A stretch of DNA of 64,000 bases from Candidatus Sabulitectum sp. (GTDB lineage: Bacteria > Fermentibacterota > Fermentibacteria > Fermentibacterales > JCC-6): the NCBI GenBank assembly GCA_023139045.1, contig JAGLOJ010000024.1, forward strand, positions 1-64,000, written 5' to 3'. Both the position numbers and the translations under genes were made by a program. The notes beneath the pieces were generated by a model. It saw nothing but the letters and a program-made list of their open reading frames with translations, was not told the origin of the DNA and did no database searches. Each line of letters begins with the position of its first letter. Positions within the stretch are counted from its first letter, which is position 1. Shown piece by piece: positions 1 to 64,000 of this stretch.

Positions 1-362
1 AGAGTCAGCAACCGAGTGCGTCCCAGACGTTAGTATGGAAAGCAGCAGAGTCAGCAACCGAGTGCGTCCCAACGTTAGTATGGAAAGCAGCATAGCCAGT
101 AACCGAGTGCGTTCCAACGTTAGTATGGAAAGCAGCAGAGTCAGCAACCGAGTGCGTCCCAGACGTTAGTATGGAAAGCAGCATAGCCAGTAACCGAGTG
201 CGTCCTAACGTTAGTATGGAAAGCAGCATAGCCAGTAACCGAGTGCGTCCCAGACGTTAGTATGGAAAGCAGCAGAGTCAGCAACCGAGTGCGTCCCAAC
301 GTTAGTATGGAAAGCAGCATAGCCAGTAACCGAGTGCGTTCCAACGTTAGTATGGAAAGCAG
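1..362. repeat. Tandem array of eight 45/46-bp units
   Basis: Eight head-to-tail units (1-46, 47-91, 92-136, 137-182, 183-227, 228-273, 274-318, 319-362), each carrying accgagtgcgt near the middle and ttagtatggaaagcag at the end. The units differ in a prefix (agagtcagca or atagccagta) and in one of four junction forms (tcccagacg, tcccaacg, tcctaacg, ttccaacg). Units 1-3 and 6-8 share the same order of junction forms, giving a 136-bp higher-order period. The array runs off the left edge, so its full length is unknown. Mixing 45- and 46-bp units breaks any reading frame, and there are no unique spacers, so this is neither coding nor CRISPR. Confidence 0.95.
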
Positions 363-430
363 TTAGCTATAAGGCCGATAACTGAGAACTCCCCCTGCGA
401 TAGCATGGGGAATAGCGGCGCATCATACCG

Positions 431-452
431 ACACTTAATACCTGACAGAGTA
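431..452. repeat. 22-bp copy of the end of the 34.6-kb inverted-repeat element
   Basis: Positions 431-452 (acacttaata...gacagagta) recur exactly at 34682-34703, at the right end of the inverted-repeat element there. The short stretch 363-487 between the tandem array and the first gene also holds agcggcg about 20 bp upstream, as the other locus does. No left terminal repeat is visible here, so this is probably a truncated or recombined copy. Nothing else was recognised in 363-487. Confidence 0.6.
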
Positions 453-487
453 TTAGGTTGAAATGAGAAATTCTCTGACAGTAATTG

Positions 488-976
488 TTACGAGTAGATG
501 GAAAGTTCCCGGTCGCGTCTTTCAGCATCTTTATCTGTGATGGCTTCTACCGCTTTGATACTTCTGATGTACGCTTCCGGCATTCTGTTTTCAATTGCTC
601 CTTCAAGAACATGTCTCTTGTACCATTTGTATGGCTTAAGGGATTTATCGATGCTGGTGGCGTAGTAGGTAAAAGCTTGAAATGACGCGCCCTCAATCTT
701 AACGGAAACAGTTTTTATGTTGTAACCGAGACCCAGGCCCTCAATTGTGTCAAGAACGGGTTTTTGTGATTCTTCAACATCATAGAGTACACCCAGAACA
801 ATATCATCGGTTCGTCCTGTTTCAAGAATGTTGCACTTGGCACTTCCGTCCGTCTCGCTGTGTTTGTGGAAAAAAAGTTTGTGCCCAGCCAGAATAGCAA
901 CTCCAACTTTTGATGCCTCAATCCGCTGAAACAGACGTTTTTCGGACATATTTGACCCAAAAGAAAAGTAAAGCAC
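488..976 (-). CDS. Gamma-glutamylcyclotransferase-like protein
   Basis: A 162-residue protein beginning LYFSFGSNMSEKRL, the substrate-loop signature of the GGCT/AIG2 fold ([FY]-x-[FY]-GSNM). Family members cyclise gamma-glutamyl amines to 5-oxoproline or have related glutathione-degrading roles. A glutamate in the segment DTIEGLGLGY fits the catalytic acid position. The GTG at 976 is preferred because AGAGGGG precedes it and family members start a few residues before GSNM; a TTG at 1006 would add ten residues. It stands alone between the repeat array and an intergenic gap. The substrate cannot be told from sequence. Confidence 0.75.
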   Translation of the reverse strand: MLYFSFGSNMSEKRLFQRIEASKVGVAILAGHKLFFHKHSETDGSAKCNILETGRTDDIVLGVLYDVEESQKPVLDTIEGLGLGYNIKTVSVKIEGASFQAFTYYATSIDKSLKPYKWYKRHVLEGAIENRMPEAYIRSIKAVEAITDKDAERRDRELSIYS

Positions 977-1335
977 CAGACCCCTCTTTGCTTGTATGAA
1001 CCCCAATACATGTGCTGATTGAGCAACACCAGAATATTATATAATCATCCGTCTTCTTTGTCACTGGCTGAGTTACATTGAAGAGTATTGCCGAATTCCC
1101 TGGTGTCATAAAAATACTTTATGTCCAGTGCTCTGAATTTTGTGGTCATTGCATATGTGGTGGGAATTGTCGTCTTGCGACTGGCCAACCCCTCAACAAT
1201 TGTTCCACTCTCCTTGATATTTCTTCTCTGTCAGGTGGACTTGGAAGAATGTAAGGAATAGATTCTCAGAGAGTTATCTGAGAAGGCTGTTTCTGGATGG
1301 AAACTAATTAAATTGAGCAAACCGGGAGGTGGCTG
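977..1335. other. Intergenic region without recognisable gene
   Basis: About 360 bp between divergent genes. No credible coding frame was seen on either strand. A small hairpin (ttctcag at 1263-1269 pairing with ctgagaa at 1278-1284) lies about 50 bp before the next gene, with no T-tract. The segment should contain promoters for both flanking genes, but no convincing -35/-10 pair could be picked out. Confidence 0.5.
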
Positions 1336-1779
1336 ATGATTCATAGAGGAGTGGTACAGGAAATTGTGGATGGCAACGCAAAGGTTGCCGTGGGTGGAGG
1401 TGAAGGATGCAATGCCTGCGCCTCAAAAGAAAGCTGTTTGTCGATTACGGGGAAGAGACCTGAAGAAAAAATAATTACTATTGAGAATCTGCTGGGAGTT
1501 TCGGTGGGGGACGTTGTTGAGCTTGAGTTGCCGGTGACTATAACCATGCGGATCATTTTCATTACATTTGTTCTGCCTGTGGTGCTGTTGATTGCAGGCT
1601 ATTTCATAATGCTTGAGAGCGGACCGACTCATGGTGCCATCGGCGCTGTGTCCGGTCTTGTAGTTGGCATGGCAGTGGCTGTTTCGGTAAACAGATCAAT
1701 GGGAAAACGAGCATCATACAAAATGAGAATGACAAAAATTCTTGCAAAAAAATGCAATGAAACGGAAGTGACAAAGTGA
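1336..1779 (+). CDS. RseC/MucC-family membrane protein
   Basis: A 147-residue protein with the RseC-family layout: an N-terminal soluble domain with a cysteine cluster (C-N-A-C-x5-C near residues 29-38), then two hydrophobic segments (about residues 75-95 and 100-118) and a basic tail. RseC proteins are inner-membrane proteins tied to SoxR reduction and to Rnf-type electron transfer. The start follows GGGAGG with a 6-nt gap. It overlaps tldD by four bases (GTGA), so the two are probably co-transcribed. No Rnf genes are nearby, so the partner is unknown. Confidence 0.75.
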   Translation: MIHRGVVQEIVDGNAKVAVGGGEGCNACASKESCLSITGKRPEEKIITIENLLGVSVGDVVELELPVTITMRIIFITFVLPVVLLIAGYFIMLESGPTHGAIGAVSGLVVGMAVAVSVNRSMGKRASYKMRMTKILAKKCNETEVTK

Positions 1780-3209
1780 AACAACTGGTTCAGAGAGCAG
1801 TTGAAATCCTCAGGGATACAGGTGTTGATTATGGAGATGTCAGGGCAGAACTGATTCGAACGGAAAATACAGATTTTCGGAATGCCAGGCTTGATGACTG
1901 CAGAACAGTTGAAACCGAGGGTGTAGGAATTCGAGCTCTGGTGAATGGCAGCTGGGGATTTGCCGCATGCACCGGCCTCAATAAAGAAGATGTAGATGCT
2001 GCAGTGGGAAGAGCCGTTGAGATAGCAAAGGCTGCCGGAAGCAGGGGAAAGGTTGAACTTGCTCCTCTGGATATCCAGCAGGGAGTTTATTCAGGACCTT
2101 GCAGGAAGGATCCATTCGAAGTCTCCCGGGAAGACAAAATTGCTCTGCTCCAGAAGGCTTCAGACGACATGATGAAGGATCCCCGGATTAAAAGCAGTTA
2201 TGCCCAGTTATGGTTTGAGAAGCGAGACAGGATCATCGGAACCACCCGTGGCGATCTCATAGAAACTGATCTGATCTTTGCACAGCCAACTCTCATGGCA
2301 ACCGCTGTTGCAGGTGGTGATGCACAGAGCCGCATGCTTCAGGACGGTGCCAGAATTGCAGGCTGGGAGTGGATAGAGGAATCAGGTATCGGGTCATGGG
2401 GAGAGAAAGCCAGAGAAGAAGCTCTTATGAAGGTTCTTGCTGACGAGAGTCCTTCCGGGGAAATGGATCTGATTCTGGACGGTCTTCACCTGAGTCTTAC
2501 AATGCACGAGTCGGTTGGCCACCCTACTGAAAGTGATCGTGCCCTTGGCTGGGAAGCCAACATGGCCGGCAGATCTTTTGTTGAACTATCTGATCAGGGC
2601 AATCTTAAATATGGCTCTGCTCTGGTGAATTTTATAGCTGACAACACACTGCCTTCCGGAGTGGCTACCTGGGGCTGGGATGATGATCTGGTGCATGGTC
2701 AGAAGTGGTACACTGTGAAGAACGGTATTTTTCAGGAATTCGGGTCTGCCCGCGAGACGGCTCTTCTTATTGGAAAGCAGACGAGCAGAGGTTGTTGCAG
2801 GGCCATGAATGCCCAGTGTTTTCCGATTAACAGACAACCCAATTTCTACCTGGAAGCTCCCGAGAATGGTGTTACCCCCGAGGATCTTGCTTCAGACATC
2901 CAGCACGGGATCTGGATAGAAGGCAGAGGATCATTTTCCATTGACCAGAGAAGGGAGAGCTTCCAGTTCGGAGGAGACCTCTTCTGGGAGATCAGGAATG
3001 GTAAGAAAGTCAGGCCTTTGAAGAAAGTTATCTACAGAAGCAGAACACCGGAGTTCTGGGGTTCGCTCGACGGAATCGCAGACAAAAAGCACTTCCGTTC
3101 CATGGGGCTTTTAACCTGCGGCAAGGGGGAACCAATGCAGTCTGCCAGGATGACACACGGAGCCAGTTACAGCAGGTTCCGGGGTATCGAAGTTGGAGGT
3201 GGCAAATAA
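1776..3209 (+). CDS. tldD: TldD metalloprotease subunit
   Basis: A 477-residue TldD/PmbA-family protein with the zinc motif HESVGH (HExxxH, around residue 245) followed by PTESDRALGWEANMAG. TldD and TldE form a heterodimeric protease that removes leader peptides and degrades unfolded peptides (microcin B17 maturation, CcdA degradation); only TldD carries the zinc site. The C-terminal GASYSRFRGIEVGGG matches the family's conserved end. The GTG start overlaps the stop of the upstream RseC-like gene, and tldE follows with a TAATG overlap, so the pair is translationally coupled. Length is normal. Confidence 0.93.
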   Translation: MKQLVQRAVEILRDTGVDYGDVRAELIRTENTDFRNARLDDCRTVETEGVGIRALVNGSWGFAACTGLNKEDVDAAVGRAVEIAKAAGSRGKVELAPLDIQQGVYSGPCRKDPFEVSREDKIALLQKASDDMMKDPRIKSSYAQLWFEKRDRIIGTTRGDLIETDLIFAQPTLMATAVAGGDAQSRMLQDGARIAGWEWIEESGIGSWGEKAREEALMKVLADESPSGEMDLILDGLHLSLTMHESVGHPTESDRALGWEANMAGRSFVELSDQGNLKYGSALVNFIADNTLPSGVATWGWDDDLVHGQKWYTVKNGIFQEFGSARETALLIGKQTSRGCCRAMNAQCFPINRQPNFYLEAPENGVTPEDLASDIQHGIWIEGRGSFSIDQRRESFQFGGDLFWEIRNGKKVRPLKKVIYRSRTPEFWGSLDGIADKKHFRSMGLLTCGKGEPMQSARMTHGASYSRFRGIEVGGGK

Positions 3210-4489
3210 TGACAAAACAGGGAATGCTTGATTTTGTGCAGGCTGCTGTTGAAGCTGCCGGTACACCTGATGTTGTAGCTGTTCTTACCGAGACCAGAAC
3301 TGCATCTGTCAGGTTCGGTCAGAACAGAATAACCCAGAACCTTGATGTTTTTAAAAGAGAACTTCAGCTTACAGTGGGTGACGGAGAAAAGCAGGCAACA
3401 GTCACTTCTCAGAGAATAGATATTCATGCGCTTCCCGGTATTGCTTCAGAGGCCAGAGCTCTTCTTGAAACATCATCTTCTGATCCGGAGTATATGTCTC
3501 CTGTACCTGCTGGACAGGTTTATCCGGTGATTGAAGAAGCCTGGGATGAGTTCACCTCAGAATGCCCGGCAACCCCCAGAATGGAAGCAGTTGGCAAGGT
3601 TATAGATGCTGCAGAAGCAGAGGGTTTGACAGCAGCGGGGATCTGTGGAATGCATAGCGAACAGGTCGCCCTGGCAACTTCCACAGGAAACCTTGCAGCT
3701 CACAGATCTACTTCAGCAGACCTCTCCTTTACATTGGACAGGGGGCTTGCTTCCAGCTACATATCCCTTAATGGAACTGCATGGAATGAGTTGGATGTGG
3801 ATCCGGCAATCGGAACAGTAGTTGAACAGGTGAAGATGAACGAGGATGCCATGGAGTTGGAGCCGGGAGACTACAAGATCATTCTGGAACCGGAGGCAAC
3901 CTGGAATCTGCTGATGTTCCTGCCATGGATATTGGATGCCCGTACTGCTGATGAGGGAACTTCCGTATTCAGCGGCATGGAGGGTAAGAAAATGGCAGGG
4001 GAAGACTTCAGTCTGTCTTCATCACTTATGGGAGGACGACCTGCTAATCCTTTCAGCGGGGAAGGGCTTCCGGCTGAAGATGTAGTGTGGTTTGAGAATG
4101 GTGTTCTGAAGAACATCCCTTGTGACAGATTCACAGCAGAGAAAACCGGCAGGCCTCCATTGTTCATTCCCGATACTCTTGATATGGACGGCGGAAAGGG
4201 ATCCGTAGAAGACCTTGTGGCTGGTGTAGACAAAGGAATTCTCATCAGGAGATTCTGGTACATCAGGTTTGTAGACCAGAAAACAATGAAGCTTACCGGT
4301 ATGACAAGGGACGGAGTATTCCTTGTAGAGAACGGAAAGATTGCAAAGCCGTTGAAGGATTTCAGATGGAACTGGCGCCCGCTTGAACTGTTCTCGAACA
4401 TATTGCGGATTGGTACTGCTCAGCGAAAGGCCCCTGGGCTGATTCCACCGGTGGTTATAGGTGAACAGCATTATCCGTTTACGGATTAG
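3209..4489 (+). CDS. tldE: TldE/PmbA protease partner subunit
   Basis: A 426-residue TldD/TldE-superfamily protein without the HExxxH zinc motif, as expected for TldE (PmbA). Conserved pieces include ILEPEATWNLL (about residue 230) and FSGEGLPAEDVVWFENGVLKN (about 280-300). The protein pairs with TldD and shapes the cleft that delivers unfolded peptides to the zinc site. It starts at the ATG that shares its A with the tldD stop. A strong intrinsic terminator follows 7 bp after the stop, so this ends the RseC-like/tldD/tldE operon. Confidence 0.92.
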   Translation: MTKQGMLDFVQAAVEAAGTPDVVAVLTETRTASVRFGQNRITQNLDVFKRELQLTVGDGEKQATVTSQRIDIHALPGIASEARALLETSSSDPEYMSPVPAGQVYPVIEEAWDEFTSECPATPRMEAVGKVIDAAEAEGLTAAGICGMHSEQVALATSTGNLAAHRSTSADLSFTLDRGLASSYISLNGTAWNELDVDPAIGTVVEQVKMNEDAMELEPGDYKIILEPEATWNLLMFLPWILDARTADEGTSVFSGMEGKKMAGEDFSLSSSLMGGRPANPFSGEGLPAEDVVWFENGVLKNIPCDRFTAEKTGRPPLFIPDTLDMDGGKGSVEDLVAGVDKGILIRRFWYIRFVDQKTMKLTGMTRDGVFLVENGKIAKPLKDFRWNWRPLELFSNILRIGTAQRKAPGLIPPVVIGEQHYPFTD

Positions 4490-4496
4490 ACAGGAT

Positions 4497-4535
4497 TGCC
4501 ATACTGCTGAGATATGCAGTATGGCAGCAATTTTT
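4497..4535 (+). terminator. Rho-independent terminator of the tldDE operon
   Basis: Perfect 11-bp stem (tgccatactgc at 4497-4507 with gcagtatggca at 4516-4526), an 8-nt loop, and five Ts at 4531-4535. It sits between convergent genes and could also act weakly on the opposite strand. Confidence 0.9.
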
Positions 4536-4544
4536 CGTATGGTG

Positions 4545-7028
4545 TCAGCGTCTGATTTTGTCCGGACATCTGTTGGTGTTTTCCAGCAACTGAAGCAGAG
4601 CTGGCAGGAACAACAGGGCGCTGACCAGAGTTGATGCGATTCCCAGCACTGCGATATGACCGATTGATCTCAGACCGGGATGGGAGCTCAGCAGAGACCC
4701 TGAAAATCCGATCATAGTTGTCATCGAAGCCATGGCAACATGTTTTCCCGTTGTGGAAAGAACCTGCCTGATTGATCCACGACCAAGTTCCGTGTACCTG
4801 TGTACAATGTGTACTCCTGCATCATTTCCTATTCCCAGCAGCACCGGTAGAACAATCATGTTGTAGAAATTCAGTTTTACTCCGGATGCCTCCATGAGAA
4901 GGAATGTCCACAGCATCCCCACAATAAGCGGAATCAGTGCGAGAAGGGTCAGCTGTATGTCTCTGAAGTTCAGATACATAAGCAGAAGAACCAGAATGAA
5001 TGTGGCTGTTATTATCCATGGACTTTCCAGTTGCAGCAAACGGAGCATTTCTGCTGCCACAAGTGAAATGGAAGCTGCGTGGTAAATTGTACCGTCTTCA
5101 AGTTCAACAGTTCCTATGGCTTCACTGAAGGCAATTGAATTGCGACCGTCAGAAAGGCCCTGCTCTGGAAAGATCATTACGAATGATCCCAGAGACCCGT
5201 CCTTTGATGTAAACATGTCTGTCAGATAATCGGGAACATCTGAGAGTTGAATTGGCTCGGTGGTCTGCGCAGCCCGCCTTAACCTTTGCATGTCTTCAGT
5301 ATTGGCAAGAGTGAAGAAGGGGCCATCAAGCAAATGGCGGATTTCTGCCAGATATTCAAGTCGTTCAGCCTGTTCAGCAGCATTTGCGGGAAAACGCTCT
5401 TGAAGTGCCTCAACCGAGAGGATAGTGGTATCGCTTTCAACTCTCGCTCTGAGGTTGTCAAGCAGAGAAGCTGCATCCTGATGATCATCAAGAAGAATGA
5501 ATGCGGGGTTTCTGTAGTTTGAGGTGGGGTAGACACGACTGATAACCTGATATCTGCTTTCGTATTCCCCAAAAACAGGTTCAAGGGTATCAAAGTCGTA
5601 TTCGAATGAGACTCCTGGTGACAGTACAATGGCAGCAGCAAGGGTTATCAGACCCAGCACAACAATGCTTCCCGCGGATGGGAAGGGCTTGTCTCCAGCC
5701 TTTTTCGTATGTGGGGAAGCAGCCTGCAGAGAGAGAAGTGATGTCCGTTCAAAGATCACAAGAAGCGCCGGTAGGATAAACAGCATTGAAACCAGCCCGA
5801 ATATTATTCCTGTGCATGCGATGAAACCAAATTCAGAGAACCCCTTGAAATCAGCAAAAATCAGAACAAAGAGAGAAATCGCAGTGGTAAGCCCCGCAAT
5901 CATAATCGCCTGGCCGGAACTCTGGAATGTGGTAACTACAGAAACCTCAACTGATTTTCCTTCAGCACGTTCTTCAGTGTAACGGGCATAAAAGTGAATT
6001 CCATAGTCTATACTCAGGCCAAACAGAATCAATCCTAGAATTGAGGTCATCATGTTAAGAGAGCCGTAAACAACCTGGGCCAGGCCAAAGGTCCACAGCA
6101 GGGAAAGAATCAGTGGAATTCCAATCAGCGCCGCGATAACAGGAATTCTGGTTATCAGCAGAAGAATTGTTCGCATGTCATTCTTTTTCCCGGCTTTGGC
6201 ATAGTAGGCCTTAACAAAAAAGTATCCTGTAACAAGCAGCAGAATTACTATAACTCCCAAACCGAAAGAACTGGTGACCTCGTCAGTTATGGCATTGATT
6301 TCCACCATCTGCCGCTGCATGCGACCACCCAGTACAATTTCCATGTCAGATTGATAAGCGGATGGATCAAGCGCAGTTGAAACAGAATCGAGCATTGCAA
6401 AGGCCCGTTCAATGTATCCTACATCAGTCTGCGCATCGGCGGGGTAGAACCGCAGCACCATTGTAAGGCTGTCATCCGATATGGGATATTCATTTACAGC
6501 GATATTTTCGAAGAACGAACTGGTGTTAATAGTTAACTTCGACTCGGCAGGTTGCAATAAATGTTCCAGGGATGTCATTTCAATGAGGAAATCTATCAGA
6601 CCGATAAGCTCAGAGTCTGTAGCAAAATAGAGCGCATTGTTTTCCATGAAGGATGTGTTTTTTCGGTAGTCCACCCTGGTGAAATACGGTTCACCATCAG
6701 GCTGAATCTGCTGAAGAACAACAGGTATAAGGTCTTCCGCAAACCTTCTGTTGCTCTGAAAGGATGAACTGACAACAGCAACAGCCGCCGTCGCCTCTCC
6801 ACCAACAGTCTGGCGAAGCTGTTCCATGGCCTGAACAGTGGGATTTCGCTCGGGCAGCAGGTTGGAAATGTCAGTATCTATGGATAAGTTGATGCTGCTG
6901 AAAAAACCCAGCACACCAAACAGAAGGCCAACAGTAACAACCAGTACGGGTTTCCTGACGGTGAAGATAATTAAGGGTCTCAGGGCATCAAAAAGTAGAT
7001 CAATCGCTGAACGGCGTGATCTATTCAT
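4545..7028 (-). CDS. RND-superfamily (MMPL-type) exporter
   Basis: An 827-residue inner-membrane protein with the RND/MMPL repeat plan: an N-terminal helix (about residues 30-50), a periplasmic loop, a block of five helices (about 250-425), another helix near 453, a second large loop, and a final block of five helices (about 650-815). Each half has an acidic helix motif expected for proton relay (LSIDYGIHFYARYTEE and GIGNDAGVHIVHRYTEL). Relatives export lipids or hydrophobic molecules (MmpL, HpnN). No periplasmic adaptor or outer-membrane channel gene is adjacent, so it looks like a stand-alone lipid exporter. The substrate cannot be inferred. Confidence 0.88.
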   Translation of the reverse strand: MNRSRRSAIDLLFDALRPLIIFTVRKPVLVVTVGLLFGVLGFFSSINLSIDTDISNLLPERNPTVQAMEQLRQTVGGEATAAVAVVSSSFQSNRRFAEDLIPVVLQQIQPDGEPYFTRVDYRKNTSFMENNALYFATDSELIGLIDFLIEMTSLEHLLQPAESKLTINTSSFFENIAVNEYPISDDSLTMVLRFYPADAQTDVGYIERAFAMLDSVSTALDPSAYQSDMEIVLGGRMQRQMVEINAITDEVTSSFGLGVIVILLLVTGYFFVKAYYAKAGKKNDMRTILLLITRIPVIAALIGIPLILSLLWTFGLAQVVYGSLNMMTSILGLILFGLSIDYGIHFYARYTEERAEGKSVEVSVVTTFQSSGQAIMIAGLTTAISLFVLIFADFKGFSEFGFIACTGIIFGLVSMLFILPALLVIFERTSLLSLQAASPHTKKAGDKPFPSAGSIVVLGLITLAAAIVLSPGVSFEYDFDTLEPVFGEYESRYQVISRVYPTSNYRNPAFILLDDHQDAASLLDNLRARVESDTTILSVEALQERFPANAAEQAERLEYLAEIRHLLDGPFFTLANTEDMQRLRRAAQTTEPIQLSDVPDYLTDMFTSKDGSLGSFVMIFPEQGLSDGRNSIAFSEAIGTVELEDGTIYHAASISLVAAEMLRLLQLESPWIITATFILVLLLMYLNFRDIQLTLLALIPLIVGMLWTFLLMEASGVKLNFYNMIVLPVLLGIGNDAGVHIVHRYTELGRGSIRQVLSTTGKHVAMASMTTMIGFSGSLLSSHPGLRSIGHIAVLGIASTLVSALLFLPALLQLLENTNRCPDKIRR

Positions 7029-7122
7029 TGTTCTCTGACGTGAAAAGCCGGTCTGGAATTATACAAAAATGCATACAATATATGAGTTCAAAATGCAGAT
7101 TGTCTTACCCCCGCAAAATAAA

Positions 7123-7151
7123 TTTATTCCGTATTATACGCCTATTATAAT
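7123..7151 (+). promoter_or_regulatory. Candidate promoter of the HEPN/MNT pair
   Basis: A perfect -10 box TATAAT at 7146-7151 lies 17 nt after a weak -35-like TTTATT at 7123-7128, in an AT-rich divergent intergenic region. Transcription would start near 7158, upstream of both possible HEPN starts. Confidence 0.5.
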
Positions 7152-7260
7152 GGCTTGAGAGGGTAAGCGCAGGAGACGGGTGATCGCGCAATCCATCACT
7201 TCGCTGAAGAAGAATTCCGGGCTGGCAGGTTCATTTCTGATTTGCTATAGTGACAGTACT

Positions 7261-7653
7261 ATGAAAGTCAGTACGCAAATTGAATATTGGATTGATCTTG
7301 CCGACTATGATCTTGATGTGGCACGCCTGATGCTGAAGGGAGGCAAGTATCTCTATGTTGGATTTATGTGTCATCAGGTTGTTGAGAAAATGCTTAAGGC
7401 GTTGTATGTCTCTGAAGTTCATAGTACGCCGCATAGATCACACAATCTTACACATCTTTCCAAGCAGTCAAACTGTTATGAGAAGCTCTCTTCTGAGCAG
7501 AAAAACTTACTTGATACATTGGAACCCCTGAATATTGAAGCGCGTTATCCAACATACAAAGAACAACTGATGCAATCTCTAACGCTGGATCGAACGACCA
7601 GTATTTTGCACCAGACTGAGGAATTAATGATATGGATAAAGAAACAGCTTTAG
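7261..7653 (+). CDS. HEPN-domain protein (toxin partner of MNT)
   Basis: A 130-residue helical HEPN-domain protein: YWIDLADYDLDVARLML, then YLYVGFMCHQVVEKMLKALYV, then a polar RSHNLTHL segment matching the Rx4-6H RNase-type motif. HEPN proteins of this type act as RNases or RNA-binding toxins paired with minimal nucleotidyltransferases. The ATG at 7261 fits the family start; a GTG at 7180 preceded by AGGAGA would add 27 residues without domain similarity, so the start is uncertain. It overlaps the MNT gene by 22 bp, typical of a two-gene module. Confidence 0.85.
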   Translation: MKVSTQIEYWIDLADYDLDVARLMLKGGKYLYVGFMCHQVVEKMLKALYVSEVHSTPHRSHNLTHLSKQSNCYEKLSSEQKNLLDTLEPLNIEARYPTYKEQLMQSLTLDRTTSILHQTEELMIWIKKQL

Positions 7654-7931
7654 AAATAGTACGGGAATATGCAGAATTGGTTTATGCCATTCTGCCCCAA
7701 AGCCGCATTGTATTGTTTGGTTCATATGCCTGTGGAGTGCCTGGGGAACACAGTGATCTTGATGTTGCAGTAGTGATTGATCGGTTGGAGGGTGATTTTC
7801 TTGATCTCTCCGTAAGCCTGCACAAATTACGCCATTCTATTGATGAGCGGATTGAGCCAATTCTATTAGTTGCAGATCAGGATAGAAGCGGATTCCTTGA
7901 AAGCATTCTGAAGACCGGTTATGTATTGTAA
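7632..7931 (+). CDS. MNT-type minimal nucleotidyltransferase (antitoxin)
   Basis: A 99-residue protein with the nucleotidyltransferase motif GSYACGVPGEHSDLDVAVV, that is GS-x10-DxD, near residues 30-48. Minimal nucleotidyltransferases of MNT/HEPN modules neutralise the HEPN toxin, in studied cases by adding AMP to it. Here the HEPN gene is first and overlaps this one. The gene ends 8 bp from the convergent neighbour's stop with no visible terminator between them. Confidence 0.88.
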   Translation: MDKETALEIVREYAELVYAILPQSRIVLFGSYACGVPGEHSDLDVAVVIDRLEGDFLDLSVSLHKLRHSIDERIEPILLVADQDRSGFLESILKTGYVL

Positions 7932-7939
7932 GCTCGTAG

Positions 7940-8707
7940 TTACCACTCAAATCGCACACCGAAGCAGGTTTCGCCTTTCAGGGATCTGATCGGCTGGGTA
8001 TCATGCAGGTAATGCCGGAAGAAGATGACGATGTCGCCTTTGTCGGTGTGATGTCTGCCGTAGATCTCTCCTGAATGTCTGCTGCTTGTGCCTCCATCCA
8101 GATGGAAATAAAGATCAGAGCGCCAGATGGTGCCATAGATCATCTCACGGGCTGACAACAGAGGGTAATCCATGTTCCCGTGCAGAGACCAGTCGAAGAT
8201 GTGACCTTTCTGGAATGTTGCACCAGTGGGACGATAGAACCCCACACTGGCCTTGTAGTTAGGGATTGATCCTGCAGGCATGAAGATTGCTGTGTCTTCC
8301 ATTCTGACATTTATATGGTTTTCAACGCCAAGTTTCAGGTTGTTCATGTACTGGCCGCTGGTGTCAGCCATGTCGATGTTGTGGAAGCATTCATGGTCTG
8401 TGAACAGGGAAAAGAGCAGGTTGTTGTAGTCAACACCAAAGAAGCCTCTTATGTTCCAGTGGCCTCCATATACATTGAAAGCGATGTCTGATTCTTTGCT
8501 GCTGGTTCCCATGTAGGTATCCACTGAAAGGCCAACTCCGAAGGTAACAGGTCCATACTTTACTATGGTTACCTGATCTTGAATCTCAGTATAAATGAAT
8601 TGATCTTCATCCGGCTGAAAGAATAACCTCGGTTCAAGAAAACCGTTATTGCTTCCCGGAAAAGACAGACTCCAGCCGGATGTGAGAGCAAGGATCAAGA
8701 GAACCAT
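7940..8707 (-). CDS. Putative outer-membrane barrel protein, function unknown
   Basis: A 255-residue protein with a short N-terminal hydrophobic segment ending near SGWSLSFPG (probable signal peptide), then alternating polar/aromatic stretches, ending in FGVRFEW. A terminal aromatic residue and amphipathic strands suggest an outer-membrane beta-barrel (similar in feel to DUF1207-type proteins, not established). It is the last gene of the trxA-trxB-disulfide protein series, with a one-base overlap (TGATG) to the gene upstream. No enzymatic motif was recognised. Confidence 0.6.
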   Translation of the reverse strand: MVLLILALTSGWSLSFPGSNNGFLEPRLFFQPDEDQFIYTEIQDQVTIVKYGPVTFGVGLSVDTYMGTSSKESDIAFNVYGGHWNIRGFFGVDYNNLLFSLFTDHECFHNIDMADTSGQYMNNLKLGVENHINVRMEDTAIFMPAGSIPNYKASVGFYRPTGATFQKGHIFDWSLHGNMDYPLLSAREMIYGTIWRSDLYFHLDGGTSSRHSGEIYGRHHTDKGDIVIFFRHYLHDTQPIRSLKGETCFGVRFEW

Positions 8708-9321
8708 CAGGGCTGCTTCTCTTTTTTCATGTGTTTCTTCAGCCCTTCAACCAGATATGATTCCGGCTGTGAGCCTTCTACGGCATATGTTTCATTTATC
8801 ACTGTTCTTGGAACACCCTGGACCTGGTACTTCATGGACAGATCAGTGAACTCATTGGCCTCAATGGCTTCAGCAGTCACTCTGTCTGAATAGGCAGCCA
8901 TTCGATGGGCGAGAATTACCGACGGCGGACAATGGGGGCAGGTGGGGGTTACAAACACTTTGATGTGAAGATCCTCCTGCAGGTCGTCCAGAAAAGCCAT
9001 TGTTTCATCAGAAAGAGTTTTCCCGGTTCTGCCGGAATCAATGATTCCGGTGAGAAGACTGCTGAACTCGTATCCGGATGGCGTGCCTCTGAAGAGAAGC
9101 CTTCCTGTGTTTCCGATACTCAGTGACGGAAGCATGGTGCTTTCCTTTTTTGATTCCACGATGTCCAGAGTGAGCCGGGACGAAAGTTCGCTGAGTTCTG
9201 TGAGCATGGTCTCTGTCTCACATTCACCGGGAGCCTTTGTAAGGGTTACCGTGACATCCTCTGTCATGAGGTCAAAGTGGCCTCTTATCGATTCTCTGTC
9301 TTTATCTGACAGCAGTGGCAT
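8707..9321 (-). CDS. Two-domain thioredoxin-fold disulfide oxidoreductase (PDO-like)
   Basis: A 204-residue protein. The C-terminal half is a thioredoxin fold with active site CPHC (VFVTPTCPHCPPSVILAHRMA, about residues 115-135) and the cis-proline loop QGVPRTVIN. The N-terminal half resembles the inactive first thioredoxin fold of archaeal/bacterial protein disulfide oxidoreductases and AhpF/Grx-like proteins. It lies 13 bp downstream of trxB and probably accepts electrons from it, giving a cytoplasmic disulfide-reducing trio. No signal peptide is visible. Confidence 0.8.
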   Translation of the reverse strand: MPLLSDKDRESIRGHFDLMTEDVTVTLTKAPGECETETMLTELSELSSRLTLDIVESKKESTMLPSLSIGNTGRLLFRGTPSGYEFSSLLTGIIDSGRTGKTLSDETMAFLDDLQEDLHIKVFVTPTCPHCPPSVILAHRMAAYSDRVTAEAIEANEFTDLSMKYQVQGVPRTVINETYAVEGSQPESYLVEGLKKHMKKEKQP

Positions 9322-9334
9322 TTGTTACCTCTCT

Positions 9335-10306
9335 TTATGCTTCATTTTCAAGCAGTTCGAATACGGCTGCAGAGGCTCTTGCTCCCTCGGACACCGCCGT
9401 GACAACCTGTCTGAATCCGTTGTTTGTTACATCTCCCGCAGCAAACACTCTTGGGTTGGATGTTCCCACAATGTTTCTGGTAATAACTGCTCTATTTCCG
9501 TCCAGTTCCACCAGTGATGCAAAGGGCTCTGTTGCAGGTATTGTGCCTACATACAAAAAAACACCGTCGGTGTCTATATGCTTTCTTCCCTCAGGAGTGT
9601 CGAGAATAACAGCTGTAACTCCCTGATCATCCCCGATGATCTCTACCAGATGAGAATTCCAGTAGGTGGTTACTTTTTCATGCTCTATAAGTTTTTTTGC
9701 AAGATACGGTTCTGCACGAAGCTTGTCTCTGCGGTGTACAAGACCAAGCCGGGAGACAACATGTGTGAGGTGAAGGGCTTCCTTCACGGCACTGTCGCCT
9801 CCGCCTACTATAATGGCCCTCTTGTTTTTGAAGAAAGGAGCATCGCAGGTGGCACAGAAACTCACTCCGCGCCCGTAGTACTTATCTTCTCCCGGAACTC
9901 CGAGAGTTGCAGGAGCAGCACCGGTGGCGATGATAAGATAATCTGCCGTGTACTCAGAAGAGTCTGTTTTTACCAGTATCTTTCCGTTTTTCTCTGTGGC
10001 ACTTTCCACAGTTTCCATCCGGAAAACAGCCCCTGCTTCAAGTGCCTGCTTTTTCATCGCACCGGTAAGATCAGATCCTGCAATCAGGCCGAAACCGGGA
10101 TAGTTCTCTATCTCTGCCGTGAGGGCAGCCTGCCCACCCGGTTTCCAGCTTTCAAGAACCACATGCTTTATCCCGTACCTGGCAGCATAAATGGCTGCGG
10201 AAAGAGCGGCGGGGCCGCCGCCTGCAATAACAAGCTGATAAGAAGAGGAAGCTGCGTTTTCTCCAGCTCCGCTGTCAACCAATCCAATTTCAACCTTGAA
10301 ACTCAT
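9335..10306 (-). CDS. trxB: Thioredoxin reductase
   Basis: A 323-residue FAD/NAD(P)H pyridine nucleotide-disulfide oxidoreductase. It has the FAD motif VIAGGGPAALSAAIYAARYG (about residues 26-45), the redox-active CATC (SFCATCDAPFF, about 150), an NADPH-binding IIVGGGDSAVKEA (about 165) and the second FAD motif FAAGDVTNNGFRQV (about 290). Its role is NADPH-dependent reduction of thioredoxin. The ATG shares a base with the trxA stop (TAATG), so the two are coupled. An extra N-terminal stretch of about 20 residues precedes the FAD domain; a later start is possible. Confidence 0.93.
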   Translation of the reverse strand: MSFKVEIGLVDSGAGENAASSSYQLVIAGGGPAALSAAIYAARYGIKHVVLESWKPGGQAALTAEIENYPGFGLIAGSDLTGAMKKQALEAGAVFRMETVESATEKNGKILVKTDSSEYTADYLIIATGAAPATLGVPGEDKYYGRGVSFCATCDAPFFKNKRAIIVGGGDSAVKEALHLTHVVSRLGLVHRRDKLRAEPYLAKKLIEHEKVTTYWNSHLVEIIGDDQGVTAVILDTPEGRKHIDTDGVFLYVGTIPATEPFASLVELDGNRAVITRNIVGTSNPRVFAAGDVTNNGFRQVVTAVSEGARASAAVFELLENEA

Positions 10307-10635
10307 TATCCCAGTGTTCCAACTGCAAGGGCTTCAAGGTCTCTCTTCAGTGAAGTCTTGTCTCTGAATCCAACCATTCTATCAATTTCTTTTCCGCCGT
10401 GGAATACCACCATTGTAGGCACGCCTCTGACACCAAACTGATTGGCAGCTGCCGGGTCCTTGTCGATGTCCACTGTAAGGAAGTTTACCTTTTCACTGAG
10501 TTCACTGGTAAGCTTATCAAGTACCGGGTGAAGCATCTTGCATGGGCCGCACCAGTCTGCACTGAAGTCAACCAGTGTAAGCTTGTCTGTTCCCTTTGTT
10601 TCCTCGGCGATTGTATTTCCCGGTATCAGTCTCAT
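10306..10635 (-). CDS. trxA: Thioredoxin
   Basis: A 109-residue thioredoxin with the canonical active site ADWCGPCKML and the cis-proline loop RGVPTMVVF. It reduces cytoplasmic disulfides and is recharged by the thioredoxin reductase encoded immediately downstream. AAAGGAT lies just before the ATG. As first gene of the trxA-trxB-PDO-barrel series it presumably carries the operon promoter in the 10636-10776 gap. Confidence 0.95.
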   Translation of the reverse strand: MRLIPGNTIAEETKGTDKLTLVDFSADWCGPCKMLHPVLDKLTSELSEKVNFLTVDIDKDPAAANQFGVRGVPTMVVFHGGKEIDRMVGFRDKTSLKRDLEALAVGTLG

Positions 10636-10776
10636 TGCATTATCCTTTCGGTTGAGTTAATTTTTCCAACGCTTGACACGGTAGCATATTGGATGCCTAT
10701 CCTATAAGCAAGACAGGCAATCAGATAAGGGTCATAAATCTGTGATATGTGTCAAATGTTCAAGTATTTTCTGCAT

Positions 10777-10804
10777 TTGCGAACACACTTCATCCTTGTA
10801 TTAT
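10777..10804 (+). promoter_or_regulatory. Candidate promoter of the small secreted coiled-coil gene
   Basis: TTGCGA at 10777-10782, a 16-nt spacer, and TATTAT at 10799-10804. Transcription would start about 40 bp before the GGAGG ribosome site of the next gene. Confidence 0.45.
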
Positions 10805-10849
10805 ATATTGCTTCGAAGAGGAATACAGGGTTACAAAAAGGGAGGATGT

Positions 10850-11251
10850 ATGAGATCAATTTATCTGCTTGCACTCATTGCGGGCCTGGCTCTGGCGTTC
10901 GGTGTTCCCAGCGTGCCGGATGTACCGGAAACTGAGATACCGGACTTTGAGATCCCCGGCATGGAGCTGCTTGATGAAATTCAATTGAAGCTTGATGGTC
11001 TTCTCAGTGAGACCGATGCTCTCAGGGATATGATTCCTGACCTGGCTGTTCTGGACGAGCTTTCACTTAAACTGGAAGAACTCAGAGACACTGATCCTGA
11101 ACTTGAGGCTCTTCAGGCAGAGGTGGACGCTTTGAGGAACGAGCTTGTTGGAGTCAGAGCTGAGATGCAGGCAGTATCGGATAATCTGCAGTCAGAAGTT
11201 GCTACAGTGAAAGCTACTGTGGACGAATTTACTGCAGGACTCCCCATTTAG
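10850..11251 (+). CDS. Small secreted coiled-coil protein, function unknown
   Basis: A 133-residue protein. The start is the ATG after GGAGG, giving a clear signal peptide (MRSIYLLALIAGLALAFG). A proline/acid-rich linker follows (PSVPDVPETEIPDFEIPGM), then about 90 residues of leucine heptads rich in Glu, Asp and Ala (LDEIQLKL...ELRDTDPELEALQAEVDALRNEL), which predict a long coiled coil. The composition suggests a periplasmic or envelope-linked oligomer such as a Lpp- or tail-fibre-like spacer; this is inference. It is a single-gene unit with its own promoter and terminator. Confidence 0.7.
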   Translation: MRSIYLLALIAGLALAFGVPSVPDVPETEIPDFEIPGMELLDEIQLKLDGLLSETDALRDMIPDLAVLDELSLKLEELRDTDPELEALQAEVDALRNELVGVRAEMQAVSDNLQSEVATVKATVDEFTAGLPI

Positions 11252-11260
11252 ATTGCGATA

Positions 11261-11285
11261 GACAGCCGGGTTTTGCCCGGCTGTC
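11261..11285. terminator. Hairpin between convergent genes
   Basis: Perfect 10-bp stem (gacagccggg with cccggctgtc) and a TTTTG loop, directly after the coiled-coil gene and abutting the stop of the convergent transferase gene. There is no strong T-tract on either side, so it may be a weak or bidirectional terminator. Confidence 0.65.
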
Positions 11286-12647
11286 TCAGTATGCTCCGGA
11301 GCCGTCAACCACAGCTGATGGAGTAAGCATCAGAATTGCAAGATCCATCCATATAGACCAATTGTCAACATAGTACAAATCAAGTTTTACCATTTCATCG
11401 AACCCCAGATTGCTTCTGCCTGATATCTGCCACACTCCTGTGACTCCTGGAATTGTGTGAAGTCTTTTGAAGTCTCTTCTGCTGTATTCCTCAACTTCCT
11501 CCGGAAGCGGTGGACGGGGGCCAACAAGGCTCATCTTGCCGGACATTACGTTGAACAGTTGTGGAAGCTCGTCTATGGACCATCTTCGAATGAATTTCCC
11601 CGTGCCTGTTATTCGAGGGTCATTTCTGATCTTGAACAATGGTCCCTCTGATTCGTTCCGGTGGGAAAGTGCTGTCTTCTCGTCGTGGGCTCCTATACGC
11701 ATTGAACGGAATTTGAGCATTCTGAAAGGTACATTGCCTCTGCCCAGCCTGGTCTGCCTGTAGAAGACAGGAAAACCTGAATCAGCAACAATTGCAAGTG
11801 CCGTGAGAAGGAAAACAGGGGAGAGCAGGACAAAGAGTATGGAAGTAAGAAGCAAATCAATGACTCGTTTCAACACCAGACTCAAGCCTGAGAGTGGGGC
11901 GGGTACAGATTCAATCAGTGTTGTTCCCCCCATGTGGGCAACTCTTGCTGTAAGGCTGACAAGGGCGAATATGTCTGCTGCGATTTTGTACTGGACCCCG
12001 AGTTTTTCACAGGTAAGAATAACAGAGGAAAGTTTTTCCGAAGAAATGGAATGGTCTGCAACCACAAGTTCGTGAACATTCTTTTCTCTTATCAATGCTG
12101 CTATCTCTTCGGTTGGTGTGACCGGATCCAGATAGTCAACAACAATGTAGTTGACCTGCGCTCTCTTTTCCATGAACCCGCCCAATTGTCGTGCATGATC
12201 AGAAAGGCCTAGAAAAAGAACCCTTGAAGGAGTACCGGTTCTGCTGCTGAGCTTCCTGAATTGTGAATGCCAGAAACTCAGGAGAAGAGCTGAGGCGGGG
12301 AATGAAAAGACCAGAACGAATCTTGAAAAAAGCAATTGCCTGGTGATGAAAGTTGTTGCCAGGGTAAAGAGTACAGCCATAAGGGCACCTCTTATAATCC
12401 CTGCTACCTCTTCGATCATCCCCAGACCGAATTCCCGCCGATATACTCTGAATACTGCCATGAAAGCTACTTGTACCGAACCGAGAACCAGGCCGGTTAA
12501 GAAATAGTGATAGACAGAGAGTCTGAAATCAGAGCCCATGATCTCAGCAAGAAGCGAGTGCCTCAACCAGAATCCACCCATGAATATTACGGTAACAAGT
12601 GCAATATCAGTCAGCGGAAGCAGCAATTGCAGATTTCTTTGCTTCAC
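11286..12647 (-). CDS. Polyprenyl-phosphate hexose-1-phosphate transferase (WbaP/WcaJ type)
   Basis: A 453-residue membrane enzyme that starts exopolysaccharide or O-antigen synthesis by moving a sugar-1-phosphate to undecaprenyl phosphate. It has four to five N-terminal helices, a Rossmann-like middle, and a C-terminal catalytic domain with KRVIDLLLTS (about residue 260), FYRQTRLGRG, KFRSM, DELPQLFNV and GPRP. The GTG at 12647 was chosen because it overlaps the upstream glycosyltransferase stop as GTGA; an upstream in-frame start would overlap that gene by 120 bp. Sugar specificity is unknown. Confidence 0.88.
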   Translation of the reverse strand: MKQRNLQLLLPLTDIALVTVIFMGGFWLRHSLLAEIMGSDFRLSVYHYFLTGLVLGSVQVAFMAVFRVYRREFGLGMIEEVAGIIRGALMAVLFTLATTFITRQLLFSRFVLVFSFPASALLLSFWHSQFRKLSSRTGTPSRVLFLGLSDHARQLGGFMEKRAQVNYIVVDYLDPVTPTEEIAALIREKNVHELVVADHSISSEKLSSVILTCEKLGVQYKIAADIFALVSLTARVAHMGGTTLIESVPAPLSGLSLVLKRVIDLLLTSILFVLLSPVFLLTALAIVADSGFPVFYRQTRLGRGNVPFRMLKFRSMRIGAHDEKTALSHRNESEGPLFKIRNDPRITGTGKFIRRWSIDELPQLFNVMSGKMSLVGPRPPLPEEVEEYSRRDFKRLHTIPGVTGVWQISGRSNLGFDEMVKLDLYYVDNWSIWMDLAILMLTPSAVVDGSGAY

Positions 12648-13444
12648 CCGCTGCCTCCTGGACCCGCACCCAGAAGAACAGCAGGATGTGTAACCATGAA
12701 CCGGAGCATGCTTTTCAGGTGGTAGTTGAGCGTGCTGCCCCCGGAAGCACTCTCCCGTCGGCACACATGACTGATCTCCGCTCTGGGTTCAAACCATACC
12801 TCCATACCTGTCTTCCATGCTCTCCAGCACCACTCAACATCTTCAAAATAAAGGAAATAGTTTTCGGACATCAGGCCGACCTTCCGGCGACCAGCGGGAG
12901 TCAACCACATTGCTGCTCCCACCAGCCAGTTGGGTTTAGAAGGAAGGCTGGAAGAATTGAAACGGCCCATGTGGTCAGAAGATATTCTTCTGCCCCATCT
13001 GGTTTTTCCCAGAAGAGTTCTTCTGGATGCAATAACCAGTGGGCCTGGCCAGGTTCTTGCCGTTGACTGCCTCACACCATCCTCATCAACCATTGCAGGT
13101 CCGATAATAGCTGCAAGGGGATGTTCTTCCTGGAATTCCAGTAAAGCTGTAATGGCACCGGGGAGAATTTCAACATCCGGGTTCAGGAAAAAAAGACTGT
13201 CTCCTCCGGCAAGAGCTGCTCCGAGATTATTTGCCTTTGAAAGCCCAAGGTTCTGTCGGTTCAATATTGTTCTTACAGGCAGATTACAAGATTCAATTAT
13301 ATCGATAGTGTTGTCTGATGAGGCATTATCTACAATGACCACCTCAGAAGGCTTTTCCCCGTACGGAAGAGCAAACAGAGACTCAAGTACCCTGCTTATT
13401 ACCTGATCGCTGTTGTAAGTCGTAATGATGGCTGACCATTTCAT
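12644..13444 (-). CDS. Family 2 glycosyltransferase (rhamnosyltransferase-like)
   Basis: A 266-residue GT2 enzyme: MKWSAIITTYNSDQVI at the N-terminus, VVIVDNASSDNT (nucleotide-binding), DSLFFLNPDVEI (the DxD-equivalent) and YFLYFEDVEWCWRAWKTG (catalytic ED-W motif seen in WbbL/rhamnosyl transferases). It probably adds a sugar to the lipid-linked product of the neighbouring hexose-1-phosphate transferase, with which it is coupled by a 4-bp overlap. The ATG at 13444 fits the family start; a TTG at 13459 is an alternative. Confidence 0.87.
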   Translation of the reverse strand: MKWSAIITTYNSDQVISRVLESLFALPYGEKPSEVVIVDNASSDNTIDIIESCNLPVRTILNRQNLGLSKANNLGAALAGGDSLFFLNPDVEILPGAITALLEFQEEHPLAAIIGPAMVDEDGVRQSTARTWPGPLVIASRRTLLGKTRWGRRISSDHMGRFNSSSLPSKPNWLVGAAMWLTPAGRRKVGLMSENYFLYFEDVEWCWRAWKTGMEVWFEPRAEISHVCRRESASGGSTLNYHLKSMLRFMVTHPAVLLGAGPGGSG

Positions 13445-13450
13445 AACTCT

Positions 13451-13490
13451 AATATACAAAAGCGGGGAGAGCCTTATGACCCTCCCCGCT
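13451..13490 (-). terminator. Rho-independent terminator of the HU gene
   Basis: Stem agcggggag (13461-13469) with ctccccgct (13482-13490). Read on the minus strand the hairpin is followed by TTTTGTATATT, so it terminates the HU gene just upstream of the glycosyltransferase start. Confidence 0.85.
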
Positions 13491-13507
13491 GATAAACCTG
13501 ATTCGTA

Positions 13508-13780
13508 CTAAAGCGCTTTATCCTTCAGTGCTTTTCCAGCTTTGAAGAATGGAACTTTCTTGGCGGCGTACATTCTTTTTTCCTTGGTTCCAGGAACGAC
13601 TCCCTCGCGGGCTGCTCTTTCCTTAACACCGAATGTGCCAAAACCGATAAGAGATATCTTGTCTCCCTTTTCAATTACACCGCTTACTCCGTCAATGAAG
13701 GCATCAACTGCTGCAGCTGCATCTTTCTTGGAAAGATCGGCATTTTCAGCAACATATCCGATAAGTTCTTTCTTGTTCAA
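13508..13780 (-). CDS. hup: HU/IHF-family DNA-binding protein
   Basis: A 90-residue HU homologue: LNKKELIGYVAENADLSKKD at the start, AVDAFIDGVSGVIEKGDKISLIGFGTF in the core, and the DNA-binding arm around AAREGVVPGTKEKRMYAAKKVPFFKAGKALK. It bends and compacts DNA as a dimer. The start is taken as TTG at 13780, preceded by AGAAAGGGG; longer in-frame starts upstream would add residues with no HU similarity. It has its own promoter and terminator. The arm reads VVPGTKEKRM rather than the usual RNPQTG, a modest deviation. Confidence 0.92.
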   Translation of the reverse strand: MNKKELIGYVAENADLSKKDAAAAVDAFIDGVSGVIEKGDKISLIGFGTFGVKERAAREGVVPGTKEKRMYAAKKVPFFKAGKALKDKAL

Positions 13781-13832
13781 GCCTGAACCCCTTTCTACTT
13801 GTTTAACGACACAAAAACACAGTGATACGTTT

Positions 13833-13861
13833 ACATTAGAGCAGTGAAAGCTATTTGTCAA
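13833..13861 (-). promoter_or_regulatory. Promoter of the HU gene
   Basis: On the minus strand a perfect TTGACA (13856-13861) is followed after 17 nt by TAATGT (13833-13838). This places the transcript start about 45 nt before the TTG start of HU, just inside the region after the lptD-like stop. Confidence 0.6.
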
Positions 13862-13878
13862 GTGTCCCCTGAAAATCA

Positions 13879-16044
13879 TTAAAAACTACTTGTGTGCTGC
13901 TCCACCTTTATATCAGGGAAAGCCTTGATGTTAATTCGGAAATAAAAGCCTGAATCTATATCAGAGACATGCCGGGTAAATATTGCTTCCCAACTGTCAA
14001 GATCGCGCACTATAGAATAATGCTGACTTATAAATGTGTCATCAGTGATATCATAATAAGCTCTATAATTTAGTGCCCACCTTGTGGTAAGATCAATATT
14101 TACGGTTAATCTCAGCTTGTTCAGATCGTCGTTTTCACTGTACAAAGACGGTCTCCAGCTATGCGAAAGGTTTAGTCGCCAGGAAAGCGGTGTCAGAATG
14201 AAACCCGAATCCGGCTGCATTGTGGGATCATTTCCTGAAAGTTGAATGCCCGTTGTGAAGGAAAGATCCTGAGCTCTTCCCGTGTAGGTGTTGTATGAGC
14301 CGTTGACTCTGGAGGAAATCCACTGAGCAGGGGTCAGGTTGAAACTGGCGCTGACCGGTGTGAATTCTTTCTCTTCCCGGTCCGGACTCCAGCTTGAAGT
14401 AAGTGACAATTCGGCAAGAGTCGTTTTGTCAATAATACCTCTTTTGAGTCTTTTACCTTCAAGCACATTAAGAAGAGAGAAAGTAACAACTGTTCCTGAG
14501 GATGGTAGAGAGAAGTCGCTGAATCGGTAGTACAGAGAGTCGGCATCTTCAGCTTCATGAAAGTTTCCATCTGTGGCGAGGTATTGATCCGGTGCCCAGC
14601 TTGTTGAAACAGATGGAGAGATTGTGTGGCGAAGAACCGAGTATCCTGCAAAGTGAGAAGAGAACATTCCATAAATATCCGTTGAGAGGGAAAGGCCAAT
14701 AGAATTGTGAAGCCAGCCCGGCAACTTGTGTCCCTGGAGGTCTCTGTCGTACATAGTCCCGGTTGTTTTCAGCCAGGGTGATAAGGCAAGAATGCCTCCC
14801 AGGCGGTTTGAGCCACTCAAGCTGGTTGACATTCTCAGACCTGCATTATAGAGAGAGGAATCTTCCCATTCTGTTTTTTCGGTAAGGTAGTGAGAATTGA
14901 AATTCCAGTAAAGGCTGTGCCAGATGCGCTGGTTGGCAGGGTCTGATGGCGTGCTGAACACCGGTGCTGATGGATGGTTGTACCTTATGTCGGGAGCACT
15001 CAATTCAGAAAGAACTTCATGATCGATCGTGTCAGGCAGAGCATGCAGATACTCGGTGTATTCAATGTTAACCTGGGCACTTCCCCGGCCGATATTTCGT
15101 GAAAGAGAGAGCCACGATCTGAGCTGTCCTTCCATTCTGTCCTGTGGGTTCTGCTGAGTTTCCTCAAGATACGACCTGTCACTGACGAAATTTCCGGTAA
15201 GGCGAACCATTGTTCCGTCGGGAAGTTCCTGTGTGTGGGATGACTCAATAAGCCACCTGTCCCGACTGTTCTCAAACTGGCGACGCCACTGGATCCTGCT
15301 TCGTCCGTTCATCACATAGCGTAGACTGTGTCTTTCTGTCATGGTGACCTGAAATCTGGTTTTCTCCATGAGATCTGAGCTGATCAGAAGGTCAATGTAA
15401 TCGGAGAAACCAAAATAGTACCCTATCTTTCTTATGTATCTGCCGTCGCGGGAAGAGGACCCCAGGGTGGGAATTGTGAAACCGGAGGACCTGCCTCTTC
15501 TGATGGGAAACACCGCGTAGGGAAGCCAGAAGACAGGGGTATCCTGCACATAGAGAATAACCGGTTTGGCTACAGCCTTGTCATCGGGATAGACCTTCAT
15601 CATTTCAGCCCAGAAGTAGTAGTCGAAAGTATCCTTTTCACAGGAGGTAAAAATTACATTGGTAAGGTTGAATTCATCCCTGCTGAGCATGGTAACTGTT
15701 TCACTGTTGTATTGCGCGTTGTCATAAAATGAGATTGTGGAGAATGTTCTGGCTGTGGCTGTCGGGATGTGATAGATAAGCGCAGTTCCAGTGGCATCAT
15801 TCCCACCGTCAGCAAGTTCAACACTACCTGTGGCCTGGACAATCTCCTCTGTTGACAGGTACATGATAGTGTCTGCGGCAATACTCATTTGCTTGTGTTG
15901 AAGGGAAGCGGAGCCGATTAATATCATATCTTCGTCTGCTATGCTGAACACAAGAGAGTCTGCACCGTATGCCATTGACTTCATTGGCTCGATACCTGTT
16001 GTGTCAGGCTGGGAAAGCAGCAGAAGAAGGCATATACTCAACAT
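13879..16044 (-). CDS. lptD: LptD-like outer-membrane LPS assembly protein
   Basis: A 721-residue protein with a short signal sequence, an N-terminal OstA/LptA-like beta-jellyroll (about residues 25-130) and a large C-terminal barrel. The family's hallmark stretch is present: TPVFWLPYAVFPI followed by RRGRSSGFTIPTLG (about 170-200). In E. coli LptD forms the translocon that places LPS in the outer leaflet. It is shorter than LptD of Proteobacteria (about 780) but fits the Bacteroidetes-type range. It overlaps the upstream ROK kinase by 7 bp. Heptose genes elsewhere in the window support LPS synthesis. Confidence 0.85.
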   Translation of the reverse strand: MLSICLLLLLSQPDTTGIEPMKSMAYGADSLVFSIADEDMILIGSASLQHKQMSIAADTIMYLSTEEIVQATGSVELADGGNDATGTALIYHIPTATARTFSTISFYDNAQYNSETVTMLSRDEFNLTNVIFTSCEKDTFDYYFWAEMMKVYPDDKAVAKPVILYVQDTPVFWLPYAVFPIRRGRSSGFTIPTLGSSSRDGRYIRKIGYYFGFSDYIDLLISSDLMEKTRFQVTMTERHSLRYVMNGRSRIQWRRQFENSRDRWLIESSHTQELPDGTMVRLTGNFVSDRSYLEETQQNPQDRMEGQLRSWLSLSRNIGRGSAQVNIEYTEYLHALPDTIDHEVLSELSAPDIRYNHPSAPVFSTPSDPANQRIWHSLYWNFNSHYLTEKTEWEDSSLYNAGLRMSTSLSGSNRLGGILALSPWLKTTGTMYDRDLQGHKLPGWLHNSIGLSLSTDIYGMFSSHFAGYSVLRHTISPSVSTSWAPDQYLATDGNFHEAEDADSLYYRFSDFSLPSSGTVVTFSLLNVLEGKRLKRGIIDKTTLAELSLTSSWSPDREEKEFTPVSASFNLTPAQWISSRVNGSYNTYTGRAQDLSFTTGIQLSGNDPTMQPDSGFILTPLSWRLNLSHSWRPSLYSENDDLNKLRLTVNIDLTTRWALNYRAYYDITDDTFISQHYSIVRDLDSWEAIFTRHVSDIDSGFYFRINIKAFPDIKVEQHTSSF

Positions 16045-16937
16045 TGCTTACGAGCCATTGATGCAGCTCCGAATGCTCCGGCGGATGGTGAATCTTCGAG
16101 GAGAGAGACATTCCACTGGTGTTTGCAGCGTTTTCTGTATTCCTGCATGGCAGATGCTTCAAAGTGGTTCATTGTGGCAGACAGCCCTCCGCCGACAAAA
16201 AAGCCCGTTGGAGAAAAACAATTTGCCAGATTGGCTAGTCCGATTCCTATCCATCTTCCGTACTCCCTGAAAGCTTCCATGGCGGGTATTTCTCCCTGCG
16301 ATGCCAGAAGTGACATTTCCCGGGAAGATGCCTTCTTTCCGGTGAGTCTTGTGTAGTACCATTCCATAGCTTTCTTACCGGCGTATCTTTCCCAGCAGCC
16401 GTCTGAGCCGCAAGGGCAGGGAATTCCACCCTCTCGCACTGTGGAATGGCCGAATTCGCCAGAGTAACCAGTTCCATAAATAATACTGCCCTGGTTGATT
16501 ATTGTTCCTCCGATGCCTGTACCAAGAGTGATGAACAGCCAGAGTCCTTCAGATGGTATCTGCTCTGAGTTGATTGCACCGATCGCAAAAACATTGCAAT
16601 CATTGTCAACAGCAACTGGGACTTCCAGATACGTTCTGAGGATTTCTCCTGCGTTAATTCCATTCCATAGCGGCAGATTCGGGCTGAACCTGATTACTCC
16701 GCCGGCGGGTCGATCAATAAGCCCGGCGGTACCAAGACCCACCGCTGCCGGTCTTGCATCCTCTGACAGGATGAGTTCTGAAATTCTCTCCAGTAAACCG
16801 GTCGGGTGACAGTTTTCACCGGTGGAAAACGTATCAACAATTCTGAAAACACCGTTTGTTATGCAACCGATTTTTGCACAGGTGCCTCCTACATCAATAC
16901 CCCAGTAGCTTCCCGTATATTTGTTACTCGATCCCAA
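16038..16937 (-). CDS. ROK-family sugar kinase (glucokinase-like)
   Basis: A 299-residue ROK kinase: phosphate-binding WGIDVGGTCAKIG at the N-terminus, LFITLGTGIGGTII in the middle, GEFGHSTV, and the zinc-binding CPCGSDGCWERYAG (CxCGxxGCxE). It phosphorylates glucose or a related hexose such as N-acetylmannosamine with ATP. The start is placed at TTG 16937, after GGGGAG; another TTG at 16952 would lengthen it by five residues and overlap the upstream gene more. It lies between an LpoA-like lipoprotein and lptD. The exact sugar is not fixed by sequence. Confidence 0.88.
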   Translation of the reverse strand: MGSSNKYTGSYWGIDVGGTCAKIGCITNGVFRIVDTFSTGENCHPTGLLERISELILSEDARPAAVGLGTAGLIDRPAGGVIRFSPNLPLWNGINAGEILRTYLEVPVAVDNDCNVFAIGAINSEQIPSEGLWLFITLGTGIGGTIINQGSIIYGTGYSGEFGHSTVREGGIPCPCGSDGCWERYAGKKAMEWYYTRLTGKKASSREMSLLASQGEIPAMEAFREYGRWIGIGLANLANCFSPTGFFVGGGLSATMNHFEASAMQEYRKRCKHQWNVSLLEDSPSAGAFGAASMARKQC

Positions 16938-18600
16938 GGATCTCCCCGTCAATTACTGTCATCATGGGCCATGAGATTCTTGTCTCGGTATCGCTTCCCA
17001 GAATACATCTTCCCGAGGCTCCATGCCAGGGACCCATGGTGGACAGCTTTCTGGAAATTATGCTTCTGGTGGGATTTGATACCTGTTCCCAGGCATTCAG
17101 CAGCATGCTTGCTGCATCGTATCCCTGAGCTGCAATTGCAGTGGGTTCCTCTCCGTAGATTCTGTTGTAATTGTACACAAATCGGGCAGTTTCCGGATAG
17201 AGGGAGTTGAGGCCGAATGCAACGGTAAAAATTGCACCTTCAACATACTCTCCACCGTGCCGGAGAAGCAGATCATTGTCCCACCCGGAAGTACCGAAAA
17301 GGGGCACTTCAAGATGGTAGAATTTCAGCTGCGGTGCAATCTGAACAGCATCCCATGCGGATACCGGAAGAAAAACTGCCTGAGGAGAAAAAGCTTTCAA
17401 CGAGGTTATCTGAGATCTGAAATCAGTGTCTCCCGGCTGGTATCCCTGTGAAGCAACCACAGATCCTCCCATTCTCTCAACCACTGCTTTGAACTGTTCA
17501 GCTTCTCCTGAGGCTTGTGCGGTATAGGGATAGATTACACCAAAACGGGTGAAGCCCTGGTGTCTTACTGCGTATTCCGCCACCGCAGCAGCCTGGTTCC
17601 CTCCACTTACCACCAGTCTGAACACAGGGTTGCCGATGTTATCAACATCACTGGAAGTTGCAGTGGGGGAGAGAAGAGGAATCCCCTCCCTATCTGCTAT
17701 GGATGCGGCAGAAAGTGTTGATGAACTGGTAAGCGGTCCCAGAATGGCAACACATGAAGGATTGTCAGCAAGTGACTGCATGAGCTCGATGAGTCGCGTT
17801 GAATCACCTCGAGTGTTGAAGTCAACAAGTTCCGGGGCATCAGAGTGCATTTCTGAAAACCGGTCAAATGCCAGATGAGCACCCTGTGATACCTGTTTTG
17901 CATAGATAGAGCCTTCACCTGAAAGGGGCATCAGCATTGCTATCCATGTATAACTTGCGCTCCCGGACTGACTGTAATCCGGTCGACCCCAGGTGTTGTG
18001 TGCACCCGGGTAAAGCCTGTCGATTTCTTCACCGTACAATGCTGCTCTTGATATTTCGCCGGTGGCGGCAAATCGCTCTTCAAGTTCGAGAAGCACATAG
18101 AGTTCCAGCCATCCTTTTTCTCTATAGCCTGCCAGTACATCGGTTCTGACGTTACAAAGCTGTTCCCGGCAGAGTTCAACGGCTGCCTGGACCCTGTTTG
18201 CGTCAAGATTCTCGATGTTCGCTGAAGCCAGAGTATTTAATGCTGAGGATGGCGACGATGCTGCTTCTATCCGGGCATTCAGGAGAAGTGCTCTCGCTTT
18301 TACCACCGGGTTCGATGATGCTGTGTATCTAGACACAACAGTCAGAGCCTCTTCTTTTCTGCCAAGATCAAAGAGGCTTTCCGCTACACCGATACTCCAG
18401 AGGGGAGCGTCGGGATTGGAGGCTTCATCCTCCAGGGCAGAATTGAAAAGCTCCAATGCTCTTTCAGAATCACCATCATGAAGTTTTCTTTCGGCAAGAG
18501 CAGCTTTTTCGGATGCAGTTGAATCCTCACCTACGCCGGTCTGGCAACCAGCAAACACAAGAAGCACGAAAAGTGCAGCATAAAGATATCTGAATTTCAA
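16924..18600 (-). CDS. LpoA/LppC-like lipoprotein (TPR plus periplasmic-binding domain)
   Basis: A 558-residue lipoprotein (lipobox VFAGC). Residues about 30-200 form TPR-like helices (KAALAERKLHDGDSERALELF), and about 215-555 form a type I periplasmic-binding fold as in branched-chain amino-acid receptors (IAMLMPLSGEGSIYAKQVSQG; VAILGPLTSSSTLSAA; YDAASMLL). This domain pair matches LpoA/LppC, which activates class A penicillin-binding proteins from the outer membrane. Start is TTG at 18600 after GGGGGTG. No ABC permease genes are nearby, which favours the LpoA-like reading over transport. Confidence 0.75.
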   Translation of the reverse strand: MKFRYLYAALFVLLVFAGCQTGVGEDSTASEKAALAERKLHDGDSERALELFNSALEDEASNPDAPLWSIGVAESLFDLGRKEEALTVVSRYTASSNPVVKARALLLNARIEAASSPSSALNTLASANIENLDANRVQAAVELCREQLCNVRTDVLAGYREKGWLELYVLLELEERFAATGEISRAALYGEEIDRLYPGAHNTWGRPDYSQSGSASYTWIAMLMPLSGEGSIYAKQVSQGAHLAFDRFSEMHSDAPELVDFNTRGDSTRLIELMQSLADNPSCVAILGPLTSSSTLSAASIADREGIPLLSPTATSSDVDNIGNPVFRLVVSGGNQAAAVAEYAVRHQGFTRFGVIYPYTAQASGEAEQFKAVVERMGGSVVASQGYQPGDTDFRSQITSLKAFSPQAVFLPVSAWDAVQIAPQLKFYHLEVPLFGTSGWDNDLLLRHGGEYVEGAIFTVAFGLNSLYPETARFVYNYNRIYGEEPTAIAAQGYDAASMLLNAWEQVSNPTRSIISRKLSTMGPWHGASGRCILGSDTETRISWPMMTVIDGEILGIE

Positions 18601-18831
18601 AAAAGAACACCCCCAGAGTTGTCATGAAAATTGTATTCAGCGTTATGTCACGCGTCAAATGTTGGAAGATTGTAAAGCAACCCGGTGCGCCGCACTCACG
18701 TGAGAGGTGCCTCCAAGTTCCGGTCACTTCGCGCCGACTGTACCTCTACAGAGGCATTACAGGGTCTGCAAGAGGTCACAGTTGATGCCTGACATTACAG
18801 TAGGAATATCATTTCAAGTGCAGGGAATTGC

Positions 18832-18864
18832 AACAAGAAAGGGGGTCCCTGAATTGGGACCCCC
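18832..18864 (-). terminator. Rho-independent terminator of the parvulin lipoprotein gene
   Basis: Perfect 9-bp stem gggggtccc / gggaccccc (18841-18864) with a 6-nt loop; on the minus strand it is followed by TTTCTTGTTG. It ends the rpoZ/parvulin unit. The rest of 18601-18831 shows no gene. Confidence 0.85.
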
Positions 18865-18883
18865 GAAAAGAGGAAGACCTGTA

Positions 18884-20893
18884 CTATTCTCCTGCGTGTT
18901 CCTCAACATGTACGTCCACGTCTATGGGAATAAAATCCTCGATAGGTATTTCCATGTTTTCAATCATCCACTCTGCATCATCTGCAAGTTCAGACTCTGG
19001 ATATTCCTGAACAAGAACACGGAATGCACCTCTGGCTGAGTCGAAATCCTTCATCTGTTCACTGAAGGTGAAACCAATAAGGAACTGCGCCTGGTCACAT
19101 CTTTCATTCTCGGGATATCTGTCAAGGAAGAGCTTGAAGTAGACAACAGCAGTCTCCGGGTCAGTACCCATTGATCCCTGAGCCATGGTCATAAGGCTGT
19201 CGGCTCCAATAGATACCGAAGGCAGGAAAGCCGCTTCGTTGATTTCAACTACATATTTTTCTCTGAGTCGAGGGAACACAGTGTTGTAAAGATAGTCGTT
19301 GACAATTCCAGGTCTCAGAGCAGCCTGAATCGACTCCCGGACTTCTGAAAGAGGTTTCACACCATCCTCAAGCCTGTCAGTAATCTTAAAAAGGGTAACA
19401 CCGAGGTTTGTGCGTACAGGTCCGAATTCAGTGCCGGATTCTGCGATGTACATTTCCTCTGCGAACTCAAGGTCTTCCAGGATGTAGGGAACGGGAGCAT
19501 TCATGGGAACCCAACCAAGGTCGCCGCCATTAGCGGAGGTCGGCGAGTGGCTGGAGAACTGTGAAGCTGCGTCTTCGAAAGTCATTCCCTGTTCAAGAGC
19601 AGCAAGAACCTCATTCATCTCCTGATCAGAATCGGATACGATGGCAGAAACCTGTATCTGAGCGTGCTGACGGTAGATATCTCCAGTGTGATCTTCATAA
19701 TAGGCAGTAATATCTTCTTCTGCGACTTCAGCAGTTTCTACGATATAGCGCTGGTAGTACTCCTGAATAAGAGCACCCTTCATAGTCTCTTCAACCTGTT
19801 TCTGGGCTTGTTCAACCTGGGCGACAACCGAACTGTCCTGGTCAAGTCCTGCTTCGATTGAAGCAAGTCTTATAAGCTCTTTTTCAATCATGCTCTCAAG
19901 AATCAGTTGTTTGCCCTCTGGTGTCTCGTAGCTGGCTCTCTGGTAAGGCGGGATGGCTTCCAGCTCAGCGAGTATCTGTTCCTCTGTAATCGAGGTTTCG
20001 TCGATCACTGCGTAAACTCCGTCTACCGGGGTATCATTTACAGTTACTCCATATGTATCGTGAAGACCGGGCATGAAGATATTTCTGAAGTAATCATTAA
20101 CAAGGGCTGGTCTCAGCATATCTTCAATTGATTCTTTGACCTCGTCCAGGGAGTCGTAGGATTCCGGCTTCTGCTCAAGTACCATGAATATGTGCGTTCC
20201 CAGATTGGTCTCGTAAGCAGGAAGAATTGTACCTGGCTCGGTGCTGAGAAGAAGAGAAAGAAGCTCCCGATCCTCACCTACAAACGGGATCTCAAGTCTT
20301 TCACCGGTCCAGCCAATACTTCCTCCCAGGGGTGCCGTGGCAGAATGCTCACTGAGCTGGATGGCAACTGAATCAAAAGGCATACCGCCATCAAGAAGTG
20401 CCTGTGCTTCCACAAGTGTTTCATCGGAGTGAACAAGAATGTGTGAAACCATTGCCACGGGATCGTTCCTGTACTGCTGTATGTTTCCATCGTAGTAATC
20501 CACAACAAGAGAATCGGGAATCTCAATGGACTCAATTATCATTGTCTGGTAGAAAACCTGACCCATGGCTCTTGTTCTAACCTCATTCACCTGTTGTTCG
20601 GCGCTTCCTACCATGGCGAGAACAGTTGAATCCTCTGCGAGACCTTCATCTCTGGCGGCGAGAAGAAGCAGTTCCCGCTCAATGATGTGGTCAAGAAGGG
20701 CTCTCTTGCCGCGAAGAGTTTCAAAAGAAGTACGCTGATATGGAGGGATTCTCAATATTTCAGAATCAATATCCTCCATTGTAATTACCATTTCACCAAC
20801 TCTGGCAACATCCTCTGCGCCGAGAGGTGCAGACCCGCAACCGGCTATGATGAGTGACAGAGCAATTAAAGAAAGGCTTAGAAATTTTTTCAT
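18884..20893 (-). CDS. SurA/PpiC-like chaperone lipoprotein with duplicated parvulin modules
   Basis: A 669-residue lipoprotein (lipobox IIAGC). It contains two copies of a SurA-N plus parvulin module. Copy 1 spans about residues 25-295 and copy 2 about 300-565, shown by matching segments IPPYQRTSFETLRGK / IPPYQRASYETPEGK and by paired LGGSIGW / NGGDLGW parvulin signatures. A TPR-like tail (about 580-650: YFKLFLDRYPENE, FRVLVQEYPESEL) follows. It should catalyse prolyl isomerisation and chaperone outer-membrane proteins in the periplasm. It is coupled to rpoZ by a TAATG overlap and ends at a terminator. Confidence 0.85.
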   Translation of the reverse strand: MKKFLSLSLIALSLIIAGCGSAPLGAEDVARVGEMVITMEDIDSEILRIPPYQRTSFETLRGKRALLDHIIERELLLLAARDEGLAEDSTVLAMVGSAEQQVNEVRTRAMGQVFYQTMIIESIEIPDSLVVDYYDGNIQQYRNDPVAMVSHILVHSDETLVEAQALLDGGMPFDSVAIQLSEHSATAPLGGSIGWTGERLEIPFVGEDRELLSLLLSTEPGTILPAYETNLGTHIFMVLEQKPESYDSLDEVKESIEDMLRPALVNDYFRNIFMPGLHDTYGVTVNDTPVDGVYAVIDETSITEEQILAELEAIPPYQRASYETPEGKQLILESMIEKELIRLASIEAGLDQDSSVVAQVEQAQKQVEETMKGALIQEYYQRYIVETAEVAEEDITAYYEDHTGDIYRQHAQIQVSAIVSDSDQEMNEVLAALEQGMTFEDAASQFSSHSPTSANGGDLGWVPMNAPVPYILEDLEFAEEMYIAESGTEFGPVRTNLGVTLFKITDRLEDGVKPLSEVRESIQAALRPGIVNDYLYNTVFPRLREKYVVEINEAAFLPSVSIGADSLMTMAQGSMGTDPETAVVYFKLFLDRYPENERCDQAQFLIGFTFSEQMKDFDSARGAFRVLVQEYPESELADDAEWMIENMEIPIEDFIPIDVDVHVEEHAGE

Positions 20894-21129
20894 TACCTGT
20901 TTACTCCTTGGTCAATATGCTGATCTTCAGCTGTGGTGTAAGATATCAACCCCCTGGCGAATTCAGCCATTGCAGCCTTCACCGCGTTTTGCTGGGGATT
21001 GTTGATCTCGGGTACAAGACAGGGGGCACCGTCTCTCAGTGCGCGAACCCTTTTTGCCATGGCCAGTGCGAGCTTGTACTGATTGGTGCTTGCAGCAGCA
21101 AGATTTTCAACTCCTTCAAAGGATTTCAT
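20893..21129 (-). CDS. rpoZ: RNA polymerase omega subunit
   Basis: A 78-residue omega-type protein. NQYKLALAMAKRVRALRDGAP matches the conserved core (N-x-[YF]-x-[LV]AL-x-x-AKRVRxL-x-x-GA), and the C-terminal NAVKAAMAEFARG fits the helix after it. Omega aids RNA polymerase assembly and forms part of one ppGpp site in Proteobacteria. The start is the ATG at 21129 after GGAGG (7-nt gap). Upstream in-frame codons up to 21177 lie in a stretch with a triple gttgtac repeat and are unlikely to be translated. Confidence 0.82.
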   Translation of the reverse strand: MKSFEGVENLAAASTNQYKLALAMAKRVRALRDGAPCLVPEINNPQQNAVKAAMAEFARGLISYTTAEDQHIDQGVNR

Positions 21130-21202
21130 TCTAGAGCCTCCATCTATTTGTGTTGTACGTTGTACGTTGTATGTCATTGTTAAGGATTATGATTGGGCAA
21201 TA

Positions 21203-21247
21203 TACAAAAACATACCCCGGAAGAGTGTAGTTGTTCCTCTTCCGGGG
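21203..21247 (-). terminator. Terminator of the membrane-anchored hypothetical gene
   Basis: Perfect 11-bp stem (ccccggaagag at 21215-21225 with ctcttccgggg at 21237-21247); on the minus strand it is followed by TATGTTTTTGTA. The right arm (tcctcttccggggta) is repeated at 21271-21285 inside the 3' end of the gene, suggesting local duplication. Confidence 0.85.
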
Positions 21248-21266
21248 TATTGCAGTTACTCTGGAT

Positions 21267-22220
21267 CTATTCTTCCTCTTCCGGGGTACCGTAATATTCC
21301 ATAAGCATCTCCCATCTGGGGGGATTTACCAGGTCAACTTCTCTGCATTCTGTTTTCAGATAACCCAGTTCCGTACGGTCCCAGAGGCGTACAATCGATA
21401 TGTCATCGTTATCACCGGCAACGGCGCCATCAGCTCTGCTGGGGAAGTTCACAGGCTGTTGGTAACGTACTTCCACCCTTGAGGTGTCGGGATCGGATGT
21501 GGTGTATGCCACAAAAACCCATGTCTGTACGTTTATGGAATCGCCTCTGGCACGCCCTCTGCCGTCAGGGTTCTCCCAGAAGGTAAGCTCTGTGTCTTCC
21601 AGGATTTCAAATACATATTCGCCACCCAGCGGATCGGAAAGTTCGAAAACATTTACTTCCAGGTTTTCCACATCAGTTGGTTTGATTATTGCAGGATACC
21701 TGCCTGCAAGATATGAGGCCTGCTCTTCACTGACTCTGATAAGAGCAGATCTTGAAACCTCAACTCTTTTGTTCTGGGCGTACTGAGGGAAGGGTAATCT
21801 GGAGAATGTTTCCATCCAGTCAGCTTCCATGAACAGTGAGTCAGGGAAATCCTGTTCGATAAGACCACCCACAACGCCTCCATGCCTCTCATGATTGGGA
21901 CAGGAAATGGCAAATTGAGTTCCCAGAGCAAGCTTGGCATCGTAATGATACGTGGAATCGGGGAAACCAGCTGCACGAAGTGAGGGGCAGACTCCCATGG
22001 TGTCGGAAAAAGCGCCATAGGCAAGAAGGGAATCAAGGGTGGGAGCAGGAGAACCTTCGTTCATGTACATGTGATCTATATTGACCTTGGAAAGGTTATA
22101 CATTTGAACTCTACAGCACTCGCGAGGAATTCTGTACATTTCAACCCGCTGGTTAATTCTGAAAATAAGCAAAACAGCCAGGAGTACAATCAGCACTCTC
22201 ACAAGAACCTTTGAACCCAT
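21267..22220 (-). CDS. Membrane-anchored protein of unknown function
   Basis: A 317-residue protein with an N-terminal transmembrane anchor (residues 5-22, VLVRVLIVLLAVLLIF) and a large extracytoplasmic part. Residues about 40-120 carry CC, MGVCPSL, YHYDAKLALG and ISCPNHERHGG, a cysteine pattern reminiscent of type II secretion pseudopilin-like globular domains, though the pilin cleavage motif is absent. The C-terminus is an acidic EEEE tail. It follows GGGGGGAT and is separated from the YbbR gene by about 110 bp. No confident family assignment. Confidence 0.6.
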   Translation of the reverse strand: MGSKVLVRVLIVLLAVLLIFRINQRVEMYRIPRECCRVQMYNLSKVNIDHMYMNEGSPAPTLDSLLAYGAFSDTMGVCPSLRAAGFPDSTYHYDAKLALGTQFAISCPNHERHGGVVGGLIEQDFPDSLFMEADWMETFSRLPFPQYAQNKRVEVSRSALIRVSEEQASYLAGRYPAIIKPTDVENLEVNVFELSDPLGGEYVFEILEDTELTFWENPDGRGRARGDSINVQTWVFVAYTTSDPDTSRVEVRYQQPVNFPSRADGAVAGDNDDISIVRLWDRTELGYLKTECREVDLVNPPRWEMLMEYYGTPEEEE

Positions 22221-22329
22221 TTAGATCCCCCCGAAGGAATTGGTAATAATCAGTGTTTCAAGTTTTCCCACAAGCATTCGCACTAATTTACGACTCTTTC
22301 TCTCTCTCTGTCAACAACCCATTTGATCA

Positions 22330-22992
22330 TCAGTCCGGAATTGCAGCTGACACCGCTGGCTCATAAATCCGAATCTGCACCAAACCCTCCGAGTATGCAA
22401 CCATTTCGCTACTGAAAGCAAGTGATGCAGTGACGTGCCCGGAACTGATACTAACGGCTTCCGTGGCTACACTATCCATTAACAGTACTATTGAAGACGG
22501 ACCAGTGACTGTGATGCAGTCTGGTTCTACGGAAACAAAACGAAACCTGAATGGAATCCCATCGGAAGACAGCACAGAGACCGGAAGCTCGCGGCTGATT
22601 ACAGTATCTATGGTGAAAGTGATATGGTCAGGTATCAGCCGAGAGACAACCACAGAACCCTGAGGATGAATATCTGATGTTCTCAGGCCAAGAGTTATGC
22701 TTGCTGGGAAAGATTGAATTCCACTGATCTGAACACTTCGGTTTATCCCGGACAACGGGAAGCTTATTTGATGGCTGAGCATTTCCAGACCGGAGCCAGT
22801 GAGCTTGACCATAACAGAATCACTGCGGTCACCCAGTACCACATACCCTTCTGCTGCTTCAAGAACAAGTGGAAGCTCAACCTCAACTGAAAAAGCTTCA
22901 TCATCTATCGCCGCACCCCAGATCAGTGTGCCCACCAGAAGAGCAAGCACTATTCTGCCGGTTTTCTCGACTCTCGTGAGCTTAGTCTTCAT
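22330..22992 (-). CDS. YbbR-domain membrane protein
   Basis: A 220-residue protein with one N-terminal transmembrane segment (GRIVLALLVGTLIWGAA, about residues 10-26) followed by two YbbR-like beta domains (SVEVELPLVLEAAEGYVVLGDRSD; VISRELPVSVLSSDGIPFRF, with SVEPDCITVTGPSS). YbbR (CdaR) proteins in Firmicutes regulate the diadenylate cyclase CdaA, but no cyclase is encoded here. Start at ATG 22992, overlapping the DUF3467 gene end by 11 bp. An in-frame codon at 23109 would lie inside that gene. Confidence 0.75.
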   Translation of the reverse strand: MKTKLTRVEKTGRIVLALLVGTLIWGAAIDDEAFSVEVELPLVLEAAEGYVVLGDRSDSVMVKLTGSGLEMLSHQISFPLSGINRSVQISGIQSFPASITLGLRTSDIHPQGSVVVSRLIPDHITFTIDTVISRELPVSVLSSDGIPFRFRFVSVEPDCITVTGPSSIVLLMDSVATEAVSISSGHVTASLAFSSEMVAYSEGLVQIRIYEPAVSAAIPD

Positions 22993-23278
22993 TGCCCGGT
23001 GTATTGAAGCCGATAGCGTTCTGTTCCCTGGAATCTGCCAGAGTTCCATTTTTTGCTTCGTAGGTTTTAACCTGTTTTGAAAGCTGTTCTGCAAATGCCT
23101 TGGCTGCATGCGGGGACATTATCACTCTGGATTTCAGACTGGCAGCAGAAGCCCCGGGCATTATTCTTGCAAAATCCAACACAAATTCAGCCCTTGAGAA
23201 GGCCACAAGTACCAGGTTGCTGTAGGTGCCGTCTGTATCCTCAGGTTTGACATTGATGCGTGGTCTTTGTTTAACCAT
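22982..23278 (-). CDS. DUF3467-family protein
   Basis: A 98-residue protein matching the small DUF3467 family: YSNLVLVAFSRAEFVLDFARIMPG in the first half, RVIMSPHAAKAFAEQLSKQVKTYEAKNG in the second. The family's function is not established; the fold resembles small virion/phage or encapsulin-linked proteins only loosely. The ATG at 23278 follows GGAG at a good distance. It precedes and overlaps the YbbR gene. Confidence 0.75.
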   Translation of the reverse strand: MVKQRPRINVKPEDTDGTYSNLVLVAFSRAEFVLDFARIMPGASAASLKSRVIMSPHAAKAFAEQLSKQVKTYEAKNGTLADSREQNAIGFNTPGNED

Positions 23279-23375
23279 TATTTTATCTCCATCGTTACCG
23301 TTTTGTTTCATTATCCGGGAGACACGCTCCTAGCATTGTACGAACTCAGGCTCTGGTCAAGGTTTGGAGGCAATA

Positions 23376-24368
23376 TTGATACCCGACAAGGATATGCAAA
23401 GTCTTCTCAGGAACTTCAGAGGGGAAAGAATACTGGTTGTAGGTGATCTAGTCCTGGATCATTACCTCGAGGGGATTGTCTCAAGAATCTCTCCAGAGGC
23501 TCCCGTTCCGGTTGTTGCTCTGGGGGACGGTTGTGAAAGAAGAATCCCCGGAGGAGCTGCGAATGTAGCGTTGAATGTACTTTCTCTGGGCGGCAAGCCA
23601 ATCATGGCTGGTGTTGTGGGTCATGACAGAAATGGCGAAATCCTTCTGGGACTTCTTTCTGATGCCGGTGTGAATATAGAGGCAGTGGTTTCAGACAGCA
23701 GCAGACCAACCACCGTGAAGACAAGGATTATGGGGAGAAACCAGCAGCTCATGAGGATTGACAGGGAGAAAACCCATTTCCTTTCTCCTGCCATTGAAGC
23801 TTTATTGAGATCCGGAATTGATTCTGCTATGGATACTGTCAATGCAGTTATTCTGGAAGATTACGACAAGGGCGTTCTCGCTCCTGGAATCATAGAACAC
23901 ATCACCGGTAGTGCGATTGACAGAAAAATGTATGTGGCGGTTGACCCCAAGATCAGAAACTTCTGGGATTTCACCCACTGCAGCCTTTTTAAACCCAATC
24001 GACATGAAGCCGGTTACGCACTTGGTACAAGCATTGATGGAGTGGACAAGGCTATAGATGCTGCAGGGGAAATACAGAAGCGTCTTTCTGCTGAAGCTGT
24101 TCTCATTACTCTCGGATCCGTTGGTTCGGTGCTTGTATACGGGCAGGGTAATTTGCCGCAACATATTCCCACTGTTGCCAGACACGTATTTGATGTATCG
24201 GGTGCCGGTGATTCGGTTATTGCCGTTATGGGTCTTGCGGGGGGGTGTGGAATGGCTGTGATTGATGCCGCCCAACTTGCTAATCTTTCTGCCGCTGCCG
24301 CGTGTGCCGAACCGGGGGTTTATGCGGTAAAACCCGAAGATATCATCAGGGAGGCTGGCAGGTTATGA
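23376..24368 (+). CDS. hldA: D-beta-D-heptose 7-phosphate kinase (HldE domain I type)
   Basis: A 330-residue PfkB/ribokinase-family enzyme with the RfaE-domain-I signature: ILVVGDLVLDHYLEG, RISPEAPVPVV, IPGGAANVALNV, and the catalytic DVSGAGDSV near residue 275. It phosphorylates heptose 7-phosphate at C1 for ADP-heptose and LPS core synthesis. TTG at 23376 follows GGAGG by 5 nt. In E. coli this domain is fused to the nucleotidyltransferase; here the two are separate genes overlapping as ATGA. Confidence 0.92.
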   Translation: MIPDKDMQSLLRNFRGERILVVGDLVLDHYLEGIVSRISPEAPVPVVALGDGCERRIPGGAANVALNVLSLGGKPIMAGVVGHDRNGEILLGLLSDAGVNIEAVVSDSSRPTTVKTRIMGRNQQLMRIDREKTHFLSPAIEALLRSGIDSAMDTVNAVILEDYDKGVLAPGIIEHITGSAIDRKMYVAVDPKIRNFWDFTHCSLFKPNRHEAGYALGTSIDGVDKAIDAAGEIQKRLSAEAVLITLGSVGSVLVYGQGNLPQHIPTVARHVFDVSGAGDSVIAVMGLAGGCGMAVIDAAQLANLSAAAACAEPGVYAVKPEDIIREAGRL

Positions 24369-24847
24369 GTAATTACACGAGAAGAGCGCCGGTTACTACA
24401 GCTGAAGATGCTGTCATTCTTGCCTGCAAATTGCGTGAGCAGGGGAAGCAGATAGTGTTTACCAACGGGTGTTTTGATTTTCTTCATCCGGGCCACCTTG
24501 AAATTCTGGAGAAATCCAGGGAGATGGGTGACAGCCTTTTCGTCGGCTTGAACAGCGATGATTCTGTAGCAAGGCTGAAAGGACCATCCAGACCAATACA
24601 ACCGCTGGAAAGTCGTGCAGCAATTCTTTCCAGTCTCAGATCTGTGGATTGCGTGATCCCATTTTCCGAAGACACCCCGCTGGAGCTCATAAGGAAAATC
24701 CTTCCTGATATTCTGGTGAAGGGGGGAGACTACACTGTCAAACAGGTGGTCGGGGCGGAAATTGTTATCGGGAACGGTGGGGAAGTGGAAATTGTTCCCC
24801 TTGTAAAGGGATATTCGACAACATGCATTGCAGAGAGAATACACTGA
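24365..24847 (+). CDS. hldC: D-beta-D-heptose 1-phosphate adenylyltransferase (HldE domain II type)
   Basis: A 160-residue cytidylyltransferase-like enzyme. FTNGCFDFLHPGHLEILEKS holds the HxGH nucleotide-binding motif, and FVGLNSDDSVARLKGPSRPI and the C-terminal VVGAEIVIGNGGEV match RfaE domain II. It converts heptose 1-phosphate and ATP into ADP-heptose. The ATG at 24365 overlaps the kinase stop (ATGA), and the next gene starts in its own stop (TGATG). Confidence 0.93.
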   Translation: MSNYTRRAPVTTAEDAVILACKLREQGKQIVFTNGCFDFLHPGHLEILEKSREMGDSLFVGLNSDDSVARLKGPSRPIQPLESRAAILSSLRSVDCVIPFSEDTPLELIRKILPDILVKGGDYTVKQVVGAEIVIGNGGEVEIVPLVKGYSTTCIAERIH

Positions 24848-26391
24848 TGCCCAGAAAAGACAGCTTTGCAGTGATAACCGTTTTTCTCATTCTCTGGGCA
24901 GTAACCGCAATTCCCATTCTTCGTTCTCCCCTGGGGGATTACCCGGTGGTTGATGCATCATGGCATGATGTATGGGCAGGGGAGATAGCAGGTGGTGATG
25001 TTTTCATTTATGCCCCGTATTTCAGGGCACCTCTATACCCCATGGTGCTTGGATTTGTTTACCTTCTCAGCGGCGGCTCTCCGCTTTCCGGTATACTGCT
25101 CAGCCTTCTTTTCAGTATTTTCTCGGTTCACATCGTCCACCGTATTGTTTACGACAGAGCCGGGAGAATTGCTTCGCTGGCAGCAGTTTCGATCTGGATG
25201 TTTTACGGAGTTAACCTTTTTTACAGTACGACTCTGCTTATAACACCTTTGTACATTTTTCTGCTGCTTTTTTCTTTTTTTCTGCTTGACCGTGAGAAAT
25301 CGGATCCCATGGGATGGCTTGTTCTCGGATTGGCAGCCATTACCCGCCCAGGGGCTGTACTGCTCTTCCCTCTTGCGCTGATTCTTTATCGCAGGGCCTG
25401 GAAAAGTAGCTGGATGCTGCTGGTTCCAGTGGTTCTTGTCTGGGCGGTGAACTTTGCCCACGGAGACGGTGCCACTGTAATATCCAGTCAGGGGGGCATT
25501 AACCTTTACATCGGAAGCGGACCTGAGGCTGACGGTTTTACTGCATTTGCGCCGCGTGGTTCAGGGGTACCTTCCGATTCATTATCTTGTTTAGATAATG
25601 TGTGGGCGGCAAGTTACGCTCCTTTTGAGGATGAGGTTCTCCCCTCACAAGTTTCTTCCTGGTGGACTCATAAAACAATTGATCACATAACAGATCATCC
25701 TGCCAGCTTTCTTGCACTGACGGGGAGAAAACTGATTTACCTGATTTCTCCGGTTGCCATACCAGGCAACTACGATGTTTACTATTTCGGCAGCTATTCA
25801 CCGGTACTGAAGATTCTTGCAGGCTCGCCGTATTTACCCGTTTCCGGTCTTCTGATCTGGCTGATAATACCCGGAGCCATCTTCGCAGGGAGGCTTGTCG
25901 AACGGGAGAAACGCCTACTTCTCTGGGTTACCTGTCTTGCGGTGGGGATATTGCCATTTTTTGTTACTGCCAGGTTCAGATTACCTGTAGTGCCCTTCAT
26001 GATTATATTACTTGTACCCAGGGTTCTAAGAAACACCGGAAGAAGTCTTCTGCTTGCTCCTGTTGGTGTTGCCATCGGGTTGGGTCTCGCACTGATCAGC
26101 GCCGGCACGGTAAAGTCCGGAGGAGTCAACATGGCTCTTCATGACGGGGTCGCCCATTTTCAGCAAGGTGATGTGTCAGCGGCAGAGATTCTTTTGCTGA
26201 GGGCTGTTGAGGTTGCCTTCGCCAGAGAAGATGGAGTAGACCTGAACGGCGTGGAAGCACTGTACAACCTGGGCATCATCAGCATCAGAAGACGGGATAT
26301 GGAATCGGCGGGAATGTATTGGGAAATGGCTCTTGCAAGAAATCCGGGATATGCTCCTGCCCGTGAGGCACTCATGGGGTTGACCCGGTAA
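24847..26391 (+). CDS. Polytopic glycosyltransferase-like membrane protein with TPR tail
   Basis: A 514-residue protein with about ten transmembrane helices in residues 10-430 and a short C-terminal TPR region (HFQQGDVSAAEILLLRAVEVA; ALYNLGIISIRRRDMESAGMYWEMAL). The first extracytoplasmic loop contains DYPVVDASWHD, resembling the acidic catalytic loop of GT39/GT-C enzymes that use lipid-phosphate sugars. It may decorate LPS or a surface glycan. It is co-transcribed with the heptose genes by a one-base overlap. The substrate is unknown. Confidence 0.72.
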   Translation: MPRKDSFAVITVFLILWAVTAIPILRSPLGDYPVVDASWHDVWAGEIAGGDVFIYAPYFRAPLYPMVLGFVYLLSGGSPLSGILLSLLFSIFSVHIVHRIVYDRAGRIASLAAVSIWMFYGVNLFYSTTLLITPLYIFLLLFSFFLLDREKSDPMGWLVLGLAAITRPGAVLLFPLALILYRRAWKSSWMLLVPVVLVWAVNFAHGDGATVISSQGGINLYIGSGPEADGFTAFAPRGSGVPSDSLSCLDNVWAASYAPFEDEVLPSQVSSWWTHKTIDHITDHPASFLALTGRKLIYLISPVAIPGNYDVYYFGSYSPVLKILAGSPYLPVSGLLIWLIIPGAIFAGRLVEREKRLLLWVTCLAVGILPFFVTARFRLPVVPFMIILLVPRVLRNTGRSLLLAPVGVAIGLGLALISAGTVKSGGVNMALHDGVAHFQQGDVSAAEILLLRAVEVAFAREDGVDLNGVEALYNLGIISIRRRDMESAGMYWEMALARNPGYAPAREALMGLTR

Positions 26392-26465
26392 TTCGATTGG
26401 ACAATAAACGCTGTTACCCAAGGGTGTGCTGAGAAAATCACAAAGTCTGTTGTATGGAGGCTGTT

Positions 26466-28556
26466 TTGAATCTGAAATTTTTGTTTGATTATTTCCCCCC
26501 TCTTGTAGCCATTCTGGCTGGCGTTGCCGCCTGGCTTATCTTTCTTACGGTGAAGAAGAAACCACAGGGAACCGAAAAGATGAAGAAAATTGCATCGATG
26601 ATCCACTCCGGTGCGATGACCTATCTCAAGACGCAGTACAGAATTCTTTTTATTTTTGTTATCCTGATAGCAGCTCTTCTGTTCTTCGGGGTTAACAGAG
26701 CCACATCCATCGCTTTCATAGCAGGTGCACTCTTCAGCATGATTGCCGGAGTAGCCGGCATGACTGCAGCTACAATGGGTAATGTCAGAACGACCCATGC
26801 AGCAAGAAGCAACATATCCGATGCCCTGTCTGTTGCCTTCGGTAGTGGAAGTGTAATGGGATTTGCCGTGGCTGGCCTTGGGCTTCTGGGAGTTTCTGCT
26901 TTCTATCTTATTTTCCATGAGGTGGAAACAGTGAAGGTGTTTCTCCAGAATTTTCTGGGAATGGAAACCATTGACCTAAACAGTATCGCCGGTTTCGGTA
27001 TGGGTGCCAGCAGTATAGCACTGTTTGCCAGGGTTGGTGGAGGTATCTTTACCAAGAGTGCCGATGTGGGTGCAGATCTGGTCGGAAAAGTTGAGGCTGG
27101 TATTCCCGAGGATGATCCACGTAACCCGGCAGTGATAGCAGATAATGTTGGAGATAATGTAGGTGATGTTGCAGGAATGGGAGCTGACCTCTTCGAATCT
27201 TTCGTTGGCTGCATTATTGCCGCAGTTGTTCTTGCTTTCGGCATGGATATTGCCGGAGTATCTGCATTATTTACCGGTGCTGCTGCTGATGCTGCACATA
27301 CAGGCAAAACTTCCCTTATTGCTCTCCCGCTTGTTCTTGCGGCACTTGGTACACTGGCCAGTTTTGCAGGAGCCATATTTGTAAAGCTTTTCAGAAGCGG
27401 TTCACCCCATGATGTGCTTCGCAATGCGACATTTATCAGCGCTGGATTAGCAATCATCTCAGCTTTCTGGGTAGTGAACCTTCTTGGTATTTCGATTGGG
27501 GCATTCTGGGCTATCACAGCCGGTGTAATTTCAGGCACCGCTATCGGTCTTATTACTGAGTATTACACCAGCAGCAAGCCGGTGAGACAAATTGCAGAAG
27601 CAACAAAAACTGGACCGGCAACAACAATAATTGAGGGTATTGCAGTGGGTATGGAGTCCACTGCGGGCCCCGTTTTGTTTATTGCTGCTGCTATTCTTGT
27701 AAGTCATCACTATGCCGGTCTTTACGGTATAGCACTTGCTGCTTTGGGCATGCTGATGAATGTTGGAATGACCATGTCGGTGGATGCCTACGGGCCAGTT
27801 GCAGACAATGCTGGCGGTATTGCGGAGATGGCCGGTCTTCCTGAGGATGTTAGAAAGAGAACCGACAGGCTTGACTCCCTGGGCAACACAACTGCCGCTA
27901 TGGGCAAGGGCTTTGCAATTGGTTCTGCTGCTTTAACATCCCTTGCTCTCTTCTCTGCTTATGCGGAGGTCACCGGTTTGTTTGAAGCCGGGATAAATAT
28001 CCTGAATCCCAATGTTGTTGCGGGATTGTTTCTCGGAGGTCTTCTTCCGTTCATCTTTGCTTCCATTACGTTGAGGGCAGTTGGTAGAACTGCTATGAAA
28101 ATGGTGGAGGAAGTACGGAGGCAGTTCCGTGAGATCAAAGGTCTTATGGAGGGTACAGCAGACCCGGAGACAGAAAAATGTGTTGATATTGCTACAAGAG
28201 GAGCTCTCCACGAGATGATACTTCCGGGAATCATGGCTCTTGCGGTTCCTGTAATTGTTTATTTCGCCTTTGGCGACAGTGGCGCAGAAACTCTTGGTGG
28301 CCTTCTTGCAGGCTCAATAGTAACAGGTGTTCTGCTGGCTATCTTTATGTCCAACAGCGGCGGAGCATGGGATAATGCGAAAAAATACATAGAAGCCGGG
28401 CACATGGGTGGAAAAGGTTCACCCAGTCATGATGCGGCTGTCATGGGCGACACTGTTGGTGATCCATTCAAGGACACCAGTGGCCCATCCCTTAACATCC
28501 TTATCAAACTTATGACTGTTGTTGCGCTGGTTCTTGCACAGGTTCAGATAGGCTGA
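26466..28556 (+). CDS. hppA: Membrane-bound ion-pumping pyrophosphatase
   Basis: A 696-residue membrane pyrophosphatase with about 16 helices. Pyrophosphate site motifs: [20 protein letters not shown] and [21 protein letters not shown] (about residues 200-245), and [20 protein letters not shown] near the end. It couples PPi hydrolysis to H+ or Na+ export. [11 protein letters not shown] has alanine where potassium-independent pumps have lysine, so it should be K+-dependent; [10 protein letters not shown] places the gating glutamate as in Na+-pumping members. The start is TTG 26466 after GGAGG (5-nt gap), not the ATG at 26454 which precedes that site. Confidence 0.95.
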
Positions 28557-28569
28557 TGAAAGGAAAAAA

Positions 28570-28812
28570 ATGAGTGAGAAACTTGACTTCAATGAAGAAA
28601 ATGTAATTGCCAGGCTTCAGGAAGTTCGTCCCATGCTTCAGGCGGATGGCGGAGACATCGAGTTTGTGGCTATCAAAGACAAGGTTGTTCAGGTCAGACT
28701 TCAGGGTTCCTGCAGCGGATGTGCATTTGCAACCATGACACTGCAATTTGGAGTTGAAAAAACTCTGAAGAAGTACTTCCCTGAGATGGAGCGGGTTGAG
28801 AACATCCAGTAG
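28570..28812 (+). CDS. NifU C-terminal-type iron-sulfur scaffold
   Basis: An 80-residue protein: VRPMLQADGGDIEFVAI followed by the cluster-binding CSGC in LQGSCSGCAFATMTLQFGVE. This is the stand-alone NifU C-terminal (NFU) domain that carries [4Fe-4S] clusters to client enzymes. Plausible clients in this window are BioB and the other radical SAM proteins. It starts 14 bp after the pyrophosphatase stop, after AAAGGAAAAAA. Confidence 0.92.
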   Translation: MSEKLDFNEENVIARLQEVRPMLQADGGDIEFVAIKDKVVQVRLQGSCSGCAFATMTLQFGVEKTLKKYFPEMERVENIQ

Positions 28813-29998
28813 CCTCAGGGGAACTGCTTCAAGAGTTCAGGCTTGCATTTTGTTGAGGGGGAGCCCCAAGAGGCTCCCTCTTGCTTCAGAGGATATGGCC
28901 TTTGCCACCAGAATGTACCGCGAAGCAGTGATATGGCGGAAGAGGATAGATCACGCATTGGCCGGGTATGTCAGGCAATCTCTGGAAACGCTTGATGCTG
29001 ATGTTCTTTGCAGCCTGAGAATCGGCGCTGTTCAACTGCTTATTCTGGGAACCCCGGCGCATGCTGCTGTTTCTGCAACCGTAGAGGCCCATTCCCGGCG
29101 CAAGACCAGAGGTCTGGTTAATGCTGTTCTCCGAAAGATGGCCAGTCACCGGGAGAAAGACGACTTACCCATGCATGTGCGATACTCCCATCCGGAGGCA
29201 CTGGTCGGCAGGTGGATAAATCGTTACGGAGAAGGTGTAACCGAAAAATTACTAGGCTGGAACAACCAGCCGCCACCTCTGGGCGGGTATGCCTTCGGGC
29301 GGATTCCGGATGATACACTTCCCGGCACCTTTCTTGAACGCTACAGGACCATAGAGCGACGCGGATCTTTTCAGCCCCCGGAGCAATTTTACATTCAGGA
29401 TGAGTCCGCTGCCATTGTAGGTCAGGGAATGGCTGGGCTTCCAGGGGAAACTGTTCTGGAAGTGGGCGCTGCACCGGGAGGGAAGACTGCGCACCTGAAC
29501 GGCACGGGGTTTATAATCTCACTGGACAAAAAAAGAAAAAGAATGAATCTGTGGCTGGAAAACCGGGAAAGAATGGGCTGGGAGGGCTGCTTTCCAGTAG
29601 CAGCAGATTGCGCCCGGCTTCCATTTAAAAGCAAATTCGATAAGGTGCTGGTGGATGCCCCTTGTACAAATACAGGGGTTTACAGACGAAGATATGATGC
29701 CCGGTGGAACTGGACACCAAAGCTGGAACAGGGGCTTATTCTTATTCAGCGAAAGATGCTTCAGGAATCAGCAAGAGCAGTGAAACCCGGGGGAGTGCTT
29801 GTATATTCCACATGCAGTATCGAACCTGCAGAGAACTCCGAAGCTGTGCGTCATTTCGAAGAGAATAATACCATGTTTGAAAGAATTCCATTCCCTGCAC
29901 CTGCGAGTCTGTTAACCAGTGGAGGATTTCTTTCCATATTCCCCCCGGATGCCGGTTTAGACGGTCTTTTTGCAGTTTCCTGGATACGGAAAAGCTGA
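28796..29998 (+). CDS. rsmB: RsmB-like rRNA (cytosine-C5) methyltransferase
   Basis: A 400-residue protein with an N-terminal NusB-like helical domain (about residues 1-130, LGTPAHAAVSATVEAHSRRKTRGLVNAVLRKM) and a C-terminal NOL1/NOP2/Sun SAM domain. Motifs: VLEVGAAPGGKTAHL (SAM binding), DAPCTNTGVYRR (motif IV with the PC cysteine) and YSTCSIEPAENSEAV (motif VI with the catalytic TCS cysteine). It methylates C967 of 16S rRNA in E. coli. TTG start 28796 overlaps the NFU gene end by 17 bp. Confidence 0.9.
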   Translation: MRTSSSLRGTASRVQACILLRGSPKRLPLASEDMAFATRMYREAVIWRKRIDHALAGYVRQSLETLDADVLCSLRIGAVQLLILGTPAHAAVSATVEAHSRRKTRGLVNAVLRKMASHREKDDLPMHVRYSHPEALVGRWINRYGEGVTEKLLGWNNQPPPLGGYAFGRIPDDTLPGTFLERYRTIERRGSFQPPEQFYIQDESAAIVGQGMAGLPGETVLEVGAAPGGKTAHLNGTGFIISLDKKRKRMNLWLENRERMGWEGCFPVAADCARLPFKSKFDKVLVDAPCTNTGVYRRRYDARWNWTPKLEQGLILIQRKMLQESARAVKPGGVLVYSTCSIEPAENSEAVRHFEENNTMFERIPFPAPASLLTSGGFLSIFPPDAGLDGLFAVSWIRKS

Positions 29999-30010
29999 GA
30001 GGATTAAGAA

Positions 30011-31570
30011 GTGAATTCGGAAGCCAGATTTGTAACGGTCGGACTGGTTCTGGTTGCAGTGCTGTATGTTCTATCGCTTTCCATTCCACTTTTCGGTGAT
30101 TCTCTCAGTTACGGATACAAGACCACCAACTGGATCAGAAACAATGGTTATACGCCCTTTGCAGCAGGATCAGCAAGAGGCGAACAGGCTATGGGGCATC
30201 CCACCCTGTTCTTCTGGATGTGGGCTCTGCTTTCGGGGTTGTTCGGTAATACTCTGTGGGTAGCCAGGCTTCTTCCCGCTGCAGCAACATTTCTGAGCAT
30301 CTGGGGAATGTACAAGCTGGGAAGACTTCTTTCGTGTGAGATGGCTGGCTGGCTTTCGGCTTTTGCCCTTTTCGTCAGCCCTCTGTTTATTACCCAGGCC
30401 ATGAGACCAATGCCGGAAAGTGCCGTTGTTGCGGCAGTTATCTGGTCTCTGTACTGTTATGTCAAGAAGAGATATATCTGCGCTGCAGCATTATGTGCTC
30501 TTGCCATTGTTTTCAGAGAGCAGGCCGTTTTTCTTGCAGGGGCTTATTTCGTTGCTGAACTCTTTCAGACGGGTGTGAAGAAACCGCTTCGTCTTCTTCT
30601 CTTTCTCTCGCCTGTTCTTGTGATTGTTGTTACAGGGCTTATCAATCTTGTGGTAAATGGCTATTTTTTCTTTCCGAGCTACATAGGAGAAGGCTCACCA
30701 CTCGAGCCGAACTGGCTTGCAAACAGACTGAGATTGTTCGGTGCACACCTGATCTCAGAGGATTTCAGGTGGCTTCCGGTAACCGCCGCTCTGGCAGGAA
30801 TGATCAGGGGAAGCGGACGTGACAGCGACAGGAGATTACTGCCTTTCATTCTTATCCTTCTTTTTCCTTCACTTTTTTTCCCTCCGGACAGAATTGCTTT
30901 CCTGGTTTTTGTAACCGCTGTTCTGACCGTATACCTGATTCGCGAAAGGTTGGTTCTTGGAAGACTGTTCACAGTATTCATTGCTCTTCCAGTGTCCATT
31001 GTGCTTTTTCATGTTCTGATCGTTCTTGTATCACAGGATTCAGCATTGAATCTTTTCAGATATGTGATGCCCGCCTACCCGGTTATCATTCTGGGTTCAA
31101 TTGTCATGTTGTTCAAATACTATTCCAGAAAAACCGCTTTTGTCATTGGTTCAATTTTTGTTGTTTCTACTGCAGTTGCGAACAGGTCACAGCATTTCGA
31201 CTATCAGCCTGACACATCACTTTCCTGTGTAGGACCCCTGCTGGATTACAAAGAAGCAGCTCTTTATGCTGTATCCCTGGGAGATACTGTGCTTGTGTCC
31301 GGAATAGACGAGAGTTACTTTGCAAGCATCGAGTTCGGCGTAGTGGATTCTCCTGCAGCTACGAGGAATATACTTGAGGACCAGCCCCTGCTTGAGGAGG
31401 GAGTTTCATACACTCTGGTTGTTGCTTCCTTTATGCTTGCAGAGGGTAACATCTCTATTACACGAAATCTAATTCCTGCCGATTCCGAGCTCAGGCTTCT
31501 TCGGGAACCTCGCTGGGATGACGGGAGAAACACGATAGATATCTACAAAGTGGAACCTCAAGCACCATGA
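30011..31570 (+). CDS. GT39-like polytopic membrane glycosyltransferase
   Basis: A 519-residue protein with about ten hydrophobic helices up to residue 385 and a soluble C-terminus of about 130 residues. The loop after helix 1 (PLFGDSLSYGYKTTNWIRNNG, with GHPTLFFWMWAL) matches the Dolichyl-phosphate-mannose mannosyltransferase-like (PMT_2) group, with an aspartate as the likely catalytic base. GTG start after GAGAGGA. Coupled to the radical SAM gene downstream by a 4-base overlap, suggesting joint work on a lipid or glycan. Confidence 0.75.
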   Translation: MNSEARFVTVGLVLVAVLYVLSLSIPLFGDSLSYGYKTTNWIRNNGYTPFAAGSARGEQAMGHPTLFFWMWALLSGLFGNTLWVARLLPAAATFLSIWGMYKLGRLLSCEMAGWLSAFALFVSPLFITQAMRPMPESAVVAAVIWSLYCYVKKRYICAAALCALAIVFREQAVFLAGAYFVAELFQTGVKKPLRLLLFLSPVLVIVVTGLINLVVNGYFFFPSYIGEGSPLEPNWLANRLRLFGAHLISEDFRWLPVTAALAGMIRGSGRDSDRRLLPFILILLFPSLFFPPDRIAFLVFVTAVLTVYLIRERLVLGRLFTVFIALPVSIVLFHVLIVLVSQDSALNLFRYVMPAYPVIILGSIVMLFKYYSRKTAFVIGSIFVVSTAVANRSQHFDYQPDTSLSCVGPLLDYKEAALYAVSLGDTVLVSGIDESYFASIEFGVVDSPAATRNILEDQPLLEEGVSYTLVVASFMLAEGNISITRNLIPADSELRLLREPRWDDGRNTIDIYKVEPQAP

Positions 31571-32949
31571 GAATTACTCTTTTCTATCCTCCCAGGCCCG
31601 GTGGCGGAGGAACGAATCTTGTGCCTCCTGTCGGTCTCCTTTACCTGGGTGCAGTGCTTGAAAAGGCGGGACATCAGGTTTTGCTGCTGGATTTTACTCA
31701 GCTGGAGAAAACCGGCGATGATCTGCTGAAAGATGTGGTGGATTCAAGCCCTGAGATACTCATGCTCTCCGCTTTTACCTCTGATGTCTTTCTTCTGAAA
31801 CCATTGGTATCCACACTGAAAAAAATGCTTCCCGATGTGAAATTCTGGCTTGGCGGGCCCCATGCCTCCTGTGTGGGAGAAAAGGCTTTCCTGGACTTTC
31901 CTCAAGTAGAAACTGTATTTCTTGGGGAGGCGGAGGAATCCGTACTTCAGGCGCTGGAGTTTCCCGAAGCCGCTCCCGCAGGAGTTATCTATTCCGGGCA
32001 GAAACCTGAGAGTACCCATCCAAGGCAGGTGCATGACCTTTCTACCCTGCCAATTCCCGCCTGGCATCTCGCCCCTCCTGAAAAGTACAGAGGGCTTCCA
32101 AATGGAGTAGTACTGAAGAAACTTCCTTATGCCCCGGTTCTTACCACCAGGGGCTGTCCGTACCGCTGCACATTCTGCGCCGGTTTCAGGGTAACCGGCC
32201 GGAAGATTCGTCACAGACCGCTGAGTCAGGTATGGGAGGAAATCGAACTTCTTGTGAATGAGTATGGTGTCGCAGAGATTCACATTGAAGACGACAACTT
32301 TTCATTTGATAAAGACTATGCAAAAGAATTCTGTGAAATTGCCATCAGGAAGAACCTTCCTGTACTGTTCTCCACGCCAAACGGCGTCAGGCTTGATGCC
32401 CTGGACGATGAACTTCTTACACTTATGAAGAAGGCCGGATGGTACGTGGTTCACTGCGGAATTGAATCCGGTTCCGACAGAATACTCAAGAAGATCAAAA
32501 AAGCAACAACAACATCGTCTATAATAAAGAGTATCGACCTTATTCATTCCCATAACATTCCAGTTGCTGCCTACTTCATCCTGGGTCTTCCCGGCGAGAC
32601 CGTGGAAGACATAGAAAAGACTATTGAATTCGCTCGCACCAGTGGTGTGGAATGGGCTCAGTTCGCATGTTTTCTTCCCATTCCGGGTTCACCGGACGGC
32701 GATAACTTCCTGAAGTATAATGACATGGTCAGCACAGGCTGGGAGGCTTTCCACAACACTGCCTGTCCTGCTCCTCCAGCCCCTCTTACCGCCGAAGATC
32801 TCAAGAAACTTCAGAGGAAGGCTTTCATGAGATTCTATCTCAGGCCGGGACCGATGTTAAGAACAGCCGCGCTTCTTTTTCACAGAGACACCTTCTTCAG
32901 GATTATCAAACGTGGATTTGCATATCTTTTCGCTGGAAGCGGCTCTTGA
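31567..32949 (+). CDS. B12-binding-domain radical SAM protein
   Basis: A 460-residue protein. Residues 1-140 form a cobalamin-binding-like Rossmann domain (ITLFYPPRPGGGGTNLVPPVGLLYLGAVLE; WLGGPHASCVGE), but lack the DxHxxG histidine motif. Residues about 180-400 hold the radical SAM core with TTRGCPYRCTFCAGF (CxxxCxxC) and IHIEDDNFSFDKDYA. Members modify lipids, hopanoids, bacteriochlorophylls or natural products. The position right after a membrane glycosyltransferase points to a lipid or polysaccharide substrate; this is inference. Confidence 0.85.
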   Translation: MRITLFYPPRPGGGGTNLVPPVGLLYLGAVLEKAGHQVLLLDFTQLEKTGDDLLKDVVDSSPEILMLSAFTSDVFLLKPLVSTLKKMLPDVKFWLGGPHASCVGEKAFLDFPQVETVFLGEAEESVLQALEFPEAAPAGVIYSGQKPESTHPRQVHDLSTLPIPAWHLAPPEKYRGLPNGVVLKKLPYAPVLTTRGCPYRCTFCAGFRVTGRKIRHRPLSQVWEEIELLVNEYGVAEIHIEDDNFSFDKDYAKEFCEIAIRKNLPVLFSTPNGVRLDALDDELLTLMKKAGWYVVHCGIESGSDRILKKIKKATTTSSIIKSIDLIHSHNIPVAAYFILGLPGETVEDIEKTIEFARTSGVEWAQFACFLPIPGSPDGDNFLKYNDMVSTGWEAFHNTACPAPPAPLTAEDLKKLQRKAFMRFYLRPGPMLRTAALLFHRDTFFRIIKRGFAYLFAGSGS

Positions 32950-33083
32950 CTTGGCAGAAGTTTTCTTCTTAGTTTCCGGCAACTCAACATAGAGGAGCAA
33001 TGGTTGAAAAGCATAAAGCAGGCTCGGTTGTACGCGCCTGCAGTAAAAGAAGAAATTTCAGCCCTTCTCCCCGGGAAACAGCA

Positions 33084-34388
33084 ATGAGAAAGAAATTTAA
33101 TATTAATACGGTATTAGGCCTTTTTAGCCTTGTTTTAGCTCTTGTTTTTAACCACTATACTCTTTATGTGCTTTTCGATGGTTACAGCTATCCGTTGTTG
33201 CAGAATAGTATGCTTATATTGGCTGTAGTTGACTTAATTCTTGTATATACCGGGGTGGCATTTATTATTAACCGCAAGAATAAGTCATATCTAGCGAAAT
33301 ATACCAAAATAGTTGCTGTGAATGTTGCTGTAATGTTAGTAATGATAACGATAATAGAATTAGTTTTTGGCAATTGGATTAATCCGAATAACCTGAATCA
33401 ACTAAACATCATTCGCGATACGCAGGTGCATTACAGTCTTGACGGTCTTTATTCATTCGAGAGTGATGTTGTTGTCTACACCAGAGACAGATGGGGGCTT
33501 CGGGGGGAGTATCCGGATGTTGATTGCATTGATATTCTAACCGTCGGCGGAAGCACTACAGATCAGCGTTATATTCCCGATAGTCTTACCTGGCAGAATA
33601 TTCTCCACAACGAATTTGAAGCTAACGGTAAAGAGGTCTGGGTTGTAAATGCAGGTATTGATGGTCAATCCACTCGTGGCCATATAAAGAACTTTGATTG
33701 GTGGTTTCCAGGAATACCGAATTTAAGTGTCAAATATTACCTGTTCTATGTGGGTGTCAATGACTACTATAAGGGAGCGGGACACGTTGATGATGAATTA
33801 CTTGCAGCGCCTGTTCAAAGTGAGCTTGAAAATATAGCAGGTGTAATCGCATCAAGAAGCGCCTTGTACTATTTGAACAGAGTAGTGAATGGAATAATAC
33901 TGGCCAGGGTTTATGGACTGGCTCATAATACTGCACATCATGCATATAGAGAATTTTCCACTGAAAACTGGATAGACCAGCCGCTTGCATCCAATTATGA
34001 AGCGATCATGAAGAATCGTCTGGATGCTTATGAACAGCGCTTGAATGTTTTGTGCGAGAGAGTTGCGTCCGTCGGTTCAATTCCGATCTTTGTGACTCAA
34101 TCTTCAGGAAGAGTATACGATTTTGTTGATGGGCAGCTGTTAGCTGCACCCGATATAAGTCAGTACGAGGGGCACAGAACTAATGGAGTTGATTACTACT
34201 ATATGAGCAGGCTGCTGAACGGAGCCACGCAAAAAGTATGCCAGGAGAACGGAGGAATATTCATCAACCTTGATGCTGAACTGGATTTCAATATACATGA
34301 CGATTTTTATGATCGTTGTCATAATTCTCCTTCCGGCACGGACAGGATAGGAAAATATCTTTACACCAAGTTGGAGTATCTTTTTTAG
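33084..34388 (+). CDS. Membrane-anchored SGNH/GDSL-type hydrolase
   Basis: A 434-residue protein with three N-terminal hydrophobic helices (about residues 10-30, 40-60, 70-95) and an extracytoplasmic SGNH domain: ILTVGGSTTDQRYIPD (nucleophile serine block), YLFYVGVNDYY (the GxND block) and RCHNSPSGTDRIGKYL (acid/histidine block). Such proteins often remove or transfer acetyl groups on glycans. The gene is visibly more AT-rich than its neighbours. ATG 33084 is chosen because the protein-like sequence begins there; ATG 33000 lies only 2 nt after AGAGGAG and would add 28 unlikely residues. Confidence 0.75.
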   Translation: MRKKFNINTVLGLFSLVLALVFNHYTLYVLFDGYSYPLLQNSMLILAVVDLILVYTGVAFIINRKNKSYLAKYTKIVAVNVAVMLVMITIIELVFGNWINPNNLNQLNIIRDTQVHYSLDGLYSFESDVVVYTRDRWGLRGEYPDVDCIDILTVGGSTTDQRYIPDSLTWQNILHNEFEANGKEVWVVNAGIDGQSTRGHIKNFDWWFPGIPNLSVKYYLFYVGVNDYYKGAGHVDDELLAAPVQSELENIAGVIASRSALYYLNRVVNGIILARVYGLAHNTAHHAYREFSTENWIDQPLASNYEAIMKNRLDAYEQRLNVLCERVASVGSIPIFVTQSSGRVYDFVDGQLLAAPDISQYEGHRTNGVDYYYMSRLLNGATQKVCQENGGIFINLDAELDFNIHDDFYDRCHNSPSGTDRIGKYLYTKLEYLF

Positions 34389-34401
34389 AAAGCAGTATAA
34401 T

Positions 34402-34560
34402 GTGAAAGTTATATCAATGTTGTCCGAGCTAATTGGCTTTATAAAGGAGCGAAAAAAGTGGTGGCTGGCTCCCATTATCTTCTTTCTGATTTTGTTTGGT
34501 GCTCTTCTGGTTTTAACGCAGGGGTCTGCAGTTGCCCCATTTATCTATGCACTGTTCTAG
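34402..34560 (+). CDS. DUF5989-family small membrane protein
   Basis: A 52-residue protein not obvious to length-limited gene callers. GTG start 34402 (an internal ATG lies at 34417). Sequence features: FIKERKKWWLAPIIFF, then ILFGALLVLTQGSAVAPFIYALF, matching the conserved DUF5989 pattern (RKKWWLxPI, one transmembrane helix, GSAVAPFIY end). DUF5989 proteins usually sit beside SGNH hydrolases and carbamoyltransferases in surface-polysaccharide loci, as here 13 bp after an SGNH gene. The TAG stop lies inside the terminal repeat of the adjacent inverted-repeat element. Confidence 0.85.
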   Translation: MKVISMLSELIGFIKERKKWWLAPIIFFLILFGALLVLTQGSAVAPFIYALF

Positions 34561-34707
34561 TACTCTGTCAAGCATAGCTGTCGTATTCTGCTGGCTCTTC
34601 GTGCTATCGCTCGGGATGTCCCTGTCAGTTAGGGTCGAGTTACTCTTCAGAGCCCCAGCGGCGTTACTGGTTCGATTACATACACTTAATACCTGACAGA
34701 GTACTAG
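34557..34707. mobile_element. MITE-like 151-bp element with 16-bp terminal inverted repeats
   Basis: Terminal repeats ctagtactctgtcaag (34557-34572) and cctgacagagtactag (34692-34707) are complementary at 15 of 16 positions. The interior (119 bp) has no coding capacity. The rightmost 22 bp recur at 431-452. It sits between the DUF5989 gene and a glycosyltransferase gene, and its left end supplies the DUF5989 stop codon. No flanking target duplication is obvious, apart from the CTAG ends themselves. A transposase is not present in the window, so mobility would depend on an element elsewhere. Confidence 0.6.
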
Positions 34708-34737
34708 ACCATTTAGCAAACTCTGGTAAGGAGAGTC

Positions 34738-35436
34738 ATGGTTGGAAAGTACTCTGTGGGTCTGGTAATTCCTGCTCATAACGAGGAGGAGGGGATTCCT
34801 GCTGTTCTTAAGGCTGTTCCCGATCAAGTTGACAGAATTTATGTTGTGGCAAACTGCTGTACTGATGCAACAGCGCATGTTGCAGAAAAGTACGGCGCCA
34901 TAGTGATAGATCAACCGATTAAGGGTTATGGAAGTGCTTACAAAGCAGGATTCGCAGCTGTTGATACAGACATCGTCTGTACTGCCGATGCCGACGGCAC
35001 ATACCCTGTTCAAGACATTCCCCGTCTTATTGAGGATTTACTGGAAAACAAACTGGATTTCATTTCAGCCAGACGTATTCCGGACGACCACTCAGGCACT
35101 GTAAACAACATCATGCGCTTCAGCGGCAACTGGATACTAACTGCTTTCACAATGCTGCTCTTCTGGAAAAAGATACTGGACAGTCAGTCCGGCATGTGGA
35201 TATTCCACCGCGAAGTACTTGATAAAATCAGCCTTACGAGTGATGGTATGCCGTTCTCCGAAGAACTCAAGATAGAAGTCTGGAACCACAAAGACATCGA
35301 ATGTGCCGAGAGAGAAATACCTTTCAGCTATTCCAGTAGAGTTGGAAAAGCGAAACTCAACCTCTGGCGTGACGGCTTCAGGAACCTCGTGTTTCTCTTC
35401 GCAAAACGATTTCGCATTCCCATGACCGGAGCCTGA
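34738..35436 (+). CDS. Family 2 glycosyltransferase (DPM1/GtrB-like, lacking a membrane tail)
   Basis: A 232-residue GT2 protein: VGLVIPAHNEEEGIPAVLKAVP, RIYVVANCCTDATAHVAEKYG, GYGSAYKAGFAAVDTDIVCTADADGTYP (DAD metal motif) and a C-terminal FSYSSRVGKAKLNLWRDG. This is the dolichol/polyprenyl-phosphate sugar synthase pattern, giving lipid-phosphate sugars that feed GT-C enzymes such as the two polytopic proteins at 24.8 and 30 kb. AAGGAG precedes the ATG by 4-5 nt, and the whole leader lies between the inverted-repeat element and the gene. Confidence 0.85.
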   Translation: MVGKYSVGLVIPAHNEEEGIPAVLKAVPDQVDRIYVVANCCTDATAHVAEKYGAIVIDQPIKGYGSAYKAGFAAVDTDIVCTADADGTYPVQDIPRLIEDLLENKLDFISARRIPDDHSGTVNNIMRFSGNWILTAFTMLLFWKKILDSQSGMWIFHREVLDKISLTSDGMPFSEELKIEVWNHKDIECAEREIPFSYSSRVGKAKLNLWRDGFRNLVFLFAKRFRIPMTGA

Positions 35437-35500
35437 TTACAAAAAGGGGTCAGCCTGTAGAATAACTGGAAAACGTAACATGATCACAGGAGATTCTGAT

Positions 35501-35590
35501 ATGCCGGGGCGAGTATTCTTCTTCCCGGGTACATTCTCTCTTTTCGGATTGCTCGCTGTGCTTTTTGTAATTGGCCCGAAGGGGCACTGA
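35501..35590 (+). CDS. Possible 29-residue membrane peptide
   Basis: A 29-codon frame preceded by AGGAGA with a 7-nt gap. The peptide is MPGRVFFFPGTFSL followed by FGLLAVLFVIG and a PKGH end, a plausible single membrane helix. The stop abuts the stop codon of the convergent XdhC-like gene. No homologue is known to me; a chance frame is a real possibility. Confidence 0.3.
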   Translation: MPGRVFFFPGTFSLFGLLAVLFVIGPKGH

Positions 35591-36508
35591 TTAACCTTTA
35601 TTCAAAACCATAACAATCTCAGCAGCTATGCTAACTGCTATTTCGGCTGGGGTTTGACTGGAAATCGGGATGCCTATTGGTGTATGCACGGTGCTGATGC
35701 TCTTCTCCGAAAAACCCAGTGAATGCATCTCTTTCAGGATGTGTTCTGCAGTTGCTCTGCTGCCCATCATCCCCAGATATTTCAGATTTTTAGGCAGCAT
35801 CTGTCTCAGTACTGATGAATCTCCCGCATGAGAGGCGGTCATTATTACCACAAGTGCATCGGCATTATCCGGTACAAGAGAGGAGGCTTCATCGTAGCCC
35901 CGAACGATCTTTTTCCATGCTGTTGTGTTTTCAGCCATAGTCCAGACATGTTCACGATTATCTATTATCACCACCCGCAGATCAAGTGAATTCAGTACCG
36001 GAGTAAGAGCAAGACCGCAGTGCCCGCCGCCGAATATGTAGACAGTGAGAGGGGGAACCAGTTCTTCTGTGTATTCCCATGAATCACCTGAGATTCGGAG
36101 CCCGGTATTCAGCGGAGGAAGGTCAAGCAGACGAAGCTCATCGTTGTTCACCAGCAACACCTGTTTTCCCTCAGGCTCCCTTTTTGAAGAAGAGGGTGGA
36201 ATTAGAACAATCTTCTGGCTGCCGGAACAGATCATTCCTGATCTCTGCTCCGGTTCAGCGTTGCCCTTGTGGTCAAATGAAACCAGACAGGGTTTCTTTT
36301 CACCTCCTGCAAGCATCTCCCGTGCTATTGTAATGACCCTGAATTCCATTGAGCCACCACCAACTGAACCTCGGCAGCTTCCTTCAGCTGGAACAACCAT
36401 TTTGAAACCCGCCCTTCCCGGGCAGCTGCCGTGAGTTTCTGCAACAATACACAGAACAGTTTCTAAATTCGCTGCTGCGGAGCTGAGGAATAGATCAAGT
36501 GGTTTCAT
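35591..36508 (-). CDS. xdhC: XdhC/CoxI-family molybdoenzyme maturation factor
   Basis: A 305-residue XdhC-type protein: N-terminal VLCIVAETHGSCPGRAGFKMVV and GSVGGGSMEFRV (XdhC_CoxI domain), a C-terminal Rossmann domain with VYIFGGGHCGLALTPVL, and GMMGSRATAEHILKEM. XdhC binds molybdenum cofactor, promotes its sulfuration and inserts it into xanthine dehydrogenase. It overlaps the membrane protein gene by 4 bp and closes the xdh series. Confidence 0.9.
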   Translation of the reverse strand: MKPLDLFLSSAAANLETVLCIVAETHGSCPGRAGFKMVVPAEGSCRGSVGGGSMEFRVITIAREMLAGGEKKPCLVSFDHKGNAEPEQRSGMICSGSQKIVLIPPSSSKREPEGKQVLLVNNDELRLLDLPPLNTGLRISGDSWEYTEELVPPLTVYIFGGGHCGLALTPVLNSLDLRVVIIDNREHVWTMAENTTAWKKIVRGYDEASSLVPDNADALVVIMTASHAGDSSVLRQMLPKNLKYLGMMGSRATAEHILKEMHSLGFSEKSISTVHTPIGIPISSQTPAEIAVSIAAEIVMVLNKG

Positions 36509-36975
36509 TTGAATATCACCCTGCTTAAAGCATAGTAAATGGCCATTAGTGAGGAAAAAATCGCGCTGGATAAGAACCTCCAGCGAAGAGGTAATTTATT
36601 CTGTATGATGTAATTGGCTGCAAAAGCCAAAGGCAGATTGATTGCGAAGGACTTAAGAGCAATCGAGAGAATAGACCAGTGAACCATTGTTATCTGCCCG
36701 GTGAACAGGAAGATGAAGATCAGGTGTCGGGTAATCCACAGAGGGTTGAAGTAGAGCATGGCGAAGAGGGTTCTGTGCATACCGTTGTATCTGTCATTTA
36801 TGTATGAGAACCAGGCTGGAATCTCCAGTGAGTATACAAGGCCGCCAACAACCATCATTCCCAGAAGTCTGTAAATTGAGAATTCATGAAGAAGCAGCGC
36901 AGCAATCGTGTCTCCAAGCGGGTAGATGATCAATCCGCGGATAACATCAGACTTTTTGTATTTGAGCTGCTTCAA
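36505..36975 (-). CDS. Polytopic membrane protein of unknown function
   Basis: A 156-residue protein with four likely membrane helices (about residues 17-30, 35-52, 75-95, 130-152). I do not recognise its family with confidence; the C-terminal QNKLPLRWRFLSSAIFSSLMAIYYALS has a faint resemblance to Mpv17/PMP22 ends. It overlaps both xdh neighbours by 4 bp, so it is co-expressed with xanthine dehydrogenase and might aid purine or product transport. That role is inference from position only. Confidence 0.55.
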   Translation of the reverse strand: MKQLKYKKSDVIRGLIIYPLGDTIAALLLHEFSIYRLLGMMVVGGLVYSLEIPAWFSYINDRYNGMHRTLFAMLYFNPLWITRHLIFIFLFTGQITMVHWSILSIALKSFAINLPLAFAANYIIQNKLPLRWRFLSSAIFSSLMAIYYALSRVIFK

Positions 36976-39242
36976 CTTCTGTTCCCGGCGGTTAGCGTCA
37001 TCAGAACCCTTTCAGGAGTCATGGGAGCAATATAACCGGGAAAGTTTTTTGGATTGAAAGCATTCATTGCACTAAGAATTGCAAACCATGCGCCTATTCC
37101 GTACATGAACGGGGGCTCTCCGATCGCCTTGGAGCCTTTCAGCCCCACTCCGTCTTCTAGTTCCTCACCTTCAGCAAAGATAATATTTACCTCACCAGGC
37201 ATAAAGCTGATGTCCGGTACCTTGTAAGTGGCGAGAGCGTCCGCAAGAAGACGCTTGCTTCCACTGTCCCAGGAGAGTTCCTCGATAGTTACCCAGCCGA
37301 TGCCCTGAAGCAGGGCACCTTCCACCTGCCCCCGGTCAAGAAGGGGATTAAGTTGACTGCCTCCATGATGGACGATGCTTACCCTGTTCACTTTGTAAGT
37401 GCCCAGCAGGCAGTCAACAGTGACCTCTGTGACAGCTGTGCCGGCCACATGGTATGCGAAGGGTCTGCCTTTTTCCGTAGTCACATCGAAGTGTATTCCC
37501 GGTGTGGCGTAGTGTGCATGGCTGGAGAGGTCTGTTCTGCTCATGTATGCCGCAGTCACAAGTTGATTCCAGGAAAGATTTGTTTTTATCTGTCTGTTCC
37601 ACACATATGAATCTTTCAGTTGCAGCTGTTTAACTTCACAACAAAGTTCACCGGCGGCAACTTCCAGCAACCGTGCTCTGATTTCGCAGCAGGCAATTCT
37701 GGCAGCATTGCCGTTCATGTCTGCGGCAGAGCTGGCTGCAGTAGGAGAGGTGTTTGCCGTTCTTGAGGTGTTAGTTGATTCAACTCTTGTTCGTTCTACA
37801 GGAATAGAGAAAACATTCGCTGTAACCTGCCTGATTCTGGAGTTTACCCCCTGCCCCATTTCAACCGCTCCGGTGCTGATGCCGACACTGCCGTCAGTGT
37901 ACACATGCACCAGCGCATTCGCCTGATTAAGGTAAGTTGTGGTGAAAGATATTCCAAAACAGACAGGCATCATGGAAATGCCTTTTTTCAGATATCTGTT
38001 TTCGCTGTTGAATTTCTGAACAGCTTTACGGGTTTCTGCAGCCTGTGAAAAATCTTCCGCCAGCTTCCAGGAATTCCTGACTTCGTCACAGGTGTATTCC
38101 ATTCCGTACGGGAACAGGTCTCCCGGTTGCAGCAGGTTCATCTTCTGTATTTTTTCAACAGGTATTCCTGTTTCCACGGAAGCCTTGTGAATGGCTGCCT
38201 CAATTACAAACATGGCCTGCGGACCTCCGAAGCCTCTGAATGCGGTGTTGGGTGCCAGATTTGTCCGACAGCAATACCCGGTAGCAACAACATTGGGAAT
38301 GAAATAGCTGCCTGTGCAGTGAAAGAGGGATCTTTCCAGAATGGCTGTTGACAGGTCAGAGACTGCTCCACTGTTCTGATAATAATCCACTTTCCATATG
38401 AGGATTTTCCCTTCTTCATTCAGGCCGATTGTAAAATCAAAGGAGTAGGGATGTCTCTTACCGGTATTCACCAGATCCTCATGTCTTTTCAGAACAAGCT
38501 TTACTGGTCGTCCGGTGAGATGGGTTCCAAGAGCCGTCATTACAGCCCACGGAGTAGCCTGATCTTCCTTGCCTCCGAATGCACCGCCCAGCCTGAGAAC
38601 ATCAACCTGAACAAGATGGATTGGGATACCCAGTACCCGGGCTGCGATTTTTTGTACGAATGAGGGACTCTGAGTAGAGGAGGTAATATGAAGAGCATAA
38701 CCCTCACCGGGAACGCACAGGGCACTCTGTGTTTCCAGATAGAGGTGTTCCTGACCTCCGGTGTCTGCTACTCCACTGATCACATGAGTACATTCTTCAA
38801 GTGCAATTTCAGTGTCTCCGCATGAGAAGGTTCTCGGTGGAGCGATCAGATCGCCGCGCAGAGCAGCTTCTCTCGGGTCGATCACTGCTTGATATTCTTC
38901 AACTTCCATTGAAACAGCATTCACAGCTTTGTAAGCCTGATGTCTGGTTTCTGCCAGCACAATTGCTACCGGCTCTCCGATGAAGTGAACAGTCTCTCCT
39001 GCCAGGAGAGGTTCGTCCATGATAATATTTCCTGTCTCATTCTCTCCCGGAATGTTTTCTGCGGTAATGATCTTGATCACACCAGGCAATGCTTCTGCTT
39101 CAGAAGTATTCACAGACAGTACCTTTCCGTGGGCACAGGATGATGTGAATACTGCAGCATGGAGGGTTCCTTCAGGCTCTGGAATATCTCCGGTAAATAT
39201 TGATTTACCTTTTACATGAAGCATGGCGTCGAAGTGTTTCAT
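36972..39242 (-). CDS. xdhB: Xanthine dehydrogenase molybdenum-binding subunit
   Basis: A 756-residue molybdopterin-binding subunit of the xanthine oxidase family: KSIFTGDIPEPEGTLHAAV at the start, GGAFGGKEDQAT (glutamate that binds the purine), TAFRGFGGPQAMFV (arginine of the purine pocket), and GSKAIGEPPFMYGIG (catalytic glutamate). Both purine-contact residues are present, favouring hypoxanthine/xanthine over aldehyde or CO as substrate. It pairs with the FeS/FAD subunit encoded just upstream (4-bp overlap). Length is typical. Confidence 0.92.
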   Translation of the reverse strand: MKHFDAMLHVKGKSIFTGDIPEPEGTLHAAVFTSSCAHGKVLSVNTSEAEALPGVIKIITAENIPGENETGNIIMDEPLLAGETVHFIGEPVAIVLAETRHQAYKAVNAVSMEVEEYQAVIDPREAALRGDLIAPPRTFSCGDTEIALEECTHVISGVADTGGQEHLYLETQSALCVPGEGYALHITSSTQSPSFVQKIAARVLGIPIHLVQVDVLRLGGAFGGKEDQATPWAVMTALGTHLTGRPVKLVLKRHEDLVNTGKRHPYSFDFTIGLNEEGKILIWKVDYYQNSGAVSDLSTAILERSLFHCTGSYFIPNVVATGYCCRTNLAPNTAFRGFGGPQAMFVIEAAIHKASVETGIPVEKIQKMNLLQPGDLFPYGMEYTCDEVRNSWKLAEDFSQAAETRKAVQKFNSENRYLKKGISMMPVCFGISFTTTYLNQANALVHVYTDGSVGISTGAVEMGQGVNSRIRQVTANVFSIPVERTRVESTNTSRTANTSPTAASSAADMNGNAARIACCEIRARLLEVAAGELCCEVKQLQLKDSYVWNRQIKTNLSWNQLVTAAYMSRTDLSSHAHYATPGIHFDVTTEKGRPFAYHVAGTAVTEVTVDCLLGTYKVNRVSIVHHGGSQLNPLLDRGQVEGALLQGIGWVTIEELSWDSGSKRLLADALATYKVPDISFMPGEVNIIFAEGEELEDGVGLKGSKAIGEPPFMYGIGAWFAILSAMNAFNPKNFPGYIAPMTPERVLMTLTAGNRS

Positions 39243-40615
39243 TGCCGAACTCTTCTTGTGAGGTGAGCCCTGATTTGAGCCTTCAGCAGTTCATTCTTGT
39301 ATTCCTTTGCGCCTCTTACATCGCTTATGGGTGAGATCTCGGCAGCCGCCACCAGGCAGGCTTCTTTAATGGTTTCTTCGGAAATAGTTTTACCACACAG
39401 GTATTCTCCGGTTTTCACAAGCAGAAGAGGAATTGGAGATACACCACCGGCAGAAACCCTTGCAGAAAGAATGACATCATCCTTAACTCTGAAAAGCATT
39501 GATGAATTTACGCTTGCAATATCCAGATACTCCCGCTTGCATACCTTCAGCGAAGAAAGTACAGATCCTCTTTCCGGAACCGGGAAGGATACTTCTGTGA
39601 GGATTTCACCCGGCTGCATATAAAGTTTTTTGTAACCCAGGTAGAACCCACTCAAAGGTACAGACCTTTGAGAAATGGTCACTGACGCATTCAGGGCAAG
39701 AAACACTATTGCCAGGTCGGCAATGGGTGAGGCGTTAACGATGTTTCCGCCAACGGTGGCTCTTGACCTGATCTGAGTTGATGATACTCTTGAAAGAAAG
39801 CTTTTCAAATTCGGGAAGAGGCCCGATAGAACAGTTGACTCTCTAAGTTGACTGAAGGTAACAGAGGAACCGATTCTGACAAGTTCGTGATCTGTGTGTA
39901 TGAAATTCAGATCATCTCTCCGGGAGAGAAATTCGGGCCGCTCACCGGATAACCTGTCGCTTGAGTGTACATAGATGTCGGTTCCACCGGCAATAACTGT
40001 TCCATCTGTTGAATCCTCACAGACGGGCAGCTTCTTCAGCCGTTCACTTATGGTGTTGAAGGATGACGGTACATGCCCTTTGTCGATGAGCATTTCCAGT
40101 CGATTTTCACATTTCAGGGGGAGTTCATTCATGACAGCATCAACCGCCCTTTTCACGGCGATGTAACCGGTACACCGGCAGATGTTACCGTCCAGAGATT
40201 CCATGGCTGCCGAGACTGAAAGCTCGGATGATCCCAGCAGGCAGCCCGTAAGGCTCATTATCATTCCCGGAGTGCAGAAGCCGCACTGAGACGCCGCTTC
40301 ATCATAGAATGATCTTTGAAAAGGAGTGAGCTCATCATTACCACCGTGACGTTCATCACTGCTCAGCCCTTCGATGGTTACCAGATGACAGCCTGCAATC
40401 TCTCCAATGGGCAGGAGGCAGGAACAGACAGCAGAGTACTCGATTCCAGCTTTTCCAGGTCTGCCGACAACAACGGTACACGCCCCGCAATCGCCTTCCC
40501 TGCACCCTTCTTTTGTACCCTTGAGACCGCTTTGCGAACGTATCCAGTCAAGTACCGGAAGCCCTCCGGGGCAGTCCACAGTGATTTCCTTATTGTTGCA
40601 GATAAATGAAATCAT
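39239..40615 (-). CDS. xdhA: Xanthine dehydrogenase FeS/FAD subunit
   Basis: A 458-residue subunit. It has two [2Fe-2S] sites: the plant-ferredoxin type (GCREGDCGACTVV) at about residues 35-50 and the helical type (QCGFCTPGM ... GNICRCTGY) at about 110-155. An FAD domain follows (VIAGGTDIYVHSSDR; ATVGGNIVNASPIADLA). It passes electrons from the molybdenum site to FAD and NAD+. The ATG at 40615 follows GGGAGG; in-frame codons upstream to 40744 lie in the divergent promoter region. The gene is divergent from tupA. Confidence 0.92.
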   Translation of the reverse strand: MISFICNNKEITVDCPGGLPVLDWIRSQSGLKGTKEGCREGDCGACTVVVGRPGKAGIEYSAVCSCLLPIGEIAGCHLVTIEGLSSDERHGGNDELTPFQRSFYDEAASQCGFCTPGMIMSLTGCLLGSSELSVSAAMESLDGNICRCTGYIAVKRAVDAVMNELPLKCENRLEMLIDKGHVPSSFNTISERLKKLPVCEDSTDGTVIAGGTDIYVHSSDRLSGERPEFLSRRDDLNFIHTDHELVRIGSSVTFSQLRESTVLSGLFPNLKSFLSRVSSTQIRSRATVGGNIVNASPIADLAIVFLALNASVTISQRSVPLSGFYLGYKKLYMQPGEILTEVSFPVPERGSVLSSLKVCKREYLDIASVNSSMLFRVKDDVILSARVSAGGVSPIPLLLVKTGEYLCGKTISEETIKEACLVAAAEISPISDVRGAKEYKNELLKAQIRAHLTRRVRQ

Positions 40616-40653
40616 AATTCCTCCCGCGCACAACAATAACCCAAATACCCCAG

Positions 40654-40667
40654 CTGCGGTACTGCAG
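40654..40667. promoter_or_regulatory. Short palindrome between xdhA and tupA
   Basis: ctgcggtactgcag is a 14-bp palindrome with one mismatched pair, centred on GTAC, about 40 bp upstream of the xdhA start and 115 bp upstream of tupA. It could be an operator for either gene. It does not resemble the ModE site. Confidence 0.3.
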
Positions 40668-40693
40668 AACAATTCAAGCTTACCGGAATATGG

Positions 40694-40722
40694 TTGTGCA
40701 TATTTGACATAACGGGTATATT
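40694..40722 (+). promoter_or_regulatory. Candidate promoter of tupABC
   Basis: TTGTGC at 40694-40699, a 17-nt spacer and TATATT at 40717-40722. The transcript start would fall about 50 nt before the tupA ATG. A perfect TTGACA at 40704 has no matching -10 at normal distance. Confidence 0.4.
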
Positions 40723-40780
40723 TGCCTGCCCTGTCAGTACACATGATCTGTTTAACCAGTCAATAGGGAGTTTAGAAGAC

Positions 40781-41686
40781 ATGAAGAGATCACTTGCTGT
40801 TTCTCTCTTTCTGCTTGCCTTTGTTTTTGCCGGATGTGGTGAGGAGTCTGAGCCACCGCAGACAGCCGAGGCAGCGGCTGCAGTAGAAAAAGTTTCTGAA
40901 TCGGCCGCTACCCCGCCCATGGCCAGAGTGGAGCGTCTTCGCGTTGCCACAACCACAAGTCTTTACGATACAGGTCTCTGGGGATACCTTGAGCCCATGT
41001 TCGAGGATCGGTTCGATGTAGAACTTGATGTGCTTTATGCTGGTACAGGTAAAGCAATTGACTGGGGGAAGCGTGGTGATGTGGATGTTATTACTGTTCA
41101 CTCCCGGGCTCGGGAAGAGCTTTTTGTATCAGAGGGGTACGGCGTAGAGCGAGTGCCGTTCGCATACAACTACTTCCTGATAGTTGGACCTGCCGATGAC
41201 CCTGCCGGTATTTCGGGAATGAACCCCGAGGAAGCTTTTGCAGTTCTCATGGATAACGGTGAAGCCATCTTCGTAAGCAGAGGCGACGATTCAGGCACAC
41301 ACGGTAAGGAAAAATCCATCTGGACAGCCGCGGGATTCGATTATGACAGTGATGTCCGTACTGCTGGAGCCTGGTATGTAGAGGGTGGCAGCGGCATGGG
41401 ACCCACACTTGTAATGGCCAACGAGATGCAGGGTTATACCCTTTCTGACATTGGCACATACCTGGCCTACCAGGGAGATCTCGACCTTGTTCCGATTGTT
41501 GACCAGGGCGACGCTCTCCTTAATGTGTATTCAGTTCTTCAGGTTGAAGCATCCGGGAATCCTGAGCTTTCCCTTGCTCTGGTAGAGTTTCTGACTTCTC
41601 CTGACATTCAGCAGCTTATTGGGAACTACGGTCTTGAAGTCTACGGTATTCAGCTCTTCACACCCTGCGCAGGACAAGAGATCTAG
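40781..41686 (+). CDS. tupA: Tungstate-binding lipoprotein TupA
   Basis: A 301-residue substrate-binding lipoprotein (lipobox VFAGC). The mature domain starts RLRVATTTSLYDTGLWGYL; TTTS is the TupA oxyanion-contact motif. Further matches are VSRGDDSGTHGKEKSIW and GMGPTLVMANEMQGYTLSDIGTYL. TupA binds tungstate very tightly and delivers it to TupBC. The ATG at 40781 gives a proper signal peptide. It is divergent from the xdh genes. Confidence 0.9.
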   Translation: MKRSLAVSLFLLAFVFAGCGEESEPPQTAEAAAAVEKVSESAATPPMARVERLRVATTTSLYDTGLWGYLEPMFEDRFDVELDVLYAGTGKAIDWGKRGDVDVITVHSRAREELFVSEGYGVERVPFAYNYFLIVGPADDPAGISGMNPEEAFAVLMDNGEAIFVSRGDDSGTHGKEKSIWTAAGFDYDSDVRTAGAWYVEGGSGMGPTLVMANEMQGYTLSDIGTYLAYQGDLDLVPIVDQGDALLNVYSVLQVEASGNPELSLALVEFLTSPDIQQLIGNYGLEVYGIQLFTPCAGQEI

Positions 41687-41690
41687 GAAC

Positions 41691-42392
41691 ATGACTCACC
41701 TGTTTGAAGCGTTCAACATTGCCCTTCGGATGATTGTCACCGGTGACTCCGTGGTGTTCTCCATTGCCCTCCGAACTTTGCTGATCGCTTCCACGTCCAC
41801 TCTTGCAGCGACACTGCTGTTTGTGCCGCTGGGCTGTATGGTTCACTTCAGCACTTTCAGGGGCAAACGTCTTGCTGTGGGTTTTATACAGACAATGTAC
41901 AGTGTGCCCACGGTTTTCGTGGGCATGCTTGTTTTCCTGATGGTTTCCCGAAGCGGACCTATCGGGGGAATGGGGCTTCTGTTCAGCCCCTGGGCAATTA
42001 TCCTGGGAGAGATCGTACTGATTGCACCGATAATCACCGGTTTGACCATTTCTGCTCTCCAGAGTACGGGAAAATGTCTTGAAGACACTGCCACAGCACT
42101 CGGAGCAGGGCGGGGAATCATGATTCTCAAAGTGCTGACTGAGGCAAAATACACGATGCTGACTTCAGTACTTATGGGTTTCGGCAGAGCAGTTTCCGAA
42201 GTTGGTGTGGCTATTATGGTGGGTGGAAATATCTCCGGTTATACCAGAACACTGACCACAGCAATTGCTCTGGGTGTGGGAAAAGGGGAGACAGCATCAT
42301 CAATCGCTCTGGGGTTGATACTTCTGTTCCTGGCCATGATGGTCAGTATCGTTGTTAACCTCCTTCAGCACGGACACGGAGGGGAAAAATGA
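41691..42392 (+). CDS. tupB: Tungstate ABC transporter permease TupB
   Basis: A 233-residue permease with five to six helices and the EAA-loop-like stretch LQSTGKCLEDTATALGAGRG followed by LKVLTEAKYTMLTSVLMGFGRAVSEVGVAIMVGGN. This matches TupB/CysTW-type inner-membrane permeases. It starts at ATG 41691, 4 bp after the tupA stop, with AGGAAC before it, and overlaps tupC by 4 bp. Confidence 0.9.
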   Translation: MTHLFEAFNIALRMIVTGDSVVFSIALRTLLIASTSTLAATLLFVPLGCMVHFSTFRGKRLAVGFIQTMYSVPTVFVGMLVFLMVSRSGPIGGMGLLFSPWAIILGEIVLIAPIITGLTISALQSTGKCLEDTATALGAGRGIMILKVLTEAKYTMLTSVLMGFGRAVSEVGVAIMVGGNISGYTRTLTTAIALGVGKGETASSIALGLILLFLAMMVSIVVNLLQHGHGGEK

Positions 42393-43438
42393 TCCTTCAG
42401 ATGAAGAACATCCGGCTGAAGAGGGAAAAAAACAGGATACTGAACGGTGTTTCCCTGGATGTTCCAGAAGGTTGCTTTTTTGTTCTTATGGGACCCACAG
42501 GTTGCGGGAAAACCACCCTTCTCCGTCTGGCAGGCCTGCTGGACAGGCCGGATTCAGGTAAAATTCTTTTCAAAGGAACATCGCTTCCTCGAAAAGGGAA
42601 GAATCTGCTTCAAACCAGGCGGCGGATCGCAACCATGTTCCAGAGTCCTGTGATGTTCAGAGGTACAGTGTCATCAAATATCGCATGGGGACTTAAAATA
42701 CGGGGCATTCCCAAGACAGAAATAATCAGGCGTGTAGAGCAGATACTTGGGTTTGTCGGACTGGATGGCTTTGCCGGCAGATATGCTTCTACACTCTCTG
42801 GAGGGGAAAAGCGAAGAGCTGCTCTGGCAAGAGCGCTTGTCCTTGAACCGGAACTGCTCATTCTGGATGAGCCCACCACATCACTTGATCCCGCATTCAA
42901 GCGTGATCTCCTCGGTAGAATGAAAGAGATTCATGCAAGAACCGGAACTACCTTCCTGATGGCCACCCACGACTTTACAGACGCTCTTGCAGTGGGAACA
43001 GTTGGTGCAGTGATGCGCGACGGTCTCATCGAGCAATCCGGGTCGATGGATGATATTCTTTTCAAACCCGACAACCATTTCATGGCTTCCTTCACCGGTG
43101 TAAGGAACATTTTCCCTGCGGAATTTCAGGGGTTCAAGGCCAGAATAAGAGAGCTTTCCATTGCACATGCAGAAGACAGGCACGGGCATGGATTCCTCGC
43201 GATCCCACCGGAAGTCATTGTATTGTCTCTTTCTCCAAAAATCACCAGTGAGCGGAACCGGTTCACAGGAGTTGTTAAATCAATTGAGAGAAACGGAACC
43301 AACTGGGATATTGTCGTAGAGGTTGCCGGTGTTTCTTTGATTGTTGCCATTACAACCGGAGCCCTGAACGAACTTTTCATTACACCAGGTTCCACTATTC
43401 ACCTTTCTTTCAAAGCCAGCGCTGTTCATCTTTTTTAG
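42389..43438 (+). CDS. tupC: Tungstate ABC transporter ATPase TupC
   Basis: A 349-residue ABC ATPase: Walker A GPTGCGKTTLLR (about residue 32), Q-loop TMFQSPVMFRG, signature LSGGEKRRAALARAL, Walker B LLILDEPTTSLDP and switch histidine MATHDFTDAL. The C-terminal 110 residues form a TOBE-like oxyanion-sensing domain (TSERNRFTGVVKSIERNGTN...). It powers tungstate uptake with TupB. Confidence 0.9.
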   Translation: MILQMKNIRLKREKNRILNGVSLDVPEGCFFVLMGPTGCGKTTLLRLAGLLDRPDSGKILFKGTSLPRKGKNLLQTRRRIATMFQSPVMFRGTVSSNIAWGLKIRGIPKTEIIRRVEQILGFVGLDGFAGRYASTLSGGEKRRAALARALVLEPELLILDEPTTSLDPAFKRDLLGRMKEIHARTGTTFLMATHDFTDALAVGTVGAVMRDGLIEQSGSMDDILFKPDNHFMASFTGVRNIFPAEFQGFKARIRELSIAHAEDRHGHGFLAIPPEVIVLSLSPKITSERNRFTGVVKSIERNGTNWDIVVEVAGVSLIVAITTGALNELFITPGSTIHLSFKASAVHLF

Positions 43439-43630
43439 ATTTATTTACCGTTTGCCATATTGATTGAAAAGAAGCATCTTCAGGCTTATTGATTGATGCG
43501 GATCAGAGCACTCCTGAGTGCAATTTTTCTGTATGTTTACATGTGGGTGAATCGCTCTGTGCAGAAGAATTCTGCATCACAATTAATTGCAAATGGAATT
43601 GTTCCAGCAGATGGAAAGAAGGTTTCTCCG

Positions 43631-44095
43631 TTGCTTGATATCTTTGTAGATGCTGATGCATGCCCGGTCAAACAGGAAATATTCAGAGTCGCTAAGCGAT
43701 ACGGTTTGAAGGTTCTTCTGGTTTCGAATTCATGGATGCGCATTCCCGATTCAAGTTGCCTTGAACTGGTTGTGGTGGACAAGGGAAAAGATGTAGCAGA
43801 CGACTGGATTGTTGAGCATGCAGGCATCGATGACATAGTTATTTCCGGAGACATACCTCTTGCCTCCCAATGTATCAAGAAGGGAGCTCAGGTGCTGGGC
43901 AATACAGGACGCCCTTTTACTGAGGATAATATCGGAAATGCCCTGTCGGTAAGAAATCTTCTCAGTGATCTCAGGGAACAGGGAATTGTGACTGGAGGCC
44001 CCAAACCTTTCGCGAAAAAAGACCGTTCAAGATTTCTGCAGGCACTTGATGAAATAATAGTGAAAATTCGGCGAAGAAACGGCATTAGATCGTGA
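43631..44095 (+). CDS. UPF0178 (YaiI/YqxD) family protein
   Basis: A 154-residue protein opening LDIFVDADACPVKQEI, the UPF0178 signature, with DKGKDVADDWIVEHAGIDDIVISGDIPLA and GNTGRPFTEDNIG. The fold is PIN/NYN-nuclease-like with conserved aspartates (DADACP, D in GDIPLA), so an RNase-like role has been proposed; the function is not established. The TTG at 43631, after AAGG, gives the family's usual length. Longer in-frame starts back to 43493 would add about 46 residues with a hydrophobic stretch, so the start is uncertain. Confidence 0.8.
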   Translation: MLDIFVDADACPVKQEIFRVAKRYGLKVLLVSNSWMRIPDSSCLELVVVDKGKDVADDWIVEHAGIDDIVISGDIPLASQCIKKGAQVLGNTGRPFTEDNIGNALSVRNLLSDLREQGIVTGGPKPFAKKDRSRFLQALDEIIVKIRRRNGIRS

Positions 44096-44114
44096 ATGAC
44101 ATAATGGGGCTTGC

Positions 44115-44513
44115 ATGAATGCCATTGAAAGTGTTCCTGGAATAACTGAGATTATCGGAAAGAATATATGGTATCACGGCAGCCCTGCCAGACTCACCAG
44201 TATTCGCTCAGGCTCGACAATAACCGGCAATAAAACTCTTGCGATGGCGTTTTCGCACAAACCGGTCAAAGTGCTTATTGAAGTTACAGAGAATGAAGAA
44301 ACTGGCATAAAAACAGTTGTTCTGAAGCAGGATGGCTCACGAAGAGGCTATCTTTACAGGGTGATTGTTGATGATCCGGAAGTGGATACACGAGAAGACC
44401 CCGAATCAGTGATGTTTCCAGGTGACGAGGTTCTTACTACCAGGGAACTCCGGGTGGAGCTGCTGGAGGAAATTGCTTTGAGAAGTGAATACATCTTTGA
44501 CATAAACTGCTGA
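44115..44513 (+). CDS. Small protein with ADP-ribosyltransferase-like motif
   Basis: A 132-residue protein. Residues 18-52 read IWYHGSPARLTSIRSGSTIT followed by NKTLAMAFSHKP, resembling the N-terminal YHGS strand, GS-T-loop and A-x-x-F-A helix of small ADP-ribosyltransferase-fold proteins (DUF3990-like, RNA 2'-phosphotransferase-like). A late acidic segment (GDEVLTTRELRVELLEEI) could carry the catalytic glutamate. This is a pattern-level assignment. The gene follows the UPF0178 gene by 19 bp and is not next to a recognisable antitoxin. Confidence 0.55.
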   Translation: MNAIESVPGITEIIGKNIWYHGSPARLTSIRSGSTITGNKTLAMAFSHKPVKVLIEVTENEETGIKTVVLKQDGSRRGYLYRVIVDDPEVDTREDPESVMFPGDEVLTTRELRVELLEEIALRSEYIFDINC

Positions 44514-44573
44514 ACTGAAAAGCAGAGGGATATATGCTGATTCCCGCAGTGGCAAAGCAGTTGCTCGTACAAA

Positions 44574-44607
44574 TGAAAACCCCTCCCCCGAGAATTCGGG
44601 GAAGGGG
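44574..44607 (-). terminator. Rho-independent terminator of the secreted-protein gene
   Basis: GC-rich hairpin 44580-44607 (cccctcccccga pairing with tcggggaagggg, with one bulge), followed on the minus strand by TTTTCATTTG. It lies between convergent genes and may act on both. Confidence 0.8.
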
Positions 44608-44625
44608 TATACAATTCGGATTCTG

Positions 44626-45327
44626 CTAGAAGCTGGTCTTTACACCGGCCCAGGTGGTTCTTGAGAGTGCTGTCGGAAGTCCAAACCGGACATTGGCAAA
44701 AAGTTCGCCTGCATCGTTTGGATCATTAAATTCGACCTTTACAATGACTTCGCTGTCGCAGTAAACGCCCCAGAAAGTACCGCCTCCGGCACCTCCGGTA
44801 GTACTTGTGGTACCCAGAGATCCACTGGTTCCAAATACCTCAATATCCACAGTTCCACCGTTGGGCATGACTATGAAGCCACCGAAGGCCTTTGTGGGTA
44901 CTGTGAAGTTGTACACGGCATCACCAGCAAGAGCATTGGGTCCTACAGATATGCTGGTGCAACCCGCGAAAGGAGGTTTCATCACAACCATGTCACCAGA
45001 GGCCTGTTCGTCGAGGGAAATGCCCTGAACTATGGTGTGGAGAGCGAAGAGGGAATTGTTGCAATCGTAATCCAGAGGACCGGCATCAGAACCCACTAGC
45101 GCTACCAGTGTGCTGGAGTAGTCTTCCGTTATCAGTCCCGGATTAGCGGCATCGAAGGCGCTCTCATCAGTGTAGAAAGTAAGCACATCGGTCCCGGAAT
45201 TCGCAGGGATGGAGATGTTTGCTCCAGATCCGCCATCCATTCCGGCAGTCATGGAAGTGTAGCTCAGCCCGTCAGCAACTGAAGTTGCTGCAAAAGCCAA
45301 TACTATAACAAAAAAAAGATACTTCAT
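44626..45327 (-). CDS. Secreted beta-sandwich protein, function unknown
   Basis: A 233-residue protein with a clear signal peptide (MKYLFFVIVLAFAATSVADG). The region LTFYTDESAFDAANPGLITEDYSS resembles the opening of many secreted, PEP-CTERM-associated domains (F-T-x-x-x-F-x-A-x-x-x-x-L-x-x-E-x-[FY]), but no PEP-CTERM tail is present; the protein ends in ALSRTTWAGVKTSF. Middle and end are Gly/Ser/Thr-rich beta-sheet sequence (TSGSLGTTSTTGGAGGGTFW). GAGAGGA precedes the ATG. Probably an exported or surface protein of unknown role. Confidence 0.65.
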   Translation of the reverse strand: MKYLFFVIVLAFAATSVADGLSYTSMTAGMDGGSGANISIPANSGTDVLTFYTDESAFDAANPGLITEDYSSTLVALVGSDAGPLDYDCNNSLFALHTIVQGISLDEQASGDMVVMKPPFAGCTSISVGPNALAGDAVYNFTVPTKAFGGFIVMPNGGTVDIEVFGTSGSLGTTSTTGGAGGGTFWGVYCDSEVIVKVEFNDPNDAGELFANVRFGLPTALSRTTWAGVKTSF

Positions 45328-45430
45328 TTTTCAGTTCCTCTCTGGTTTTGCCCGAAGGCGGTTTTTAAGTTCGTTTGTCCGAAACTTCTAAATAACAATA
45401 CATATAACGAAAGATGCTCTGCGTCTTCCC

Positions 45431-45880
45431 TCATTTAAAACCCTGTTCCACCGGTGAATAACGAGAATCACCGAAACCCAGTACAGCAAGGAAAATATAG
45501 GGAAGAAAAATCAAACCGATTGCAAACGCATCACTCCGTCCGAAATTTCTGGCAAGACCAATATCCATCAATATAAGAACAACGATGTTGGCAAACGGCA
45601 CAAACATCAAGACCACCCACCATTCCGGTTTACCTGCAATTTTCATGAGAACAACTGCGTTGTAAATGGGAACAATGGCTGCCCATCCGGGCTCTCCAGC
45701 CTTAACAAAGAGTTTCCATTGCGCTATGATCAGGAATGCTGCAATTGTAAGACTGATAATAACCATAACCATTGCGGATGCCACTCCCAGCAAGTCCTCC
45801 AGGCGAGGATCTCCAGCAAATGCAACGCTTGAAACAAGTAGAAGAGCCAGCAGACAAAAAATACCGGAAAGTTTCTTCAT
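45431..45880 (-). CDS. DUF5684-type small membrane protein
   Basis: A 149-residue protein with an N-terminal signal/anchor (KLSGIFCLLALLLVSSVAFA) and three further helices. AQWKLFVKAGEPGWAAIVPIYN, MKIAGKPEWWVVLMFVPFAN and ARNFGRSDAFAIGLIFLPYIFLAVLGFGDSRY match the DUF5684 family, whose function is unknown. In some relatives this domain sits next to signal peptidase I. AGGGGAG precedes the ATG. A single-gene unit in a mixed region. Confidence 0.8.
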   Translation of the reverse strand: MKKLSGIFCLLALLLVSSVAFAGDPRLEDLLGVASAMVMVIISLTIAAFLIIAQWKLFVKAGEPGWAAIVPIYNAVVLMKIAGKPEWWVVLMFVPFANIVVLILMDIGLARNFGRSDAFAIGLIFLPYIFLAVLGFGDSRYSPVEQGFK

Positions 45881-46068
45881 TTTCTCCCCTTTTAGTAATT
45901 TTCAGCATAATACAGCTTTGTTTACCACTGCACAAGCCCGAAGTTTTGTTTCCTCGTTCAAGGGTTGGCAATAATCAGTTTCCAGCCGATGATAACAGCA
46001 TCCTTGTCGTACTTGTGAACATTGCTGTATAAATACCTACCAACGCTCAAAGAAAGGGAGGGCCAGGG

Positions 46069-47016
46069 ATGGTTAAAAGAAACCCGGTACAGAATTTTAT
46101 GCGAGGTCTTATTCGCCTCGTGATATTTGCCCCTTTATGGATGATGTTCGTCTGGCCATATTTTACTGTTTCCCGTTTCAGGTTTGACGGATCAATTCTA
46201 TGGATTGGTTTTTTGACTTTTGCTATCTTCTGGATCGCAAATCTTTTTGCAAAGATGGTCCATGTTCTGCCACAGTGGCAGAGAATGGTTCTTCTTCGTC
46301 TGGGGAAATCTGTTGGAGTTCGCGGTCCGGGCTTCTTTCTTATTCCACCCTTCATTTACTCCGTTGCCAGAATTGTTGATATCAGAATAACGACGTATGA
46401 GGTAAAGGCAACTAAGACCCTGACCAAAGACAATATTCCCATTGATGTCACCGCTGCTGTTGAACTTGAGATTGAAAATCCGGAGAAGGCAGTTATTGAT
46501 GTTCAGAACTACTGGAAAACAACCGAATGGGTTTCGATGGAAGCTTTGAAAAGCACCATTGGCGGTAACGACCTAAGACCCCTTCTCAGTGAAACAGAGA
46601 GAATAGCTGAAGAGCTTAAGGCCGGTATAGACAAAGCAGCATCAGATTACGGTGTGAATGTACGCGCTGTACGCATAACCGATGTTGGCACTCCGCAATC
46701 TCTTGTTGAAGAACTTGCAGTTATTGCCAGAGCCGAGAGATCTGCAAAGGCAAAGGTTATTCAGGCAAAAGCAGAACTGACAGTTGCCGAGTCTCTTGCC
46801 CAGGCTTCCCAATTGCTCGCTGGGCAACCGAATGCCATGGAGCTGAGACAGATTCAGGCACTTCTTGATATTTCCAAAGAAGAAGGTTCCATGGTTATTG
46901 TCTATCCGGCAAAGTTTGGAATGGGAGAACAGATTGCAGCGGCAACTGCCGGTAATCAGGTAGACATGCACAAGCCCGGGAAATTCATCCTTAAGGATTC
47001 ATCTGAAATGCAGTAG
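46069..47016 (+). CDS. SPFH/band-7 (stomatin/slipin-like) membrane protein
   Basis: A 315-residue protein. N-terminal hydrophobic hairpin (about residues 15-60), then the SPFH core: QWQRMVLLRLGKSVGVRGPGFFLIPP, VDIRITTYEVKATKTLTKDNIPIDVTAAV and the coiled-coil helix AELTVAESLAQASQLLAG. Slipins form oligomeric membrane microdomains and often guard against stress together with an NfeD-type protease; no NfeD gene is adjacent. GGGAGGGCCAGGG precedes the start. Confidence 0.9.
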   Translation: MVKRNPVQNFMRGLIRLVIFAPLWMMFVWPYFTVSRFRFDGSILWIGFLTFAIFWIANLFAKMVHVLPQWQRMVLLRLGKSVGVRGPGFFLIPPFIYSVARIVDIRITTYEVKATKTLTKDNIPIDVTAAVELEIENPEKAVIDVQNYWKTTEWVSMEALKSTIGGNDLRPLLSETERIAEELKAGIDKAASDYGVNVRAVRITDVGTPQSLVEELAVIARAERSAKAKVIQAKAELTVAESLAQASQLLAGQPNAMELRQIQALLDISKEEGSMVIVYPAKFGMGEQIAAATAGNQVDMHKPGKFILKDSSEMQ

Positions 47017-47131
47017 TGCTGTAGCAGGTTTATGTTTCTGTCGTACTGGAATCAGTGTTTTGAAAACCAGGAGGAATTAACGTCAAAGTGGCTTCCGGAA
47101 ATGCACATTGAGTTGTTAATGAGGAGATGAC

Positions 47132-47707
47132 ATGAATCCTGCCGCTGTTTCCCCGGTAATGGAAACTGACAGGCTTGTTTTGCGAGAGCACAGGGAACAG
47201 GATGCAAGATCGATTCTTGAACTGTTCGGAGATACTGAAGTAGTGCGGCATTTCGGCATGAAGCCCATATCTTCATTGAATGCTGCTGAACAGATGATCA
47301 AATACTTCAGAAAGAACAGCAGGGAAGCCGGTTTGACCAGATGGGCTGTTGCACTGAAAAGTGAAGATGCTGTTGTGGGAAGTGTTTTTTACACAAATAT
47401 TGAAAAACCGTATTTTCGAGCGGAGATCGGATTTCTTCTAAACCGCAGTTACTGGGGAAGAGGAATCATGAAAGAAGCGGCGGAGAGGGTAATTTCTTTC
47501 GGTTTTGAACAGATGAGCCTCAACAGAATTCAGGCGCTGGTTTCTGTCGATAACCGGAGATCAGTCAGTCTTATCGAACGGCTCGGTTTCAGTAAAGAGG
47601 GAGTTCTGCGAGAGCACAGCTTCAACTATGTAGAAAAAAGATTCGAAGATATGTACGCATTCGCGCTGCTTGCTCGGGATCACAAAAAAACAGAGAGAGA
47701 GCCCTGA
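47132..47707 (+). CDS. GNAT acetyltransferase (RimJ/RimL type)
   Basis: A 191-residue N-acetyltransferase: TDRLVLREHREQDARSI at the start, AEIGFLLNRSYWGRGIMKEAAERVISFGFE with the acetyl-CoA loop (x-x-x-x-GRG), and RIQALVSVDNRRSVSLIERLGFSKEGVLR. This is the RimJ/RimL-like family acetylating protein N-termini or small amines. GAGGAG precedes the ATG. One-base overlap with the next gene. Confidence 0.9.
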   Translation: MNPAAVSPVMETDRLVLREHREQDARSILELFGDTEVVRHFGMKPISSLNAAEQMIKYFRKNSREAGLTRWAVALKSEDAVVGSVFYTNIEKPYFRAEIGFLLNRSYWGRGIMKEAAERVISFGFEQMSLNRIQALVSVDNRRSVSLIERLGFSKEGVLREHSFNYVEKRFEDMYAFALLARDHKKTEREP

Positions 47708-48138
47708 TGCCGGACTGGAATGATGATGAGTACGCACCGTTCAAAATTATCATTGAAACTTACGTTAACTCCCTGAACAACGGGACACTGCAGAACCTTA
47801 TTCCATACCTTGCCAGTGATGTTGTTCTGTCAAGAGGTCTGACCTGCTCCGGGAAAGAAAAAGTACTTTCTTTTCTGGAGAATCTGCTTGGCGGAATCAA
47901 GTTTGAACTGCTTGACTGCAGTATGGGATTTTTCAACGGAAATGAAGCGCAGATTCTTCTGTACATGCAGATTTATCACAGCAGAGAGAAGCGGGAACTG
48001 CATATAGAATCACTGTTTCTCAACAGACAGAAACACCGCTGGCTTATCAGCAGAATCTTCGGTCTGGGTTTCGAACCGGAGGAACACGACCGGTACTTCA
48101 AGCCTTTCCTGGATGACTCAGAGAAAGGAAGAACATAG
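47707..48138 (+). CDS. NTF2/SnoaL-like fold protein
   Basis: A 143-residue protein resembling the SnoaL-like cone fold: KIIIETYVNSLNNGTLQNLIPYLASDVVLSRG..., GKEKVLSFLENLLGGIKFELLDCSMG, and QIYHSREKRELHIESLFLNRQKHRWLISRIFGLGF. Members are small-molecule-binding enzymes or regulators with varied roles. It is co-transcribed with the acetyltransferase (TGATG overlap) and convergent with the flavoprotein gene. Function unknown. Confidence 0.6.
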   Translation: MPDWNDDEYAPFKIIIETYVNSLNNGTLQNLIPYLASDVVLSRGLTCSGKEKVLSFLENLLGGIKFELLDCSMGFFNGNEAQILLYMQIYHSREKRELHIESLFLNRQKHRWLISRIFGLGFEPEEHDRYFKPFLDDSEKGRT

Positions 48139-48191
48139 TTCAATATTCAGAATGGAGAATACCTGCAACCCCCGTGGAGCAACTCAAATAC

Positions 48192-49259
48192 TTATGAAAG
48201 CAGAGGTTCCGCTTCCGTGGTCAATTCCTGTATAAGTTCCTCAACGCTGACTATTTTATCGATTCTGGTCACATTTTCACCGCACATCGGGAATCCTGTG
48301 TCAAGATGCCCCCGGGACGAGTCCAGCAATGCAAGAGCAATACAGTAATTGGCCTTGTCGGCATCGCATGTTATCAGGCACTTGTAGAAGCATTTGAATT
48401 TCTGTTTTTCACCCAGGCTCTTCTCAACGAAGGGGGTTTTGATTACTCGTGCCGGAAGCCCGACTGGAGAGAGGATCACAGCTACATCCTCTTCTTTTGC
48501 ATCAATATAAGACTGTTTATACTCGTCAGATACATCACACTCGTGCGTGGCTACAAATCGTGTTCCCATTTGAACCCCACTGGCACCCATGTTCAGGAAT
48601 CTTGCCAGGTCTGCACCTGTATAAACGCCACCGGCTGCTATGACAGGAATCTTTCGTCCGGCCTGCTGCTCATAGCGCTCAGTGACAACCAGTGTTTCGC
48701 GAACCAGTGTATCCAGATCGGACGCTGTACCGTCAAGAAGATCCTGCAACTTGAACCCCAGGTGGCCACCTGCCATTGGGCCTTCCACGACAATAGCGTC
48801 TGGAAACCGTGAATATTTCTTTGACCATGAGCGGCAGATAACATCAGCGGCCCGACCTGATGAAATGATAGGAACCAGCTTCATCGGTGAATCACCTGCG
48901 AATTCAGGCAGGCGCAGAGGAAGGCCGGCACCTGCAAAGAGAACATCAACACCCTCATCGGCACAGGTTTTAACCATGTCGCCAAAATTGGTCAGTGCAA
49001 CCATTACATTAACACCCACTGGAAGCCCCTGTCGCTTCACTTTCCGGATCTCGGAAGAAAGAGCCTGGCGGGATCTCTGCATGTATGGTATAGAGGTATC
49101 CATCTCTTCGCCAAGCCCCACGCTGGCAATAACACCAAGACCGCCTGTCAGAGAAACCGCAGAAGCAAGTGATGCTTTTGATACGGAAACACCCATACCG
49201 CCCTGAACAATTGGAATGCGAATAGTCAGATCACCGATTTTAAGGCTCGGTATTTTCAT
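48192..49259 (-). CDS. Nitronate monooxygenase-family (NPD) flavoprotein
   Basis: A 355-residue FMN-dependent TIM-barrel protein: IPIVQGGMGVSVS, GVNVMVALTNFGDMV, VVEGPMAGGHLGFK (catalytic histidine of AGGH), IPVIAAGGVYTGADLARFLNMGASGVQMGTRFVATHECDVS. The family oxidises nitronates; the related FabK is an enoyl-ACP reductase, and which one this is cannot be settled by eye. ATG 49259 follows AAGGGTTC. The C-terminal 90 residues with several cysteines (FKCFYKCLITCDADKANYC) are characteristic of a bacterial/clostridial subgroup. Confidence 0.85.
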   Translation of the reverse strand: MKIPSLKIGDLTIRIPIVQGGMGVSVSKASLASAVSLTGGLGVIASVGLGEEMDTSIPYMQRSRQALSSEIRKVKRQGLPVGVNVMVALTNFGDMVKTCADEGVDVLFAGAGLPLRLPEFAGDSPMKLVPIISSGRAADVICRSWSKKYSRFPDAIVVEGPMAGGHLGFKLQDLLDGTASDLDTLVRETLVVTERYEQQAGRKIPVIAAGGVYTGADLARFLNMGASGVQMGTRFVATHECDVSDEYKQSYIDAKEEDVAVILSPVGLPARVIKTPFVEKSLGEKQKFKCFYKCLITCDADKANYCIALALLDSSRGHLDTGFPMCGENVTRIDKIVSVEELIQELTTEAEPLLS

Positions 49260-49663
49260 TAGAACCCTTCTGTCGTGGTACAATTTATTGTGCTATCACA
49301 CACCAATGAAGCGAATGATATCGTTAAATCTCTTAAAAGCACAGACATCCCAAAACACCGAAAAGCGGTCCAGGACGATTGCTTCACCCGTATGCATCGA
49401 AAATACCACAAACCTGGCCGACATACAACCATACAAAGCAAAAAGTTGGGAAGATGGAACAGAGCATTGTATTGTGCGGTTCCACCGGAGTTTTACTTTG
49501 CATCAGGGAAGAGACATATCCAGAAATCACAGTCCGATATCTATACCGATTCACATCAATGGAAGGAGTGAGCACTTGTATCCCTTCCTGCGTATCTTTG
49601 TTTCTGTCTTTCAGTTTTGTATCATTCCTGATACAGAAGGCAGAAAAAGAAGTGAGAGGAAAC
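49260..49663. other. Intergenic region upstream of the adenosine deaminase pair
   Basis: About 400 bp between divergent genes. Open frames exist here (including one that reads into the first deaminase), but the residues match no family and the deaminase has a clear internal start with its own ribosome site. No promoter or hairpin stood out. Confidence 0.5.
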
Positions 49664-50872
49664 ATGATTATAACACGTGAGCTTATCGAAAAACTGCCAA
49701 AGACTGACCTGCATCTGCACCTGGACGGGTCTGTCAGGATTGAAACCCTTATCGAACTGGCTAAGGACAGTAGTGTTGAGTTGCCTTCATACACAGTGGA
49801 GGGTTTGAAGGAAATAGTGTTCAAAGACAGTTACAAGGATCTTGATGACTACCTGAAGGGATTCGGTTACACTTGTGCCGTAATGCGCACGGAAGAAAAT
49901 ATTGAACGAATCTCATATGAGCTTGCCCTGGATAACCAGAAGGAAGGTGTTCGGTACATCGAGGTTAGATATGCTCCTCAACTTCATGCCGGCAGGAAAA
50001 TGACCATGCTTGACACAATCAAGGCCGTCAACAACGGTTTAAGCAGGGCCAAGCGTGAGTTCAACAGCCGCGAGGCAGTGATCTCCGGTGCGGAACCACC
50101 ATTTGAATATGGAATAATTGCCTGCGCCATGCGTTACTTCAACAAATACTTTTCAGACTATTTCGATGATATGATTTCTGTACATTCCTACTCGGAAGAG
50201 GATAAGATATTCGGACTTGCCTCTCTCGAAGTGGTCGGGGCTGCTGTTAAGGCCAGAAGAGAAATGGGTCTTCCTGTGGTGGGAGTCGACCTTGCAGGTC
50301 CGGAAAAGGGAAACCCTCCAATCCACCACCGTGAAGCATACATGCTTGCTCAGAGGAATTTCCTGAACAAGACTGTTCATGCCGGAGAGGCATATGGCCC
50401 TGAAAGCATCTTTCAGGCTATCACAGAGCTTGGCGCAGGTCGTATAGGCCACGGGACATCCCTGTTCAAGTCGGAGACAATTACCGACTCATCTATTCTG
50501 GACAGAGATATGTATGTAAACGATCTTGTGCAGTTCATCGCTGACAGAAGAATTACCATTGAAGTCTGTCTTACTTCCAATATGCAGACCGACCCGCAAT
50601 TGCTCAGACTGGAAGATCATCCATTCCGCAGGATGCTCGAAAACAAGTTGTCCTGTTCAATCTGTACCGACAACAGAACGGTCTCACACACCACAGTAAC
50701 CGATGAAGTGTTCAAGGCTGTGCAGGCCTTTGACCTGTCATTGAGTGAGGTGAAAACTCTCATGGTATATGGCTTCAAGAGAAGCTTCTTCCCGCATGCC
50801 TACAGGGATAAGAGAGCTTATGTAAGGCAGTGTATGAACTACTTTGAGAAGATTGTTAATGGCTCAATCTGA
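49664..50872 (+). CDS. add: Adenosine deaminase family protein, copy 1
   Basis: A 402-residue TIM-barrel deaminase: KLPKTDLHLHLDGSVR (zinc histidines and the aspartate that contacts the ribose), NFLNKTVHAGEAYGPES (catalytic glutamate in HAGE), GRIGHGTSLF (histidine) and CSICTDNRTVSHTT (zinc aspartate with the TDNR form found in bacterial ADAs). It converts (deoxy)adenosine to inosine and ammonia. ATG 49664 follows GAGAGGA. A close paralogue follows 33 bp later. The products could feed the xanthine dehydrogenase encoded upstream in the window. Confidence 0.88.
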   Translation: MIITRELIEKLPKTDLHLHLDGSVRIETLIELAKDSSVELPSYTVEGLKEIVFKDSYKDLDDYLKGFGYTCAVMRTEENIERISYELALDNQKEGVRYIEVRYAPQLHAGRKMTMLDTIKAVNNGLSRAKREFNSREAVISGAEPPFEYGIIACAMRYFNKYFSDYFDDMISVHSYSEEDKIFGLASLEVVGAAVKARREMGLPVVGVDLAGPEKGNPPIHHREAYMLAQRNFLNKTVHAGEAYGPESIFQAITELGAGRIGHGTSLFKSETITDSSILDRDMYVNDLVQFIADRRITIEVCLTSNMQTDPQLLRLEDHPFRRMLENKLSCSICTDNRTVSHTTVTDEVFKAVQAFDLSLSEVKTLMVYGFKRSFFPHAYRDKRAYVRQCMNYFEKIVNGSI

Positions 50873-50905
50873 TTCGATTCGACCTCATCGGAATCAGCAG
50901 GAAAC

Positions 50906-52114
50906 ATGAAGATCACCCGGGAGCTTGTTGCAAAACTTCCCAAGACTGATCTGCATCTTCACCTTGGCGGGTCAATGCGCCTGGAAACCCTGATTGATCT
51001 CGCGAAAAAGGATCGCGTAGAGCTTCCATCCTTTACCGTTCAGGGATTAAGGGAAACGGTGTTTAAAGAGAGCTATCACACTCTTGAAGACTATCTGAAG
51101 TGTTTTGTATACCCCGGTGCCGTTATGCAGAAACCGGAAAACCTTTCTCGCATTGCCTATGAGCTTGCAGTCGATAATCAGAACGAAGGTGTCAGATACA
51201 TAGAGGTGAGGTTCGCTCCTCAGCGTTATGCCGGCGGTGAAATGGACTTGCCCCAGGTGCTTGAAGCTGTCAACGACGGGTTGAACAGGGCCAGGCGGGA
51301 ATTCAACAGCCGCGAGGTAATAGTCTCCGGCAGAGAACCTCGTTTTGACTACGGGATTATTGCCTGTGCGATGCGCTATTTCACAAAAGAATCATCCATG
51401 TATTTCAAAGGGATTTTTTCTGTTCACGCTCATTCCCGGCATGACAGGATTTTTGGTCTTGCCTCCTTTGAACTGACCGGAGCCATTGTTAAGGCCAGGA
51501 GGGAAAAAGGAATTCCCGTGGTTGCAATTGATATTGCCGGACGTGAGAAGGGGTATCCGCCGATTCACCACCGTGAAGCCTACATGCTGGCCCGCAGAAA
51601 CTTCCTGAATAAAACGGTTCATGCGGGGGAGGCTTACGGACCGGAGAGCATCTTTCAGGCCATAACGGAGCTTGGTGCCGACCGGATTGGTCACGGTACA
51701 TCGTTATTCAACCCTGAGGCAATCAGTGACCCGGCCATAACAGACAGACAGAGGTATGTTGATGATCTTGTTCGGTTCATTGCGGACAGAAGAGTAACCA
51801 TTGAGGTCTGTCTTTCTTCAAACATGCAGACAGACCCCGAGCTTCATCGTCTGGAGGATCATCCCTTCCGCAGGATGATGAGCAACAGGCTTTCGTGCAC
51901 CATCTGCACAGACAACAGAACTGTATCCAACACAACGGTTACCGATGAGGTTCTAAAAGCGGTAAATGCGTTCAATCTTTCTTATGCGCAACTGAAGAGT
52001 CTTGTGGCATACGGCTTCAAACGCAGCTTTTTTCCTCACAATTACAGGAAAAAAAGAGCTTATGTAAAGCAGTGCATGGACTACTTTGAAGAGGTTACGG
52101 CAGATTCAATCTGA
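50906..52114 (+). CDS. Adenosine deaminase family protein, copy 2
   Basis: A 402-residue paralogue of the preceding gene, the same length and alignable end to end. It keeps HAGE, RIGHGT and CTDNRTVSNTT, but the N-terminal motif is HLHLGGS instead of HLHLDGS. In mammalian adenosine deaminase that aspartate binds the nucleoside 5'-hydroxyl, so this copy may act on another nucleoside or a 5'-modified substrate. The catalytic metal residues are intact. Its last 20 bp overlap the convergent hypothetical gene. Confidence 0.82.
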   Translation: MKITRELVAKLPKTDLHLHLGGSMRLETLIDLAKKDRVELPSFTVQGLRETVFKESYHTLEDYLKCFVYPGAVMQKPENLSRIAYELAVDNQNEGVRYIEVRFAPQRYAGGEMDLPQVLEAVNDGLNRARREFNSREVIVSGREPRFDYGIIACAMRYFTKESSMYFKGIFSVHAHSRHDRIFGLASFELTGAIVKARREKGIPVVAIDIAGREKGYPPIHHREAYMLARRNFLNKTVHAGEAYGPESIFQAITELGADRIGHGTSLFNPEAISDPAITDRQRYVDDLVRFIADRRVTIEVCLSSNMQTDPELHRLEDHPFRRMMSNRLSCTICTDNRTVSNTTVTDEVLKAVNAFNLSYAQLKSLVAYGFKRSFFPHNYRKKRAYVKQCMDYFEEVTADSI

Positions 52115-53000
52115 CGGCACCCAGGAAGAGTCTGCTGTACACAATCAAACGGGGGTTCGGGGTTTCCAGTCTGATCGTGCTGATGGAATTGTGGTATTCA
52201 TCAGGTATCGGGAAAACCAGCCAGTAAGAGCCGTCCTCTGTGAATACCGGTTCCCAGGTTTCCCAGAGAGCATTGATCTCCATGGGTTCAAGGTTTGATC
52301 TGCCCCAGCAGGCGAAAGTATTCAATATCATATCCGAACTGATTTCAGAGGCTGTTGGAATCCTGAACGGGGTAAATTCTTCTACTGGTGCTGTGATGGA
52401 GAAAATGCCCTCAGGAGAAAAAAGGATGGCTTCCTGAATTCCTTTTACGGGCAAGGCCGGGTTACCGCCTGAGCCCCAGCTGAAGAAGTTGTCTGTGAAA
52501 TCCCGGTGCACTGTACACTCATAGTAAAGAAAATTTTCTGTCATATCGGTGTATTCCTGATAAAGGAGCAGCGATGCTACCTGTCGCCATGAATCCATAG
52601 CCCACCAGAAGGGGCCATCGTAGACATTGGTAACCTCTTCACTTACGAGACCCTCTACTCCCGAAATCACTTCCGCATACGCACTTGCTGAAATATCCCA
52701 TTCCGCCATACTCTGAGAAATTCTGTCCGGAGCGGGGTATGTGAGTGTGATGCTCTGCTCACCTGTTGTTACAATGAAAGTTCCGTTCTCGAACGGTTCA
52801 CCGTGTATCCAGATAACCGGAGCCTCAGCACACATATCGGGAGTGACATAATCGGGATAGAGATCTGTACTCTGCCAGGTCTCACCGCACATTAGGCCGG
52901 TATTCTCTTCGAAAACAACGACACCCCATTCGTGCACTTCATTCTGAACATCACTTTGAACATGTCCTGATGCAATCAGCAGGAAACTAACAAGCAGCAT
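52095..53000 (-). CDS. Secreted protein of unknown function
   Basis: A 301-residue protein starting at ATG 53000 after GGGAGAG, with a signal peptide (MLLVSFLLIASGHVQS). The mature part is rich in Trp, Tyr and acidic residues (VHEWGVVVFEENTGLM; GPFWWAMDSWRQVASLLLYQEY; FFSWGSGGNPALPVKG). VHEWGV near the mature N-terminus occurs in some large secreted proteins of uncultured bacteria, but I cannot name the family. Its 3' end overlaps the convergent deaminase gene by 20 bp. Confidence 0.65.
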   Translation of the reverse strand: MLLVSFLLIASGHVQSDVQNEVHEWGVVVFEENTGLMCGETWQSTDLYPDYVTPDMCAEAPVIWIHGEPFENGTFIVTTGEQSITLTYPAPDRISQSMAEWDISASAYAEVISGVEGLVSEEVTNVYDGPFWWAMDSWRQVASLLLYQEYTDMTENFLYYECTVHRDFTDNFFSWGSGGNPALPVKGIQEAILFSPEGIFSITAPVEEFTPFRIPTASEISSDMILNTFACWGRSNLEPMEINALWETWEPVFTEDGSYWLVFPIPDEYHNSISTIRLETPNPRLIVYSRLFLGAVRLNLP

Positions 53001-53044
53001 GATCTCTCCCTTCGTTTTTTTAAGATACACAGGGAGTTAACCGG

Positions 53045-53995
53045 TTATTCCACAAGCTCACTTATGGGATAGGTATAACCCGCATTCATTGATTTTTTTG
53101 AATCAACATGAGCTTTCAGGTACTGTCCGCAATTACTTCCTATGCGGTTCTCTTCCTGCTCGCCAATGCTGACGATAACCCTGTAGCCCGCATCTCTTAT
53201 GTTTTCAACAAGATCATTTCTTTTTTCGGTGGAAGCCGGGTCTATGTGCGAAGCAAGGTTGTTTTCCATCGCCCTGTAGGTTGGGTTCAGCGGTGTGATT
53301 TTTATAAGGAAATATTCGGGGTCGAAATGAGCAAGAAGCACTTCAGGCTCTAAAGGAGAGCCTTTTGCAAGGGCAAAGTTAAGAGTTACTTTTCTGTCAC
53401 CGGAAGAGTAAAACTCTCTGCCGTAAGACGCTATTTCCGACATGCTCCAGCTGTTTACAGGTATGATCTCTCTGCGAAGAACCGGATCTGTCGTATGCAG
53501 AGAGAACTGAAGCTGGAAGTTTCCGCCGGAGTAAAGATTCCGCTTTACATTCAGCAGATCTCTGAAAAACCTGTCAGTTCCTGTTGGGGCAACTGTGGAG
53601 ATGGATGGCATGAATCCCGGGGCGTCGATACGATTTGGAAGATCTTTGAGCACATCTATAACGGAAGGATTAAGAGCAGGCTCTCCCATTCGGGCAAATT
53701 GAACTTTAAATTGAGTGGAGGGAACTTTCATGTCTGGAAAGCGTCTTCGAATCATCATTTCTATCTGCTCTGTTATCTGCAGTGCTGTGAGCTTACCATT
53801 GTACTCCGACCCGGCATCGCACATCGAGCAACCGACCGGGCAGCCGAAGAGGGTTGAAACCAGCATAACCCACTTTTGTTCCAGAGGTAGCGGGGGTTGC
53901 AGCGATTCCGCGCACTCAACCTGAAGTCTGTTTTCAAATTCAACTATGTAAACCCTGGCAAGATCATCCCTGCCGCTGGAAGCAATTACCTTCAT
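53045..53995 (-). CDS. RlmN-like radical SAM protein, atypical
   Basis: A 316-residue radical SAM protein with FGCPVGCSMCDAGSEYNGKL (CxxxCxxC), FARMGEPALNPSVIDVL (SAM-binding GEP), FQLQFSLHTTDPVLRREIIPV and a C-terminal IGSNCGQYL. These match RlmN/Cfr-family features, including the CGQ that carries the methylated cysteine in RlmN. The cysteine seven residues before the first cluster cysteine in RlmN (TLCVSSQ) is leucine here, and the N-terminal HhH-like domain is missing. It is the last gene of the biotin operon (4-bp overlap). Substrate unknown. Confidence 0.75.
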   Translation of the reverse strand: MKVIASSGRDDLARVYIVEFENRLQVECAESLQPPLPLEQKWVMLVSTLFGCPVGCSMCDAGSEYNGKLTALQITEQIEMMIRRRFPDMKVPSTQFKVQFARMGEPALNPSVIDVLKDLPNRIDAPGFMPSISTVAPTGTDRFFRDLLNVKRNLYSGGNFQLQFSLHTTDPVLRREIIPVNSWSMSEIASYGREFYSSGDRKVTLNFALAKGSPLEPEVLLAHFDPEYFLIKITPLNPTYRAMENNLASHIDPASTEKRNDLVENIRDAGYRVIVSIGEQEENRIGSNCGQYLKAHVDSKKSMNAGYTYPISELVE

Positions 53996-54795
53996 TTACC
54001 AGTCTCCACTTTTTTCAGGTACCCGGCTGTTCTTATTGCAGCCTCAACTCCATTGCCCACGGCAATAGCCGTCTGGCGGTAAATGCCGTTTCTGCAGTCT
54101 CCGCACATATGGAATGAACCGTCCGCAGGTGGCGAAGATAACAGTTTCTCTGAAATGAAATCCACCCTGGCCGTTCTTCCAACAGCTGCAATAAAAATGT
54201 CTTCTGTAAAAGAGTCTCTGGGAAGGCTTCCCGGATGCAATGTTACCCTGGATATTTTCCGTACTTTCTCCAGCAGATGCGGAACAACTTTTGAGAAATC
54301 TCCCCGGGCATAAACACTCACAGTGTACCCGCAACTGAGGCTCATGGCATAGTCAAGTGCCGCGTCGCCGCCGCCAATCACTGCCGCCGACCCACCGGAA
54401 CTGCTGGCAAGCTTCTTAACTTCATAGTGAATGCGATCCCCGGCAACTCCCGGAATTGCAATTTTCAAAGGAACTGTTCCTGAGGCAATAATTACCGACC
54501 GGCTGCAGAGAGCACCGTTACCGGAATGAATCAGATAAAGTTTTTCTTTCCTGCAGATTCCGGTTACTTCACTGAACAGAAGTCTGGCGGGCAGCCCGAA
54601 CAGCCTGATCAGTTCACTTCCGGAAATCCCCTCGGGAACCCCGGGATAGTTCACCACAGAGCAGGCGTTAAGAAGCAGTCCTCCCGGTTCATCACACTCA
54701 TACACAAGAGGTTGAATTCCATAAAGCTTCAGTTGCCCGGCGGCGGCAAGACCTGCAGGACCTGCTCCGATTATGACAACCCTCTCAATGCGCAT
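53992..54795 (-). CDS. Thioredoxin reductase-like flavoprotein without the usual redox CxxC
   Basis: A 267-residue FAD-dependent protein: RVVIIGAGPAGLAAAGQLKLYG at the N-terminus, VVNYPGVPEGISGSELIRLFG, VIGGGDAALDYAMSLSCG and the C-terminal FHMCGDCRNGIYRQTAIAVGNGVEAA. It lacks the mid-protein CATC of thioredoxin reductase, and is short. The C-terminal GD motif is flanked by two cysteines (CGDC). Relatives serve as ferredoxin/flavodoxin or small-disulfide reductases. It overlaps both neighbours, lying between a cysteine hydrolase and the RlmN-like radical SAM gene, so it might feed electrons to the latter. Confidence 0.75.
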   Translation of the reverse strand: MRIERVVIIGAGPAGLAAAGQLKLYGIQPLVYECDEPGGLLLNACSVVNYPGVPEGISGSELIRLFGLPARLLFSEVTGICRKEKLYLIHSGNGALCSRSVIIASGTVPLKIAIPGVAGDRIHYEVKKLASSSGGSAAVIGGGDAALDYAMSLSCGYTVSVYARGDFSKVVPHLLEKVRKISRVTLHPGSLPRDSFTEDIFIAAVGRTARVDFISEKLLSSPPADGSFHMCGDCRNGIYRQTAIAVGNGVEAAIRTAGYLKKVETGK

Positions 54796-55420
54796 TCATA
54801 CCCCGGATACTTTTAATAATCGGAGAGATACTCACCGGTTCTGAAAAGCCGTGAGCCAGATTTGCAGTGGTTGCCCGGTGAAGTTCCATATTCATGGTGG
54901 CAGTGCCGTCAACAGGCATAAGCACCCTGTATCCCCGAACGAAAGCAGATCTTGCAGTGGTCTCACAGCAGAGGTTGGTCAGCACACCTGTGATCACTAC
55001 GGTTTTTACACCGAGTTGATGGAGCAACTCATCAAGACTCGTGTTGTAGAAAGCGTCGTATTGGGATTTCTCAATTACCCCGGCCCAGGATGTATCAAAC
55101 ATGCTGTGAATTTTACTGAGTGGGTTTTCTCCGACTATGGTGTCTCTCCACCAGCGCCCCATCATCCTGGAATTCTCCTCTGTATTCAGATGTCTGGTGT
55201 AGACCACCGGCAGATCATGCATCTCAAATTCCTCAGCCAATTCAATAATTACAGGAACCAGATCCGGTGCGGAGGGAACAAAGGCATGTGATTCGGGAGA
55301 GATGAAAAAATCCTGCATGTCCAGCACCAGCAGGGCAAGCCCCTCTGTCTCAAGATCCTTGACCCCCCGGTTTTTCAAGTATTGAAGGTCAATTCTGTGT
55401 CTGTATTTTTCTCTGAGCAT
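54785..55420 (-). CDS. Isochorismatase-family cysteine hydrolase
   Basis: A 211-residue protein with the D-K-C triad of the family: ALLVLDMQDFF (aspartate), AGVIEKSQYDAF (lysine) and VVITGVLTNLCCETTARSAFVRGY (cysteine). Members hydrolyse amides or vinyl ethers (nicotinamidase, N-carbamoylsarcosine amidase, isochorismatase). ATG 55420 follows AGGAGTGATA. It is 13 bp downstream of bioA in the biotin operon, but no known biotin step uses this family. Confidence 0.85.
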   Translation of the reverse strand: MLREKYRHRIDLQYLKNRGVKDLETEGLALLVLDMQDFFISPESHAFVPSAPDLVPVIIELAEEFEMHDLPVVYTRHLNTEENSRMMGRWWRDTIVGENPLSKIHSMFDTSWAGVIEKSQYDAFYNTSLDELLHQLGVKTVVITGVLTNLCCETTARSAFVRGYRVLMPVDGTATMNMELHRATTANLAHGFSEPVSISPIIKSIRGMNAH

Positions 55421-55433
55421 TATCACTCCTGAT

Positions 55434-56741
55434 TCACTGAAGGCATTTTCGTAGGCAGTCGTCAAATATACCAAGCATTTGCTCCATATCAGACTTTTCT
55501 GTAACAAGAGGGGGCCACAGATAGATAACCGGTCCCAGGGGCCTGATTACAAGACCTCTTTCAAGGGCCATGGCGGCCATGTCGGCAGCAGCACTGCACC
55601 CTCCTGCTTTTTCAGAAATCTCAAGGGAACTCATGCAGCCCAGAGTTGTTGAACGGTGAACTCCGGGTATCTCACCAAATCCACTGAAGGCAGTCTCAAG
55701 AAGAGATGCAGGCAATTTGCTCTGCTGAATCACATTCTCTCTTTCAAAGACTTGAAGTGCTGCAATTGCCGCAGCCGAAGCAAGAGGATTACCGGAGAAG
55801 GTATGACCATGATAAAAAGTTCTGTCTTTTGCCTCTGAGGATCGGAATGAATCAAATATCTCCGAAGTAGTTACTACAGCACTCATTGGCAGGTAGCCCC
55901 CGGTAAGAGACTTTCCTAGAACCATCAGATCAGGCTGTATTCCTGCCAGATCGGATGCGAACATCGCTCCGGTTCTTCCGAATCCCACTGCAATCTCATC
56001 CAGTATCAGAAGCACATCCAGCTCGGTACAGAGTTTCCGCAACCGGGTGACGTACTCTGGAGGGTAAATACGAATTCCCGCTGCCCCCTGGCAGACTGGT
56101 TCAATTATTACTGCAGCTGCAGTCTCAGCCTGCGCTCTGAGAAGCTCTTCCATGCCGCTGAAGCACTGAATTGAACAACTGTCTGAAAAAGGGCAGTGGA
56201 AGCAATGGGGAGCAGGCACCTGCGCCGATCGGTTGACCACATGCTCAATCGGCTTGTGAAACCGAGGCAGGAAACCAAGCCCGACCGTGCCCAGTGTGTC
56301 ACCGTGATAAGCCCCGGCAAGAGAGATGATATTCTTCTTTTCAGGCCGTCCCAGATTCCACCAGTACTGTATTGCGATCCGCAGTGCAGCCTCTACTCCG
56401 CTTGCTCCGTCAGAGGCATAATAGACACGGTTCAGGTCACCCGGGGCTACCACGGAGAGCATTTCAGAGAGCTTGATTATGCCGGTATGAGACATCCCTC
56501 CTGTAATACTGTGCTGCAAGCTAACTGCTTGCTGTACAACAGAGTTTACAATATGAGGGTGGCTGTGCCCAAGGTTAACGCACCACCACGAGCTTATGCC
56601 GTCAAGGTATTCTTTACCAGCAACATCCTTCAATCTGACACCACTGGCGCTCTGAATAATCGGGAAGTCGGTCTGCTCAAATTTTCCCGTATTGGTGTAT
56701 GGATGCCAGAGGTGCCGAAGGTCAGTTTCCCGGTAGTTCAT
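55434..56741 (-). CDS. bioA: Adenosylmethionine-8-amino-7-oxononanoate aminotransferase
   Basis: A 435-residue class III aminotransferase: HLWHPYTNTG (a BioA hallmark), DGISSWWCVNLGH, YASDGASGVEAALRIA, LILDEIAVGFGRTGAMFASD and LGKSLTGGYLPMSAV with the PLP lysine. It makes 7,8-diaminononanoate from KAPA using SAM as amino donor. It overlaps bioD by 20 bp within a tightly packed biotin operon. Confidence 0.95.
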   Translation of the reverse strand: MNYRETDLRHLWHPYTNTGKFEQTDFPIIQSASGVRLKDVAGKEYLDGISSWWCVNLGHSHPHIVNSVVQQAVSLQHSITGGMSHTGIIKLSEMLSVVAPGDLNRVYYASDGASGVEAALRIAIQYWWNLGRPEKKNIISLAGAYHGDTLGTVGLGFLPRFHKPIEHVVNRSAQVPAPHCFHCPFSDSCSIQCFSGMEELLRAQAETAAAVIIEPVCQGAAGIRIYPPEYVTRLRKLCTELDVLLILDEIAVGFGRTGAMFASDLAGIQPDLMVLGKSLTGGYLPMSAVVTTSEIFDSFRSSEAKDRTFYHGHTFSGNPLASAAAIAALQVFERENVIQQSKLPASLLETAFSGFGEIPGVHRSTTLGCMSSLEISEKAGGCSAAADMAAMALERGLVIRPLGPVIYLWPPLVTEKSDMEQMLGIFDDCLRKCLQ

Positions 56742-57423
56742 CGGTAAGAATTCCTTTCAGTTTTTCACAGATCGCGATAAAAGAGTTTTCGGGAAAAGAA
56801 TTCCGGGAGAAGGGGATTTCTCCAAGTATATCCGCCCCGCCATATTCCCTGATCGCAGCCGTGTTGCTTGCGCTTATCAGTCGGGACGGGGGAGAAACAT
56901 GATTTATAATAACTCCTGCAATTTCAAGCCCTGCATTATGTAAGGCTGAAAGAGACAGCAATGTATGGTTGATTGTACCAAGCTTGTCGGAAGAGACCAG
57001 AACCACAGGCCAGCCAAGTTCAATCATGAGATCAAGCATGGTTTTCCCACTGCCCAGAGGAACAAAAATTCCACCCGCACCCTCAGCAACAACACAGTCA
57101 AAATCTGATTGAAGACTCTCCAGACCGGATACCATCTCAGAGAGATTTATTGAATAGTCGGCAAGCTCTGCAGCCAGGTGCGGAGAGCAGACGGGAACAA
57201 ATTGAAGAGGGCAGAGTTTTTTCAAAACAGCATCCGGGAACGAAAGCCCCGCTGTTTTCAAAGAGAACTCCAGATCCTCCGCAACACCGTTAACGCATCC
57301 TGTCTGGACGGGTTTTGCTGGCACTGCATCAATCCCGTTACTGACAAAGCCCTTTACAATTCCGGCAGTTACAAATGTCTTTCCGGCATCAGTATCGGTA
57401 CCGGTAATAAACAGTGATTTCAT
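56722..57423 (-). CDS. bioD: Dethiobiotin synthetase
   Basis: A 233-residue ATP-dependent carboxylase: SLFITGTDTDAGKTFVTAGI (P-loop typical of BioD), AVPAKPVQTGCVNG and VVAEGAGGIFVPLG. It closes the ureido ring of dethiobiotin from diaminononanoate, CO2 and ATP. It starts by ATGA overlap with bioC and ends inside the start of bioA. Confidence 0.95.
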   Translation of the reverse strand: MKSLFITGTDTDAGKTFVTAGIVKGFVSNGIDAVPAKPVQTGCVNGVAEDLEFSLKTAGLSFPDAVLKKLCPLQFVPVCSPHLAAELADYSINLSEMVSGLESLQSDFDCVVAEGAGGIFVPLGSGKTMLDLMIELGWPVVLVSSDKLGTINHTLLSLSALHNAGLEIAGVIINHVSPPSRLISASNTAAIREYGGADILGEIPFSRNSFPENSFIAICEKLKGILTDELPGN

Positions 57424-58220
57424 CTGGAACCTCCATACGCAACTGCAAAATGTATCCTGTAAGTTGCCGGAACAGCCCCCGAATCATCACAGAATTCAGA
57501 CTGATAGTAATCAAGGGCTTTTCTTAAAGATACCGGGGAAACAGCGGAAGCACCGGAGTGCCCCGACAAAGACGCTCCAATACCACGGACTGCCCGCAGG
57601 GCATCAACCGGCGACGGGTAATGAACCGTGAAATCTCTTGTGAAGGAACCGGTTACATCAAATCCCGAGTCACGGAGCAGTTGATCCCAATCTGAACCGG
57701 AGATGTAATTCAGTGAATTCCAGTCTCCGCCGGTTTCAGAGAAGCTTTGCTCAAGTTCGCCAAGCATTCCTCTAACGGGAATCGCATGAACGGTAATTCC
57801 TCCCGGTTCCATCAGTGAAGAAAGTTTTCGAACAAAGGAAGCCGGGTTACCGAGCCACTGCAAGGCGCAACTGGAGACCACAAGGTCATATTTTCTGTCG
57901 CACCGCATTTTTTCAAAATCCCAGATTCTGTGACTTACAAGATCAGACTCCGGGATTCTATTCCGGCAGACTTTAACCATTCCCGGTGCCCCGTCGGTGA
58001 ATACCTTCAGGGTATCAGGGAAAGAATCATTGAGCCCTGAAGAAAGTATACCTGTTCCACACCCCAGCTCAAGCAGACTCTCCAGTTGAAAAGCACCGAC
58101 AATATCCAGAACCTTAGCTGCGATAAGCCTGTGGTGTTCGGCAAAACGGTCATAGACACCGGAAGCGGCAGAGAATCTGGACGCGACAAGTTTCCTGTCA
58201 GGAGTCAATACGTTCCGCAA
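57420..58220 (-). CDS. bioC: Malonyl-ACP O-methyltransferase
   Basis: A 266-residue SAM methyltransferase: RFSAASGVYDRFAEHHRLIA (the BioC start pattern A-x-x-YD-x-x-A-x-x-Q/H), SLLELGCGTGILSSGL and DLVVSSCALQWLGNPASFV. BioC methylates malonyl-ACP to start pimelate synthesis by way of fatty-acid synthase. The start codon is uncertain: TTG at 58220 overlaps the upstream hydrolase by 23 bp; TTG 58208 is an alternative. Confidence 0.9.
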   Translation of the reverse strand: MRNVLTPDRKLVASRFSAASGVYDRFAEHHRLIAAKVLDIVGAFQLESLLELGCGTGILSSGLNDSFPDTLKVFTDGAPGMVKVCRNRIPESDLVSHRIWDFEKMRCDRKYDLVVSSCALQWLGNPASFVRKLSSLMEPGGITVHAIPVRGMLGELEQSFSETGGDWNSLNYISGSDWDQLLRDSGFDVTGSFTRDFTVHYPSPVDALRAVRGIGASLSGHSGASAVSPVSLRKALDYYQSEFCDDSGAVPATYRIHFAVAYGGSR

Positions 58221-58851
58221 GTTCTTTCACCGCCTCAACAATAAGCTCAGGATGGGTAAGAGGGAGAAGGTGGCTGCCGCCGGTTACCGGAACAAGTGAA
58301 GTGCAGGAAAACAGCAGTTTTTCCAAAATGTACCGCGAGCAGGAAAAGGGTATTATCTCATCGGAGGTTCCGTGAACAAGTGTTGCCGGAAGTGAACGGG
58401 CAGGTTCAACAACTTTGTTGAACATCATGTTCAGGCCAAGCTGCAGATCTTCGTCCGAGAACAGAGAAGACTGTTCCATCAGAGCGGGCAGTTCTTCCCG
58501 CTGAGCCCCGCATTGTCTGAAGAAAGACTTCAGATATCCCTTCCGGCTTCTTGAAAGCATAGAGGTTATTTCAGAATAAATAGAGGAATCCACACCGGGT
58601 CTGTCAGCGTGTGACGCAATGCAGCACATGGATGAAACAAGCAGCAGCCCCTTTATTTCCTTACAATTCAACAGATCCAGAGCCAGTTGACCACCCAGTG
58701 ACCAGCCCGCCAGAATACATGAAGAGGGTAGAGTTACCGAACCAGAAAGAACATCGTTCCACTCGAGAAAGTGAACGGGAAAACCTGTATCGCCAATTCT
58801 GTCCCATATCCTGCTTGATGTTGCCCAGCCGCTGATGAATACAATCTCCAT
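58198..58851 (-). CDS. bioH: BioH/BioG-like pimeloyl-ACP methyl ester esterase
   Basis: A 217-residue alpha/beta-hydrolase: VFISGWATSSRIWD at the start, nucleophile elbow LAGWSLGGQLAL (serine), aspartate in LVHGTSDEIIPF and histidine in VTGGSHLLPLTHPE. It should remove the methyl ester from pimeloyl-ACP after BioC-primed chain extension. Specificity is inferred from position between bioF and bioC. It overlaps bioF by one base (TAATG). Confidence 0.82.
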   Translation of the reverse strand: MEIVFISGWATSSRIWDRIGDTGFPVHFLEWNDVLSGSVTLPSSCILAGWSLGGQLALDLLNCKEIKGLLLVSSMCCIASHADRPGVDSSIYSEITSMLSRSRKGYLKSFFRQCGAQREELPALMEQSSLFSDEDLQLGLNMMFNKVVEPARSLPATLVHGTSDEIIPFSCSRYILEKLLFSCTSLVPVTGGSHLLPLTHPELIVEAVKELAERIDS

Positions 58852-59954
58852 TACAGACCCTTCAATTCAGCAGCAACCCGCACAATGTTATCCGACTTGT
58901 GGGCAAGTGTAACTGAAAAGCGCAACCGGGCAGTTCCCGGAGGAACCGTTGGCGGTCGAACAGCCACCGCAAGAATGCCAGCCTCCTCAAGAGACCGGGA
59001 CCACGAAAGAGCAGCAGAGCCTTCTCCCGCAATAACAGGTACGATCTGAGAGGTGGAACCGGCGGTATTAAAACCTGCTTCAACCAGTTTTTTTCTGAAA
59101 TCAGCGGCGAGATCAAGTAGCGATGAGCCCATTTCAGGGGTTGAACCAAGAACTTCCAATGCCCCCAGTGCCGCGCCGACAGAAGCTGGCGGCAGACCGG
59201 TTGTGTAAACAAAACTTCTCGAACGATTCACAAAATACTCCCGCATCTCGGCAGAGCACGCCGCAAAGCCGCCGTAACCTCCCAGAGCCTTGCTCAGAGT
59301 TCCGGTAATAACATCAGGATGAATACCCAGTTCCCGGCAGACCCCGCCTCCAGAGCCGAACACTCCGATGGCATGGGCTTCATCAACCACCAGCAGGCAA
59401 CCTTCAGCAACCGAGAGTTCATAGATATCCCGGAGAGGAGCAACATCTCCGTCCATGCTGAACACGGAATCGGTGACAATGATTTTTCGCCCCGCATTCC
59501 CGCAGGCCCCAAGAAGATCAGCCAGATGTTCAACATTGCAGTGGCGATACCGCCTCACTTCCGCCCGGGAAGCAACAGCACCATCAACAAGACTTGCGTG
59601 ATTTAATCTGTCAGAGAAAATTACATCGTCTCTTCCAGCCAGTGCAGTCAGCACTCCCAGATTGGTAAGGAAGCCGCTTCCGAAAACCAGTACAGCTTCC
59701 ATTCCAGTAAGTCCCGCCAGTTTACACTCCAGCTCATCGTGCAGAGGAAGATTCCCGGCCATCAGGCGGGAGCCTCCGGCACCGGTACCCAGAAGATCAA
59801 CAGCCTCGATTGCCCGTTTTTTAACAAGCGGGTGAGAGGAGAGGTTCAAATAATCATTGGTTGAGAAGTTCAGAAACTTTCCCGAACGAACATGCAATTG
59901 ACGGCGCAGCCCCTGGTCCTCAAGTTCCTGAAGAATTTTACCTGCAAAACTCAT
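58851..59954 (-). CDS. bioF: 8-amino-7-oxononanoate synthase
   Basis: A 367-residue alpha-oxoamine synthase: FSTNDYLNLSSHPLVKKRA, LGTGAGGSRLMAGNLPLH, VVDEAHAIGVFGSGG and the PLP lysine in TGTLSKALGGYGGF. It condenses pimeloyl-ACP and alanine. It overlaps bioB by 4 bp. Confidence 0.95.
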   Translation of the reverse strand: MSFAGKILQELEDQGLRRQLHVRSGKFLNFSTNDYLNLSSHPLVKKRAIEAVDLLGTGAGGSRLMAGNLPLHDELECKLAGLTGMEAVLVFGSGFLTNLGVLTALAGRDDVIFSDRLNHASLVDGAVASRAEVRRYRHCNVEHLADLLGACGNAGRKIIVTDSVFSMDGDVAPLRDIYELSVAEGCLLVVDEAHAIGVFGSGGGVCRELGIHPDVITGTLSKALGGYGGFAACSAEMREYFVNRSRSFVYTTGLPPASVGAALGALEVLGSTPEMGSSLLDLAADFRKKLVEAGFNTAGSTSQIVPVIAGEGSAALSWSRSLEEAGILAVAVRPPTVPPGTARLRFSVTLAHKSDNIVRVAAELKGL

Positions 59955-60838
59955 GTTCTGAATCCCGCTCTGAGAATCAGATCAAGATCATCTTCAAACT
60001 GGCTGCCGCCTGTTGTCAGAAGTGTTCCGGTCATGATTCCGGTAACTCCGAATGAGAACATCTTTTCACTCATCTCTCCAAGTCTCGCACGGCCTGCGCA
60101 AACTCTTAACTCGGCAGAAGGGTTAACCATTCTGAACATCCCTATGATCCGCAGCAGCTTTTCACCGGAAAGATCCTCGCCAGCTACCCGGGCACCTTCC
60201 ACCGTTACGTAGAAGTTCAGGGCAATGGAATCCACCTCAAGTTCCTTCAGGGAATAAGCCAGATCAATTCGGTCTTCATCAGATTCCCCAATGCCGATTA
60301 TCCCACCGGAGCAGACTGACATTCCTGCAAGTTTGGCTCTCCGAACAGTCATTGCCCTGTCACCCCAGGAATGTGCTGTGCATACAGACGGGAAGAAAGC
60401 AGATGATGTCTCCAGATTGTGATGGTAGCGGGATACCCCGGCAGCATGCAGTTTCCGCAATTCACTGAATCCAAGAATCCCGAGAGAAGCACACAATGAA
60501 CAGTAACCGCTTCCCATTGAAGCAGCTTCACAGATTCTTCCAAACTCTTCTCCGGAAAGCCCTCTTCCGCTGGTCACAGTTGAAAACCTGTGCACGCCTG
60601 CATCTGAATTGGAACGGTGTTCTTCAACAAGCTCTTCCAGCCCCAGCATGGGGTTTCCAGCATTGCCGGCCTGGGCGCAGAAGCCGCAGTCCTCTGAACA
60701 GGCTCCGTTTTTTGCATTGACGATTGCACAGAGATCGACCTTGTCTTCAAACCCGGCAGACCGTACGCCGCTGCACATTTCCTCAACCTGCTCAAGGGGA
60801 AGAACCGTTAGGATATCAAGCGCTTCCTGTCTATTCAT
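59951..60838 (-). CDS. bioB: Biotin synthase
   Basis: A 295-residue radical SAM enzyme: cluster motif GACSEDCGFCAQAG (CxxxCxxC), YHHNLETSSAFFPSVC (the YNHNL region), and CSGGIIGIGESDEDRIDLA (iron-sulfur cysteine and arginine ligand area). It inserts sulfur into dethiobiotin. The length is on the short side for the family (usually about 320). It overlaps birA by 8 bp. Confidence 0.94.
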   Translation of the reverse strand: MNRQEALDILTVLPLEQVEEMCSGVRSAGFEDKVDLCAIVNAKNGACSEDCGFCAQAGNAGNPMLGLEELVEEHRSNSDAGVHRFSTVTSGRGLSGEEFGRICEAASMGSGYCSLCASLGILGFSELRKLHAAGVSRYHHNLETSSAFFPSVCTAHSWGDRAMTVRRAKLAGMSVCSGGIIGIGESDEDRIDLAYSLKELEVDSIALNFYVTVEGARVAGEDLSGEKLLRIIGMFRMVNPSAELRVCAGRARLGEMSEKMFSFGVTGIMTGTLLTTGGSQFEDDLDLILRAGFRT

Positions 60839-61601
60839 TTTCGTTCCATTTCAGATAGAGATGTTCAAATTCCTCAAGTACCGCCACTGTAAGCTCCGCC
60901 CGGGAAAACATCTTTCCCGTAAGTGAGAAGAGTGATTCAGTCCCCGAATCAACTTTGCAGTGAGATACATTCAGCCCCACGCCAACAGCCATGTAGTGTA
61001 CAAGGTCAATTTCACCCCGCATCTCACACAGCACTCCACCCAGTTTCTTCTCACCGAAAAACAAACCGTGCTTGCAAAACAAAAGCCGGGTATCACAAAA
61101 AAATCGACTTACAGCCAGACCAAGTGACTCAAGCGCGATATCCGCAACCTCGCCGACTCGAGACAGAGCCACCCCCGGGCGCAGAACAATTGAAAGGTAC
61201 AAATTCTTTCCCGGCGGGCTCGACCAACTGCCGCCATTCCTTGCCTTCCCGGCAGTCTGCCGGTCAGCAGTAACCACAGTTCCACAGGCAGCACCGGACA
61301 GTCCGAGCTCCATTGCCCTGTCATTTGTGGAAGCAATCTCCGGATGGTACTCAATCACCTGACCAATCAAGGATGTATTCAACAAAGAAGAGAGCACCTC
61401 AGCCGATGGAACATCGGGAACCGACACAAGCTTATATCCCTTATTGGTAGAGGCTGAAATATCAAACCCCATATTCCGAAGACTACTGATCCGCTTCCAT
61501 ACCGAAGCCCTGCTGACCCCAAGCCCCGCAGCGATCTCCTCACCGGAGACATAACTACCGGAACCTCGAAGAATTTTTACAACAGCCGCCGAAGATGGCA
61601 T
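60831..61601 (-). CDS. birA: Biotin-protein ligase with repressor domain
   Basis: A 256-residue BirA: N-terminal winged helix (VKILRGSGSYVSGEEIAAGLGVSRASVWKRI, residues 7-38), then the ligase domain with ADRQTAGKARNGGSWSSPPGKNLYLS (biotinyl-AMP loop region) and KKLGGVLCEMRGE. It attaches biotin to carboxylases and, with the winged helix, represses the operon when biotin is plentiful. The usual GRGRxGR loop reads GKARNGG, a relaxed version. ATG 61601 follows GGAGG. As first gene of the operon, it can autoregulate. Confidence 0.93.
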   Translation of the reverse strand: MPSSAAVVKILRGSGSYVSGEEIAAGLGVSRASVWKRISSLRNMGFDISASTNKGYKLVSVPDVPSAEVLSSLLNTSLIGQVIEYHPEIASTNDRAMELGLSGAACGTVVTADRQTAGKARNGGSWSSPPGKNLYLSIVLRPGVALSRVGEVADIALESLGLAVSRFFCDTRLLFCKHGLFFGEKKLGGVLCEMRGEIDLVHYMAVGVGLNVSHCKVDSGTESLFSLTGKMFSRAELTVAVLEEFEHLYLKWNENE

Positions 61602-61655
61602 TCATACCTCCATGGAAGAACTCAGATGGTCGGAAAAATGAAGAGAAAAAACAGA

Positions 61656-61688
61656 ATTGTCAACCAACACAAAAAATAGGTTGACAAT
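61656..61688. promoter_or_regulatory. BirA-box operator palindrome
   Basis: Perfect 10-bp arms attgtcaacc (61656-61665) and ggttgacaat (61679-61688) separated by 13 nt, centred about 70 bp upstream of the birA start. The arms match the biotin-operator half site TTGTxAACC. The right arm carries TTGTCA, and on the minus strand the left arm carries TTGACA, so binding would occlude the promoter. Spacing is one base shorter than the common 14-16. Confidence 0.75.
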
Positions 61689-62057
61689 AAGCGTAAAGAT
61701 GGTAAACAGCAGCAGGACCACGAAGAGCTTAAATGGAATTTTCATCCCACTCACACAAAGACACACAAGAGGCAGTCAGAGTTCGAAATAGTTTTACAGC
61801 ATTCGATGCCATCTTTATCTGCCATTCAGCATCATCGTCAAAGTTGCCCTGGTTACACAGATGTTGTACAAACATTCTCTCGGTGTCAATACAATTTAGA
61901 ACACATGGCCATGTCCAGAAGCCATAATATTAACACGATAGTGTACTTGACATGGGTATAACCTTGTAAAATAATATCGTGTGTTATTAATTTTCTTATT
62001 GTATATCCATAGAAATCATAGAGAAGGGAATATCTGGAATGAACAATCTGCAACTGA
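61689..62057. other. Intergenic region between the biotin operon and the secreted-protein locus
   Basis: About 370 bp with no credible gene. A promoter with flanking inverted repeats is described separately. The rest (61700-61930) shows nothing recognisable. Confidence 0.5.
61947..61975 (+). promoter_or_regulatory. Strong sigma-70-like promoter flanked by inverted repeats
   Basis: Perfect TTGACA (61947-61952), 17-nt spacer and AATAAT (61970-61975), directed toward the FG-GAP protein gene. Flanks: ttaacacgata ending at 61940 and tatcgtgtgttaa starting at 61975, an inverted repeat with one 2-nt indel, so the promoter lies between the arms. Confidence 0.65.
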
Positions 62058-62288
62058 GAAATCATCATCATTCCCGTTGAGATTCTCTCCGGTGATCAGG
62101 TTACTGCAATGCTTTACTCAATTGATGGAAGGGTTGTTGCACAGAGCTCTGCAGAAGTTACTTCTGGAAGCTCGATCAGTATTGATCTTGGCAGTGGAAC
62201 CGGCTCTCTCCCGTTCGGCTGCTATGTAGTGCTTCTTGATGATGGCGATGATCTGATCTTCAGAAGAAAGGTTCTGGTGATCGAATGA
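62058..62288 (+). pseudogene. C-terminal remnant of a secreted protein with sorting tail
   Basis: A 76-codon open stretch bounded upstream by a TGA and with no plausible start at its beginning. It reads GDQVTAMLYSIDGRVVAQSS, then SISIDLGSGTGSLPFGCYVVLL and RRKVLVIE, the typical FlgD/Por-type C-terminal sorting domain (strand, D-x-x-GR-V, P-x-G-x-Y, R-K-x-x-V). The body of the protein is missing. Its TGA overlaps the ATG of the FG-GAP protein (ATGA). An ATG at 62109 could allow a short product, so silence is not proven. Confidence 0.65.
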
Positions 62289-63724
62289 TAAGAATACATA
62301 CTCTCTTACCGGCAATGCTGGTCATTGCCGGCAGTGGCCTGTCATCGGATGTGTTCAAAATGCAACCCAGTTGGACTTATCATATTTCAAATCAATCTGG
62401 TCTTGCATATATTTCTTCTCTCTGCCTTGATGACGATTCAATTCCCGATTTGATTATGGGAAACCGGCCTGAGGGTTACTTAAAGGCTTTCTATGGTGTG
62501 GGGGATGGCTCGTTTCTTCCTGGTGAACAGTATGCATTTCCAGACATTCGATGGATAGAGACCGCAGATATAAACGATGATGGATATATGGATGTCGTGG
62601 CTAGATCTTCCAGTAACTCAGCTGACTCCTTTTATGTATTTCTGAACAGTGAAGATGGAATATTTGAATCAGCCCCCATTACAGTGCATTCCTACTTTCC
62701 GACAATGGCTGGCTCTTTTTCCATTGGCTACATTGATTCAGATAGCATATTGGATATCGTAAGTGTGAATAAAATAGGGGAGATATATCTTTTTTCCGGC
62801 TCAGGTGATGGATCATTTACAGCACAGATGATTTATCAAGAAACTGGTAATTCTACAGCACTTGCTCTCGGCGATGTTGATGATGACGGCGATCAGGACA
62901 TAGTTGTGATGGTATATGAGCAACTATCTGTTCTTCTGAACAACGGAGATGGTTCATTTATCTGGAATGGCTATTACGGCTTTTTCTACGCAGGAGGAGG
63001 CAATACCATTGGTTCAATCGATCTTGGATATCTCAACGATGATTCGTTCCTTGATATTGCTTGTTGCCCAAGTGGTGCAATGGGTACTAATGCCCTACAC
63101 ACGCTATTAGGGCAAGGTGATGGCTCATTTGTGCAAATCGAACCTGTGTGGTTTGTTGATGGAGTTGCTTTAACGCAGACGAGAATTGGCGATTATGACT
63201 TAGATGGTAATATGGACGTTTTTTATTCAGGTAATCATGGAGTATTGCTTATGCTTGGTACGGGAGATGGATTAATCTCGCTAGATTTCCTTGATTACTT
63301 AACACCCCGAGCTTGGCAAGTTACTGCGTCCGATCTGGATTTGGATGGCGATATTGATTTCATCCAAGCTACCGGAGACACACCAACAAGTTTTCAAATG
63401 GAAGTATTTCTGAATAAAACAATACAGCTTGGGATTGAGGAGGAAGAGGAGTCATTTGTCGACTTAATACCCATAGTGAGTGTAACATCCAATCCTGTTT
63501 CCGAATCTACGGGTGTTTGCCTTTCTCTTTCCGAACCGTCATTCTGTATTCTGAATGTACATAATATTCACGGGCGCCTGGTTTCTCAAGTATTTAATGG
63601 AGATCTTTCAGAGGGCAATCATCAGTTGACTTGGAATTCCAGCGTCCTGCCGGCTGGTTGCTACACACTCGTGCTTGATACTCAGTCAGAGTGTTCCCGT
63701 GTAAGGTGTGTGAAAATCGATTGA
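62285..63724 (+). CDS. Secreted FG-GAP/VCBS-repeat protein with C-terminal sorting domain
   Basis: A 479-residue exported protein: signal peptide (IRIHTLLPAMLVIAGSGLSS), then about six to seven repeats with calcium-binding-like D-x-[ND]-x-D-x-x-[DI] loops (DINDDGYMDVV, DVDDDGDQDIV, DYDLDGNMDVF, DLDLDGDIDFI), forming a likely beta-propeller. The last 75 residues (VTSNPVSESTGVCLSL ... NIHGRLVSQVF ... LPAGCYTLVL) form a FlgD/Por-type sorting tail used by type IX-like secretion in Bacteroidetes and related phyla. Probable surface or secreted adhesin-like protein. Confidence 0.85.
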   Translation: MIRIHTLLPAMLVIAGSGLSSDVFKMQPSWTYHISNQSGLAYISSLCLDDDSIPDLIMGNRPEGYLKAFYGVGDGSFLPGEQYAFPDIRWIETADINDDGYMDVVARSSSNSADSFYVFLNSEDGIFESAPITVHSYFPTMAGSFSIGYIDSDSILDIVSVNKIGEIYLFSGSGDGSFTAQMIYQETGNSTALALGDVDDDGDQDIVVMVYEQLSVLLNNGDGSFIWNGYYGFFYAGGGNTIGSIDLGYLNDDSFLDIACCPSGAMGTNALHTLLGQGDGSFVQIEPVWFVDGVALTQTRIGDYDLDGNMDVFYSGNHGVLLMLGTGDGLISLDFLDYLTPRAWQVTASDLDLDGDIDFIQATGDTPTSFQMEVFLNKTIQLGIEEEEESFVDLIPIVSVTSNPVSESTGVCLSLSEPSFCILNVHNIHGRLVSQVFNGDLSEGNHQLTWNSSVLPAGCYTLVLDTQSECSRVRCVKID

Positions 63725-63852
63725 TCAAAAAAAGGTGCGAACCACTGACCAAAGATCCTTCGCGAGCACTCTAATTCCCCGAACAAATAAAGAAATCATA
63801 AAGATTATAATGTGAAGAGAGGCCTACAGCCAGACAAGGAGACAGTGACAAT

Positions 63853-63893
63853 AGAAGAAAGATTCCGATTGATTGAATGATAAGAATACACAC
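63853..63893 (+). repeat. Second copy of the gene-end/gene-start junction
   Basis: 63853-63893 aligns with 62262-62301 over about 40 nt (agaagaaag, then a similar stretch, then gaatgataagaataca) with a few substitutions and one indel. It re-creates the end of a sorting tail (RLIE-stop) and the start MIRIHT of the FG-GAP gene, followed at once by a stop. It is a decayed duplicate junction. The remainder of 63725-64000 shows no gene. Confidence 0.65.
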
Positions 63894-64000
63894 TTGATTC
63901 CTACCTGAAAACTGACCTTACCATGCAACCATAAGCTTGTAGAATACGCACCCATAACCACCAAAGGTCTGCCCTGTACCCACATCTGTGCTTTAACTAT

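Follow-up and report, generated by a model that had tools for sequence, protein, structure and literature searches.

Known class A radical SAM enzymes methylate RNA and require two cysteines to do so. In RlmN, the catalytic roles fall to C118 and C355; C118 cannot be dispensed with, and a C118A variant remains cross-linked to RNA (PMC9692996). The locus analyzed here encodes a relative of RlmN and Cfr that keeps only one of these cysteines, together with a flavoprotein resembling thioredoxin reductase and the thioredoxin reductase-like ferredoxin-NADP reductases (FNR2/YumC, YpdA) and a member of the isochorismatase-like cysteine hydrolases (3irv, RutB, N-carbamoylsarcosine amidase). All three genes lie behind a biotin operon. 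As in known biotin operons, the birA-bioB-F-H-C-D-A set is intact upstream of this cassette, but the cassette itself is independent of bio genes elsewhere. We know of no described biotin step that needs the three extra enzymes.

A three-gene tail follows the biotin operon

In the 64-kb window (the whole stretch of DNA analyzed), which named relatives assign to Candidatus Sabulitectum (Fermentibacteraceae), genes on the minus strand run in the order birA-bioB-bioF-bioH-like-bioC-bioD-bioA and continue into the genes that we call iso, flav, and rsam. The identity of birA (61601-60831) comes from the reading of its open frame only, and that of bioB (60838-59951) from a profile match in the bioB search of its own genome, whereas bioF (59954-58851), the bioH-like esterase gene (58851-58198), bioC (58220-57420), and bioD (57423-56722) were assigned by NCBIfam profile matches. 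The last recognized biotin gene of the operon, bioA (56741-55434), scores 451.6 bits against TIGR00508 (cut-off 405). From birA to bioD (56722-61601), the biotin genes abut or overlap one another.

A gap of 13 bp separates the bioA stop from the ATG of iso (55420-54785), which encodes a 211-aa isochorismatase-like cysteine hydrolase (PF00857, E=1e-37). It is followed by flav (54795-53992), encoding a 267-aa flavoprotein of the thioredoxin reductase fold with FAD and NAD(P)H sites (Pyr_redox_2/3 in Pfam, E about 1e-16), and by rsam (53995-53045), encoding a 316-aa RlmN/Cfr-related radical SAM protein. The iso and flav frames overlap by 11 bp and those of flav and rsam by 4 bp, an arrangement that would keep the three enzymes in proportion. 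These coordinates bear out the first-pass annotation, which had described a tightly coupled tail behind bioA. Promoter-like and terminator-like sites around the operon were no more frequent than in shuffled sequence, and no Rfam element matched in the region.

None of the curated NCBIfam models reaches its cut-off for iso, flav, or rsam of the window, and the proteins in the rsam and flav alignments match only RlmN/Cfr and thioredoxin reductase-type models. No description of the gene set was found in a literature search limited largely to papers available without subscription, which is no proof of novelty. The cassette spans about 2.4 kb, and this small size makes it directly testable.

On the same strand as rsam and close behind it, an open reading frame (52095-53030) encodes a 311-aa protein with no Pfam or NCBIfam match. 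It may be cotranscribed with rsam and lies outside the conserved cassette; the protein is apparently secreted, and the corresponding position in the sister genomes L051, L054, and L056 holds between one and three divergent copies in tandem. Two tandem adenosine deaminase-like paralogues on the plus strand (49379-52114) face the operon and are kept alongside it at most Sabulitectum loci.

The cassette is a conserved unit across phyla

We detected rsam in 57 of 385 sampled genomes, 24 of them outside Fermentibacterota and spread across about 20 families. The order iso-flav-rsam recurs in other genera of the family, in the order relatives G037 and G039, and in other phyla, where iso lies directly upstream of flav-rsam in 17 of the 22 assessable loci. 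At every locus where the contig permits checking, flav adjoins rsam, usually with overlapping reading frames. A flav profile search placed the flav subfamily, taken at a threshold of at least 222 bits (ordinary thioredoxin reductase-type paralogues begin at 213 bits and below), in 52 genomes, all 52 of which carry rsam; the ordinary paralogues occur in most genomes, including separately in several cassette genomes. The pairing of flavoprotein and radical SAM enzyme suggested by the first-pass annotation is thus upheld by a flav subfamily never seen without rsam and adjacent to it at all assessable loci, with iso-flav-rsam as the conserved unit and this pair as its core. The gene trees of iso, flav, and rsam are congruent (pairwise Pearson 0.76-0.80, a level reached in 0 of 2000 label permutations), which fits coinheritance but is equally expected from plain vertical descent.

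Genes can collect behind an operon by chance, and the bioA junction itself is confined to one genus, but it is hardly credible that iso, flav, and rsam are unrelated and came to follow bioA by accident when the identical trio, in identical order, is present in many families of other phyla. Chance accumulation is refuted for the trio and stands only for the bioA junction.

Among the neighbors at cassette loci (20 neighboring proteins scanned), no further gene recurs except among close relatives, and none offers a recurrent clue to the substrate; carbamoyltransferase genes are present at two loci only. A plasmid search returned weak matches only, three of them annotated RlmN, while viral contigs gave no cassette match and an anti-phage defense library gave no relevant one. 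The cassette is an old, uncharacterized enzyme set of many unrelated, mostly anaerobic bacteria, and it points to a metabolite that numerous uncultured and largely anaerobic bacteria make or repair.

The biotin neighborhood is limited to one genus

The first-pass annotation had proposed a biotin-linked modification or salvage pathway, in which the three enzymes would act on biotin, a precursor, or a derivative. In Sabulitectum, the cassette is attached to the bio operon, and the order bioA-iso-flav-rsam is found in every locus long enough to display it, but at two loci of this genus (L050 and L051) opposite-strand genes sit between bioA and iso. Outside Sabulitectum, bio genes were never seen beside the cassette in other genera of the family, in order relatives, or in other phyla, and the 20 neighboring proteins scanned included no recurrent or biotin-related family. 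The expectation that the three-gene set would be conserved next to bio genes therefore held for the set and failed for its neighborhood beyond the genus: in relatives, the genes occur apart from bio genes but not from one another.

None of the 24 rsam genomes of other phyla has bioB, whereas 148 of the 319 genomes outside the phylum that lack rsam do (Fisher p=1e-6), and the absence persists among genomes without a heme-copper oxidase (0/22 with rsam versus 11/26 rsam-free; Fisher p=4e-4), although the genomes compared are related to one another, so that both p-values overstate the evidence. Heme-copper oxidase is present in 2 of these 24 rsam genomes versus 30 of 56 rsam-free genomes, and the lack of this oxidase is not enough by itself to account for the absence of bioB. 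Salvage of biotin by the cassette could account for the missing synthesis, and the persistence of the bioB deficit among oxidase-free genomes is in keeping with this. However, rsam-free sister genomes of the same families (G331, G195, G314, G110, and G251) also lack bioB, so biotin auxotrophy appears to be a property of whole clades. Common descent within auxotrophic clades is the simplest reading of the missing bioB and a likely one, and a real link to rsam is possible. Replacement of BioB by the cassette was ruled out, since bioA and above-cut-off bioD are likewise absent from all 24 genomes.

Taken together, action of the three enzymes on biotin or its relatives appears improbable. Because neighbors and hosts outside the genus are without biotin genes, the purpose of the cassette is probably not biotin synthesis, and its place within the bio operon would do no more than set its expression. 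An operon partner is not to be read automatically as a pathway member.

rsam is a single-cysteine relative of RlmN and Cfr

The rsam protein falls below the cut-off of the Pfam radical SAM family and scores 37 bits (E=1.8e-9) against the RlmN model TIGR00048, whose curated cut-off is 290; the best TIGR00048 E-value among rsam alignment members is 8e-12. Beyond the general radical SAM family, RlmN and Cfr are its only specific sequence relatives. We aligned 21 rsam with 12 RlmN sequences. The cluster cysteines C52, C56, and C59 (CxxxCxxC) are kept in all 21 members, the GEP/GDP and S-x-H motif positions are conserved, and the conserved Asn of the N-P motif is retained. The carrier-type cysteine before G-Q, C289, which corresponds to RlmN C355, is Cys in all sequences of both groups. 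In contrast, the position of the resolving cysteine (RlmN C118) holds I, L, V, or M in 21/21 rsam sequences and C in 12/12 RlmN sequences. Only 37 to 86 residues precede the cluster motif in rsam, versus 112 to 189 in RlmN, so rsam is without the N-terminal RNA-binding region. The median pI is 6.2 for rsam and 9.1 for RlmN. Residues K97, Q99, R102, Q163, N206, K232, T234, and E282 are invariant in rsam and are other residues in RlmN; Q161 is also invariant in rsam. The predicted structure of rsam (AlphaFold; close relatives only, ten sequences) is of poor quality, with a mean pLDDT of 39.

Canonical RlmN coexists with the cassette in 27 of the 30 cassette genomes tested, so rsam is a further enzyme whose function differs from that of RlmN. 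Identity of rsam with RlmN was rejected on the lack of an RNA-binding N terminus and of a C118 equivalent, the different invariant polar pocket, and this coexistence. A broader possibility is that rsam is an RNA methyltransferase acting on C2 or C8 of an rRNA or tRNA adenine, with the other two genes as accessories; its kinship with RlmN and Cfr and the retained carrier cysteine and SAM-binding motifs are what such an enzyme would have. We regard this as very improbable, given the missing RNA-binding region, the absence of a resolving cysteine that is essential in RlmN (PMC9692996), the acidic pI and replaced active-site residues, and an RlmN already present in nearly all genomes tested. Thus, rsam shares the motifs and carrier cysteine of the class A methylases and differs from them in its own invariant pocket and its pairing with flav. 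That a conserved branch has shed one cysteine and the RNA-binding part and yet keeps a flavoprotein of its own points to radical chemistry of a new kind.

Genome G051 has another, different short relative of RlmN (L115): a 277-aa open frame there encodes a second RlmN-like protein that lacks the N-terminal domain but retains the C118-type cysteine.

flav is a candidate electron donor for rsam

The flav protein aligns over its whole length with thioredoxin reductase-type proteins and conserves a GxGxxG motif for FAD and a second GxGD/E motif for NAD(P), with invariant glycines. It differs from these proteins in lacking their redox motif, the position of the thioredoxin reductase CxxC (before the NAD(P) motif) being replaced in 21/21 members, and in forming a separate subfamily found only with rsam. 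Against TIGR01292 it scores 92 bits (cut-off 343). By profile score, flav is closer to thioredoxin reductase than to solved ferredoxin-NADP reductases. The flav of the window is shortened, at 267 aa versus about 295 in most others.

The CxxC-less fold and the obligate pairing with rsam are indirect indications that flav may serve as a donor of the thioredoxin reductase-like ferredoxin-NADP reductase type. We consider the prospects evenly poised that the cassette forms a small-molecule pathway complete in itself: flav would feed electrons to a single-cysteine RlmN/Cfr relative, iso would cleave a C-N bond, and the position in the bio operon would be incidental. In such a pathway, flav would pass electrons from NAD(P)H to the rsam cluster, either directly or via ferredoxin or flavodoxin. 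The rsam pocket, judged from its aligned residues, is probably suited to an anionic substrate, and rsam would act on a small, probably anionic molecule held by the invariant K97, Q99, R102, Q161, Q163, N206, and K232. C289 could be a methyl or methylene carrier, or a thiyl or H-atom donor.

The strongest rival to the electron-donor role is a catalytic one: a flavoprotein as close to thioredoxin reductase as flav could act on the substrate itself, as an FAD enzyme oxidizing or reducing a small-molecule intermediate between the iso and rsam steps. Its greater likeness to thioredoxin reductase than to ferredoxin-NADP reductases, its lack of a conserved redox cysteine, and the place of its gene between those of the hydrolase and rsam are all compatible with a catalytic step. 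However, its obligate partner is a radical SAM protein, which needs an electron donor, and both the FAD and NAD(P) motifs are retained; we therefore judge the catalytic role to be rather unlikely. With flav as the preferred donor, the cassette may represent a widespread, undescribed, mainly anaerobic pathway in which a single-cysteine RlmN/Cfr relative with its own NAD(P)H flavoprotein donor carries out small-molecule radical chemistry, and rsam a new class A-like branch whose mechanism dispenses with the RlmN resolving cysteine. We advance this wider proposal tentatively, as somewhat short of an even chance.

iso is a distinct cysteine hydrolase

The closest solved structure to iso is the cysteine hydrolase 3irv. 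Like the described isochorismatase-like hydrolases, iso matches the family and has a candidate Asp-Lys-Cys triad (Asp34-Lys118-Cys151), in which K118 and C151 are invariant and D34 is nearly invariant among 19 members; it differs from them in belonging to its own subfamily, with YDAF and TTARSAF motifs. In the proposed pathway, iso would break a C-N bond, either in the rsam substrate before that enzyme acts or in its product afterward.

In one genome of another phylum (G356), iso probably lies downstream of the flav-rsam pair, as inferred across a contig break; its unlinked iso groups with cassette-type iso and adjoins an rsam fragment at the contig end. The locus lacks iso in four other rsam genomes of other phyla (G044, G144, G175, and G177), which tells against the proposed pathway. 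These four carry a different iso subfamily elsewhere in the genome. We rejected its identity with the cassette enzyme, as it belongs to a separate stand-alone subfamily also present in rsam-free genomes. This subfamily may substitute for the linked iso, and iso could thus be replaceable or have an auxiliary role. The stand-alone isochorismatase-like subfamily (L116-L120 and L122-L135) has no conserved neighbors. It carries the motif CCE[ST]T.R.A[YF], occurs both in rsam-free genomes and in cassette genomes without a linked iso, and is related to cassette iso, which is separate from it in the tree.
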